A DNA stretch of 64,000 bases from assembly GCA_030141605.1 (NCBI GenBank), contig JAQGDQ010000003.1:453501-517500 (forward strand). The letters are read 5' to 3'. A program made the position numbers and the translations under genes. Of the stretch, positions 1 to 64,000 are shown piece after piece. Each line of letters begins with the position of its first letter. Position 1 is the first letter of the stretch. Origin of the DNA: Tubiluchus corallicola (Eukaryota > Priapulida > Priapulimorpha > Priapulimorphida > Tubiluchidae). The notes under the pieces are model-generated. The model saw only the letters and a program-made list of their open reading frames with translations. It was not told the DNA's origin and searched no databases.

Positions 1-440
1 AAGTTAGTTTAACCTAATTATGCATGCAAAATTAGCAAGACTACAGAATACATGAAACATGTCTGGGTTGGTCTGTTTTACTGAAATTTTTTTCGAAGAT
101 GCATTTGCGTGAGTTCGGTGAGTGTTTCCAGCGAGTTGCATTTGATCAGTAATTTCTGGTTCACCGTAGTCATCACCAATGTCTTGCTGATCAGGGTTGT
201 TAAGCGAAAAAAATGGATAGTTACAAGACATATTTAGAAAAAAGATGCTGATTCAGCTCAAGTTAAAGCGTGGGACAATCGTGTGGTCTTATGTCACAAG
301 CGTGCAACATGGATTTAGAAAACGAAGTTTGGATTTATTAATCGGCGGATTTTACTAGGTTAAAGTATTATGCAGATCTGTTCCAGCAATGGTGGACAAA
401 GTAAGCAGCTGGGTTTCTTGAGTGAATTCTACTGTATATA

Positions 441-466
441 CATGCACGCACGCACGCATGCACACA

Positions 467-530
<64 letters not shown>
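441..530. repeat. (GCAC)n/(CA)n microsatellite
   Basis: Alternating purine-pyrimidine tract: GCAC units passing into about 15 CA units, then a short TATATGTATA. Such tracts can form Z-DNA. Confidence 0.97.
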
Positions 531-535
<5 letters not shown>

Positions 536-541
536 GTATAT

Positions 542-668
542 ATTCAGTTTCTAGCAATATTACTTTCTTAACACTCATATAATGCAAAATTATACACAAT
601 GGTACTAGCATTGTATATAATTTTGCATAACGTAAGGGTTAAGAAAGTACTATTGCTGGAAACTGAAT
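542..668. mobile_element. Full-length palindromic MITE-like element
   Basis: Two 60-base arms (542-601 and 609-668) pair almost completely around a 7-base loop (602-608); only a handful of mismatches or G-U pairs. Most simply a foldback MITE, though no target-site duplication is obvious. Confidence 0.8.
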
Positions 669-855
669 TTTTATTAATAGATTTAAACAAGGCAATAATC
701 ATGCAGATGAAACTGCAACAATTGTGTATTACTTATCAAGTGTTAAATTTTTTCTCAATGAACACCTATTTCAAAATTCAGAAGGACACGTTATTGGTTA
801 TTTGACATACCAAGCTGTACAATTCTGTTAAAGTTAATGAAAGTAATTCACATAC

Positions 856-1008
856 CCCTATGATCAATATATTCAGAAATCGATCAATACTGGTTCTTTT
901 GAATTTTGCTTGTCCACTGTTTTGCATCAGCTTTGTGTCCCGGCCGGCAAACAGCACAAGGCCATAACACCACTTAGTATTGCGAAGCACGCAACCCCTA
1001 TATAAAAT
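856..1008 (-). CDS. ATP8B: ATP8B coding exon 9, last one in the window
   Basis: 51 codons starting [20 protein letters not shown] and ending [13 protein letters not shown] chose the acceptor ttttcaag at 1009-1010, after a long pyrimidine tract, over the nearer tatatag because it supplies ILYR, needed to join LDNDK to RGC in frame. Donor gtatgt. The next exon would start TM3 and lies beyond base 1. Confidence 0.9.
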
Positions 1009-4000
1009 CTTGAAAAATAAAAAAGAAAAAAATGGTCAGCAAAAGCGACACCAAAATGCCAATATACCGATAAAGATCTTCATCTCAAAAATGCATGTGT
1101 GACCCAGTAAAATTTACCAAAGTATTAGTTTAAAAGCTAAAGTTTGTTGGTTCTACAAAACTGAAATGGGTGACCCTAAAAAATGCAAACTCACAAATAT
1201 GAATATGTGATACACTAAATATGGATATACTTGATATACGGATATACTTGAGAATTACATTTTCTTCCCCTTTAATTAAACTACAGCAAAAAGTCACCTT
1301 GTCATTGTCCAGGGAATACTTAGCAGTTTTCCAGTTCATTGTACCTTCAAACTTGCTCAAGTTGTTGTTAGGTGGTTCACAAACAATTTCCGCTATGAAA
1401 AACATTTAAACTATTTTGAGAGAGCACAGACAAGATGCACACGTGTATAATTTAGACATTATACAAAGTAATTCACGTCAAATCCTGCAATACCAGTCAC
1501 ATTTTGCAAAAATTCGTGTTCAGTAGTTTATGGAATCAGAGTTTATAAATGTTTCTACTAGACTATTGTTTGTAGTAGCACTGCACAATAAAATGCAAAT
1601 GAATTTATCAAAGTTGTTACTTAACTCCTTTACAACTTATCTTCAAAATTAGCTCTCGGCATTTCAAGGCTAGCAGCAATGCAATTCCTGTTGGCTAAAA
1701 TCACCTAATGCCTTGAGCTATCATATCCAAGTTAAGTACAGCTAGTAAGTGACAAGAGTTGGTTGACAAATCCTGTAACAAAGCCTGAGCATATTCTTGC
1801 AATGTCACAAAATTTTCTCTTTCAACAACATAGGAGCCTGTTTTGCCCCTTTCCCAGATTGCCGTTTCGTAATTTCCACGATTCTGTTAGTTTAATGTCC
1901 AGGAATGTAATAATGCACCAAAAACAAAAGTTTCATTTAATTCACAAGGTTTTTAGTCTGAAGTAATCAAATATGATAAAAAATAAACACAAGTAGTAAA
2001 AGGAAGGTCTTCATATAATTGGTGAGTATGTCGACATCTACAGTCTTACCATTAAAATTTGCAATTTCTAGAATGTTGTCAAGCATAGCAGCGGTATCGG
2101 GTATAGCTTGGCGACATTTCAGATTTGTTTCTCTGTAAATTGAATAAAAAGAAGTTTTCTTTTTGTCAATCTTAACTGCTTTAACAACTGGTACACCATT
2201 TTATGAAAAATGCTTGTTAAAACTGCAGACAGAATGGTTTTAATTTAAACTAATTATTATTTAATTGAATATCATACTTATTCCAAAGAAAATTAAAAAT
2301 TATACAGAAATATTTATGCGACAAAATTGTCAATATTTAGATCACTTATATGTATTTGCGACAGATATGTTCTTGAACATAGCAACTGTTGGAACCACTC
2401 CAAAATTAAGAACTAGTACAATAAAACATGCTATAAGCAATAATTACCCATCCAATTCAGCAGTTTCTATGTAACAAAGCCCATGAGGTTCACTTGTTGA
2501 AAGCAATAAAAGATCAGCCTAAAATTGAATAGAACCTATCAGCATTGCAAGCTGACTTTAAATAAAGATTATTATTATTATGTCATTTTTGCATCAGTAT
2601 TAAATCCTGTGATATCTAGAAATCCTGTAAGGAAGATGTGATATATGTACCTATTAATTTTGGAAGAAATAATAGGCCAAGACCAATATTCTGTTAGTCA
2701 CATAATATTCAGCTTTCATAAGATTTCAGAATATTTCAAATTCTGGATATTACTGTATTACTACAAGTGATCTACAGTGATTCTGCTTCTCATGCAAGAC
2801 ATTCATTTCCAGTCACAAAGCCAAAAAACATCTAGGTGATTTCAACATCATCCGAAATGTGGTGGTATCTACTGCTTAATCAAAATATGAAGTAACTGTT
2901 GAGTCACTTCACTTTAAAGCTTTAATTTTAATTTAAATTTGTTTGCGACAGTTGCACAAAGACAAATTCTTTTAAGTCAATCATACGATTTTCCATTTAT
3001 TCACGCAAGTCTGGTGGTTTTTTGCCATGCCTCAGTTCCATATTATATTAAAACATGTGCAGGATATGTTAAAAGATTCATTTAATGACAATCTTAAATG
3101 TATAGATAGCCCCAACTCAAACTGCACTCTATCTGTTTTAACCTGTTCACCAATAATTAATACTAGCTAGAATTATTGTCGCCGGGTCTTTTGTGAAGGC
3201 TGTTGCTAAGTTTTCAATCATACCTGCTGCACGGCAGTGAAAACAACAGCAATAAATATGGATTACCACTAATGACGTGGATGTCACCAGGGGAGACAGA
3301 AATGATTTACACTTTGTTGTCATTGCCACCAAGTTTACACAAATGGTGACGTATCAATCAAAAGCTTAAATCAATTTGCTGTTCAAATTTTGTAGTAAAA
3401 CATTTTGTATAGAAAGCACCTATGGTGCACAAAAGCAATTTATGCCTCTGGTTGAGTACGTGTCATGTGTCACATGTTACAATTTTCGATATGCACACAG
3501 TATTATTGAACAATACTATTCAACCCAACAATAAAACATCTATTATTAAAAGTAATGCATCAGTTGAGATACTAAAAATAGCCATAGGTACTAATAAAAT
3601 GTTTACAATGAAAGAATGCCGATAAAGATGTGTGTGATTCATATACACAGGAAAAAGTGTAACAATCTTTATTAATTCTGTGTAACAATATAAACCTAAT
3701 CAAAATAACGACTGTTAGTAAATGCACTTTTCAAATATATTTAAGTATCTTAAGCAGGATGAATAGCCGAATGGTCATGATACATAATTCGCAATATGCT
3801 AAGTAATGCCGATTAGTGATTACATGAAAGCTGCCTTTGAGTGCCTTTAGTACTTTTAGAATCAGTTTTGGCCATCGACTGCTAGTAATGGCCATAATTT
3901 TGCATAGATATTTCATATACATAGTACTTACTGCAATGAAATGGTCATTTTCCATGCGTATGATATCTCCCACTTGAACATTCTGCCAGCAATCTTCTAC

Positions 4001-7000
4001 CACCTTGTTACCACGCAACACCATAGACCGACGGTTGTTAACCAAATTGTCATTCCTATGTCTTTGCTACAGAAAAATAAGTTTATAAACAATTTGTTCT
4101 GCATATGCCAAACACACAGCTACATATTCAAATGATGCTTCTAACCACCTGTGTTAACATATCTTCAGCATACATTTCATGTTGCCACAAGTGGTAAAAT
4201 GATTGGAGCAACAGCAAGATGTGAAGTTGGACAAGAAATTTAAAAAATGTTGTTGTGCAAACACATTTTACTGCTAAAATGCAAATAATATTTACACAAG
4301 ATGGCAATAATTTAATTATGCAATTTTGAATTTCACCAATAAACCACAAATTTACACTTTGCACAGAGAATGGCATTCTGAATATTTCACAAATTCACAT
4401 TTATAATCAAGTGTGAGATTATGCAAATATAAAGCAAAAAATATGAAGCAGCTGGTTACGATAAAAAATTTTTTGCTATTCCCTAAGGACATTTAAAAAA
4501 ACAAGCAGACACACAGCAACTATTACAAATGCTGGACGTCCTCAAGTTCTTGGACTTAGTGCTGTGATACTTTATGTATAAAGCATCTTTACAAAACAAA
4601 TTTACTTTTTGCACATTATCAGAACGCTGAAATCACTCCACTAAGTCACTGACATGCTCAAAAAAGAGTTAAGCACTTGAACTGTTCCAATGAATGGAAT
4701 GTTTATTTAGTACAAGTTTTGAAATTTTAATGATCATAACATATTTTCAGAAACATGTTTAGTTATGAAGTCATGTACAAAGAGACGTATAGAAAATATG
4801 AAATTTAGACTTAGAAACACATTTATTCAATAATACTCTTAAAGAGAACTGGAGTTTTCACAGAAAGAATAAGTACTGTTCATTGTACACTAATAACACC
4901 CATAATGGAATATGCTTGCCTTGCACAGTATACTTCTCTACCATTAGAACAAAGTTAGTAGAGACAACCAGAAACCAGTTTTAAGATTACATTTGTCAAA
5001 TTACTTATTTGCAAATGAAGAAGTTTGTGCTAAATTTTTCAAGTTAATCCAAAATCATGATAACAGATCTTAAAAATGCGACCATCATATACTCGTAAGA
5101 AACTGAGGTAAACCTCCCTTCTTTGCCAAACACAGCATTACAAAAATAGTTTCAGACATTATATACTGCTACATTATTAATAATTGTAAAATTGACTATA
5201 TTGTCATTTTCATTGTAATGTAATTTAACCTTTGGGTTATTATTTTACATTTTAATAAACTTAACTACTTAACTAGTGTAACCAAGTTTGACATTAGCAT
5301 TAAATAATTCACTGTTTAAGGCACAGGTGCAGTCATTGTCTTATTACCTGCCCAATGTTTTGGTGACATTGTCCCAGTGCTAGATGGAAGAACTATGTTA
5401 AAGAAATGGCTAAGAACATATAAAAAATATGGTTCCCAATCCCAGTATCATGCTTAAACATATCTGCTTCTTGAAGCTATGCTCTATCTTTACAAATTGG
5501 CTGTCTGACCCAATATGAAGTATTTGCAACCATTGCAGCCAAGGTGCCTCAGCTTGTTGCCTTAATCTGCTTGACAGACTACAACACTGTAATTATATAA
5601 AAAGTCATATTCTAAGAGCTTCCACCATAAAATAATCATTATCGTCTACCTTTTTTTAAATATCCAAAGGAATAGCAGACAACACTTCCTATAATTATTT
5701 TATTAAGAAAGCTTCTTATACTATAGTATTTGCAGTACAAAATACTATTATAATAATTAATGTGTCTTCAAGTGTTCTTTAAAATGTCCAGAAAATAGCA
5801 GAATTAACTTTACAATAGCTAACTTGCTACGGGAATTTTCATATACTACTGCTTGCAGTAATCTCACACTTCACAAATTGGTCCTTATGCTCATATGAAA
5901 TAAATAAAACATTATGCTGTGCGACTGATAATCTTCTCCATTTATGTATAAAAAGAGAAAACCATTATAATACATACAACGTCATCAAAGGCATCCTTTA
6001 GAGCTGTGAGCAGAAGTACAGTGATCAGTGGAATCATGGTCGTGTATGGAGTCAGAGAGCTGATCGTCGGGGTAAGCTACAGTGCCAGAGAGAACACAGG
6101 TGACAATAAACAGCAAACCAAACGTGCATGTGCAAAAACAAAGCAAACCACAGCTTTATGATAATAAAAATAGATCAATTTTGGGGGGTTCAGATTATTG
6201 AACATTTGTGGGTCAGTAAAGAATTGCATCCCCTCAATAGCCACTGTTGAATTTTGATGAAAATTTGTGATTATCATAGAAGCATACAACCATAAACATA
6301 ATGATATATGTTCTGTACTCTCTGCAATATTATCTGACTGTGCTGAACAGTCTGTACTCAAGATACTATTTTGACATTACTCAGCAAATAATAATCAAGG
6401 AAACGTTTAAAATTGCAGTGGTTGACTAGGAGTGTTATAAATTTCTGCAAATTTGCAAATAATCAATTCATCTGGCTCTTGAGTATGCGTGAGACTTTGG
6501 CTGAGTATTATTACATATAATATATATGAATAAATGCTACTTTTATTACAATGTTGTTAAAACCTGAGTCAAAAGATAACCTGAATAGTTTGACAATGTC
6601 AGGCAAGTTATAAACATTGCTAGAAACAAATAAAAACTGTCTAACTAGAAAAATATATAGACTTAGTGCTATGGGTATAACTGAATAAGGAAATAAAAAA
6701 TGGTTTCCTTGCTCCATAAAATGCAAAATCCCTTTTAAAAATTAAGAAAATGACTTAGTTATCTCTGTTACACAAAGACACCTATTCGTCATCATAGGAT
6801 GCAATATTAATCTATAAAATTAACCCATAAATTTATTTATTATTAAGAAATTTAAGCTATAAAGATTGATCACTTATAGACTTTTAGACTATCCCAGTGC
6901 ACCACAAAGGTAGTATACACAACTTTTTGACACGCTTAAAGACAAATTATGATGTTAAGCAAGATCTCCGGTACCTTTATGCCACTGACGAAGTACTAGT

Positions 7001-10000
7001 TGCCACTACACATAACCATAGTTCAAAAATCTATAAGGATTTTATCTGAAGGATTAAATTTGCCTGTGACTTACAGTGGGCGCTAGAGGACAACGACAAG
7101 AAATCGTTCAGTCAGGCAACTGAAGCTCTTATGACAATAAATCAGGCTTGGGGATGGGGAAGCCGGTTGGCATAATTGCATCATTCAATAATAGAGATGC
7201 TGGTGAACTGACTGATTGAACCTTCTTAAGTTAACAACTAACTGCAGTCCTGTCTTCTTGGCTAGAATGTATAAGAGGAGTTTAATGAACTAGTTCGCAT
7301 AATAAAGCGAGACAGTGACCGAGTACGGGGAATTTTAAGCTTATTCTATAAAATCTATAACAACATAAATGACACATTTACTGATCACGTCTTTCTGTTC
7401 TCCTTTCAACAGAAAAAGGAAAATTCGTTTTAGAAAACAGTACAATTAGTCTACCAATAGAAGCTAGCTTTTTTTAGTTATGTGCAAACATTTTGATAAA
7501 ATCCTACTAACAATAAGTCAAAAATATTGAAACAGACATTTGCTTTCTCTATACCATTTTGAAACTGGCCTGAGCTTCCTACTGCTTACTAAACAGTGCT
7601 CACACAAAGTCAAAATAAAAAATGAAAGCCACACTGGCCCACACACAAAAAAATATTATCAAAGGTACAGTTCACACTTCACACATACTTTTTATCTCAC
7701 TTACGATATCGTCAATCGCTTCTTTAAAAGACACTGCAGACAATACAGCCACTAATGGCACAATCGTAGTTACATATGTGAGAGAGCTGATCACTGGGAT
7801 TAACTAAAACCATAAAACTCAGAAATTGATTAACTGCTTAACTGCACAATGTTAGTTTTATCAAAGCAATACATTATCCTAGCCAGAAAATGAAGATACA
7901 TAATTTGATTATATATGTTGTAGCATGATTAGAAATCTTTCTGTTGACATAGCTCTAATGAGCTTGTTTTTGCATTGCATGTTTAGATGATGATAGCGAT
8001 TTTTGCCAACTGAAATTTGACCAGCTCTTTTAATATACTTTTAATAATCACTATTATGCTCTGATCGCTCTCATTTAATTGCAGCCATAAATCGAATCTG
8101 AATCGAATTACATGCGTAGCATTTTAGAATAAATCAACTTTAAATTTATTTTGAAATTGACTGCATGAATCAAGGTAAAGAAAAAAATAATACTACTCTA
8201 ATTTCAGTTTAATGTTTAGATTTAAAATGGGTAACATAATTAATTTCCACTTTCTGAATCTTTGCAAAAAAAAGCTACTGTCGCCAAAATTGATTAGGTA
8301 AAAGAATGAGTACTACATTACACTACCTTCATCTTGAAAGTCAAAGTCACCTTTAAAATATTAGCAACTTAGCAACTGTGTAACAGATGCTATGCATGTA
8401 GTTATGTGATGTCACCATTGTCTACTGTAGTTTTCCTTACTTAGAATTTGTGTTATCAATTGCCCTATGTCAGTCTTAGGAGAGGTGAGTTGATTATAAC
8501 TTGCTCACCTGATTGCATCCTATTAGGGATGGTACTCGTATTGCACTGCAAGTTCTCATTTCACGTCAATTGCGCAACTATTTTAATGCAGATTACTTAT
8601 CACTGATTTTAAGACAGGTTTTATTAATTATAATTTTGTTATTCATATAGGTCAGTACTTTGCAGTCAAGATCCAGCACTTATCCGTGGAAGGATTACTT
8701 AATGTAGGAACTAGTAGTGAGACTGCAACCTAGCTCATTTAAGTCTCTCAGATGAGTCGTTATACTGGCAGCAGCATTGTAGCCATGATCTGATATGTCT
8801 ACGTCCTTCCTCCAAGAGAGAAATAGCCAGGAAAATATGACAAAAAATTTGACTGGCAGACACGCATCCAGTTACTTATCTACCCCAATGTTGCTTAATT
8901 TTGCAGCCAAGTCCACACTGTAATCACTCCTCTGTTTTTATTGTCATTTTATAGTCTTTTATAGAATGTCTTTTGTACTAATGGGTTTTAATGTATCTAA
9001 CGGTGCCTATGATATGAATGCTTATGAAATTAAATATTCAGTATTCTACAAAGACAATTCACAATAAAAAAAACAATAATAATATCACACAAACCTGCAA
9101 TATTAGAAGAAAGAGGAAATAACGATTAGCCAGTCGCTGGAACTGTTCAAACAAATTCTTTGGTAGAAAAGTCAAGACATTATATTTGGAGGTACTAATA
9201 TAGTTGTTCTGAAAGAAAACCGATGACAATACAAATGTATTCACATTTGGATTAATAAACTTGAAAGCAACATTTAATGAACTAACTAAATGAAACACTA
9301 CGCAAAGAGTATTAAAAAGCTTCTGTCTGCAATTTAAGAACATTTTAGTCAATCAAAGAACGGTTGCTAGGTAGGAATGACTTCAGATTGATAGGATAAT
9401 AGGTCGGATCATGAAATACACAGATCAATAGATATATGAGAGGTTTCCCTAGTTGTAATTTAGCATTTCGACAGCATTAATATATTAAACCACCACTCAT
9501 CAAGGAGGAGAAAAGAGTGTACAGCACACAGAGATGCATTAGTTAATTAATTAGGTTATAATATTACTTAAAAAAACTTGAACATGGAACAAATGTCAAT
9601 GACAGTATATACTGACAATATATTTGTCAATGTCAAACATACGGGGTGTTCAAAAGCTTTTACACACAGCATATTTGCTAGTTTTGCCACTGACACATAT
9701 CGACTACTTCTAATCTAACGGAAAAGTCATTATGATATGTAGACTGTTATCAGACACGGACCTAATCAGGATGTGATCTGACCTTGCAAAATATTTTGTG
9801 TATTTTCTTTTAACTTACCGCATAATAGAATTTTGCATTGTAGCTGCTATTATTTGCTTTGATTCTTCGCTCAAGCTCTGAAATATATATCAAGGGGCAC
9901 ATTAAGTATAAGAACAGCAATAACAAGGAGTTATTTTTTTCCATCATAAAAATGAATTGCACCCTTCATTCTAAAATAAATCTTGAAAATATAACTTTTT

Positions 10001-13000
10001 GGTCAGGTTTTGTACCAGCGGTATTTATTTTTTCAAAAAATGTAATATCCATCACACTCATAGTACTAACTAACTATCAATGATTAAATTTCACTCATCT
10101 ACTAAAACTCTTGTAATACAACCATTTTTGTATTACACCACCTGTAATGAATCGAAGTGGATTGCATTTCAGGCGCGTTAAGAAAAAATCGTACAAATGC
10201 CCAAGAAAAATGTATGTAAAGCAATGTTAAAAAAGTCGGACTGTTTGACTGTTAGTTAAAGGGAAAATATAATCACATTAAGACCGATTAACATGCCATA
10301 AGGCTAAACCTTTTGTTGACTTAAGTACGACTAAGAACATCTAAGTTGCATCGTGAAATGCTAATGCACCTGACACATCACAAGATTTTTTGAAAAAAAG
10401 GCATACTTAATTAAAACGAAATTGGAAAAATTGATCAGGTGTGGGAAAACTCATACAAATACCCAACAGAAACTGGAAATAAAATTATCAAGTGTTGAAC
10501 AAATTGCCATCTTTCTTTCCTGAAGTAGGAGCATGAGAAGAAACCTAGTGTTTAGAAACACTGCATGAAGGATTTCTTAGCAACACTGTACAAAGGACTG
10601 TGGTTTAGTGTCTCGTCTGAGAGGATTAATCTTGATGAAGAGCTACGTCATGCCACAACCACCTACATTAAATAGGTTTGCCAATGAGAACTGGATGAGT
10701 GGATACCAGCTACCAGAATGTTGAGCAGTAGGATGCAAACAATCTTGGCAACAGAAGCAATCCGAAAACATGAACAAAGTTGAAAAACGGAATTTCTAAT
10801 ACAAACCAATAACGTTGTAAATGAAGCCTCGCGAAAACAATCCAAGAGAGACTAAACGCCGCCAACTTGCAACGATTGGTGACGTCATTGTATGGCTTCA
10901 GCAGCTGAAGAACTTTGCCATTTACCACCTCCATGGTGAACCTGCGCTTTATTATGATTTCACGTTACGAGTTTTTAGAGTTGAATCAAAAAACTACTTG
11001 ATAGATCGACAGTGCAGAGAAAAATCGAAAGCTGGTTGCTATTTGATCAGACGAAAGCTTGTTAAAATTGATTCAAAGGCGGACGCCGACTAGCGAGTGC
11101 AAATATACTTAGGACATTGTTGTAAAACAGTAATGAGTAGCTACAAGACATAGTCTAAACTTAGTGTATTAAATTCTGGGCTGTGTGTAATTTCATTTTT
11201 AGCAACTCTCCCAACTAAGTTAAATACCCATTTAAATTAAACTACGCACCCGTTCAAGTTTATGTACAAGTATAAAAACAATACTTTGTCGTCTTTGTAT
11301 GCTAGCTAGAGATTCAAACTCGTATACTACTAGAGCAGCTACAAGGGACACTATTTCCAGCAACGATTTTTAACATCTTATGGTTTAAATTCCTTGCAAT
11401 TTTTGGGTGTCAAGTTGTGGAATAGCATTGAATCTTCTGTTAAATATTCTCAATCTTTAAAAATAGCAGTAAAAAATCGTACTGAAATAATCTCCAAAGA
11501 TTAGTGAACATTATTTTTTTAAAGTAATTCTTGCTATATTTATAAATAATTACCTTAAGCCATACTTTGATTTATAATTCTACGCTCGTTAATCATTTTA
11601 CTTCTGATAATGGTGTTTGTTAATATCTTCAGATGCTCAAGAGTTGAGATATACTGAAAATGTTCTTATGGAATTACATTATACTTGATTGGTTATTCAG
11701 TTTGAAGATGTGAATTTAGTGAAACACTTTAGTCACACCTGTGGTCAGTGGTGCATGCGCTCGCTATGCTTATGGCTGCACGTACTACTGACTAATCCAG
11801 CTATGCAAGTGTAACATTTGCATGTGCTACTAACTAACAACAGCTGCTCTGTAAAAGTGATGCTTAAGATAAAATATAATACCATTTAAATCTCTAACGT
11901 TTAATTTACATAGCCCACAATGTTAACCTAAGTAGAATATTGTTGCCAACTTAGTAGAAGGGGGCAGACAAAGGAGGATGACATTTCGGTCTTTTTGCCA
12001 CCCTGTCTCTCTTAGCTGCCACATTAATTGTTAATGCTACGTTTACTATGTTATTGAGACAAATAAATTATTCTGTATTCTGTATTCTGAAATAATTATT
12101 ACCGGTATTAAATTATACAATTACTACTGAATTAAATCCATCTCAAGAGTTTTGTACTAAGCTAGATACTTAAATCAGACATATGAGGTTGATGATAGTA
12201 TAGCTCACAATTTATTAAATTCACGCATACAAATTTGACCACATGGAGAAAATGTAAATAATCGAAAGTGAATCTAAATTGGAACCTTTTGAGTTACTAG
12301 CTTAATGCTTTAAACCAGTAGACCACTAAGTTCCTTGTAACAGGTTCTGATTTAAGCCCCCTTCAATTTGTCAAACATTTCCAAGTGATAGGCTACTGAT
12401 CCTAGACTTGTTCTAACTAATAGATGGAGTTTTCAATCAATTTCGAGCCTAGGCTAATCCACAGATAATTAATTAAAGTCATTAGCAGTAACAACATGAT
12501 TTAATATCGAGACTGGTTTCCCTCAGGCACAATGAAAAAAGTGAATAGATGGTGCCTCTAGCTTGTGGTAGTGAAAGTGGTTTAAATAATTAGTGCCACT
12601 AGTAGTGGTAGTGGCAACAATGGCAGTGGCAGTAGTAGCAGCAGCAGCAGTGATTAGTCATAGTGGTAGTGGTTGCGATAGTGGCCATGACAATAGCAGT
12701 AACAGTAGCGGCGGCGGCAGCAGCAGCAGTAGCAGCAGTAGTAGTAGTAGTAGCAGTAGTTGTCACTTAGTAGGAGTAATTAAAATTTTTATTTTGCATC
12801 ATATAATACCATCATTGGTAACATTAAAGATTCACATTAAAAGATCATTAAGAATTATTCAAGTTACACATTGCTGACACTGGGACAGCTTTTTTACAAA
12901 TTTTGTTCTGTAGCTTTAATAAATATTAAATTACCGAAATCTTTGACACATACAGGTAATATTTTAGTTACATAATTAATGTCTTCTCATGAAAACTACT

Positions 13001-14712
13001 GTTACAAATCTTACAGCACACATTGCGAAAACGTAAATGCCAATCTCAACCATTAGCAGAGCATTTTCACCAATAAACATTACGGCTCTGATTCGTGACA
13101 TGTAACATATAAATAATTAAGATAAATAAGTAAATATCACGGACTAAACATAATAATGCTGGCATTAATAATAATAATAATAATAACAATACTACTACTA
13201 CTACTAACTAATAATAATAATCAATCATCTCTGCTGGACCCAAAAGACCAACAGCTAGTGGCAATACCAAAAATTAGTTTCTCAGAAGTCAGCATTGATT
13301 GTACATGAATTGAGGGATTCTCTTAGGGATTGTCCATTAGCTTAGCTCATTAGCTACTTTGGAGAAATTGTAGATTTCTAAGTCAAGAGGATAACATGCA
13401 GGGGATCGTTACTGAGACAGGTGTTCTTAATTCCAATTTCACAATTTATACATTCATTTTGAAGAGTAACTTTACAACAAAAAATTTCACCTTATGTAGA
13501 ACTTGAAATTAGCTTTTCACAATTTGAATTAATTTTGCATGTTGGCAAAAAGGTAAAAAAGTTCAGCTGTTTTAGCATAAGACAACTTAACTATTTCTCT
13601 GCATAATAGACAATAGACAAGAAATTACGCTCTATTAACGACAAAAGATTTCACCAACAATTAGACATGTGAACCTTACCCAAGGAACCAATGGCACTGA
13701 TGTTATTGTATCAGCTCTATTCAGTTAAAACCTTCAGTTACTAACAGCCTTCTGGAGACAGAGATAATAGACTGTATTCAACAGAGAAAACTATGGACAG
13801 GAAAATCTCTAATTTCACTGTCTCACATCTCTCTGTTACTTAAGTCTTCCCAAAGAGTTGCAAACACAAAGTTTTTATTGGCTAGTGCCTAGGATTTTCT
13901 TCAGACAAAAATCAAAATGTTGCTGAATCGGCAAAAACATTGCATTGGAATTTTAACGATTTGCGATGTGACCGGCGTGTTGATAACAAATACCAATAAA
14001 CCCAACTGAATATACAATCAAAATTACGTGCTTAAGCAAACACTTGAACAACCACTGACTGACAGCAAGTAATCATTACCAAATAAATTGTCTTTTTGAT
14101 TTGCAAGTAAGAGAGGTCTGGCTTTCTACAATATCCAGCATAGACAGGATTCATTAGGTTGTGTGAATGAGTTGTGTAATCTGACTAACAGGCACACAGA
14201 GTTTAAGTTTTAGATCAATATAGCTGTGCCAATAATTTCACAATATTATCAGACACTGTTATTTAATCTAGAACTAAATGAGACAGTGCATTTTGACTTC
14301 CAGATTTTTTTGGTTGACTATACTGAAAAAATCTGGTTTATAGTATAACTTGTCTAAATTCAGCAATTACTCAAGACCTTAGTATTCGAATTCGAACATG
14401 GACTTGGAATTGGTCTCTGTCAGTAATACTGATTACTAAAACACAGTTCTAGTTTGCAAGCAATAACGAATATAAGAAACTAAAAAAGCAAAAGATACAC
14501 AAAAGCACATTTAAAAAAATTCTCAGTATAGACTCGCCTTTCTCGTGGTGTATAGGTAGTGTATGGACTCAATATGATATATGGCTCCACACTTTAAATT
14601 AAGTAATAGCTTCACGTAATAATAAGTTCTATTAATTTATTTAGTTCATCAAGCGTTGATTTCAAAATTTGCTAAATAAATGCTTACCAGGGGGCACTTT
14701 TTTCTTCAGCAT
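856..14712 (-). CDS. ATP8B: P4-ATPase phospholipid flippase, ATP8B class (5' part, runs off the left edge)
   Basis: Flippase that moves phospholipid from the outer to the cytosolic leaflet, normally with a CDC50 subunit. Nine coding exons per transcript join in frame to 278 codons: 14688-14712, 9819-9877, 9095-9208, then either 7705-7803 or 5978-6076, then 3932-4066, 2448-2518, 2050-2132, 1298-1392 and 856-1008. Seen: an N-terminus resembling ATP8B2 ([14 protein letters not shown]), [20 protein letters not shown] leading into TM1, P-x-I-S-S, a TTIVPL/TTMIPL TM2, [35 protein letters not shown], the actuator-domain DGET motif split over exons 2448-2518 and 2050-2132, [14 protein letters not shown] and DTKLMQNSG. 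The phosphorylation DKTG motif and TM3-10 lie outside the window. All donors are GT, all acceptors AG, and phases agree at every junction. The ATP8B subclass is inferred from remembered human sequences; ATP8B1, B2 and B4 cannot be told apart. Confidence 0.88.
1298..1392 (-). CDS. ATP8B: ATP8B coding exon 8
   Basis: Encodes (A)[18 protein letters not shown] then [13 protein letters not shown]. Acceptor ttcatag, donor gtgact. Matches the CE.PNN.L..F.GT family block. Confidence 0.92.
2050..2132 (-). CDS. ATP8B: ATP8B coding exon 7
   Basis: Continues as [20 protein letters not shown] followed by LEIANFN and one base. Acceptor ttacag, donor gtaaga. Matches the ETN(L/M)K(C/V)RQAIP(D/V)T block. Confidence 0.93.
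2448..2518 (-). CDS. ATP8B: ATP8B coding exon 6 (actuator domain)
   Basis: Encodes [20 protein letters not shown] then ELDG. The last codon is split and completed by the next exon to form DGET, the P4 equivalent of the TGES dephosphorylation loop. Acceptor ttttag, donor gtaatt. Confidence 0.93.
2519..3931. other. ATP8B intron
   Basis: AT-rich, with a short ATT run near 2569. A tRNA-like block (TAGCCGAATGGTCATGA) near 3763-3780 is too weak to call. Nothing else seen. The neighbouring short introns (1009-1297, 1393-2049, 2133-2447) also hold nothing I recognise. Confidence 0.6.
3932..4066 (-). CDS. ATP8B: ATP8B coding exon 5 (start of actuator domain)
   Basis: 45 codons starting [15 protein letters not shown] and ending in [14 protein letters not shown]. 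Matches the VNNR and VGDII...EN motifs of P4-ATPases. Acceptor ctgtag, donor gtaagt, phase 0 at both ends. Confidence 0.92.
4067..5977. other. ATP8B intron with LINE remnant
   Basis: Contains the LINE scrap at 4830-5270; the rest is AT-rich and unremarkable. Confidence 0.6.
4830..5270 (+). mobile_element. LINE reverse-transcriptase C-terminal remnant
   Basis: Plus-strand translation reads [20 protein letters not shown] then EQS, the ...IRPVLEYA.VW...L...Q block after the RT domain of CR1/L2-like LINEs. It then breaks into stops and ends in an AT-rich tail with TTTAATAAA. Antisense to the host gene. Confidence 0.6.
5978..6076 (-). CDS. ATP8B: ATP8B alternative exon 4b (TM1 end, P-T-I-S-S, TM2)
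   Basis: Exactly 33 codons, phase 0 on both sides, acceptor ctgtag, donor gtatgt. Begins [20 protein letters not shown] and ends KDAFDDV. It is a divergent but fully open duplicate of 7705-7803. Splicing both in tandem would insert a second TM2-like segment and wreck the topology, so they should be mutually exclusive. Confidence 0.85.
6077..7704. other. Intron between the two alternative ATP8B exons
   Basis: About 1.6 kb. No third copy of the 99-bp exon was found here or in the flanking introns by eye. A less AT-rich patch at 7060-7330 has no recognisable product. Confidence 0.5.
7705..7803 (-). CDS. ATP8B: ATP8B alternative exon 4a (TM1 end, P-V-I-S-S, TM2)
   Basis: Exactly 33 codons, phase 0 on both sides, acceptor ttttag, donor gtaagt. 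Begins [20 protein letters not shown] and ends KEAIDDI. It lines up residue for residue with the exon at 5978-6076, and both match the human ATP8B segment around IPQISSL. No stop or frameshift. Confidence 0.88.
7804..9094. other. ATP8B intron
   Basis: AT-rich; nothing recognised. The same holds for the shorter intron 9209-9818. Confidence 0.5.
9095..9208 (-). CDS. ATP8B: ATP8B coding exon 3 (entry to TM1)
   Basis: 38 codons, [18 protein letters not shown] through [20 protein letters not shown], the family signature leading into TM1. Ends CAG before gtttgt. Both alternative exons that follow begin in phase 0, so either can be joined. Confidence 0.92.
9819..9877 (-). CDS. ATP8B: ATP8B coding exon 2
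   Basis: Encodes (E)[19 protein letters not shown], the conserved cytosolic segment before TM1. Acceptor tttcag, donor gtaagt; it enters in phase 1 and ends in phase 0. Confidence 0.85.
10821..11093 (+). CDS. Unrecognised 90-aa open frame in an ATP8B intron
   Basis: Opposite strand to the host gene. It has an ATG, 90 codons and a TAG, with mixed hydrophobic and charged composition (for example [20 protein letters not shown]) unlike AT-rich noise, and the local GC is higher than the surroundings. I recognise no domain. It could be a TE fragment, a small nested gene or chance; no promoter or poly(A) signal ties it to a transcript. Confidence 0.15.
   Translation: MKPRENNPRETKRRQLATIGDVIVWLQQLKNFAIYHLHGEPALYYDFTLRVFRVESKNYLIDRQCREKSKAGCYLIRRKLVKIDSKADAD
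11300..11510 (+). mobile_element. LINE RT C-terminal end
   Basis: The plus strand reads [20 protein letters not shown] then [15 protein letters not shown] and a stop, the ...FLG.KLWNS...S...FK..L end of CR1/L2-like LINE ORF2. Fragmentary upstream. The tail at 11940-12092 may belong to the same copy. Confidence 0.7.
11940..12092 (+). mobile_element. LINE 3' tail with ATTCTGT microsatellite
   Basis: Less AT-rich block followed by AATAAATT and short tandem units (ATTCTGTATTCTGTATTCTG). Ending in a short 3' microsatellite is typical of CR1/L2-clade elements. Confidence 0.5.
12590..12770. repeat. Interrupted AGC/AGT/GGC triplet tract
   Basis: About 180 bases of trinucleotide units (AGT, GGT, AGC, GGC) with interruptions, denser toward 12700-12770. 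It gives a spurious Ser-rich frame. Confidence 0.9.
13165..13222. repeat. (AAT)n/(ACT)n microsatellite
   Basis: ATA repeats, then ACT repeats, then ATA repeats again. Confidence 0.9.
14688..14712 (-). CDS. ATP8B: ATP8B coding exon 1 (start codon)
   Basis: The ATG at 14712-14710 gives MLKKKVPP plus one base, followed by a gtaagc donor. The trailing G joins AG of the next exon to make Glu, giving [18 protein letters not shown]. Upstream in the same frame there is a TGA (about 14776), so this ATG is the first available unless a further 5' exon exists. A tiny coding exon after a 5' leader is plausible; the 4.8 kb intron that follows is the longest of the gene. Confidence 0.65.
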
Positions 14713-16239
14713 GGCTTCATTATCCCCTGCACTCTCTCCATGAACTCTTCCCTCTTGATCTCTTATGCCATATCATCCATTTCCACCTTTAAAGTAAACA
14801 AGAATAACAACAGATGTGCAAGCTTTAAAGAATTAAATTTTCGATTTTATAAAGATTATTAATTTCATTACGTGTTTCACATAAAGTGTGTTAAGTAAAT
14901 AAATATATTAAGCAATGTAACATTTTTAATCTAACATGTTACAGAAAAGGTTGCTGCAACAGCAGTAGTGTCACAAAAACAGGATTATGCTTTCCAAACG
15001 CCAAACATACAATACTTAACTGCCTCTGAAAGCCTTTTATTTCACCCATAAATTTTTGAGCAGCAAGGAATGATGAAAATACAGAATCCAGTATTAAGCA
15101 CACAATCCCACATATTTATTTCTAACAGTCTATCAAGAAAACTGGTTAAAGCCTTCAAAATAAACCACTTTTTGAGGGGTTATTAAAAATTCAATTTGAA
15201 AGGTTAAAGTGAAATGCCAGCAATGCTCAAATATAACTGCCTAACAGTCCTCAATTAGCATTGCAAACTACACCACTAATTACTTTTATAACCATTTTAA
15301 TGAACAGAAAAAATGACAGGCATTTTTGCATGTGGCAAAACAGTTTACTCAGACTCTTATAGCACACAGGCCTCAAAATATAGCACCAAATCAGCAAACT
15401 CAAGTCCGTAATTCACAGTGTCATTTATTCAAATGGCAGACACTGCAAGTTTCATTATTATGTAGCTATCTATGTAGTACCTTGAAAGTGATGGCAACTG
15501 AAAGTGGAGATTCTAATATTTTCAACAAGAAACAGAGTCACCTCCAATTGAAATGAAAAATTAAGAGCACAACTCCAAGAACTAGAGATCTTACACTGAA
15601 AACTAGAAAATGAAGAGGACACTAACAGACATAGCAGCTTCACACATCACAAGCGTGTGCGTACACACCATATTCAATCTGTTGCTGGCTGCCTAGTTGC
15701 CTGGAGACTCCCACTGATGAAGCCCAATTAAAGGCTGGCTTCCAGTCAATAACACACCACTAATGCCTGAGAATTTTTACTGGATAGTGAATGTATATTG
15801 CTAAGTGACCACATAGTGAAATTAGCTAGTCCTACGAATTCAGCGAAATCATTAAACTGGGAATGAAACTTTCAAATTATTAAAATAGAAATATGATCAT
15901 GTAAATTATAGCCATTGAGGTCCTAGACACAAAAGTTTGTTCATTTTTGTGAAACTGTGTGGCTACTTAGTTTTCCAATCCATTTCAATGGCGTAATGTA
16001 AAGTCATGGAGTCAATTAATGCTAATAATATAATAAATTACTAACGGAACAAAAACTGCTGCCATGGGAACAACATGGCTTCCTGTCCAAGAAATCTATT
16101 TGTACTCAATTGTCAGAATGCTTGTATGATTAGACTCTAGCCCTTGATCTGTGGAAAAATCTCACTGTAGTTTTATATAGACTTCCAGAAAGCTTTCCAC
16201 TCAGCAAGTGACAAAATTTTTTTTAAATAAAGCTTAGTA
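14713..16239. other. Upstream region of ATP8B
   Basis: Should contain the 5' leader and promoter of the minus-strand flippase gene, but no clear TATA box or upstream exon is visible. One RFX X-box-like site lies at 15696-15708. Confidence 0.4.
15696..15708. promoter_or_regulatory. X-box-like (RFX) motif
   Basis: GTTGCC-T-GGAGAC fits the RFX consensus RYYNYY, 1-3 bases, RRNRAC. It lies about 1 kb upstream of the ATP8B start codon. A single short motif, so chance is possible. Confidence 0.25.
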
Positions 16240-16960
16240 TTTTGCAGTAGGGGTTGGCTTTTACAATGGATATTTTTTCTTGAGTGGGAGAAAGCAGCAT
16301 GTCGTCAGTGGTAAAAATGTTGTAATTACATCAGTGTCATATCAGGTACAACTCAAGGTTCCATGCTGAAACTGCTTATGTTTTTATTGTATATCAATGA
16401 CTTACTAATAGAAGCGGGTTTTGTAACATTAAAACTGTTGTCTGATGACGCAAAATTATATCAGTATGAACCTTTAGATGGTTCAAATGGTATACAAACT
16501 ACAATTGAGAATATCGTAAAATGGACTGAAGTTTGACAACTGAAATGGCAGTTAAATTCTGGTACATAGATTTGTTGTTATAGAATGTAAATGTCTTGCT
16601 TTTAGTAACAACTATTGTCGAACAAGTGGATTCATTAAAACAAGCTAGCATATGACTATGATTTTAATGTCTTCTAAAGCTCAAAATGTTTTAATATAAC
16701 GATATAATTGTAAAGTCTTTTTACCACTTAGGGACTATTTTTATTAGTCGATTAGTTTTGTAATATAAGTCAGCTTAAGATGAGTTTTGTAATATAAGTG
16801 AGCTTAGTAGCTCTTAGGGGCTAATATTTTTATCTGTATGTAAAACCTGAGTTTCTATAAAGTTCGATTTGATTTATATTTCAACAGCTAGCAATGCAGA
16901 ACTCTTTAGAAGCAGATTAAACTCTGGTGATCTTAGCAGATTCTTGTGTTTTAACAGAAA
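16240..16960 (+). mobile_element. Degenerate LINE reverse-transcriptase core fragment
   Basis: The plus strand reads GTTQGSMLKLLMFLLYINDL and, further on, LLSDDAKLYQYE. These are the SG.PQGS.LGPLLF..YINDL and F.DD (YADD-box) motifs of non-LTR reverse transcriptases. Leu-Ser replaces the usual residues before DD, and a stop follows VKWTEV. The right edge is uncertain. Confidence 0.75.
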
Positions 16961-17479
16961 TATATAGCATGCCTAATTCTTACATTAAATTAGTATATTT
17001 GTACAGTTCCCAGTATCGTATGGATGCATATAAGAAGATTTATCTCTGTGCATATCTTTCACCCCCGGCACCAGGTAATAGGACTGCATATATCAATAAT
17101 TATTTATTATGCACTGTACTTGTATTTTTATTTTATTATTTGAAATGTAAAGGTTTCATATAGCTGTTAATAAATTCTAAAATTTAATGTGAATGGTCAC
17201 TAAAACCCTAATATAAAAATAACGGAAACTCTGGTAGAAGAAAAATTTTCTTTCTCTGTAAAAAATTCACATTGGAATTGGTAACGTTGCTGACGTTATA
17301 TTTTTGAGTCATTGTGATCTACTCATCTAAAACTGTACATCAGTCTTTACTGAAGATTCTACTGAATTTACTGCTGAGCCTTACCTTAAATTTGAGACTC
17401 CTAAGGTGAAAACTTGAACTGGTATCTCTTGCCATCGAACGATCATATTGAATTTGGTATCTTAGACTTAAGATAGTGG

Positions 17480-19900
17480 TAGAATATTAACTGGGTTCGT
17501 GTTTCATTGTGTCAGAAACACTGTTTTTAACAGTGTTGTCATGGCATATGCTGTTATGAGTAGCAACAAGCATAGTTCCAGTGCTGAGAGTAGTAAGCCT
17601 TCTCATAGTCGTAGCGCTAGAAATAGCACTCTCACTCTTCAACATTTGCCCCAAGTTAACCAAAACATAGTAGTCACCATGTTGTTGAAGGTTCACAAAG
17701 CCCCTGTGCTACAAATGGTCCCAGTAAAAGCACCTCAAAATGCTGAAAACACTACTAAGCAGAAAGTAATAATAACAAGAAGTCTGCCAAGCAGTTCTCT
17801 GTTTCTGTGTTTAATAAACTTCATCAACTCCCTGCTAGTGGTGAAATGATACTTAATTTCAATACTGATGACTAAAATAGCCAATGTGAAGTATGTGAAT
17901 ACATAATTTTGAGTAATACCTGTACCATGCCGTAAGACACCTTTGTCACCATGTCACCTTTGTTTTCTCACCATGTCACCTTTGTTTTGTACTTCTGGCC
18001 TTAATATGGATGGTACCACTTATTGTGCACATTGTACTCTATGCATGTCAAGCTCTTGGTTCTATGCCACCTCAAAGCTATTGCTACTGAGAAGACTATA
18101 AATGGAAAAATGCAGAAGCTGTCAGAAATGGATACCAACTTTGAAATCTGAAGTTGACAAGCTATCCATGAATGAGAAAAGAATTTTCAAATTGCAAAAA
18201 GCTGCTGGACCTCTAGTGTAGAAAATCGAATCTTTGGTACAGGAGCATACAGAGAAGCAAAGACGATCTAGGAATGTTATTTTAAAGCGTGTACCCGAAT
18301 CCCTGGCCGTTGATCATTCTACTGCTCTTGCAGATGATAAAGCCAGATGTATGTAAATTCTGGATAAGCCTTATTGCTCTACTGAACCAGATGTAGCTAG
18401 ATGCTTTGGTGCCAAAAAAAACTGGAATTACTAGACCCACCATCTCGAGAGTTAACTCTCAATCAACAGTGTCTTACCTGTTATAGAAGGAATGTCTGAA
18501 AAAGGCTGGTACAACAGAGTGTTGCATTAATGCAGAGTTAACCTAGTTGAATCATTAGTGACTCACTATGCAAATAAAAGCTGCTGCAGTTAGAAATTAC
18601 CACAGCAACGTAGTTTCGGAATATGTTCTTCCTCAATGCAATAGTGATCCCAAGACTAGAATCACCTAGTGTGATGTCGGTCGTACAATAAGGAGAAATG
18701 GTCTAGTTATCTCCACACTCAAATCTAGGCACCATGCCACTATGATTGATTGAATACCTTTATTTCCGAACAATATATCAATACAAAACAATACAGCGAA
18801 TCGTAATTAAAAACAAAAATTAACTAGTCGATAAAGCAATATTAGCATCAGCAAATCTCCAAATCGCAATAGCTTGATTAATGTTCCTTTTGAACATACT
18901 GAGCAGTTCTACCTCGAATGCCGTGATCAATGATATTAAGCAACAAATGACCAAGTGTTATGAAAAGCATAACTGTACTACATCCCTTCCCACTATTACC
19001 ATCAACCATCCTACAGGATCGCCTTGGCCACCTGCTCTTATAGTGACGTTTTTTCTTGCAAACTAGTAACTGCTGCCTCCAGTTCTATTACCTAACTCAT
19101 TCATTATTGACAAACAAAATACCTTGTGTAAGTTGCCTACTAGTCCTTCTCCCAAGCGTGGAATTATTAATTCTAACACCCATTCCATTTGCGCTGATGC
19201 TAATGTTAATGAGAGAGATAAGAGTGATGATTCTTCTAAATTTCAACCAAATTTTGAAAGTGAGTCCCTGCATAACAGTTTTTTATGACTTGAATAGTTT
19301 CATTTTGTCTACTGATCCTGATCTTATTTGTTTACGTGAAATGTGTTTTAATGATGAAGCTACTGATAATTCCATTTGTCCTGCCAGCTATAAAACTGTG
19401 AGGCATGATAGGCATATCATATTTTCTTTTGTTAACCGAGGTGATGCAGCCATTATGTGTAAAGCTACCTTAGATACAAATTGCTTTATATAAATGTTAC
19501 TGCTAAGGTGTTGGCATTTAACTTCATTCATCATGTCAGCAAAGGCTGAATATTTATGTGTTTATCATTTGTGTAACCCTGACTATGTTAGCATATTTGG
19601 TATTTCCAATTCTTTGTGAAGTCAGAAAAGCAAATGAGTTATGGTCTTGTAATGATATTGTTGATATGTGGCGACTTTAACATGCTTAACCTAGTTTAAC
19701 CTAACACTTTGCCTCTTAATGGTTTTGATGTTCTCCTTTTAGAAATCATTAACGAGAATTTGTTGACACTGTATATTAACTTCTCTACTTGTGATAAGAA
19801 TTTTCTAGAGCTTTTATTATCTAACTGTCCTAATCCGGGTTTTTAAACAAGTGATCATGACACTAGCCCTAAAAATTTTTACGTCTGTTTCCGATTTGTT
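17480..19900 (+). mobile_element. Decayed CR1/L2-like LINE: ORF1 and endonuclease start
   Basis: Broken plus-strand frames in family order. About 17499-18130 is Ser/Lys-rich with a Cys/His-rich patch (CTSGLNMDGTTYCAHCTLCM). About 18130-18450 is a coiled-coil segment with RRSRNVILKRVPES, the usual RNA-binding core of LINE ORF1. At 19260-19490 an apurinic endonuclease N-terminus reads SFILSTDPDLICLREMCFND, then NSICPASYKTVRHDR and a G-D-A-A-I in place of GGG.AI. Interrupted by an antisense 3' end at 18724-18850. Not functional. Confidence 0.75.
18724..18850 (-). mobile_element. Nested minus-strand LINE 3' end
   Basis: On the minus strand an AT-rich 3' UTR runs into AATAAAGGTATTCAATCAATC, a poly(A)-like signal plus AATC-type repeats as at LINE 3' termini. 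It sits inside the ORF1-endonuclease remnant. Confidence 0.45.
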
Positions 19901-20380
19901 GTCATTTTACAATATGGGTAGGTAGGGATTTTATTTTATTTTTTATTTTTTTGTCGTGTGACTACATTGATATGAATTAACCAATTTTTTATTAGATTAT
20001 CAATTCTTATTTTGACGAGTTTCTCACTTTTTTGTTTTGTTTAAAAATGTCCTTTTTGTTAAAGAAATATAGCAATTCATTTTAACTAATTAAATAAAAT
20101 CTGCTTCTGCATGCTTGATTTTTCTTTTTTCAATTAAAATGAATAAACTATCGCAATACATGTGAACAAGTACCACTCAAGCAGTTTCAACAATTAGAGT
20201 CCAAGCTCATTACCAGACCATTTACATTTACCTTATGGCTGGTATTTTATTTTTTTTTATTTTTTTATTTTTACATATACTACAGTTTTGATGTAAACAG
20301 GCCCAACTTACAAGGCGAATTTGTACTAAATGTAGTTGTACTATAGACAGACAAACTAAAAACAGTTTTTGCATTTACAT

Positions 20381-20661
20381 AAGTTCTGAATCTAGTCCAT
20401 GTGTGCCTCATCTCAGCATGTTCTGTTTCTTAGACTTTTGTTATCAGGTTACTTGAAAAGCTCTAGATATCAATAAGTTCTGAATCTAGTCCATGTGTGC
20501 CTCATCTCAGCGTGTTCTGTTTCTTAGACTTTTGTTACCAGGTTACTTGAAAAGCTCTAGATATCAATAAGTTCTGAATCTAGTCCACGTGTGCCTCATC
20601 TCAGCATGTTCTGTTTCTTAGACTTTTGTTACCAGGTTACTTGAAAAGCTCTAGATATCAA
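20381..20661. repeat. Three tandem copies of a 94-bp unit
   Basis: Units start at 20381, 20475 and 20569, each AAGTTCTGAATCTAGTCCAY..., nearly identical (a few single-base changes), so recently amplified. Confidence 0.97.
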
Positions 20662-20839
20662 CTGTTCCAAACTCACAGGTAAATTATTGTCTGTATAATT
20701 ATTACACAAACAACATTGTAGAATAATTTGAAAATTTTAGTATACGGGTTGACATATTGGTGGAATTGCCCAAATGATCTTCCTGATTTTTTGCCTGATG
20801 AGGATTCCTCAACTTTGCACGCCAAAAACATTGAATGTT

Positions 20840-21415
20840 GACAATATGCTGACAACCTAGTTAAATATTTTCAGTACACCTAAAGAAGGGCTACAAAATA
20901 AAATCAATAAACTAGCTTTAGATGCAAAACAGAACTCATTGCAAATTAATCATACCAAAACCAAAGTTGCTGCATTAGGAAACAAACCATCCAGTAAAAC
21001 ATCGAACATTCACTTTTATCTTGGCTATACCTTATTAAAAACAGAAAAACATATCAGATACCTAGGAATGTATTTTACAAACAATGGTTCATACACAAAG
21101 CACTGTGACACAATGAGAAAACAAAGCATTAGGGCATTATTTAGATTAAAATCTCTAATATTTCGTTACAGTTTTGATGTAAATATACTTCTTTACCTAT
21201 TAGCACTTTATGGCTGTGAAATTTCGTGCCAGTCTTTTTATCAGTAAACTTTTAACGATGTGGAATCATTATCCATTCCAGTACGTTCAGAACAGATTCT
21301 CAAAATGGGTTTTAGGTGTCCGGGGAAGTGCTTCCAATATAGCATGTAAAGCTGGATTAGGTATATACCCGCTACTAATTAAAACATTTGCAATTCTTCA
21401 CAAATATCTATTAAT

Positions 21416-21475
<60 letters not shown>

Positions 21476-21720
21476 CCAAGAAATAAACTATTTAAAGATG
21501 CATAAAGTTACCAGTCTCATGAAGATGTGAAAGAGCTTTATACAAAACAGGCAAATTTTTGAGGACTTCAAACACATGGTGCAAATGAAATTGATAAAAT
21601 GTGACTGAATCGCAAAATAAAAGAATTCGGTAATAACCTTAAATCAGGATACAGAAAACTATTTTTACAGAGCTACATAATGATATTAAACAAATGGTGG
21701 CAAAAACAAACTAAGATTTT
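20840..21720 (+). mobile_element. LINE ORF2 reverse-transcriptase C-terminal half
   Basis: Reads YADN (from YADD) at about 20848, then LQINHTKTKVAALGNKPSSK, HIRYLGMYFTNNGSYTKHCD, RALFRLKSLIF and YGCEIS, in the canonical order of RTE/CR1-like RTs. Small frameshifts near 20880 and 21240. A (TA)n tract splits it at 21419-21472 and coding-like sequence continues to about 21720. A 3' UTR-like block follows at 21990-22230. Confidence 0.85.
21419..21472. repeat. (TA)n microsatellite
   Basis: About 26 perfect TA units inside a LINE remnant. Confidence 0.97.
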
Positions 21721-21989
21721 ATAGACATAAAAATCGGTTAAGTTTTTAGAAGATTATTTTAAAATTATTTCTAATAAGAAACAGAGACAAAAGATTACAA
21801 AATTACGTATCAGCAACCATGACCTTGAAACAGAATGCCGTAGATATAAAAATAAAAAGTAATGCATACTCAGTAATGTGGCTTTTTCTAAATGCAAACC
21901 CAGAAGACCTTATTCATTTTGGAAACTACTTAAATGAATGTGATAAAAAAGGCAGTTATATCTTGGTCGTAATCTGTGAGTGTTGGATA

Positions 21990-22230
21990 AATCTTATGTT
22001 GTGATCGTGTAATTTAATCTCATTTGTGATTGTTTTAATCATTTAGGTTTTGTGTTTTTATTAGTTCTTTGTAGGTATAGCACAAAATATGATTTCATAA
22101 GAGCACAATTTATTATTAGATGTAACTAAGCTATTTAAGTAAGTTAATAACTTGTACAATGTCTATGTCGTGCAATCTTGCATAATTGTATTTATGCATA
22201 GAATATATAAACAATAGCAATAGCAATTAA
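21990..22230 (+). repeat. LINE 3' UTR copy A
   Basis: Shares a long, clearly homologous stretch with 24470-24640 (CATTTGTGATTGTTTTAATC, TTAGGTTTTGTGTTTTTATTA, AAAATATGATTTCA.AAGAGCACA). Two copies of one LINE 3' end. Ends in CAATAG repeats. Confidence 0.75.
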
Positions 22231-22249
22231 TAAGATTATTGATTTATTC

Positions 22250-22800
22250 TTCAAAATACAACACTTTATTTACATAAAAACACTGCTAATAATTTACTCT
22301 GCACTAATATACCCCTATCTGCATTATAGCATTCCTTCTTGGGGAAGAGCAAAAACCACTGCTCTTCACCCACTAATTACTACCAAAAACAAAACAGTCA
22401 AATGTATTACTTTTTCAGCCTACAGTGACTGAGCTATGCCTTCATACAAATATCTGAAGTTACTAAAGCTAGCTGATATATACAATTTGAAATTACTCAA
22501 GTTTACGTTTAAATGCAAAAACGGCATTTTACCTACTCTATATACAAATTATTTCCAAAAAGTTAGCGATGCTTATACTTATGAAACTTGAGCAGCAATA
22601 AGTAGTTTTTATTACCAGGCCCGATATAAAACATCATTTGGCCTAAACACACTTCAACATAATGGAGTCAAACTCTTGAATGCCTCAGATGCTTTATTAT
22701 TATAAATAAGTAAAAAGTACAAAAAGAAACTAATTGAAAATTACATTTAGTACATAGTAGTTAAATTTAATTGAACTGGAAAATAACGTAATGAATATAG
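22250..22800 (+). mobile_element. LINE ORF2 C-terminal region, second family
   Basis: The plus strand reads LYYSALIYPYLHYSIPSWGR, ITFSAYSD, NLKLLKFTFKCKNGILPTLY and FGLNTLQHNGVKLLNASD, the standard post-RT tail of CR1-type LINEs (YPYL.YGI..WG...N...F.G..LWN). In-frame stops; not functional. Confidence 0.8.
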
Positions 22801-23029
22801 TTCAAAATGACATTTTTTTATATAATACACATTGCTTATAAATTGGTCACAAGCGATTACATCCAAAAAATTAAGTGAGCCTAAACGAATTGTCTTTGTT
22901 GAAGATATCTAGAAATCTTTTGGACTGTAAGTACCTGTGTTCAAAAAGTTTTATTTGTTGCATAAAAATATTATGTAACACTGCTTAGCTTTTTATCTGA
23001 ATGCTGCATTACATAAATTTTGCTTGCCA

Positions 23030-23560
23030 AATTATATATTTTTTCCTGCCCTTTTTTGATTTTTTAGTTTTGCTTCTATTTGACTGTTTATTTTTTGATT
23101 GACAAAATTTTGCTTTAAGCTGAATTTTATTTTATTTTTGTATGTGATAACATTTTTTAATTTTGAGTTGAATTGTGTTTGCTTTATAAAACATTTGCTT
23201 TGAGTTGATTTCTGTTACTTTTGCTTGATATGATTTTTTGCTGTAACTTGAATTTCATTTTGCTTTGCTTGCCATGACTTCTTTTTAGTTTGATTTGAAT
23301 TGCATTTACTTTATAAAACTTTTGCTTTGAGTTGATTTCTGTTGCTTTTGCTTGATATAATTTTTTGCTCTAAGTTGAATTCCGTTTTGCTTTGCTTGTG
23401 GTAACTTCTTCGTACTTTCAGTTGAATTGCGCTTTGCTTGATATAATGATTTGTTCTTTGATACTTTTTGTTTACTTTGAAGATTTTTGTTTGCTTTTTT
23501 GTTTTTGTTTGATATGAGATATATTATTGATTTGTTTTTTGTGCTGCCTCTTCACATTAG
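23030..23560. repeat. T-rich region with a 127-bp imperfect tandem repeat
   Basis: Homologous units start at 23171 and 23298 (AATTG...TTTATAAAAC..TTGCTTTGAGTTGATTTCTGTT). A partial third copy and many TTTGCTTG motifs follow to about 23560. Confidence 0.75.
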
Positions 23561-23979
23561 TGGTTCTGTTTTTATCACAAATTTATGCATATAGTACAAA
23601 TATTATTATTATCATGATGTAACACTGTATTCAATTTTCAAGTAATTGTCGTTTACTATTTTCCACTCTTTAAAAATCTGACTAGAATAAGTGATTAAGC
23701 ATACATAATACTATATCTGCTACTCAGTATATAATATAAAACCAATTTTATTTCTAAGACTGTAATGTTTTTTGTATAATAATCACCTAAAAAATTTCTG
23801 CAACTGTAAGTAAACTTGTATTTTTAATAAGGGGCAGCTAATCAAGTGACCAACAGGTCTTTTACTGCTCCTTCTCAGATGCATTGAAATTATCAAATGA
23901 TCATGTATAATTTTTAACTATGATGAATGTAATGAAGCTGTATGATTGAGAAGATAAAGTTGAACTGAATCGAATTGTT

Positions 23980-24120
23980 GTATTTCGTATTTGTCTTGTA
24001 CTTTGTTTTTTTGCACTGTTTGCCATGGCACATTGTGTTTGTGCAATAAAATTGAACTGACTGATTAAATAAGAATACTCGTGTATTTTTTAATTTATGC
24101 TGTCTCAACATTCTATTATA
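23980..24120 (+). repeat. LINE 3'-end fragment
   Basis: Shares GTATTTGT.CTTGTACTTTG and TTTGCCATGG.ACATT with 24660-24740 and ends in TTGAACTGACTGATT-type repeats, so it is a relic of the same 3'-end family. Confidence 0.55.
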
Positions 24121-24469
24121 TTAGGCTATTTTACTCATAACAGAAATCAATTATGTCTAGAAAAACTACCCTAATTAAGAGATGAGCCAAGTCTTCACTT
24201 ACGATTTAAGGAACATGTACGCCAACAATTCTTGTAGCACTAGTAGCCAATAAATCTCCCAAAATCAGCTGACATAAAATCAAATATTTAAATTAAGTTG
24301 AAGTTAATTGATTCATTAATTACAACACTATCCTTTACACGCCGCTGATTCACTTCTCGTTTTTTTCGGCAAAAGACATCATATTTAACAGCACCTGCAA
24401 CACCAGAAACCCTAGAATTCCTGTCGTTATGCGCAAAATTCGATTCGCTACGTTTTTTTCTTGATTCAC

Positions 24470-24760
24470 ATTTGTTTTGCAGTGTTGTGTGATTTCATCT
24501 CGTTTGTGATTATTTTAATTATTTAGGTTTTGTGTTTTTATTACTTCTTTGTAGTTGTAGCATAAAATATGATTTCAAAAGAGCACATAATTTCTTATTA
24601 GATTTAAGTAAGTTTTACAAACTCGCGCTTTTTGCAATGTTACGTATTTGTATTTGTTACACTTTGTATTTGTTCTTGTACTTTGATTTTTTTTGCAATT
24701 GTAATTTTTTGCCATGGTACATTTTTGTATTTGTGCAACTGAATTGAATTGAATTTGAAT
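24470..24760 (+). repeat. LINE 3' UTR copy B
   Basis: Homologous to 21990-22180 in its first half and to 23990-24060 in its second. Ends with (GAATT)n, the expected terminal microsatellite. Confidence 0.75.
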
Positions 24761-24949
24761 TGTTTCATTCACCTGAGCTACAACTTTGTTAAAGCGTGTC
24801 AGTGTGGATGTGCAGCGCATGATTGTATGTTCAAGCGTGTGCAATGAAACATATTTAATGATCAGTAATAATTTTTGAAATGAAACTGCTATGCTGACGT
24901 GACGTGGAATCCACCCAGACATGACACGATTCGTAAGTTTGTAAGCATT

Positions 24950-25345
24950 CAGCATTGAACAACTAGGATAATACCAGGTACAGCAGAAAGACGATATCCT
25001 GATAGACTAAAGCACTTAGGACTTGCAACACTCAAATACAGAAGACACAGGCAGTGTATCATCCAGACATTTAGAACCCTCAAGGGTACTGACTGGATAG
25101 ACAGTAGCAAAATATTTGAATTTCAGGTACCTCACAGGACAAGAGGATGCTCATTTAAAACCAATAGGAGATCTGTTTCAAAATGGGGAAGAAGACAAAA
25201 TTTCTTTGCAGCTCATGTTGTAAATACCTAGAACAAGCTTCCTGAATATGTAGTGAGTGCTACTTCAGTTTCTCAATTTCGAGCTCGACTCTCGGCCAAT
25301 CATCCGGAGAAATATATTGATCATAGACTTCCATAATGGCAACTA
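24950..25345 (+). mobile_element. LINE ORF2 C-terminal end, third family
   Basis: The plus strand reads RIIPGTAERRYPDRLKHLGL, ATLKYRRHRQCIIQTFRTLK, TRGCSFKTNR and GRRQNFFAAHVVNTWNKLPE, then VSATSVSQFRARL. One TAG stands in the N-T-W motif. This is the ...RR.RGD.I..FK...R...FF..RV...WN.LP..VV.A..V..FK..L tail of L2/CR1-like LINEs. Confidence 0.85.
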
Positions 25346-25924
25346 GGTGCTTGGATTTGAGGGAACCTGACACTATCCATCGTGCAAAGAAAAGCAGACT
25401 GATATTATCTTCAGGATCGTCTTGTTAGAGCAACCACCTACTAGAAAATTCAAAATAAATAAAGCATCCAGAGAAGATCGGAGGGCTAAAAAGTGGTCAT
25501 TTATGCTTAACCTCTATCTATATTTTAAGCTGTAAGCTGAAACTTATGACTGTTGTATTAGCCACTTTCAGGCATGCGTAACTGAAATTTTCTGCCTCAA
25601 TGAAAAATTTTTTAAAGCCATTATGTTGGTATATAAATATGGCAGCTGAGGTCGCCCAGAAAGCTTCTTAGCAGTCAGTCAGCTATTTAGTAATAGCGTG
25701 TGTCCACTTGCTCCAAAAATAATGAGGGAGACAAATAGAGTGTATACTGGGATTAACAGCAGTTGTTATGAAATACCGACAAAGCATATTAATTGCCGTA
25801 AAAGATGGAAGTGAACTCCCCTGAAAACTGGCTAAGACGATATACTTTTCATTACATTTGATTAGAAGTACGTCTAGTTGTAAAATACTTGAACGTGTGC
25901 ACATAGTTTCACAGTAAATGTGGT

Positions 25925-26245
25925 GTAATTTGATCCTGACACGTGCTTAAAGCCTTGTAGTGAACTTGAGGTGGTCAGACTTGTGGGACCACCTTACACC
26001 TATTTTGCCAAGTTTGGGTTGTTGGTAGTGGTCATGTGAGCGTCGCGTTTAGCATAGAGGCGTGGCTGTGGATACATATATGATTATATATATGTCATGC
26101 AGGTGCAGAAGATCAGAGAGTAGAGAGATCAGAGATAAAGAGACTACAGGAAATATTTATTGTGGAATATTTCTGTATTTTACTTGCTAGAACGCTAGAG
26201 TAGAGGCAGGAGCGGGTGGTGAGAGAGGTCGATTTGGTAAGTGAC
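25925..26245 (+). promoter_or_regulatory. Promoter-like or solo-LTR-like block
   Basis: Relatively GC-rich (GTGAGCGTCGCG, GAGGCGTGGCTGTGG), then a TATA-like TTATATATATG near 26084, an AGAGATCAGAG-rich leader and a strong donor GGTAAGTGAC near 26236. It fits either a plus-strand promoter with a non-coding first exon (DALRD3 is the next plus-strand gene and has a splice acceptor just before its ATG) or a U3-R-U5 from an LTR element. No second LTR, primer-binding site or target duplication was seen. Confidence 0.35.
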
Positions 26246-29200
26246 CTTCCTTGTATTTCCTAGTACTTCCTTACACTTGTTAACGTTATCAAATTGCTGT
26301 CAGGTGACCTAGTTCACCTCTTCTTTGGCTTCAGTTGTTTAACTTCAGTAAATCACTGTATTCTACCATGTCAAAACTAGAGCTTTTTAAGCGTTCAGGT
26401 TGTTAAAATAATGTTTTCACTGTCTGTTCTATTTGGGTAAGTTATATCAGTTCAAATCATATCACTTCTTGAAGACCCTATCAATGTAAACACTATTTCG
26501 TCATTAAGGTTATTTATCCGGGAGCTTTTATATTTTAACTCACTGGTTTAGTGTTTCGGTTTTACTGCGTTTGTGTTGCGTGGTGAGGCTACAGCAGTAC
26601 TTTATCAGGAACCCTGTTGAAATAAGATCGCACGAACAGTAGCAAGTCTAATTGTTCAATAGGTTAATACCAAAATGCGAATAGAAATGCTAATCGGAGT
26701 CAACATTAGAATATGTGGCACGATCATCACCTAAAAGATCATATTCAATCATAATTGCGCCTCAAATAACGAAATATTGGTCTACCAGAAATATATATAT
26801 ATCACGTTTAATGAAATACTAAATAATACTTAATTTAATAACCAGTAATGAATATTTAAATATATAAGCGAATGAACACGTGTTTTTCTTCATCAGTAGA
26901 ATACATCGCAGAAACACAGAGAATGTGGGCGATTATTTACATTGATAGAAACAACACACCGTACTCCCTCAATTAGTAGTATTAAGGCAGATTTAACTAT
27001 TTGCAGTTCAGCCAGCACCCAGCCTAATATTCGCAGTTGGGGGCCCACTATACGTCAAATCGTCATAACATCTCGGGGTTTGAGAGCATAGACTTACGTT
27101 GAACCTTTCGGACCGACGAGCACGCCTGTAAGTCCAGAGAGTTTTTTGGGCCGTTGCTTCATTCACTGGAAACATGTCTCGATGCAGGGCTACTGGCTAG
27201 GATCGTTGCAGCCTGATCGAGGAAGGAAGAACAGGTTTCTGCACACAACAAAGATAAACATCTTTATTTTACGTCAATTCTGGTAATAAATGAAAGCAAA
27301 TTTTGATTTACTTACACCTAATGCTCCACATTCCAATGAGGTAGACAGCAGTAAAACATTATCCCATTTTTAGTGGCACGTACTGCAATACATGCAAAAG
27401 TGTCCGAAGAAACACTCACATTGCACTTCGTTAGTGGATGAATGGTGGCTTATGACATAACCCATCAGTTATCGAAGACATCTGTCACAAAGACACCATA
27501 TCCTGTTTGGGTACAAGTTGTTGCTCTTGTTTCTTTTTCTCTCTTCCTCTACGCTGTCCTTTTGATCCTATGTATTTCAAAATGTTGTCCTTCTTGATGA
27601 ATTGTATGCCTCCAAATGATGCATTGTCAGCTGGCAACTACGTCGCAGATTAGCCATTGGAACTAGATTTCACACAAAGCAGTATGTATGTTATCGCAGT
27701 GCATTTTCTTCAAACTTCCAGGCATCTGAACTCCATGTCTTGCTTGGAATACGATAGATGGGCATCCAGAAAAAGTGGCCAATGTAATAGGGTTAATGTA
27801 AGAGGAGCACGATGGTAAGGAGAGTTGATACAGCTTCACATATGCTTCTATTTTTGTTTGTCACTGCAGGATTTTGTTTTGATCTGCATGTTTCAGTTGG
27901 TGAAGATGTGATCTCTAAGGTATGCAATGGTACCACTCAATAATATGTCAAAGATTTAAAGCGTATCGCACATGAGACACCTGTGTATTCAAGAAATCTT
28001 CCCACTTACAAGTGTTTTCTATTTTACAATCATTGCAATTGCCCACAACCATATGCAGGCACGCCTGCTGTAATAATTATAACGACTTACTATTGGTTCT
28101 GATAACGTTCTATTGTAGTGTGCTAAAGAGATAAATAAACTATTATTGAATAGAAAAAATTAAATTGTGCGCTTAGTGTGGGGCTAGTGCAACCAACGGT
28201 GTTCAGCAATAAATTTTCGGTCTTGTTTATAGTAAAAAGTTTTTATTTAATATAATTAATTTAAAAAATATATAATTATATATATATACTCGAACAAAAA
28301 ATGTAAATGTTTTGGAAGTTTCCTCGTTACTGGTAAGTATATAAAGCAAGGGAAATACTATTCTTAACTGTGTACTTAAAGCTAACTCAGACATTTAACC
28401 AAAGCTTATGAATTAGTACTACGAGATTATTTAACGTCGCAAAGAGTTATCTAAGCCTGAATGTGAAAATATTTATTATTAAATTTTGCATTACGGTGCT
28501 TACGCCCATTGTTTAGACTTAGATCATGTGACCATTGGTACGAGTTCGGGGTTGAGAATGAAATTTGATGTGGCAATTTTTTAGAAGTGTTAGCGAAAGC
28601 TGGTATTCTCTTAAAGTCTAATAAAGAACTTATTTTAGTTTAAAAATGATACATATTTAGCTTTAACTTTAATGCTAAAAGTGTAAATGTTTTTATGTTG
28701 TTTATCTCAAATGAGCATGACCTAGCACATTTATTTCTGGCATTTCATTAGCATGTTCAACTGTGTATCAATTGTAACTTTTCTAATCAATTGAATCAAA
28801 TAAAAGTGATTTAAATACAAAAAGGCTTAAAACAATTGCATAAGTTTAGGTTCACAAAGCAGTATTTGTTTGTCTGAGCTTAACATTATGGACCATTTGG
28901 TGTCTTCTCTATCATATCTAGCAAATTTGGCAAATGTGCTTTTAAAGTTACTTAGCTAATTGTTATGGTCAACAGTAATACAACATACAAAAATATTCTG
29001 AAAATAAACTCACTAGGTCCATATAAAGTTACTGTTTTCTTAAGGATGTTGGTCCATTGTTTCTTATACAACCATTGTATTCACATACACATATTATAGA
29101 AAGCCTGCCAAGTGTCTAACTAAGACACTGTTGTTTGTATTTTAACAATATATTATATGACATGTATATGTATACAAATTGTTTGACATTTAAAAATGAA

Positions 29201-29289
29201 ATTAGGTCATTACAGCTGAGATATCATAGGATGGAACATTTTTTCCTTTGAAACTATTTTTATTTATGTTATTAAATTATTATTTGCAG
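26246..29289. other. Intergenic region or 5' intron upstream of DALRD3
   Basis: Apart from the decayed segment at 27098-27790, nothing is recognised. AATAAA near 28131 on the plus strand could end a TE copy. An intron running from the donor near 26236 to the acceptor at 29289 is possible. Confidence 0.4.
27098..27790 (-). pseudogene. Decayed coding-like segment, possibly a PTB-domain gene remnant
   Basis: Minus-strand fragments in several frames, broken by stops: HFFWMPIYRIPSKTWSSDAW, ASFGGIQFIKKDNILKYIGS, PLTKCNVSVSSDTFACIAVR followed by ATKNGIMFYC. The order and spacing resemble a phosphotyrosine-binding domain of the GULP/ced-6 type (K.W...., a basic linker, then PL..IS...D...F..IA......C). 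A good acceptor (tgtgcag, 27241-27247) and donor (gtaagt, near 27092-27097) bracket a further exon-like piece at 27098-27240. The resemblance is from memory and weak. Confidence 0.28.
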
Positions 29290-29314
29290 AACTGCAGGTT
29301 ATTGTCCTTTATAA
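29290..29314 (+). other. DALRD3: 5' UTR of DALRD3 after a splice acceptor
   Basis: A pyrimidine-rich stretch ending TATTTGCAG at 29289 lies 25 bases before the ATG, suggesting a spliced non-coding leader. Confidence 0.5.
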
Positions 29315-31063
29315 ATGGCAGTATCATCGCAGAATAGTTTAAATGTGCTAGAAACTGTCATTGAGCAAGTCAAGGCAGCAGTCTGTGCATCACAAGAGAC
29401 AAATGAACAGAAAAGTGATAAAACTAAAACATTGCCTGAGAATACTAATCAGTTGCATCTTGAGTCTGGAAGCGGCGCTGATACCGATAAATCAAAACCT
29501 TTTGCCATAACTAAGCAGACGTCAAACTTATCAAATGGAGATCTTTTGGTCCACACCCAAGGTCATTTTGACAATGACTCTTTGAGCAAGTTTTTAATCG
29601 AACACGGGTCTTCTGGTTTATTAGCACCAGTTGTGAAATGCACCATTCCAAATGCAAATACACTAGCAGTAAACCTTGACAGGACTGTTTTGTTTAGAAT
29701 GTGTGTAATACAAATAAATCATGAAGGGTTTCAGTATGGGCATCAAAGGACAGGAAATGGTAACATCATTTTGATTAATACAGTATTGTCTCCTGTTGAT
29801 GATAACTTGCAAGATAGATTGTCTTTATGCAACTTGAGAGCTGTTTTGCTCAGTATGCACATTCAAAGGCTTCTAGAAGCTAATGGCTACAGAATTCAAG
29901 AGACAAATGAGTGTGTGAAAGAGAAAGCACGGACATTTTTCAGTTTTTCTTCTAAGGACATATGCCAAAATTTGAGACCACTTCCTTTAATTCAAACTGA
30001 GCTACTTACTTTTGCTATTGCATCTCCATTTAATACTTTTCAGCAAGCATTATTGGGAAAGGGCGACAGTCAGGATATAGATCTGACAGCACCAATTATT
30101 ACTGTTGATGGCAGATATTTTATAGAAAAGCAGCAGCTTTGTGTGGGTGGTAAAGAATATAGTAAATCACTTGGATTGATTAAAGTCAGAAGTGGAAATG
30201 AAACAAGTGACATTTTTCAGCAAGTTGTCTTACTAGAAAGATTAAGATGCAGTTTTGATAAAAAATTAGTGGGAGTCATTCACATTGCAAACCAAAGGGC
30301 ACAGTTCCAACAACAGCAGCTTGATATTTTATGGCGAATTCTGGGCCAAAGAGAATCTCCCCAGGTCCATGTTGTTCATGGGGATGTAGCATCTAAGCAG
30401 TATACCGAATGGCATAGTCTAGCTGTTGATCAGTTTGTTAAACTTCGTAAAGAACAAATGATTACTGCATCTGTGTCTAAGTATGGTGAATGTGTTCGTG
30501 GAGACGACTGGACAGACACCATTCAGACTTTAACTAAAGCTGTCATTAAATTTGAAGTCCTTTCCAATTCCTTTGGTGTGAATGTTTTACTAGACGTTTC
30601 TGAAAGAGGAAGCCCAGTATATAACAAAGGCGGTTGTTTTGTACTGTATAACTACGCGAGACTTTGTACTCTTTTTGCGAATTATGAAAAATCTGTTGCC
30701 TCGGGTACTTACCCACTTCTGCCGCCAGTAGAGGAGATTGATTATAGTTTACTAAAGGAAGAAGAGGAATGGAAGTTGCTGTTTAACTACGTGTTACCTT
30801 TTCCTTCATTAGTAAAGGACTGCATTGGAGAGTTTTCGCTGCAAAGTCCCCAAGCTCATGTACAAACGCACCGTGCATGTCAGTTTTTATCAAGCCTTAG
30901 TCGACTTTTCAGTGTGTATTACAGTAGGATTCATGTGCTTGGTGAACCTCGAGAACACCTTTTGCCACTCATGTTTGCAAGATTACACCTGTTGCAAGCT
31001 GTGAAACAGGTGATGTTGAACACGCTCAGGTTGTTAGATATAGAACCACCGTTACAAATGTGA
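29315..31063 (+). CDS. DALRD3: DALR anticodon-binding domain protein 3
   Basis: 582-aa protein. In vertebrates DALRD3 partners METTL2 to place 3-methylcytidine at position 32 of particular tRNA-Arg species, using an arginyl-tRNA-synthetase-like DALR fold to recognise the tRNA. Seen: residues about 400-582 form the all-helical DALR domain (TLTKAVIKFEVL, CFVLYNYARLCTLFANYE at about 440, then LLPPVEEIDYSLLKEEEEW, LLFNYVLPFP, HRACQFLSSLSRLFSVYYSR, VHVLGEPREHLLPLMFARL-like end and C-terminal DIEPPLQM). No HIGH or KMSKS motif is present, as expected for a non-catalytic protein. Residues 1-90 are Ser/Thr/Asn-rich and poorly conserved. The length is close to the human protein. The whole frame is in one exon, unlike the multi-exon human gene. 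An AATAAA follows at about 31107. Retro-origin or intron loss are both possible. Confidence 0.85.
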   Translation: MAVSSQNSLNVLETVIEQVKAAVCASQETNEQKSDKTKTLPENTNQLHLESGSGADTDKSKPFAITKQTSNLSNGDLLVHTQGHFDNDSLSKFLIEHGSSGLLAPVVKCTIPNANTLAVNLDRTVLFRMCVIQINHEGFQYGHQRTGNGNIILINTVLSPVDDNLQDRLSLCNLRAVLLSMHIQRLLEANGYRIQETNECVKEKARTFFSFSSKDICQNLRPLPLIQTELLTFAIASPFNTFQQALLGKGDSQDIDLTAPIITVDGRYFIEKQQLCVGGKEYSKSLGLIKVRSGNETSDIFQQVVLLERLRCSFDKKLVGVIHIANQRAQFQQQQLDILWRILGQRESPQVHVVHGDVASKQYTEWHSLAVDQFVKLRKEQMITASVSKYGECVRGDDWTDTIQTLTKAVIKFEVLSNSFGVNVLLDVSERGSPVYNKGGCFVLYNYARLCTLFANYEKSVASGTYPLLPPVEEIDYSLLKEEEEWKLLFNYVLPFPSLVKDCIGEFSLQSPQAHVQTHRACQFLSSLSRLFSVYYSRIHVLGEPREHLLPLMFARLHLLQAVKQVMLNTLRLLDIEPPLQM

Positions 31064-31104
31064 TTTAAATTACAAAAAAACTATATGCTTTTGGAATTTT
31101 AATC

Positions 31105-31112
31105 ACAATAAA
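31105..31112 (+). terminator. DALRD3: Poly(A) signal of DALRD3
   Basis: ACAATAAA about 45 bases after the stop codon, followed by T-rich sequence. Confidence 0.6.
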
Positions 31113-32922
31113 GCTCTGAACTTTTTTGAAAACGATATATGTTTTGCTTCAAATAATGATTTGAAGCAGTTTTCTTAATGTTGTTACTGTTTAATAAATA
31201 ATATAATTTATGCACCTAGAAAAGATACATTTATAAAGTATGTTTAAAAGTTAAAATGCTTAAATTTGAACTGTTACACACTGAACTGGAATATACTTAT
31301 TTCATTTTTTCATTTTATAAAATCATGTATAGTGTGGTATGTACTGTGAGCTGTCTGCATGAACAAATATGCTCATTTGCGGCTTAGTGTATATCAGAAA
31401 AAATGCATAGTCAAATATATTGTTGTTATACGCATTGACTGTAAGCAATATTTGTTATAATAATCGGTCTGTACCTGGAGATGTTGGGTGCATTGAGGAA
31501 TAATTAACTATTAATTCAATTTAATTGTATGGAATATTGCCTAACAGTATTGTAAAAATATCTACGTACTTCACTGTGTTTTTACGTGTGCTTAATAACT
31601 ATTGTTTTGAGTTCAAAAATGTCTTGTTGAACTATTCTGTGAAACAAACTTAACTAACACACATAAAAGAAGTACAAAGGAAAAAACGTACAATGGCTGA
31701 CCCCCTTCAATCTTCACTAGACTAAACTGAAAAGTCAATGTGGGTAGGAGCTGAGAATTAGCTTAGAAAGAACATTGTAGTATGTGAAACTTCAGGATCT
31801 TTCTCAACATATTCCTTCGACTTATTTTGAGAAAACCGAGTTGTTGGAGGTTCCTTGGACATGCAGTTTCTGCACTGCTCTTTAAAATGGATCCTATGTG
31901 TTTGCATTGAACCCCAGACTTGAGTAATAAATTCTCTCAATTTATTTCAGCACTACAGAATAAATATAGAGAATTAAATATATTTTCGAATCCTAAAGAT
32001 ATATCCGTTCAGGATTTAAAGTCTGTCATTTAAAATTCTTTCGTTGTTCCTTGAAGTAAATTACCAGATATTCATGTAACTTAATTAATTTATGTTTACA
32101 GTACTTGATACGATTACTATTGATTCTTTATAGCAAGAATGAACTGTTTTTATGCAAAATCACACAATATAACATTTAAAAAAATTTTATTATTAAGTGA
32201 TTACCTTTTAAGAACTTGCTAGTTCTTTAAATGTCATTGTTTAATGATAAATTTTTGATACAATATAATATCGTGTGAATTTGTGTGTAAAATTCTACAA
32301 TTTTTTGCCATTAGTTTTTTTATTTCAGTTTTATTGTTTGCCAGATAAAAAATTTTCACATTGTTTTTCTAGCACAATAAAGCCTAGCTTAGATAACATC
32401 AAGTCTTTCAAGAGTTATTTTATTAGACAATTTTCTGCCGTTTCTGTTTAGTAATTACTGGAGGCAACTGTTCATGCACATCTAGACATATTCGTATATG
32501 TAATGTGAGTAGTCATGTTCAGAAATTAGTGCCAAACCAAAATCATATTCAAGAGAAAAACGGACCTTTTTCTTTTGGACCAAAGCAAAACCTTTAAATG
32601 TGCACAAATACAGACTGAAACTTCCTAAATTTGTTTTATCGTTTGTGCAACTTTTAGTTTTTTCTGTTTTCAACTAAAAAAAGATAATACCAAAGCTGCA
32701 CAGTTTCTGTTAGAAGCAAATACATTCGTGTGCTATCGCCTGCACTTCGCATAATATGGTTGTACTCTGGAGTGCAGCAGTTTTGAGCTAGCTGGCTCTT
32801 TTCATTTAAAGTGCATCTAAATCTATGTACCCTTGCTTATTCGTATATTGCATAGATTACTGTTATCACCACATTATTTGATTTCAGTTTGGTGTTCACT
32901 AAGCATCCTTGTATGTTTGCAG
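31113..32922. other. Spacer between DALRD3 and KXD1
   Basis: AT-rich. A short hairpin (GCTTCAAAT / ATTTGAAGC, about 31146-31168) and CACAATAAAGCC near 32373 are the only marks. The KXD1 promoter and leader exon must lie here or further upstream but are not identifiable. Confidence 0.4.
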
Positions 32923-32955
32923 TGCATTCGGAATTTCTTTTGCTGAACTATTAAA

Positions 32956-33113
32956 ATGTCACGACCTTCTAGATCTTCAATCAGCACTCATAGTGACATT
33001 GATGATATTGGAGTGTTGGACAACCTAGCTGCTGCCGATGCATTTGCTGAGAATACCACTAGTCAAGTGAATCAGGAGGATGTGCTGTCCATGCTTGTAT
33101 TACAACGAGAAAT
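32956..33113 (+). CDS. KXD1: KXD1 coding exon 1
   Basis: ATG at 32956 (AAAATGTCA). Ends in phase 2 (AT) before gtaaga; the AT plus G of exon 2 restores Met in QREMLSRF. Confidence 0.92.
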
Positions 33114-36100
33114 GTAAGAGATTCTTTTTTAGCTATAGCTATACAGTTCAGCGGAACGAGGAAATTAAGAGTGTGGTTGGGTTGTTCTTGGTGGCCGAAG
33201 TTAAAAGCACTGTCAAACCTGATTGGCAAATGGATTGATGACTTATATAACACAATTTGGAATTCTGCAAGTGGGAATTCAGCATTCGGATCCAGGTCTT
33301 ACACAAACAAGGTGGGGCAGTGCTCACCTGACTCATTTTCAAGGCTATTTTCAAGGCCACTCAAGAGTAGAGGTATCTTAGGTTGTTCAGGTCTATATAC
33401 ATTTATATATCCTGTCTCGACAAGGTAAACAGCCAGAATCGGTTCATTTTATTCATGGTCTTTTCTCTAAGACGATACAACTGTATAAGGCACAGATAGC
33501 TGCACTTTGCATACAGATATCTAGCTTTTAATGATAAGGCCTAACTTGAGATAGATTGCTTATCATCATTATCTAAGATAAATGGTAAACAGCAGTTGTT
33601 GGCATCTAATAATGACGGACCTAGTGATAATAGAAGATGTGAGTTTACATAGAGCTTGAAGTTATAAAGCGTTACCTAGTGATACAGAAATGTCAGTATG
33701 ACTGACAAAATAATGCTATCATGAACTGATTCACGAGTTTGTTTATGAACTTTATAAACTTTAGCAACATTACAACTTTACAGCAAGTTAGACTACAGTG
33801 AATCATTTTCTCACCTGACTGGTTTCTGATATACATTGCCCAAGGTTAACCAGTTTCAACTGATTTAAGCTTTTACAGTTTTAATCTAGTAGTTGCAACA
33901 TAGTGTACAGAAAAGACATTCAATAAAAAAGTGTTTGTGCTACTAAAGGAGTTTGGTTTATGTTGCTACATATATTGACAAAAGCCTTTTTTTACAAATC
34001 CTGCTTAGCAGTTTGTTTGAAACAAGATCATAATAATGACATAATACATGTAAAATGTAAAAACATAATTTAGATTTAATTGCGCACATACTTGCGTAAA
34101 TTAGAATTTACAGTTAATGTAAATTTAGCAACTCAAGATAGTACAGTGGCAATCATGAATGGCAATATTAGTAATCTTTGCCTTGATTGGTGCTTCTAGG
34201 TTTTCAATTTTTTTATGTTACAGGTTATCCAGGTTTGAGAAAACAAATGAGATGCTAGTCAACTGTAATGCCTTGGCAGCAGCTAGAATAGATTATGCTC
34301 ATCAAGAGTTTAAGAGACACACTCAGTTATTAATTGACATGAAAAAAGATCTGGACAATGTATTCAGGAGGATACGGTAAGTATGTAGAAAACTTGTCAC
34401 ATTTGTATATGATAGATTGCGTAAACCATAATTTAAATTTGGAATGACTCAAAGAATTTATGCACCAGTACCAAAACACATGTGGAAATTCAAGGATTAC
34501 TTTTCAGTTTTTTATTAATCACTTATAATAACTTGGTGCGGTGGAGTTTGTATTTCTGCATGATTGATCGTGTAGACCATTTTCAAGCAAAAATCCGATG
34601 AGACAACAATAAAAAATGCAGTAAGGTCATGTTTTGTCAAAACAGTAAGAGTGGTTGTTAGATGTTGAATGAGGATGTGGATGTACCCCCTCTGTTCGCT
34701 AAGTGCAAATTTTCAGTGCATACTCGGGCACTGGCAGGGCCTTCTCAGTGTGATGTTTGTAATGTGACCAGAACTTGACTCACAGGTGATATCTTTCTAG
34801 TATGAGTCGCTGAATCAGCAGTGGTACTCATCAACGTTTGTATGTATATACATTGTCCCTCTGCAAAGGCAAATAGCCACAATCAGTGTGGCTCGTCTTG
34901 GAATCCAAAAAACTAATGTTGAGTCCATGTAATGACAGACACGCAGGGCTACTCATCCATGAACTGCTACAGAATGTGTGAAAACACACATATACCTCTA
35001 AAGGTGGTAAGACAAAGGAATGCCAAATTATAAGACGAAAAACATCAGCCTTGTAAAAAATAGACTATTTAAACTTTCACACCTAACAGTTAGATGCAGC
35101 CATTTTAACAGTCAGTCTTTAAACGAGAAATTTATGCAAGTTTAAATAACAAAATTCGAAAAAACAATCAGCACATTCATAGCACACACTTCACTAAGCA
35201 GAAGCATAAATTACTTTATGTTATTATTCAGATTACTAATTTGTTTTTTTTTGGCGAGCTATTGACGTTTTTTGGTGTGCATTGAGATGGCGATATAATG
35301 ACGTTTAGCAGTTGGCACGAACATTTTAGATTATTAAAAAAATTCCAGTTACGTATATTTTTCAAGCAAGTAAACATAATATTAAGAAACATAACTTTGC
35401 ATGGGTAGTTTTTTAAAGCTCCATTTTCTTCCCCTTTACAAGACTAATGTGGCCCATTTTTTGCATTTTTTATTATTCATAACTGTGCAACTTTTACAGT
35501 GTAACAACACCTGCATTTTAAAATTCATACTAAATTAAATATAAAATAATTAAAATGTGTTTCCTTACAAAGTCATCACCTTCTCTATGTACATATTGTG
35601 TGCTAAACTGTTGGACTCATTTATCCTAACCGAGTACAAAACTAATAAATGAATGTAGATTATATGCTGTTATATTGCTAATAATAATAATAATGAATAC
35701 GTGCTTGATTTTGTTTTTTTTCAGAAAGTTAAAGGCAAATTTAGGAAAACGCTATCCAGATGCATTTGCAGGTATGCTAACTTGGCGTAACTTTTACTTA
35801 ATGCTGTATTTTTTACTTCAACACATTTTTCCTATTTCATAATTTTTTATTTGCTGAAATCAAGTCATGTATTAATGTGGTCATTTTGAAGTTTTCATAT
35901 GACATCCACATATGTATTTTCATACGTACATGCATTAGTTGCATTCCATCTTTATTTTCATTTAAATGTTTAGTGCTCTCGTATAGTTTCTTACTGTATT
36001 ACAGCCTGCAGCCCACTGAAATCACCTCCTGGTGCTGCTGAATCAACAATAGAAGAAGGCGGCCATGGTGTTCCAAAAAGCCAAACGGTTGTCCTAGCCG

Positions 36101-36162
36101 ATGTTCATACAGCACCAGTTCGAATTTCAGATACTTCCGAGCAAAAAACTGAGGAAACATGA
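32956..36162 (+). CDS. KXD1: KxDL motif-containing protein 1 (BORC subunit)
   Basis: Four exons, 32956-33113, 34224-34376, 35725-35771 and 36005-36162, join in frame to 171 codons. KXD1 is a small coiled-coil subunit of BORC, the lysosomal-membrane complex that recruits ARL8 and kinesin for lysosome movement. Seen: an acidic/Ser-rich N-terminus (1-40), a helix EDVLSMLVLQREMLSRFEKT spanning the exon 1-2 junction, then NEMLVNCNALAAARIDYAHQ and the hallmark K-K-D-L at residues 93-96 within IDMKKDLDNVFRRIRKLKAN, then KRYPDAF. The C-terminal 50 residues are low-complexity, as in vertebrates. All introns are GT-AG. A splice acceptor (gtttgcag, 32922) precedes the start codon. Human KXD1 is about 176 residues, so this is full length. 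Confidence 0.93.
33114..34223. other. KXD1 intron 1
   Basis: Unremarkable; an 85-codon plus-strand open frame at 33171-33428 has no family resemblance. KXD1 intron 2 (34377-35724) likewise shows nothing. Confidence 0.5.
34224..34376 (+). CDS. KXD1: KXD1 coding exon 2 (KxDL motif)
   Basis: Acceptor ttacag, donor gtaagt. Carries LSRFEKTNEML and MKKDLDNVFRRI. The final CG is completed by A of exon 3. Confidence 0.95.
35725..35771 (+). CDS. KXD1: KXD1 coding exon 3
   Basis: 47-bp exon encoding KLKANLGKRYPDAFA plus one base, between tttttcag and gtatgc. Matches the LK..L...YP.AF block of the family. Confidence 0.92.
36005..36162 (+). CDS. KXD1: KXD1 coding exon 4 (C-terminus)
   Basis: Acceptor attacag. 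Encodes a low-complexity tail starting CSPLKSPPGAAESTIEEGGH and ending SEQKTEET with TGA. Assigned by reading frame and position rather than by conservation. Confidence 0.85.
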
Positions 36163-36638
36163 TTAACATGCACATGGAGATCTAGTTAACGCATAGCGTA
36201 CAGTCTAGTTCATCTGCATTGTGGCGTACATTTCGCCACTACAAGGTCGCGAGAAAATTCTCTTTATTTGACATTGTTGTACAGCATTCTAGTAGGTGGA
36301 TGATGCTTGGGTGGTTTTCACAAGTGAGTTTAGATGAAGCTGTATCTATGTGGTGAAGGTAGTGCTGCAGTATTTTAATTTTGCTTGACGATATAGCAGC
36401 AGCGCATTAATAAGAGTTACATTTTAGAATTGAACTAGCACAGTAGTGTTTTTGAAATCGTCACTTATCTAAACTGTTGCAATTTTTTGTGTTAGAAGTG
36501 ATACTTTGGACATGGTTAATTTGTGGTCCTGAAGAAATTTCAACACAATTTTGCAAACTAAAACTACTAATGCAATATATTATATCAGGTGGCACAGAAT
36601 AACATGCCGAAGTTGAGACTGCAATAATATTAAAAGTA

Positions 36639-37467
36639 CCGTATATACTCGCATATAAGCCTACATCGCATATAAGCCGACCCCCTAAAACTGCTTTAAA
36701 ATGGCCAGTTTTTGCAAAAACCCGTATATAAGCCGACCATCAACTTGTCTAATTTTACTCCATACCCAATCAACAAAATTGAACCCTTTTTGTCACATTT
36801 TGTTACGTTTTCTTTTTTCTCCAGGCATGGTGTATTGCACAAATAATTTTACAACTAAAATTATCAAAATTCAGCACAGTTTTAAATTCTGTGGCCGCGT
36901 GCTCACGTTTGCCTCATTGGTTTGCTGTTCCTCTATAAGCCACGTAACCCTCGTCTCCCCACGCGCTGCCTACCAATTGGCTGATGACGTCGGCTTCACC
37001 ACTAGCTGTAGCTTGGTTACGGCTCGTAACTGGTGACACACAGTGGTGTATTGCTAAATAAAAAGTAGGTGGACGGCTAGTCTCAAGACTTACCATTTTA
37101 CATTCACAAATTTGAAAGAAATTGACATTATTTAAAAATGTTTTTTGAAAAAATGAAAACAAGTAGATTTAATATTAAACCCGTATAAATTTTTAATATT
37201 TTTTATCTAATGAATACAAAAAGCAGACATTTATTGAAATGTGAATTTTTTCTAAAAAAACGTGGGTGGACGGCGATCCCCCTCCAATACACCACTGGTG
37301 ACACACAACCAAATAAAGAGTCAGATAGCGATGAAAATGTGTGGCTGGAAAATTGGCATTAGTGTCTGTCCTTGTGTTCATTTTGTTTCATGCGCATATA
37401 AGCCGAACTCTGATTTCAGTATTGTATTTTATAGTTCTAAATTCGGCTTATATGCGAGTATATACGG
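36639..37467. mobile_element. Non-autonomous TIR DNA transposon with TA target duplication
   Basis: Perfect 23-bp inverted termini (CCGTATATACTCGCATATAAG at the left, its complement at the right), flanked by TA on each side (36637-36638 and 37468-37469). The CATATAAGCC core recurs inside both ends (for example near 36669, 36724 and 37394), i.e. subterminal repeats as used for transposase binding. No transposase frame. The TA duplication points to the Tc1/mariner/pogo group. Confidence 0.9.
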
Positions 37468-37639
37468 TAAGTGTCCTACAAGTTGAAATTTTACAGCATG
37501 ATATGATATTTCACAATACATTAACTTCTGGCTGTGGAACTCACAAGTTTATAGTTTTGGGTGTTTTTAAGTTACTTTTGCATGTTAAAAATTTAAGTGC
37601 CAGAACAACATCAGCTATAATTAATTTATCAACTGGAAA

Positions 37640-38000
37640 ACCACTGTACGTTGACGTATAAAGCACACAACATATGGCAACGAAAGAAATCAACCAGTTT
37701 ACATCACGGTCTTCACCACAGAAAATAAAGCACTGATAAAAAAGATTTGTTGCCAAGAAAAGATGAGATTTAATCCTCTGGATTATGGTATCTGGAATTC
37801 CCTTAAAGAGAAAGTGTTCAATGGCCACACAGAGCCGTTTGATGCAGAGGAACCTTAGGCAAAAAGAGCCATTTGATGCAGAGGAACCTTAGGCAAAAAA
37901 TGTTGAGTACTGGGAACAAATACCGTTTAAAGAAGTGAGAAACTGTCAGGTGTTAGAAGAAATTCATTACTGTAGTTTGCTGTGGTGGACATATAGAGCA
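37640..38000 (+). pseudogene. Mariner-like transposase C-terminal remnant, copy 1
   Basis: The plus strand reads [20 protein letters not shown] and, after a stop, VEYWEQIPFKEVRNC. NPLDY.IW..LKE.V and W..IP....R are the end of the catalytic domain of Tc1/mariner (DDE/D) transposases. Broken and missing the N-terminal part. Homologous to the minus-strand copy at 40270-40610. Confidence 0.8.
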
Positions 38001-38540
38001 GTTGCTGAAAATTTTAGCAATAGCAACAAGTTTTTTCCTGCATATACTTTTTTGACTTGTTGATTTAAAACTTGGTAATTGGTAATTTTCAAGCAGTTTT
38101 CTTTTTATAATGTCGTGATCAACTTCAGCACATTTTTTTATGTGACCTGATATATGTAGAGAACCTGTGAATTGTTTCAAGACTTTCAAGTGGTATACAT
38201 TCCAAAGAGTTTTAAATTCCAAATTTATTAAAACATATAATTCCTTTCTGTTATATAAATTATGTTTACTCTATTAAAACGCTAAAATTTTGGTATTGTT
38301 TTTCATCTTTTTCTTGAATACTCCATTACCATCCATCACTTCCATCCCAGACTAATAGTACTCCAGAATTTTTCTTTTCCTGTGTTAATAGACGAAATAA
38401 GCAAAAATCAGCTCACCTTAACTCACTGATCGTTTTTTAGATATTGAATTGTAATAAACCAGAATTAGTAAATTTAGAAGTTCATATCTAATTGATTGAT
38501 TAACTGACGAAGTAGAGTGCTGAAAAACTATGAGTCAATC

Positions 38541-38592
38541 ACGATTGAACTCAGAACCTTGCGTTAACAGGACACGCTACCATTTAGGCTCA
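38541..38592 (-). repeat. tRNA-derived SINE head fragment
   Basis: The minus strand reads TGAGCCTAAATGGTAGCGTG then, 20 bases on, GGTTCTGAGTTCAATCG, i.e. an A-box-like and an imperfect B-box-like element at tRNA spacing. The full cloverleaf does not close, so a SINE relic rather than a tRNA gene. Confidence 0.45.
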
Positions 38593-39043
38593 CATAACAG
38601 AGCACGTCTGAATAATCTGGTCTTCATGTACATTCATATTTTCACTGTCATATATTTTTAACAGCGGTCCACAGCTTTGATTAGCTATCGAACTCACTTG
38701 GAGACAATCTGTATAAATAAAATATTTTTCTAATGCATTCAGCATCAATGGACAATAGACCAACTGCATTTTATAGCATAGCAAAGTTAGTCTGAACCGA
38801 GGCTGCATGTACACTGAAAATTGCACACGCCATATTAGAAATTGGTTCTTAGTTGGATCTGCCCCAGCTCCTGGCAAGCAGTGTAAGGAGTGTGGAGTAT
38901 GCCTGCTCTTGAACTATTAAGTAAAACTCTACATAAAAATAATAGTAGACAAAGAATCATAAGGTTTAGTTGTTTAGGTTTGAACATAAACTATCGTCTT
39001 GATTCAGCAGGTTCCAGAACCAGCAGGGTCCTTTTTATTGCAA

Positions 39044-39047
<4 letters not shown>

Positions 39048-39102
<55 letters not shown>
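39048..39102. repeat. (TA)n microsatellite
   Basis: About 27 perfect TA units. Confidence 0.97.
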
Positions 39103-39104
<2 letters not shown>

Positions 39105-39234
39105 TGAACTCGGCACTGTGTAACAATACTGCTTCAAGGTTGTAAGATTTGATTGCCGATTTTCTTAACTAATCAAGTGTTTAGTATGCTGCGAAGTGTA
39201 TAAATTGCTCATAATACTCGGTACATTTTTATTA

Positions 39235-39672
39235 AATACAAAATTAAAGCTAATTTTTATTCAAAACACTTTACACAATATCAGTTAAAAACGAATTTCT
39301 GATGCATAAAATTTACTTTTACACAGTGCAAGAAATGTGCAGAACAAAAAAATAATGAATGAAAACAGCACAAAATAATTACAGCCAACTATGTATGTTT
39401 TTATACAATTCATCAGAATCAATTGTATTGCGTGTACCATAATAACTTATAATGCAAGGGGTTTATTTCATAATTCACATACTACCTTTAAACTGTTTTG
39501 TTGATAATTAGGAGGTTGACCTCTTGCACAACAATAATAGTTAAAAATTCATCTGCAGTAGTTCACAAATCACTGAAAAAGGAAATCTTTTACTGCATGA
39601 ATACACATATTACTACCTGAACTGCAATGGTAAAGAAAGTAACTGAAACGACCAACTATGGCTGTAAGCAGA
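39235..39672 (-). other. HNRNPK: Probable HNRNPK 3' UTR
   Basis: AT-rich; minus-strand AATAAA at about 39252-39257 (plus TTTATT) would be a poly(A) signal roughly 420 bases after the stop. KXD1 and HNRNPK converge, so their 3' ends face each other. Confidence 0.4.
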
Positions 39673-39718
39673 CTAATAGTAATCATCTCTTCCTGCGCCA
39701 CTCAAATGATTCTTCACA
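39673..39718 (-). CDS. HNRNPK: HNRNPK last coding exon
   Basis: AG from the KH3 exon plus T makes Ser, then [14 protein letters not shown] and TAG. Acceptor tttgacag after a T-rich tract. The SVK start equals human NSVKQYSGKFF, which is why I preferred this exon over nearer acceptors that give other short tails. Confidence 0.8.
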
Positions 39719-42700
39719 CTGTCAAAAAAGAAATGAAAAGCATGACTAGAACTGTAATTCTGCAAGTAAACTTCCAATGACTAACAAATGCATTAAAACA
39801 AATATAAACAATACTTAACGATAATGATAGCCGCACCATGAACATGATACATAATAGGCCCTGGTGTTCAGGGCTGTATGCCAGTATGCAGAGGCCAAGC
39901 TGTACGAAACAAGTTAAATTGCGTATTGTATAAAAGCCTTTATCTGAATGTATTTATTGATTTAATTATCGCAAAACTAGTTAAGAATTAATGATTGTGT
40001 TGAATTAATTAGCACGATGCATCATAATAAATTTAATATGATAATGTATCAGATGGTGCAAAAAATGTGCCAAAGATTTAATTACGATATCATAAGAAGA
40101 AGATAAGGGAGTATCGTTTAAAAATTACAATAACGATGTTACATACGTCTATCTATAAATACAAAAAATTTTAGGTCATTTCCTTAAATTTGTCGAATGA
40201 CACAAAACTTAAATCAACGAGTCAAAAAACCAAATGCCAGAAAAAAGGTTGTGTCACTATTGTTAAAATGTACAGTAGGTGCTTTATGTGTCCACCATTA
40301 TCACTGCAAACTAAGCCAAGGCATTTCTTCCAACAGTTTCTCCCTTTTTAAGGGGTATTTGGTCCCAGCACTCAACAATTTTTGCTTTTAGTTCCTTTGT
40401 GTCAAACGCCACTGTGCAGCCTTTTGTGTACACTTTTTCTTTAAGGGAATTCCAGATACTGTAATCTAGTGAATTAAGTCCCATTTTTTCATTGCGACAA
40501 ATCTTTATTAGTGTTTTATTTTCTATGGTAAAGACCATGATGTAAACTGGTTGATTTCTTTACTGTTTTGCTGCTATGTAGCGAGTGCTTTATACGTCAA
40601 TGCGGCTAATGATTACAGCTAGCATTGCTCTGGTATTTAATATAAACAGTCAAAACTTAATGTATTGTAGCACCACACTGTTAAATTTTAACTTTGTAAG
40701 GCGCTTGATTCCATTATTATTGTATAGTCAAACCTCTTCATACCGACCATGTGGTATAAAGAGGTTTGAGTATACAATAATAATAGAATACTTTGGAACT
40801 GCAAAAAAGTTGGTGTTGTGCGAGTTTGGCATTATAACAAGCTACATTAATACACACGTCAATGCGAATATAAAAATTTTGTTTTGCCAAAAATTTGGGC
40901 GTTACATAGGGATTACACACGCACACACACATGAGGTCGGCATAATATGGGAGATGTTATAATGAGGTTTGACTATAATTGAAACTTTGGCACACTTTTT
41001 TGCCCCACCCGATATATTAACCTTTGTAACCTCTCCAAACTAGGCAATAACAAAAGCAAGTCTATTGGTATTCAGCACCAATTACTGCCATTATTTGATA
41101 ATGACAATATAGCACAAAAAGCCTCCTATTTCAATCTTGTTCACAAAAGGCAAACATTGCATTTAATATTTAAAATAACATGACACGTGAAGCTAGCTGG
41201 TATACTTCCGTAATTCAGAAGATTTAGTAATGCATCGTTAGGAAGATAGTGACTTATTGTTAGTATAAAAGCAAAAACAACAAAATCACTAGTCTTCCAA
41301 ACAAGACAATCACATTCCACTCCATGCTGGTGTTAGTACTCATATTTAAAGAAAGCATGTTAATAAGAATTGCAAGCAATGCAACTTCAAAACTGTTAGC
41401 TGGTTATTGTGCATTCCATAAAAACACGTCTTGCTGGAACAATAATATTCTCATACTTAAGTTAAAGTCCCAAAATGAAACTTGGAACTATCTTACACTT
41501 GGGATATTCAAAATCAGTGTCTTGCAATCCAGTTCTTCATTTTTTTCCAGGAATTACACTCCAATTCTTTTATGGTGTTTGAACAAAATTTGAAAAATAA
41601 AAGGAGTGGGTGGAATAGGTGGATTCACACCAAGATCAAGAAAACTGCAAAAAATGCTGGTTACCCCCAAAATCTAGAGAACTGGGCTATAAAACACTGT
41701 GGGCCTAGTAAATCAATAATTCTATGGCATTCCAGGCACAGTGCAAAAATATTTATACCTCATCTGCAGCAGGTATTGGGCATTCTGTATGGATTCTGGA
41801 GTGCCAGTAATTGTAATAATGCGATCATTTGATCCAGGTAAAGCTTCGGCAATCTCAATATTTGCCTGTGATTCATTTCGGATCTGTCGAATGCGCTGCC
41901 CACCCTTTCCTATGATTGCACCTGCATACTGTAACATACATTAAACACTTACATTACTTCAGCTAATGATTTACCACTTTTATTAAGATACAAATTTGTT
42001 GGTAATAATGGCATACTTCAGCACATACACATGTAGTTATGATATATTATGTTTGTTGTTCAAATCCAATTTCCTATTAGGCAGGGCAAGCAAAGAATAA
42101 TCCAGAGACTAAATTCAAACATTTCTTAAAAACAATTGATTGCTAGTGAAGGATTTTTAGAAACCCATTTTTCTAAGATCGTACTTAATGCATGCAATTG
42201 TCGCTCACTTAACCAAGCGTTCTTACTTCTTTTGGAATGGTAACTTGTGTTTTGGTTTCTCCCATAGATCCAGGATTGTCAAACATCTGCCCTTGAAAAC
42301 CTCCAATCTGGTTTGACTGCATACCCATGTCTCCCATTCCTCCCCTGTATCCGCCGCCGCCGCCACCACCACCACCACCACCACCCCCAAAACCTCTGCC
42401 TCGACCCATTGAGCGTCCTCCGCCAAATCCTCCTCCATTCATTCCTCCTTGTCTCCTAAAATAAATTAAAAATAGAAAAGTTTTTAGTAAATTGAGATTA
42501 TCAAGACTCGCTGGCCTCAGTACTGTCACCACTTGCTTAAATAAGCAGTCTTAGCGAAGTAATGAATCGGCCCATGTGTTATGTGCTGTCAAGGCACAAT
42601 ACATTATATAAGGGCTGAAAGTGCTCACATACCACAATAAAGACAACTTTGTTGGATTTTGATGTGAATGCAAATGTTTGCTTTACAGTTTGCGATGACA

Positions 42701-45700
42701 CAACTTAAGACTGGATAACAAAAAACGAAACTGGAAATTACACTGTATCAGAGTCGACTCCCACACGTATTTTTCTCTTTTACACTGTATTAGAAAATGT
42801 ATTACAAATTACAAGTATGTTTTAGTATTGTGTTTTTAATAATCTTGCTTGTACGTTTTCCATCTCATGAGTGACTGTGAGTCCATCTATTCCTACTGTA
42901 CTACTATCACAACATTTCGTAAATTTATTTCACATAGTGCTGTTGTTTTACTTATACTTTAAGCATGTACAATTTTGTTCCACTATTACACCACTAATTA
43001 ACCTACACCTGCTTTTTCATAAACACATTAATATTGAATCACAAGGTGCAACATTCAATCTCTATCAGAATCTCCCTGATATGGACACCTTTGCAGATGA
43101 CTGCGAGTCATATTTATCCGTTTGTCCATTGATAACGTCTGATAGGGATGCTCTAAGGCTATGCAAAATTATGCTGAAGACTTTGGAAAGTGGATGTATG
43201 CATTTCAGTTAAAATTAAGTGATGCTACAATGGAATTTATCTTAATTGATTCAAATAGCAGCATTCAAAAATTAATAATAATTGCATAAATGTTAGTGGA
43301 ATTGACAATGCTCCAGTTGAATCAGCTTGCAATTTAGGGTTCATGTTTGATCTGAACAAGTTTATAGCTAATCACATTTCTAAAATGTGTCATACTGCTT
43401 ATTACCAACTTTATAGCATAAGACAAATACATAAATGTTTAAACCAATCTGCTACAAAAACGTTAGTTCATTCATTGATAACTACTAGAATCAACTACTG
43501 TAATAGCTTATTGCTAAATGTTCCTAACTATAAATTGCAACGACTGCAGTATTTACAAACTCAGCTTAAAACCTTTACATCCAAGTTTCAGTACATCACA
43601 CCCACTCATAAGGTGAAGCCCCTAATTACATCTGTGACACGATTTGTTCAACAAATTCAAACCAATATAGTCTAAGATCAAATGATAACCTTTTGTACAC
43701 GGTTCCTAGAATGCACTGTTCCACTGGGTAAATCATTTGCTGTAGCAAGAACAACTTTACGGAACAGTCTACCTATCCATATCATAACACTTTCAGACAC
43801 TAGCGCTCTTAAAAAACAGATTTAAACATGTTTATTTAAAGTAGTATACACAAATTTTAGTGATCATTAATTTGTCATCATGATATACAAGTATTTTATG
43901 AATCTGAATGTTTTTATGTATTAAGCTATTGCACATTTTCATAAAATTGGTAGGCTTATTATTTATTCTTGTGAGCTTCTTTTACCCTTGCCATATTGAT
44001 TTACTTTTTGTGAAGTGTCTTTAAATATGTAGCAGTTTGCCAGTCTGTACAGATTTAGAAGTTATATGAAATAAATATTTATTATCAATATTATTATCAC
44101 AAGTGTAAATGAACAAGGAATGCTACCATGTATTTTGATGGTTATAACCATCCATGTCACATTCTTGTCTGCTTTGCTGGAATGGCATTTCTGGTACGTG
44201 CACATGGAAAAGCAGGTGAGAGGAATTATCAAAGTCACGTTTTTCCACTCATATCTTGATACTGCTTAAATGGGCTTGTTAATCCTGATCTAGGTATCAA
44301 CAGCAATTTTCAGCCAAGTTGACATCTTGCAAAGGACAAAACTGATCAAATTAAGACGAGAATTAATGTTGCAGTCAAACGTAATCGAAATGTTTGTGTA
44401 GACAGCTCCTGGCAGCTTCAAAGCAAAATGTTATCACTTAATAAAATTGCATGGACTATTTTTGTAACCTCATTACTAGTAGGAATGAGTTAACTGTGAA
44501 AAAACTTTATTAAGTTAAAGCCTTGTAGAATTATAGTGAAAATTTTGTTATTTCCATATAAGCAGATGCCATTGGCAAAGGGCCATTAATTAATACATTT
44601 CTTAACATGAAGTAATACCGAAGCTAAGGTTGTAATTTTACATAGTAATTTAAAAGTTATTACACATTATACTTACCCAAAATCTCCACCACGACCGCTT
44701 CTGCCTCCACGCATACTGCCACCACCACGGCCTCTCATACCTCCAAAACCACTACTTCGGCCTCGTCCTCCACCACCACTAAAATATGTGATTATAATAC
44801 TGTAACTAACATTACAAAACTAGCTACAAATTTAGACTAGTGGCAATCCATTAAGGCTGTTTAATGTTTTATTATCTTCTCAAACTGTAGTTCTTATTCC
44901 TTTGAAAACTGTTTTTGTAACTTGCTTTATTATACTGCATAATTGCTGGATCATTTTAATTGCTGTTAATAATATTAAAACTTATACTGGAAATCATTAT
45001 GCACATTTCACAGTTTTTATATTAATAATTGCAACTTACAAACTTACACTTATATTATTCACGTTTTCAACTTTGTATAACTAACTTTAACTCGAATCTC
45101 CTGAAATTTTATATAATGGATGAAAAGTAAATAAGTTAGCAACAATTTACTTTTCCGTTAAATAATACGGAATTATGAAAAAAATCTTGAAAAAAATAAT
45201 AACAAAACTTGCCAGACAGGCTGTATGCATTACTCTATGTTACATGTAAACTCAAATGTTTATGCTAGAATAGGTAGATTTACTAGAAATTTTACCGTCC
45301 TCCACGTCCTCCTTTACCACCACGCATTCCTTCCTCAAATGTAAAACCACCATATTCATTGCAGAAATATTCATCAAAATCATCTGGGTTATATGGCTGG
45401 TTTGGGCCTTTAGGAGGTGCCTGTTATACAAAATAATAATAATAATAATAAATAAATCAGAGAACTGAATTGTTATGGACACTTGTGTACATTGGACTAT
45501 AAAGCATGTCAAAATCTGAAACTCATCTTCTCAAACTTTTCAGTTTTACCTAAATTAGGATTATTAAGTATCTACTGACTAACTCGTAGCCATTCAGACA
45601 TGATATGTATGCAAAGGACACTAAAAAACTGTACACTTAAAAAGTATGGTGTTGCAACGACTGACAATAAAAAAAAGTCCTAAAAAATCATCAAGATACT

Positions 45701-48700
45701 AAAGTTATATGTTCCTATAACTGAGAAGCAATTTATGAGTGCTTGCAGCTTTGTCTCATCAAGTCATTGTCCAAAAAGGATTACAAGATTCTGCACTTAG
45801 CGCTAGCTTCAACGGGGAAGGGTTCGTAAGGTCCTCAGCAACATATATTTCCACTAATGCAAAGGTAGAAAATTATTGTGCTTTGTGCTGCTATATAGAT
45901 CTTAGAAAGAAATTTCTGATTTTGAAGCTACACAACTTCACACGCATAAAATGTCATGGTACTAAAAACGTTTGTTAATTTAATCATTATGTCACATAAA
46001 TAGCAGAGTCATTATGTCACGTAAGAAACAACACAAGACAAATAATATTCATTTGACTTAAACAAAAAAAGCTGTCATTACCATCAAAGTACAACATGAC
46101 AGTTATTTAAAAACCCTAATAAACAATATCAGCTTTCGTTATCTTTATTTGTAATTAATAATTTTCTAGTAAATATATGAAGGTATCAAACTGCCTAGGT
46201 GCTGTGTAACATGTATAGCAAAAAGGTTAAAATAGAATCTTAATAACTTTGCTTTCAAATTACAAGAGCACTGGCTCAGGTTTTTGAAATTAAATAAGAC
46301 CAAAGAAAATGCCTGAGATGTTGAATCGGTCGGTAAGTTACTAATACCGAATTGAACTTCATTTCAGTGCAAAGAGGCTATATAAAGGTCTAATGACCAT
46401 GATGTTAGGCTTGAGAGCCAAAGACTCCTGGTTAAAATCATGTTGCGGATGTTGACTTGATCTTTTTGCATTTACTCGCATTTCATGAAGTTTGGTTTTT
46501 AACATTTAGTAATTGTGAGTTGACTTCGTTATTAATTAATAATCTTAAATTTGAAATTATAGATAATTACCAGATATCTTGAGAAATATTTGCAAAAAAA
46601 AGTTAAAGATTTTTAACATACCAAAATGCCTTCATCAACTTGATAATCAAAAATAAATTCAAGTGCACACACTGTAAAACTTCGACAATAAAGCATTTTA
46701 AAAAGAATTTTTGATACTGTAGCCGTTAGAAATTACTGGACCCAAGTTCATTAAAACAAAAGTTACAATGACAGATGACTGAAATATTTTAAATATACTA
46801 TATACAAAAGAAACTATTTACCTGTTGAAGAATGTCATATATTTGTTTGATACAATCAACAACAACGTGTGGTTTTCCCATCATTTGTGTACACCTGTCT
46901 GTAGAATTTGGACAACACTCGCTATACACTTTGATATTTGCACCAGTTTTCTATAATGAAGTTAATGACAGTACAAATATAATGCCTGCAAGAAAAATGT
47001 TTGCTGTCAGAATAACTGACAATTACCTAATGATGTGTCCTCATTTATGAATTTTCAAATGTCACAAAGCTAGACAGATATGACAATTAACAAACAAACC
47101 GGGGACTTTTGTTGTTATGCTGGCGTTTCTAATCAGCACAATCTGTGAATTGTTTGCATGATGTAGAAAATCTCCAATGTTTCGGAGTTTTTTGGCAGTA
47201 AAATTATAACTTACGAAAGGCACAGAAGTGATAATAATAATAATAATAATAATAATTAAGCAGTTTATAATGATCACAACAGGGCGTGCTTACTGGTATA
47301 AGACAGACAGTTTGATGTTTTTTAGTGACGTCCAAGAGCTTATGAGCCCAGCTTTTCCTCAAATGCTTTGTCTCGCACCTTAATGCTTTAACATTTTTAT
47401 CAATCTTTGCTTTGTTAACATTAGTATGACAGAACAAACAGACCTGTAGATTTTCACTAAGTTCCATTAGCAATAAAATGTACATACCGGTAACTTACAT
47501 TTCTCATACTAATTTAGGTTTTAATACTTTAAATAACCTATTAAACTTACTACCTACTAAATACTGTCAAAGGTTCTAAAAGTACATGACACTACATTCG
47601 AAAAATGCCAGAAACTCTTCAAAAACAGTCGTACTCTCATGGCCTAACAGGATAAAAAAACCAGACATTTGTAAATTATGAAGTGTTGGCATACAAAGAC
47701 AAAATTATGTTAAGAGATGCTGCATTAGAACTCTGCCTGCAAATGGAATTTAATGAATGAGATCCTAATTCATCATCTCAAAGCTAGAATTTGCACAATG
47801 TCGACACTATAATATGTTTTAATGCAGTAGGGTAGTGAATGGTTACATTATAATGGTTACCACATGCAGTCATCCTACAGCATAGACAAAGGACAATATT
47901 CCGTACCCATAACATATGTTGATTAGCTGCTCCTCTCTGCTTGACTACAAATAGGCTATCATAATAAAATTTTTAACCAGTCTACTAGTAGTCATGCATA
48001 GTTAGTTTACACCTGTATGAAGGCATACATGTATGCTTCAAACAGATCCATGAATGCAATCGATCCAGTCCAATTTACATTAACCAGTCTCACAATGCGC
48101 CATATTCTCACGTGCGGGATAAATAAACACTGCCATGGAAACGCATCAAACAATATAGTGTCTTTTTACAGCGGCGCTTTCACAAATGCGACTAAATTGC
48201 TATTGAATAACAACGAAGGAAAAAGCTGAGCTGATCACAGCCACAATAGCACAAAGCCAGTATAGTGGTACATGTCAAGCCGATTAAATTGCATTTAATG
48301 CGTTACGATTATGTCTGACATACACAGAGATAAAACAAAATAATACAGAACAATGGACCGAATGTAATGTTTGTCAAAAGATGGTGAAGCATTATTGATT
48401 TTAATAAATCTGATCTACCTCTCACACTAACTTAAAAGCACCACTTTTGCCTGAAACCATTTACAAAATCTTGTAAGACTTCCCATAGCAGATTATTAAA
48501 ATGCGAACATATTGATGTGATAATGCATTTTCACGAAACAACTATAGCTGCATGCTGAAACAAAAAATATATCCAACAAAAACCCCATCATGTTTTTTGT
48601 TGCAAGATATAAGTGTATTACACGACAGGATTAAGCGATTGCACTTTTTTCTTTGATTTTTCAGCAAAATTATTCAAAATTACATTTGCTGCTTAAAAAA

Positions 48701-51700
48701 TAAACGTCATGAGCACATTTTGCATACCAGAAGATGTGACACTATAGACACAAATGCCTATTAACAATAGGATATGTTAACAATGTAATGACAGAAAAGC
48801 AAATATGTCCAAAATGAAAAACGTATTTTTTTGAGTTCAAAAACTGTTGCGACTCAAGAGTAAAAGTATTTCCTGCCATTACAGAAATTTCCAAAGCTTT
48901 TTCTAATACACGTGCAGACGACAAATCTATTTTTCTACTAGAAGGCAAATGATTAACAAAATTACAAAATTAGCTTTAACATTTGGCATCATTTTTTAAA
49001 TGAAAACAAAGCAGTCGATGTATTAAAATAAAATAACTTACATTAATTAGGCTTGTGAAACCTTATTGTAACTTCGTAGATCATCTGTAGGTAATTGTAG
49101 ATACGTATTATGATTGTAAAAAAATATCTTCCTGTTTCCCCATTTTTATATGTGATTATATTTCTTTGGGTTGTCATTTATGATACAAGACTGTACTGCA
49201 CACACAAATTTGCAAATGTGAATCAAATGAGATGCTTTCTTGTAATTTGTAATGTACAGAGTGCAATAATTCAGTTTGTTAATTAAGTAATACATAAATA
49301 TTGTATACTTCTCTAAGTTCTTTAATTTTGTAGCCAGCACGACCAATGATTCCACCAGCTTGACTTTGATGCACCAACATACGGATGTCACATCTGAAGT
49401 CTAAATCGTTGTACTGTTGGTACTGAAACAAATTGAAGTGCAATGCAATAAACCTTTCCTCACCTGTGTTAGAACGCCTATAATATTATACATGATTTCC
49501 ACAGCTGCCGTATTTACACAACAATTTAGCGAAGTTAGAATCTACAGTAATAAAACTTTACAGCATAGTAATCTCAATGGTCACTTACATAAACCTATGT
49601 TTTAGCCAAAATCGAAAAAGCATTATTAAAGTTGAAGAATCAGATGATAAATCTGTGATTAAAATCACACACACACTTCGTCCACATAACTTGTACAATT
49701 ATTTATCTCATTCTAAAATATCTTACAACACTGTATGAAAAGTTTATACCTCCTCCAATGTAGGTATGATATCAAGTAGAACATCACAAGCTGTGTTAAG
49801 ATCCGAGGAAATCGTAAGAATGCTACAAAATTTAAAAGCACATATGATATTATACTATCATATAAATATAATTAAGTAGTACGTTATAAGCATAAAATAC
49901 TTTCCAATTTAAATGGTTCATTGCACAATTAAAAATAATGTCATAATAAGTTCTAAAGACATTATTTTTTTCGTATGCAGTAAAGCAGCCAATATTATGC
50001 ATAAATAATTATATATGTGACAGATGTTTAATATGTCTAATCAAGCTCAGTGTTAATTGTTATAATCTTAATGTCACGATTATTATTTTTGGCATTACAA
50101 ACCCACAATTAATGAAATTTTTACCAAACTTGAAAGACAGGAAATGAGAAGAAAGAAGAATCATGCAGCCTGCAACTTACAAAAGTCTCATCATTTTGTC
50201 TAGTCAGACAACGAGAGTTCAACTTTTTAGCACTCTTATAACATACTTCTGAAATGCAAACTCTTTAATGGTTGTAGATTCAATAAGTTAAAGTATTATC
50301 ACCTGTATTGGTACAAGAAACCATGAATGATAATTACGTACTGGGATACAGGCTGCATCCCAACTTTTTCACATTTCCAGTCTTTTAAGTTTGGTATCAA
50401 AATTAAATGAATTGTGGGTTTTTAATTAACTGTGTATTTTTCTTAGAAGCAATACTACTAAACTGTCAGTTATTGAAGGTGCTTATTTAGTCTTGATATC
50501 CTCTGCATAATAGTAAGACTATTATGTTGTAAGACTAAAGTCAATTATAAAGCACTATGCTCTTTTGACTACTAGATGTAGGTTATTTAAGAAATAATAA
50601 ACTTCCACTGAAAATTAGCAAATTATGCATGTAAAATAGCTTCCACAAAATTTTCATTGTCTACAGAAATAATTTCAGCCCTATCTGACAGAGAAATGAA
50701 AATGAAAAATTACCTTGCATCAACACTATGAAAGCGAACAACATAAATGGATTGAAAATGCCTCAGTGATAATGAAGAAATGGGTGTATTGTAGAGGTGG
50801 TTGTTTTTGTGTGATTATGAAAAATGGCATGGTTCACTTGGACTAATTCATGTGCGGCAAACTTGTGACATTGCATGCATGCAACTACTAATGGACTGAA
50901 TTTTAAGTTTACTGTTAGGCTGGAAATGGTTGCACACAGACAAATAAGCTAACCTGATGAAATGACAACAGTTTTAAATGTAGTGCATGACACGTGTTTA
51001 TTGCAGAAGACTACAAATTTAGACGATGGGAAAAATGAAAAACTATTGAACAGCAATTAATAATTCGACTCTAAGTGGACTCTTCTATTGTTCTAAATAT
51101 GTCAGAGATTTAAACTATCAGCCAAAGTTAATTACAGGAAAAGTTCAGTGAATTTTAAAGGAAAATGTTAAAAACATTCTTACTCATTTACATGATGATG
51201 ATGATGATGATGATGATGATTAATCTTTTATTTTAAAATACATATTTACAATAGATGTGTCTTAAATAATTATATGTCATTTGCCAAACAATTTTTCAAT
51301 GATTATAAGATAGCAGCTATGAAATTTAAAAAAATTTACTTGGTTTTAGTCTCACACTATTAATATTAGGGGATATCTTGTAATTATGCACTTATAATGT
51401 TTGTAGTATCATTGACGTTTGTATTATAATGAAAACCTGAATAAGTGCCCAAATTATCCATTTCATTCTTAAATTGACAAGCACAATTTTTTATCTTTAA
51501 TATATCTTTAAATAATGAACTAATTTACTTGAAAAAAAACAAGTTTTGGATTTAGTCTGTGTGGCCTCTAAATTCGCTGAACTTGACCTTTCAACTCTTT
51601 ATGCGGGTTTCGCATCAACCTTTTAATAGATATAAATCGATTTCTGAAGCAGAAGATGCATTTGAAATGTTGAATATAGATGTTGATACCTTTATCAAAC

Positions 51701-54351
51701 AAAAAATATTTGGTTTAGGCTTTGAAAACGAAATCCGCAATTACAAATAATTTTAATGTGGGCCATCAAATAAATCCTATACTTAAAGCTAACCAAAACT
51801 AGCTAGAGATTCAAAGCACTTCAATTCAATCCACATTAGACAGGACATGAACTAAAATATGTTAAACTGATAATAAGATAAAAGTAGGAAGTGGAGGAGT
51901 TATCATACCGTTCTGGACCTTGGCTGTCTGGGACTGTTACTGCTGCTTTGTACTGTGGGTCGATGGGCCAGCGCGGGCCGGGCCAAGGGTCAGGACAATC
52001 ATTGAGCATATCAAGGTCAGCATCGTTGTTCGTGGCCATTCAGGGTGGCAAGACCCCAGGGGGAAAAATAACAAAAGGCAAAATAATTAAGATAAGTTAA
52101 TATTATCGTTTAACAATTACATAAAATTACTATGAGAGGTGCCCGTTTACTTGTACAATTCATAAATCTGCTTAAATACTTATTACAGTATTGCATCATT
52201 AAATTATCACATAAAATTAGCAGGCACTGCATTAAAAAGACGGTAGATAACAATCTGCTGAATGAACCAGGCTGCTGAGTGTTGACCACTTGTAAAATTT
52301 AAACAATATAGTTTCCATGTTTGAAAAAATGAAAATTTATTTATTCAACACCCCATTCAAAATTATAGGCTGAATGTTTTTACATGTATTAGTGTCAACT
52401 GTTGCAAAAAACCGCAAATGCTGTCACTATAAACAAGTTGAAAAAACGATAGAATTGGTTTCAAAATAATAAAATGGGCACCTCCTTAACAGGGTTGTGC
52501 TATATAAAATACAGACTTTTTAAATGAAGATCATTAATGGATAATAATCTCATACACATAATTCAAATTCATGTTCTAGCAACAACTAGCAACAACCCTG
52601 ATCAATGAAAGCGATAAAACAATCACATCACTAAGGAGTTATGATAATACTATTACATGAATTCTAGTTAGTGTAAACTATAATGAAAATGTTAAAAACT
52701 TTTGACATTACAAATAAGCTCCTCACCACGTTTAAAACAATGTTGTGCAACATAGACAAAACCTGTAATTTCAAATTCTTATTTCATTTAAATACTTTGC
52801 AAGACTGGTTAAGCTACAAAGTTAAAATTGCAGGATTATTTGGAAAATAAAGGTACCGCCAATACATACAAGTCTTTTCATATTAGCACTTGGCAACATT
52901 AATTTTTCATTCATTAATTAATTACTCACTGAGATATTAAATTTTATCGTGAATAAGCTGCTAACTCTTATTAATAGATATTCAAAGTTACACAAAATTA
53001 AAAGCAATTTCACTAAATCTGCAGATAGAATAAAAAGTACGTCGATTGCTATGAACAGTTGGAGAAGTCAACAGAAATCATTGCGAATGTAAATTCAAAT
53101 CATGAATTTAGATTCTCGTTCACTCAAACAGCCCGACACTCTACGGCGAGTTTCATGTTTAAAGGGGTAAACAGGATCAGTTTGCTAACTTCACAATAAC
53201 AACGAAATTAGCACGCCTTGAAGCAGAGACATTAAAAAAGTAATCTTTTCCATATCTCTGCCTTAAAGAGTTAAGCGAACCAAAAGCTCTGGGTTACCTT
53301 AGATGATAGAAAGCTCTACATTTTGATTTCTTTGCTGTTACCACAATTTGCAACAATTGCCCGGTCACTCTTAGTCTGGGCCTATACTAGGCACCAAAAA
53401 CTACTATCCATCAACTCCATTAACTATATTTTTGTTATTTTTTGTAGCATTTAGTCATTTTAAATAAACAATACAATTTGCTCATACTGCCGAAATACAA
53501 ATTATGGAATGGACGATAAATAAATCTACTAAACTTACGTCTGTTCTTAAGCGCTTGATATTTGCACCACCTTTGCCAATAATAGCGCCTGCATTCTGCA
53601 TAAACAAAAAAAAAACAACATTAATCTTCAGAAAAGGAATATTAGAATTTTCTCTACGAGCTAGTAAGTTCAAAAACTTTGCATGATGACAACTATGCTG
53701 TGTTTCAAATTGATCTCAGTATTAAAGAGATCGTTAACTATGACTGACATAGAGTAACTAATTAATTATTTTTTGATGACATATTTTTGCAGTTGTTTAA
53801 GAAATTCTTGCTTTAGATATTGGCCCATGAATTAGCCTTACAAACTCTAATCAGCTTCAAGAGGCATTTCAAGCAGCTGCAGTGTCCAAACTCCTACCCC
53901 AAGAATATTAAACTCAGTGGGGATTTAATCCAGCCATTCATTCGTTTTATTCAAACATTCCTAAGTTATATTTGTTGAGATTCAATTTATTACAAAGTAC
54001 ATTGTAATGGTACGAACAGATTCACAGAAGGGTATAATAAGTGTATAAAGCTTAAAGTTGGTTGTTGATCATTAATATTCAATAAGCACACGTACAGTGC
54101 TTTTTATAATGTATAATATCATAAATTCAACGAGTAGTTTTAGACAGCAGTTGCAGGCCAAGTAGTTTTGAAGTCTGAAATTAAAATAAGAGCAACTCCA
54201 AAATGCATATAATCCTATTATCCACTTTATCCTACTATCTAACATACCTTGCTTTGAAGCAGTATGCGTAAATCAACGTGAAAAGAATCTCCCGCACCTC
54301 CTCGGACTCTTTTAAATTCACCGCCCCTATCTTCATCTGCCGAACGTTTTC
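39673..54351 (-). CDS. HNRNPK: Heterogeneous nuclear ribonucleoprotein K
   Basis: Poly(C)-binding protein of nucleus and cytoplasm acting in splicing, transcription and translation. Eleven exons join in frame: 54248-54351, 53539-53595, 51909-51952, 49750-49822, 49309-49422, 46822-46950, 45296-45420, 44677-44778, 42227-42455, 41759-41928, 39673-39718. Seen in order: [14 protein letters not shown] (bipartite NLS-like, as in human); KH1 with [27 protein letters not shown] and [11 protein letters not shown]2 with [25 protein letters not shown]; a linker with an E-Y-G-G-F-T-F element; RGG boxes and a long Gly run (a protein- and RNA-binding region like the human KI domain); KH3 with [25 protein letters not shown] and [21 protein letters not shown]-terminus [15 protein letters not shown]. 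All three GXXG loops are intact. The first coding exon (ending in phase 1) was not found; it should lie above 54351. Confidence 0.94.
40270..40610 (-). pseudogene. Mariner-like transposase C-terminal remnant, copy 2
   Basis: The minus strand reads [40 protein letters not shown] then [12 protein letters not shown]. Same family and same end as the copy at 37640-38000 but inverted, and better preserved. Lies in the last HNRNPK intron. Confidence 0.8.
40713..40977. mobile_element. MITE with TA-flanked AGTCAAACCTC termini and an internal palindrome
   Basis: Left terminus TATAGTCAAACCTC (40723), right terminus GAGGTTTGACTATA (40964-40977), giving a TA duplication and inverted ends as in Tc1/mariner/pogo MITEs. 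The left end is itself part of a 72-bp near-perfect palindrome (40713-40784), as if the terminus had been duplicated head to head. A short CACACA tract lies at 40917-40930. Confidence 0.8.
41759..41928 (-). CDS. HNRNPK: HNRNPK exon, KH3
   Basis: [20 protein letters not shown], then [20 protein letters not shown] and [10 protein letters not shown]. The intron before YAG sits at the same place and phase as the one before NAG in KH1. Donor gtataa. Confidence 0.96.
42227..42455 (-). CDS. HNRNPK: HNRNPK exon, Gly-rich region and start of KH3
   Basis: [20 protein letters not shown] leads into an uninterrupted run of about 13 Gly encoded by GGT/GGC triplets, then [20 protein letters not shown] and KTQVTIPKE. 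Acceptor ttttag, donor gtaaga. Confidence 0.92.
42352..42390. repeat. HNRNPK: GGN triplet run in HNRNPK coding sequence
   Basis: Plus strand (CCG)n then (CCA)n then CCCCC, coding for the poly-Gly run. Prone to length change. Confidence 0.9.
42940..44100 (+). mobile_element. CR1/L2-like LINE 3' half in an HNRNPK intron
   Basis: The plus strand reads [20 protein letters not shown] (F.LYADDTQLY box), [20 protein letters not shown] in frame-broken form, then [40 protein letters not shown] and [12 protein letters not shown], the classical post-RT region. Stops and small frameshifts throughout; ends near 44100 in AATAAATATTTATTATC. Antisense to the host gene. Confidence 0.88.
44677..44778 (-). CDS. 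HNRNPK: HNRNPK exon, RGG-rich
   Basis: (R)[20 protein letters not shown] and [13 protein letters not shown]. Arg-Gly-Gly boxes, likely arginine-methylation sites by analogy. Acceptor ttttag, donor gtaagt. Confidence 0.9.
45296..45420 (-). CDS. HNRNPK: HNRNPK exon, linker and first RGG
   Basis: Starts [20 protein letters not shown], then [20 protein letters not shown]; corresponds to human [20 protein letters not shown]. Acceptor taacag, donor gtaaaa. Confidence 0.92.
46360..46470 (+). repeat. tRNA-like SINE fragment
   Basis: GTTAGGCTTGAGAGCCAAAG contains a closed GGCT/AGCC anticodon-like stem; 10 bases on, TGGTTAAAATCATG resembles a decayed B box (GGTTCRANNC). In an HNRNPK intron. Confidence 0.4.
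46822..46950 (-). CDS. HNRNPK: HNRNPK exon, KH2 second half
   Basis: 43 codons, [20 protein letters not shown] then [20 protein letters not shown] and LQQ. Matches KLFQECCPHSTDRV...GKP..VVECIK. Acceptor attatag, donor gtaaat. Confidence 0.95.
46951..49308. other. HNRNPK intron
   Basis: AT-rich, one (ATA)n tract; nothing else seen. Introns 45421-46821 (apart from the SINE scrap), 44779-45295, 49823-51908, 51953-53538 and 53596-54247 are similar. Confidence 0.5.
47229..47256. repeat. (ATA)n microsatellite
   Basis: About nine ATA units in an HNRNPK intron; a shorter one lies at 45431-45451. Confidence 0.95.
49309..49422 (-). CDS. HNRNPK: HNRNPK exon, KH2 first half
   Basis: 38 codons, [20 protein letters not shown] then [18 protein letters not shown]. 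Acceptor tttcag, donor gtatac, phase 0. The GXXG loop is G-R-A-G. Confidence 0.95.
49750..49822 (-). CDS. HNRNPK: HNRNPK exon, end of KH1
   Basis: (R)[18 protein letters not shown] then IPTLEE. Acceptor ttgtag, donor gtataa. Matches the ILSIS...IIPTLEE block of human hnRNP K. Confidence 0.95.
51192..51220. repeat. (ATG)n microsatellite
   Basis: About ten ATG/GAT units in an HNRNPK intron. Confidence 0.95.
51909..51952 (-). CDS. HNRNPK: HNRNPK exon, KH1 strand
   Basis: Encodes [14 protein letters not shown] and CG of Arg; acceptor cccacag, donor gtatga. The open frame continues upstream through the acceptor to an ATG at 52039, which may be an alternative start. Confidence 0.93.
53539..53595 (-). 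CDS. HNRNPK: HNRNPK exon with KH1 GXXG loop
   Basis: 19 codons, [19 protein letters not shown], phase 0 at both ends, acceptor atgcag, donor gtaagt. Confidence 0.96.
54248..54351 (-). CDS. HNRNPK: HNRNPK exon with NLS and start of KH1
   Basis: Needs a G from the previous exon to start (G)[18 protein letters not shown]; ends DLRILLQSK before gtatgt. Acceptor tttccag. Confidence 0.92.
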
Positions 54352-54541
54352 CTGGAAAAAAACAACATCAACTTACATTTGTAAACAGTTTGTGATTATC
54401 TAAGTTTACAGACTGTTAACAAAATGGAGATGGCTAGAAAATTCGAAAACCCGCAAGCCATCATATTTGCGATTCAGTAGACTCGAGTTCACCCATTTAG
54501 TCAATAACCAACATCTGTCAAGAGAATTAACACACGTTATG

Positions 54542-54705
54542 AAAAAAACGAAATAGGTTTTTAAAAATGCCTTGGTGGTTTTACATGAAACAAAAGATAA
54601 TACTACATTTTCAATTCAGAGACAGATACAAAGTTGAAATTTAGTATTATATTTTATTTCATTTAAAACCACCAAGGCATTTTTAAAAACCAGCTTCGTT
54701 TTTTG
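54542..54705. mobile_element. Long hairpin, MITE-like, upstream of the NLS exon of HNRNPK
   Basis: 27 perfectly complementary bases (54557-54583 with 54664-54690) inside longer imperfect arms of about 65 bases, around a loop of about 35 bases. Arms begin AAAAAACGAA and end TTCGTTTTTT. Confidence 0.85.
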
Positions 54706-57700
54706 AATATTATTAAATAAATGTATATATTAAAAAATAAACAAAAAATATATACTAAGTTTCTAAATAATAAATAACAAAGAGTACTTCCACATCAGCC
54801 GGCTTTGTCCGAATTACTCAGTTAATGTTGTACTTAGGAAATAACACAAATCACATTTGGCTTCAGCCTCTTATAAGAGACACTTAATTGAGATTCCATG
54901 TAGCTACACTAACTACCATAATGATCTACAGGGGGATAATGTAGCATCTAGAAGAAATGATGCATTAGAACTAATAAAGCACATGCACTGCCCCAGGTTA
55001 TGCTAGTTAATAAGGATTAAGCTGAAACACAAGAAATTTTTTATAAAAAAAATTTTTCCAGTGTGGGAGCAGTGCTATAAAATAATGCATTTCTTATTTT
55101 TGTTCTTTCTCATTCTAGTGATTACTAAAACAGAAGATTGTTGAGATGGACAAAATTATGTTAAGTGATATACTATTATATACCTAATTTTACCAAGGAA
55201 CTATTTTTCAAGTTTTAACGCTTTAAGTCACTTTCTTATAGTAAGATCAGATCAGCCATTTATTACTTGCTATAAAATAAAACGTTCATTACAAATTCAG
55301 ACGTTTAGATTCTACCAAGAGATATTTGTCCAGCCACAGCATCATATAATTATCAATTTATTTGTAGACTTGACGACAACAACTCATCACAGGCTGGAAT
55401 TTGTAGATGCAGTCCAGATCTGAAACTCTGCAGGGTAGTAGGATAGCAACTAGACAAAAATAATGCTGCTAGGAAAATACCTGGATTCTGAATGCGTGGC
55501 AATATTAGTGTTATGTAAACGAATGTAGTTAAAAATGGGACATATGAAAAAGTAGGAAAAATAACACATATTTTGATAGCACGTATATTATTTTGATACA
55601 AATAATTTCTATAATAAAACTAGAACACGATCAGTAGGAAACAGGTCTCCGCTAAGGATTAAAAAATCCTAAACATGTTCGTCTGATTCTTTTGATTGAA
55701 AAATCGTAAAACAAAGGTAAACAAGCAAACATACAAAAATGTGCCAGTATTGATATTATATAGACTAGCAAAAGACAAAACATTTTGTTCAATAAATAGA
55801 ATAACAAGCAACAATGCACGAGTATTCCACATAGAGCTTCTCTACATTTCTTTAACCATTTAGTGATGGTAATAGACTGTGAAAAAATGCGTATTTATAT
55901 ACTAAGCCAGTTTATAAGGTTATATACACTTATAAGAGAGCGTTGCACAGTTTTTCAAACGAGAATTTGTCGTAATCTGCAACTACATAAAACTTGTAAT
56001 AAAAATGGTAGAGATAATAAAAATGAAGTACCCTATCTTGCAGCCAAGTCCTCCACTTTCTAAAGAGCTATAACATTCCCTCTCAGATCTTCACGAAGCA
56101 CTTCAAGAGTGGTTTTTGTACGTGGTATTCGGTCAAGTATTTTCAAAAGAAGGGCGGGAGCAAAACGCTTATATTAGAATAACTTCTTTGGCAGTGAAAA
56201 TAGTTAAAATTATTATCATCCACAATAACCCTAACCTTAAACTCATATTTATACGTGTGCCATGATTTGTAATTTTCAAATTTGTGCCTTTTTCCTGTGC
56301 CATTTTTACCTGTGTCACTTTTACACCACATTAAAATAGTTATATTGGTTACTTATTCGTTACAGGGTAATTTTCAAATTTCTGACAATAGAATCCATGG
56401 GTGAGCACCAGCTTGCATTAGCGAACTGCTAAAACTTTACAGACTTAGTCGTGTATTAAGGTCTAGCAATGATGGAATGATGGTTCACTTCTGGAAATTT
56501 ACAACACAAAATAGGTCACTGGAGTGACAGAGCCTTCTCTTCTATTGCTCCACTCGTGACGAAGACTTTATCAAAGCATATCAGACAATGTGAAAATTTA
56601 ACTGTATTTAGGAAACATTTAGATACTTTGTTATTTATTAAAGGATACAAATGGTTTGCACCAATTGTGTTTTAAATTGTTACTAATCTTTTAATTTCAA
56701 GTTTAGTACGTTTTATTACGTAATTTTTGCTATACTGTTTTACTGTATGTTCGTCATTTACAAATTGTCTTTAATAATAATTATCAGCTTTACATAGTTA
56801 TCCTAAAATATGCACTTAATCAAATAAGTACTACATGCATTTACAGACGATTGTAGGAGGATTTAGAAAAAAAGTTTAACGGGGGTGTAAATATGAGAAA
56901 AATAGCGCATCAGTTCCTTTGATAATTTATCCTTTATAATGTTCTCTATGTACCTGTAAATTGCTGGAAAAACACTATGACTATTGATCAGAAAGAAACT
57001 ACTGGATAATATTATGTACTGCCTACCACTATGAACTTACTATGGCGGCCATTCTGTATAATGCAATATCATTCTTGTTGACCTCTAAAAATTTGTGGGT
57101 GATGAAAGTCATTGTAAATCAATAGTTCTGCTAGCAGCATAAGTCAGTTTTTAAAATCACAGAACTCTACTACTATTACTGTTGCTGCAGCACTAAACAG
57201 GTAACAGGTAAACAGGTAATTATTTTAGGGGTAATTATCTCATAATTAATCACTCCACACCTCTCCACCTCCACACTCTAGTACTCACTCAAAGCCTACT
57301 ATTAATATCAAATGGCCTAGGACTTACCTAATTACCAAGGAATATCCTCTAAGAAGAGTTACTATTGTCTAGTTACTAGTGAACGAAGTGTCAATAAAAA
57401 TAGTCAGAAATAGTGTGACAAATGAAACGACTTGTAAGTAGCAGGTTTCTCAGTGGATGTTACCCTATTGGCTAACAAGACTCAGCACTGCTTAACTTCG
57501 TAGCCAGTCTACATTGTGACAAGTTAGTTACTTCCGTTAGCCTAAAGGTACTCTGCACAAAGTCGAAACTTTGAAAAAAACGAGCTTCGGGCAAATTTTA
57601 CGTTTATTTCTCTCTAGTGAGCATTTATTGTGTAGCGAGCACAAAGCCCAGACAAAATCTGAGCAATTGCCGAACATTAATCTCGAACGATACAAAGATA

Positions 57701-60700
57701 AAACTGTGAAGCAATTCTTGGTGAGATGGAAGTTACACGAAAAAAACAGAGTAAGAACAAAGTTCACTCTAAGACTGGTACATTACAGACATGTCAAAAG
57801 ATACAGTTCTCTACTTCTTACTTTTCTTCACATTTTCACAAAGTCACCCACGGATGTACTACTAACTGACGTTTAACCAGTTAATGCTAACTGACTTTGA
57901 AGCACAAGGCTATTTGTATTAGTTATATAACAGTATAACAGTTTTTAACAGTACAAGCTTTAATATATTTGTTACTCAAAACACCTTAACTCATCAACAC
58001 TGTACCTCTCGCGCCAACATTGTCCTAATTGTTGTATCAAAAAATACTCACATTTGAAAAATATGAGTATAGTGAGATCAGTTACTGTCGTAATAAAACT
58101 GCTAGTAAGAGGAGGCTTCTTTTTATCATCTTCTTGAACTAAGAAACGTTTTTTTGTAAACATACTTATTTGTTATCAGAATTAATATAAAGCCAAAAGG
58201 ATTAACTTAAATCTCGTCTGAGAAGTAACGTTATAGTTAACGAAAGAACAATTTTCTGAAGAATTCTATAAGAAACATATTATAAATGGAACTATATAGT
58301 GAACGGAAAATGCTGCCAGTATCTAGGAATGTCTAAAGCAAAATCATGAGAAGCCTCAGCAGCAAATTGTATATTCCAAAGCAAACTCTCTGCAACATAG
58401 CATACAAATTTCAGGGTTTAAAAATACTTAATAAGAAATTCTTCCTCGCAGAAATAACATCATAATCACCCTGTATTGAAGTTATAACATAATGTTAAGC
58501 ATTACGTCATTATCACGTGGTTTAGGAGCATAATCTGCGTCCTATGTTATAAAATATAAGAATCTCCAAAATAATGTTAGTTAAGAGAATGACTGGCATC
58601 AAACACATTGTACCTTTTATTTTGGAGACTTTGTCCGTTAATGACTTAGTGTTGGGTTTCATATAGTAACACGCAAACTTCAGGAACTTTTAAATTAAAG
58701 TTTATAACCAGAAAATGCGAATGATGACTTTAAAGCAATTTTGTCTGGTGCAGACAGATTGTGGCCAGGCAAAACTACAACTTCCCATATGTAAACAGAT
58801 GCTGCAGAGACACATACTGAAGTTCACTTATGCCTGGGTACACAGAATTTGAATACTGATCTGTGCAGACAGACTTAAAGATTCTCTTGTCTGGACAAGA
58901 ATTGAACACATCCTGGTGCAACAAAATTTAGGACTAAATGATCGACTACTTGTGTAAAACCTCAGTCAATGTTTATGAGTTTCACTACTGTTTGCTCAGC
59001 TCGATTTTCATATGAATTGCTACGATAAACACGAACTAAGCATAAAACACTTCATAAACTTTCAGTTAATAATGGAAATAGTACAGTGTAAGAGAGACAG
59101 GTGCAACGACCATGGACGCAATTTTCTAATGATACTAAAAAGCCTTAAGAAGCCACATAATGGTGAGCGTTCTGCAATTATTACAAAATAATGAACTATA
59201 ATTTATAGTGCAGGTACGAGTAACCTCTACACATTGTAAAAACGGCAAACTAAGCAAGTACACATAAAGTACGAACAAGTATAGCACCAAATGCAGCGGG
59301 AAAACGTCAAATGTAGTACAACAGTATAATTCTATTTCCGATCTCCAATGATTATGAAGATTCATTAAATTAAAATTCCATTTATGTACTGTTTTCCATC
59401 TGTTCCTATTTTAAGGCAGACAAAATTTAAGGTTACGGTTTTTGTGTGTCAAGGAAGCCACTGATGATCACATAGTAGTCTAAAACCCCGGAAACAAGGA
59501 CTTAAATGGCCTTAATACTGAGATAACTGGAACAGTTCATTATAAGTTGAAGGTAGCGATATTTTAGAATCACAGACCCGGAGAGTTTTTAATACAAGTA
59601 CCTATCAAAAGATTCTTACTTAGCATCATTCTGGACTAATAACCAAATGAGGTTATTAGTGCCTTGACAGTGACGATAATGAGAACACAATATGACATAT
59701 AATTTCCACGTGTAAAAACTACTAGTGTGCTAACCTACGTTTAAGGATTTTTGTATATGACCAATTTTTACCTAACCGGCTGTATTAATAATCTCTTAGA
59801 AACCACATCAGTTCTCCAAACAACGAATTGTCAACAAGCTTCTAATGTACACAATTATGAGCACCTATATAGATTATTTGAAATATCATCTACGTGCGTG
59901 CAATGAGCTTGGACGGAAACGCACCTGAGTAAATCAATACATTCTAATCATGACAGGTAAGTGAGCTGGAAATATATATCAGATTACAGGACAATGTGAT
60001 TAGTGTAGGCTGATGGCAAGGTAAGATTGTACCTATACTCAATATTAATCCACTAAAACACACTGGACTTATCAACGTCTTGACTCACCTGGATTAGAGT
60101 CACACCTGGTCAATTAAGAGATGCATGATTTTGCAACAAATGAAACATAAACATTGAGAAAAAAGTTTACCTTTGTAACTTCACACTTCACGTTTTACAC
60201 GTATGTGCATCCTTGAAAGCAATAATTAAGGAAAATACGGTGATTTTTTTATATCCGACCCTATTTTGAAGTATCATAAAAAGTATGCATTTTAACACCT
60301 ATTATAATGCCAAGGCGTTTCTGATAATTAAATAATAGTTCAAAGGCTCAAACAACAGCGGGCGGGCTCTGACGACATCACAAATGAACAGTTTTATGCC
60401 AATATCTGTACAGTGTAAGTACAGAATACAACCAATTCTACTCAGATAACAACTAACAGTGTTACAGTACACATGTATATACTGTAACTATAGCAATTAA
60501 CAGTTTATGCCAATATGTAAGTGAAACAATTGGATACCTAATTCTGAAACAAAAATTACACCAGAATCAGCTTACGACGCCAAAGTAGTTCAATTCACTT
60601 TTGACCCCCTAGCACAATTGCATAAGATTACTTTATTAAAAAGAAATGTTATGTTGCTAAAATACTAAATTTACATAATACCTACGCCCTTTGTAAAAAT

Positions 60701-62600
60701 TTAGGGATTTTAGGGAAAATGATTTAGTTACCCTGATTTAATACAGAACTCCTCTAAGGCAGATGCATCAAAGCACTTTGCCAACTACACAATACAAAGA
60801 AAGAAAGGCAAGATGTCAGGAAAAGTACTATGTACGAGGTAGCATTGCATCAGACCTGACGCTTTTTATTCCCACATATTTGCAAGACAGTGTCCCCAAC
60901 AAGATAACACTTTACAAATTTTATTTTTTCGAAAAAATGTTTCGAATAACTGCACGGTTAGTCATCTCAACTACTTGGTAATAAATTTTCCACAAAAATT
61001 CATGCATATATTTTTAGCTTTCTAGTTTTCGTGCAGTGTCATAGCAAGAAATGTGTAGAAAAGGTAATTCTTTTAGCAAGTTTTCCGATATTTTCAACTT
61101 AAATATTTTTCACTTTTTAAGTTAAATATTTTTCATTTACTCCACAGTTAGCCATAAATAAATGAATAAGTAAACAAGTTTACAAGTGAATAAATAAACA
61201 ACCCTAGTAGTACCATAAATGCCATACTTTAAGCAAAACCATTTGCAACTAATGCAGTGATAATGAAATCTCACCAAATAATGAAGTTATCACCAACACA
61301 AATGTTCTTATGTTTTTGACAAGCGGATTAGTTGAATGAAAGGATAATTCACTCCAGGTTAATAACGTTAGGTTAGAAACTGACCATTACCTATGGTGCC
61401 TATTGTTGAACAGGATTAATTAGTTCCCTAGTATGGATCTCAGGTGCTCCTATGTCGAACAAAGAAATGCTTGAAGAACAAAGACACAAACTGATAGCAC
61501 TCACTTCTAGGTATTTATATCTGCTATGATCTGCTGTACGTAAATCAGCTGCATATACACTATATATACATGCAGCGGACTTAGTATATGTTAATAATGT
61601 TTTTTGTATAATATATACATACATATATATGTTTTTTTCTGTTTTTTTGTTAAATTCTTTTTAATGTGAGGGATGTCAAGAAATGATTGGCTCCCACTGC
61701 ATGGAAGAAACAGAAAAGAATAGATAAGGACCAAAAAACCATAAAAAGAATAATTATAAATAAAGAATTTGGTTTTGCAATGTTAATGGTGCTACGACTT
61801 ATTTGTTCAATAATTTTACTTTCTGATGTCTGACAATCAGTAGAACGAATTAAAAAATACATTAAATAAGAAATAAATGATAAAATAATAAAAATGCGTT
61901 TGTAGATACTTATAATATACTTTTAAGCATGGCCAGAGAAACCTTTCCTTACATCACAAATTTACAGAAGAAACACGTAGCTAATATCAGCAAGAAAATT
62001 TAATGTATGTATAGTGTAACATAAATAAAATAAGTTTGATATTAATACAGAATTTACTTAAAGTCCTGTTTTGTTACCCTGCAAATTCGGTAAGTTTCCT
62101 CGGATTGAAAACTGACCAAGGGCAATTACACATTACAGTCATTAATTGTCAAAATTAATATGACGGCACGGAATATCTCAAATCTTAATTTGAGGCACCA
62201 CACTAATTCTATTAAATATTGTTTCTGTTGTCGGATATTGCGAGTAACCAATCGTACATGTTTTGCATTTTCACAATCTAATGAACAACAGATGAAAGAA
62301 GAATACATGAGCACCATTTTAGGTTAAGAGTTCTCTGTGACGGCTGCAAACCTCAATTTATTCAACAGATTAAAGAGAAAATAAAACACTTATTGTTAGA
62401 AAAAACTATACAGAAAGAGCAAGATGAGTTGAAGTTTGTCTAGAAAAGTACTTTGTGAACTTGTTCAAGGTTTTAAAGGCCAAATATTTGTTTACTTTTG
62501 GACTGCTAGGAGAATTCTACCTATTAAGCAATTAAGTAACAAACGTCAGCCAAATTAGTATATGTATCTATACTCTTATATTAATATTCTTGGTATGGGC
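54706..62600. other. Region upstream of located HNRNPK exons
   Basis: Mostly AT-rich. The missing HNRNPK first exon should be in or beyond this stretch; I tested strong minus-strand donors near 57325, 60085 and 63800 and none gave an ATG-started frame in the required phase. Weak LINE-tail-like plus-strand sequence at about 56400-56700. The patch 57480-57760 has more CpG than its surroundings and could be a promoter. Confidence 0.4.
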
Positions 62601-62639
62601 TTAATTTATATATATATAAGATTCGAGGCTACAGCTTCG

Positions 62640-63130
62640 ACGACGGCACCATTTGCGGCGATCTATATATCAAACGAAAGGTCTCGATCTAGTGTCTTCT
62701 CATTGATGGTTTATTTTTCGAATCGGGCCCACCGGGAGGAACGGGGGGCGAAAAACCTCCAAAAATGGCCCTTTTTCGGCCGTTTTTTGCAAAAGTTATA
62801 CGGCTGAGATGTAGAGAACGGGAACGGGCCGAGGGGGGTGCTGGGTATGGATAGATAGCCCGTTCAGCGGTGGGTGTAGTAGGCATATTTAGAATTCCCG
62901 AGAGGGCCAGGGCGCCCCGCAACGGGCGTTTTCCCGGACCCAACTCGCGATTTTTTCGAAATTTTGACCAAACGGCCTGCGGAAAAAAACGTTCTAGCGG
63001 CGCTTGGTGAGACTCTTGGAAGGAGATATGGGGCTCTTTACAAAGAGGAAGAACAGGGCTACACGATGATGTGGGTTATATGTTAGGACAGGTCCACCGA
63101 GAAGAGTATCGACGAGTTAATTAGGTGTTT
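62640..63130. other. GC-rich island of foreign composition
   Basis: About 490 bases with many CpGs and runs such as GGGCCCACCGGGAGG and GAACGGGAACGGGCCGAGGGG in otherwise AT-rich DNA. Short frames (for example AALGETLGRRYGALYKEEEQ at about 62997) are not recognised. Could be a repeat of unknown class, a CpG-island promoter or a transferred fragment. Confidence 0.7.
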
Positions 63131-63139
63131 TATTTTCGG

Positions 63140-63310
63140 CGATTTTCGCTTAGAAAGCTGTGAAAATTCTCGCTTAGAAAACTGCGACGCATTCCATTGT
63201 GCTGACGTCATCCATTGTACTCTGTCTATAAGTTTAATTCAGCAAAAAGCTGCTTTGCAACATACAGTAGGCAGGAGTAAACGCTGCTGGCTTTGCGTTA
63301 GGTAAGTAGG
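63140..63310 (+). promoter_or_regulatory. Putative plus-strand promoter with CRE, TATA-like box and first-exon donor
   Basis: In order: a short direct repeat CGCTTAGAAARCTG (63147 and 63173), a perfect palindromic CRE TGACGTCA (63203-63210), TCTATAAG (63235-63242), a possible start about 25-30 bases on, and the strong donor GGTAAGTAGG at 63301. Spacing suits a core promoter with a short non-coding first exon; the gene would lie beyond the right edge. Confidence 0.4.
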
Positions 63311-64000
63311 CAGAATGTTACGGGCTTTGTGTTATAAATGAGGACTTGGTAGGACGTTTGCGTATTATTGATTACACGTGTATTTATACGCAAAATCTTT
63401 TGCGGGGCCTTTGCTAGTTCTAATTATTTTTGGATACCCCAATAACTGACATTCTACCACTGTTTCTGATTTGCCTCCTGTTTCCACGAGGTTCAAGTAC
63501 CACAAACAGATAAAACACTGGTTCATATTTAAGTATCTTTTTTCAAGAACATGAAGAGCTGCAGAAGCTTTTTATTTTACTTCATTAATTATTAAAAATG
63601 ATGCAGGATTGGATTTACTAACTGCAGACACACCAAATTGTAGTTTTTTATTTAAACATTTTCAGTTTTTAGGTTTATCTACTACTATATAGCTTCTTGT
63701 AAACTAGTTTAGCTAATTCTTTTTATTATGTTCCAGGCCTAATCTGATATTTGGGAACTAATGTTGTTTTTAATTAGAAGTGAAAAAGTTGAAGACTCAC
63801 CCAAGGCCTGCCATTACAATACTGCATAATAAAAAAAAGTTAAAACATCAACCAAACATAACTAAACAATCTCTTAGATTTTCTCGTTACATGTGCATTA
63901 ATTTAGCCAAACTAAGAGTATTCCACACTTAGATTTTTTTCACGTTACATGTGCATTAATTTAGCTAGACTAAGAGTATTGCATGTTTCCAATTGGGTAT
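63311..64000. other. Right edge, AT-rich
   Basis: No gene seen. If the promoter just upstream is real this is its first intron. Confidence 0.4.
63873..63985. repeat. Tandem duplication of a ~56-bp unit
   Basis: CTTAGATTTT..., GTTACATGTGCATTAATTTAG and ACTAAGAGTATT occur twice, starting at 63873 and 63928, with few differences. Confidence 0.95.

Follow-up and report, generated by a model that had tools for sequence, protein, structure and literature searches.

Does a P4-ATPase gene of the priapulid Tubiluchus corallicola encode two flippases by exchanging one exon at the lipid entry gate? The question arises from the minus strand of the window, the stretch of 64,000 nucleotides analysed here, where two similar exons, V1 and V2, lie one behind the other in such a gene. 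They are tandem duplicates of the TM1-2 exon of an ATP8B-like P4-ATPase and very probably are used as a mutually exclusive pair, which would give two flippase isoforms with differently tuned gates.

Gene identity and structure of the exon pair

Whether spliced with V1 or with V2, a 116-aa segment has matches at E <= 0.001 to 20 distinct PDB sequences, each of which bears the name of a phospholipid-transporting ATPase (one is a fusion). The best match is "ATPase IC" (human ATP8B1), with 117 bits for V1 and 120 bits for V2, compared with 105 bits for the 6k7g protein, which we take to be ATP8A1; of ATP8B1-4, the comparison covered ATP8B1. The gene is accordingly called ATP8B-like, as judged by sequence similarity. 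The PhoLip_ATPase domains PF16209 and PF16212 scored 77.3 bits (cut-off 29) and 135.9 bits (cut-off 28.3), respectively, and PF00122 (E1-E2 ATPase) reached 21.2 bits (cut-off 28.1) in a 250-aa fragment that holds only part of the domain. DKTGT is a motif of P4-ATPases, and the exons contain SDKTGTLTQ as well as ELDG/ETNL and NTVVPISLYV. Both DGET and PISL have been named as P4-ATPase motifs (PMC10657443, PMC12424579). The earlier note on this DNA had instead taken a PISS stretch for a P4 motif of headgroup recognition, which did not hold: the signature is PISL in TM4, found here (LNTVVPISLYV) in a different exon about 0.8 kb past the window's low end. The gene itself extends about 19 kb beyond that end.

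Table 1. Identified parts of the P4-ATPase gene in the window
Feature	Position	Strand	Description
Upstream coding exon, 5'-most identified	9819..9877	minus	AG/GT borders; frame runs on into the next exon
Constitutive exon	9095..9208	minus	Cytosolic entry plus the first half of TM1; last residues ...FLLILQ; PF16209 above cut-off
Alternative exon V1	7705..7803 (7803-7705)	minus	99 bp; codes for TM1 end, outer loop and TM2 (33 residues)
Intron separating V1 and V2	6077..7704	minus	1,628 nt
Alternative exon V2	5978..6076 (6076-5978)	minus	99 bp; 33 residues
Constitutive exon past TM2, start of A domain	3932..4066	minus	QRHRNDNLV...HFIA
Downstream exon, first part of DGET motif	2448..2518	minus	Low end assigned manually from the sequence
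Downstream exon	2050..2132	minus	
Downstream exon	1298..1392	minus	High end assigned manually from the sequence
Downstream exon	856..1008	minus	

V1 is bordered by gttttag/TTA...ATC/gtaagt and V2 by cactgtag/CTT...GTT/gtatgt. Both are open, have AG...GT borders and phase 0/0, and share one pair of flanking exons (9208-9095 and 4066-3932), which are likewise phase 0. The pair thereby has the structural features of mutually exclusive exons, namely neighbouring position, same phase, similar length, homology and splice sites of their own. The earlier description of two open phase-0 exons of 99 bp with good splice sites, 1.6 kb apart and encoding aligned 33-residue versions of one segment, was therefore borne out.

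Origin by tandem duplication

The two exons are identical at 17 of 33 amino acids and 53 of 99 nucleotides, and with a tblastn E value of 9e-7 in a search over 84 kb of the contig their homology is beyond chance. An ATP8A-like paralogue in the same assembly (C1789) has the same 99-bp exon with identical borders (LLQ/.../KRHKAD, counted by hand), but in one copy as against two here, so that V1 and V2 represent a tandem duplication of an ancestral exon. In the introns flanking the paralogue's exon no second copy was found on the gene's strand, and there was a single match on the other strand (E 4.9). The duplicated cassette goes back to an exon whose borders are conserved between an ATP8A-like and an ATP8B-like gene.

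None of the 22 other exon segments tested has a second copy below E 0.001, with chance-level matches beginning at E 0.19. A profile search detected no third cassette copy in the 84-kb stretch; V1 and V2 are among the five sequences that make up the profile and so match it by construction. The next match (12.7 bits, E 0.01) was rejected as an extra cassette, its frame crossing a (TG)n repeat. Between 3932 and 9208, inverted repeats (25 of 29 pairs listed) and direct repeats are short only, at most 31 nt among those listed. One direct repeat (D3) is the start of the V1 and V2 exons itself.

Patterns for finding relatives elsewhere matched 241 stretches of viral sequence and 258 of genomes, none of which was confirmed. 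A further query returned 90 relatives, of which 79 loci were kept and six (L032-L037) scanned; the remaining 73 aligned with the query over residues 37-55 or 37-54 alone and were left out of the scan. No orthologue was present in the six scanned loci, the second-best cassette match within the same locus having E 0.78 or weaker. These loci hold P4 genes in records titled bacterial MAGs and are taken for eukaryotic contamination.

Constraint on both exons and alternative explanations

It is improbable that only one exon is in use and its partner an intact-looking but silent relic. The V2 donor, GTATGT, is further from the donor consensus than GTAAGT of V1 and in that sense would suit a relic; exon 1008-856 of the same gene also has GTATGT. 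Against this, divergence between V1 and V2 has reached saturation at third positions, and in spite of that each exon has retained an open frame, its splice sites and P4 residues. Differences by codon position are 16/7/23, concentrated at third positions. The comparison of synonymous with non-synonymous divergence that the earlier note had suggested was run between V1 and V2 (NG86) and gave dN 0.49 and dS 3.59 (saturated), a pattern that supports purifying selection. In simulations of neutral decay, V1 never remained open with V2's score to ATP8B1, whether 23 or 46 changes were made (0 of 20,000 runs in each case); in the opposite direction, V2 reached V1's score in six of 20,000 runs at 23 changes and in none of 20,000 at 46. 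Neutral decay thus failed to reproduce the pattern in 79,994 of 80,000 runs, and V2 retains P4 sequence beyond neutral expectation. Moreover, V2 is nearer to ATP8B1 (18/33 identical) than V1 is (14/33). An assembly artefact, in which a piece of another P4 gene was misjoined into the intron, is extremely improbable. At least once in the assembly, two contigs do carry identical loci (L012, L013), but V2 has one match in the assembly, as has the 2-kb stretch that encloses the two exons, inside a 3.0-Mb contig, and V2 resembles ATP8B1 (18/33) more than the 6k7g protein (11/33), as expected for a part of this gene. No allelic copy of the exon-pair region that could serve a polymorphism test was found in the assembly.

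Ordinary cassette exons, jointly included or freely skipped, would keep the reading frame in all combinations, and the form with both exons (283 aa) matches TIGR01652 with 314.1 bits. Yet that match falls into two stretches. The 250-aa forms score 308.5 bits with V1 and 313.1 bits with V2, and the form with neither exon (217 aa) 246.3 bits; all are fragments and lie below the whole-protein cut-off of 431.25. Hydropathy analysis gives two peaks with V1 and likewise with V2, three when both exons are included and none when both are skipped, which agrees with the earlier expectation that joint inclusion adds a transmembrane segment. Joint inclusion or joint skipping would disrupt the topology ahead of the A domain, and two exons that encode TM helices have been argued to be highly unlikely as cassette exons (PMC5740500). 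Joint inclusion or free skipping is therefore very improbable. Since joint inclusion adds a hydrophobic helix and skipping of both leaves no TM1-TM2 hairpin, mutually exclusive use is the best reading of the sequence.

How exclusivity might be enforced was addressed from the exon borders and the introns. Joint inclusion keeps the frame (99 bp each, phase 0/0) and offers no substrate for policing by NMD; with all four splice outcomes in frame, frameshift and NMD would be unable to enforce exclusivity. U12 sites and steric blocking are unlikely because of the GT-AG borders and the length of the intron between V1 and V2. Competing RNA base-pairing in this intron, proposed earlier as a check, was sought as ungapped pairing in this one sequence and gave nothing above shuffled sequences (the best pairings observed were attained in 77, 72 and 46 of 100 shuffles); for an intronic docking element, 37 of 100 shuffles reach the docking score. 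A GU-rich stretch 3' of V1 has 15 motif matches for splicing factors, in the top 2% of 400 overlapping background windows, but as one of 20 comparisons it is not significant after correction. Isoform choice may be made by cell type through trans-acting splicing factors.

Constant and variable residues of the gate

The TM1 Gln (ATP8B1 Q131) is the last codon of constitutive exon 9208-9095, just outside the cassette. This specificity-setting residue is the counterpart of ATP11C Q79, and ATP8B1 T144 that of ATP11C Ser91 (PMC12424579, PMC12723151). V1 and V2 agree in the headgroup-contacting T143/T144 and also in P134, S137, P147 and V151 (ATP8B1 positions). The 16 of 33 residues that differ adjoin the shared positions (135, 141, 142, 145, 146, 149, 150) and continue along TM2. 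The earlier statement that the two versions differ just where substrate choice is made is right only in part and is overstated, given the position of the TM1 Gln and the identity of T143/T144 and V151.

An outright change of lipid substrate by the exon swap, giving two flippases with different cargo, is possible but doubtful, its odds overlapping with those of the preferred explanation. TM1-2 form the outer gate and cavity, and side chains round the headgroup reshape specificity (PMC12424579, PMC12723151); the differences at 135 and at 141/142, adjoining T143/T144, could act in this way. On the other hand, the TM1 Gln lies outside the cassette, the shared residues named above are identical in both versions, and the occlusion-site side chains of ATP8B1 hardly differ whether PC, PS or PI is bound (PMC10657443). 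From the residues involved, fine tuning of the gate appears likelier than a substrate switch.

We infer that both exons are transcribed, that their use is exclusive and regulated, and that the products differ in function. In the proposed mechanism, one exon encoding the TM1 end, outer loop and TM2 was duplicated in tandem and every transcript would take exactly one copy. The two predicted isoforms would have their catalytic machinery in common, together with the TM1 Gln and the TT pair that contacts the headgroup, and would diverge next to the lipid entry gate as well as along TM2. Probable effects are on gate opening and closing, the shape of the headgroup cavity and the coupling of TM2 to the A domain.

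Relation to known systems

The earlier note knew of no described P4-ATPase with this arrangement. That view has to be narrowed, as Hatje et al. 2017 (PMC5740500) reported a mutually exclusive exon cluster for human ATP10B, which every eutherian that they examined has and marsupials lack. ATP10B belongs to the ATP10 class, whereas the present gene is ATP8B-like, and the text available from that paper gives neither the exons involved nor a location in TM1-2. Tandem duplicated exon substitutions include plasma membrane Ca-ATPases (PMCA, mca-3), in which homologous exons likewise swap one region of the pump, and ligand residues are mostly kept in such pairs (80.6%; PMC9741552). Those pumps are Ca-ATPases, not flippases, and are known from annotation, some with proteomics, whereas the pair described here is predicted from sequence; ATP8, ATP9, ATP10, ATP11 and flippase have no mention in that paper's main text. 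For Drosophila dATP8B, seven isoforms are predicted, and the available text of the report (PMC3961175) does not mention a TM1-2 exon; a term search of PMC3303723 for exons gave 0 occurrences. Human ATP8B1 and other solved P4-ATPases (PDB 8ox7, 7py4, 6k7g and others) have homologous TM1-2 with the TM1 Gln and TT in common, but one TM1-2 sequence per protein, as against two alternatives here. The exon pair looks like a fresh example of swappable exon pairs already known in other genes.

If both isoforms are made, they would be a natural flippase pair that differs only within a 33-residue part of the mobile TM1-2 gate and has constant headgroup contacts, and could show what second-shell residues of the gate contribute to specificity, rate and autoinhibition. 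The entry-gate features that separate some substrate classes are called unclear in PMC12424579. Should their lipid preferences differ, the gene would provide a natural paired experiment on the second-shell gate residues that set substrate and coupling.

Layout and homology of the alternative exons

The assembly holding the window comprises 343.5 Mb in 2,344 contigs, the window being C1915:453501-517500 (contig JAQGDQ010000003.1). On the minus strand, the ATP8B-like P4-ATPase gene extends from window position 9877 or higher to position 1 and then about 19 kb beyond the low end; 24 of its exon segments, identified by manual reading, cover the protein in part. Both V1 and V2 are situated between the same two constitutive exons, and re-reading them bore out the positions, lengths and phases given in the earlier note. 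No allelic second copy of the V1/V2 region was found in the assembly. A (TG)n-rich microsatellite (window ~430-540) has an exon of this flippase gene on either side.

Exons at the alternative site of the P4-ATPase gene (window positions)
Exon	Position	Strand	Properties
Upstream constitutive exon	9208-9095	minus	ends in FLLILQ
V1	7803-7705	minus	99 bp, open, phase 0/0, AG/GT borders
V2	6076-5978	minus	99 bp, open, phase 0/0, AG/GT borders
Downstream constitutive exon	4066-3932	minus	begins with QRHRND

V1 and V2 share 17/33 amino acids and 53/99 nucleotides, and in sequence comparison their similarity is beyond chance (tblastn cross-match E 9e-7, 84 kb searched). Spliced with either exon, the segment had matches at E <= 0.001 to 20 distinct PDB sequences, every one named phospholipid-transporting ATPase, with ATP8B1 on top (117 bits with V1, 120 with V2). 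The family model TIGR01652 scored 308.5 bits for the V1 form, 313.1 for V2, 314.1 (in two stretches) for both exons and 246.3 for neither, on fragments of 217-283 residues for which the whole-protein cut-off of 431.25 lies above every score.

Selection on both copies

Differences between V1 and V2 fall 16/7/23 on codon positions 1/2/3, a second-position share of 7/46 (binomial p 0.008), and 12 of the 17 identical residues use differing codons. The NG86 estimates are dN 0.49 and dS 3.59, the latter saturated. In simulations of neutral decay with 23 or 46 changes, a copy was counted when it was still open and reached the other exon's similarity to ATP8B1. Starting from V1, this occurred in 0/20,000 runs with either number of changes; from V2, in 6/20,000 (23 changes) and 0/20,000 (46 changes). 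Because such runs almost never reproduce either exon, neither V1 nor V2 looks like a relic at the sequence level. From their sequence, both isoforms are predicted to exist.

Probable exclusive use of V1 and V2

Hydropathy peaks (mean Kyte-Doolittle above 1.2 over 19 residues) number two in the V1 form and two in the V2 form, corresponding to TM1 and TM2, the first V2 peak being listed twice owing to a tie; the form with both exons has three and the form with neither has none. The predicted topology is kept by single use only, and the third peak agrees with the earlier proposal that joint inclusion adds a transmembrane segment.

Nonsense-mediated decay cannot police exclusivity, since both exons are 99 bp in phase 0 and joint inclusion or skipping leaves the frame intact. 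Steric blocking and a U12 mechanism are unlikely, given the long intron between V1 and V2 and the GT-AG borders. Competing base-pairing in the intron, which the earlier note had wished to see examined, gave no signal exceeding dinucleotide shuffles in an ungapped test using no conservation: the three best pairings were matched by 77/100, 72/100 and 46/100 shuffles, and the docking score by 37/100. With these mechanisms set aside, we infer by elimination that trans-acting splicing factors would choose between V1 and V2. In a human survey, RNA-protein interactions, beside RNA structure, were proposed for most mutually exclusive exon clusters (PMC5740500).

Two local features were noted. Two 23-nt arms, 74% complementary, connect sequence ahead of the V2 acceptor (6093-6115) with sequence ahead of the acceptor of the following exon (4133-4155); their pairing score of 30.5 is below the best mid-down pairing (31.5), itself reached by 72/100 shuffles. 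Directly past the V1 donor, a GU-rich stretch (7585-7704, minus) has 15 TGTG/GTGT matches in 120 nt, ranking in the top 2% of 400 overlapping windows as one among 20 comparisons.

Origin and precedent

Two further P4-ATPase genes of the assembly, named by our own reading, have a single exon here, with lengths counted by hand: 99 bp with both borders as in V1/V2 in the ATP8A-like paralogue (C1789), and 84 bp with the same 5' border in the ATP11-like gene (C562). In a profile scan of the introns adjoining this exon, neither locus showed another cassette in the orientation of the gene. Because these genes carry a single exon with shared borders, the cassette exon is, as judged from this comparison, ancestral to these P4 genes and was duplicated in the ATP8B-like gene. 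Among the 24 exon segments compared with the 84-kb stretch, V1 and V2 alone cross-matched below E 0.001; no further duplicated segment was found there, remaining matches having E 0.19 or weaker. The duplication may be old, because the V1-V2 identity (17/33) is comparable to the identities with ATP8B1 (V2 18/33, V1 14/33), counts over 33 residues being too short for a tree.

The earlier note knew of no P4-ATPase so arranged. Among the titles and abstract openings listed from an open literature library, no description of mutually exclusive exons in TM1-2 of a P4-ATPase was found, but human ATP10B is reported to have a mutually exclusive exon cluster (PMC5740500), a likeness drawn without regard to its position in the protein. 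Plasma membrane Ca-ATPases are likewise pumps with tandem duplicated exons, reported from vertebrates, arthropods and nematodes (PMC9741552). Since both arrangements were already reported, the V1/V2 pair is a further case of a known exon arrangement, not a new type.

Other loci

Two P4-ATPase loci have long intron-free frames, of 1,336 residues (L028, C2236:19001-26000, GC 0.39, 104-kb contig) and 1,087 residues (L029, C512:23001-30000, GC 0.38, 120-kb contig), whereas the two intron-bearing P4 paralogues have a locus GC of 0.32-0.33; L028 and L029 may come from an associated organism. The 3,144-base loci L012 (C1534:489821-492964) and L013 (C1779:342550-345693) are identical, which means that one or more exactly duplicated stretches are present in the assembly. 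P4-ATPase genes within records titled bacterial MAGs (L032 in NYXK01000007.1, and L033-L037) look like eukaryotic contamination. Mitochondrial COX1 (PF00115) had no match at E 1e-5 in the whole assembly. In the window, a 582-residue open frame (29315-31063, plus) ends in a DALR anticodon-binding domain (PF05746, 69.7 bits) and is perhaps a DALRD3-like gene.

Probable consequences of the swap for the lipid gate

By alignment to the 8ox7 chain (human ATP8B1), a numbering in which T144 is consistent with PMC12723151, the cassette covers residues 132-164. V1 and V2 are identical at T143, T144, P134, S137, P147, V151, K158, D162 and D163, and residue 151 is one that we take, from ATP8A2 work, to line the hydrophobic gate. 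They differ at 16 positions (133, 135, 141, 142, 145, 146, 149, 150, 153-157, 159, 161 and 164), with BLOSUM62 values above zero in six, below in five and zero in five. At the 16 cassette sites where ATP8B1 and the P4-ATPase structure 6k7g agree, V1 keeps 10 and V2 11, so five or six sites in each exon deviate from the residue common to those two proteins. At position 142 V2 has Tyr, as in ATP8B1 and 6k7g, and V1 has Val.

The earlier note placed the isoform difference where substrate choice is made. This stands insofar as the changes at 141/142 adjoin the TT of the outer gate, but T143 and T144 are unchanged, the counterparts of the headgroup-binding Thr90 (by alignment) and Ser91 (PMC12723151) of ATP11C; moreover, Gln 131 of TM1 is the final codon of the constitutive exon, outside the cassette, and the corresponding residue of other flippases is reported as critical for transporting PS (PMC12424579). 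In tandem duplicated exons, most ligand contacts are reported to be kept and their neighbours varied (PMC9741552). Because V1 and V2 match that pattern, a swap that would tune the gate is favoured over a substrate switch. The occluding side chains of ATP8B1, described as virtually the same with PC, PS and PI (PMC10657443), argue for two isoforms that would both have broad substrates.
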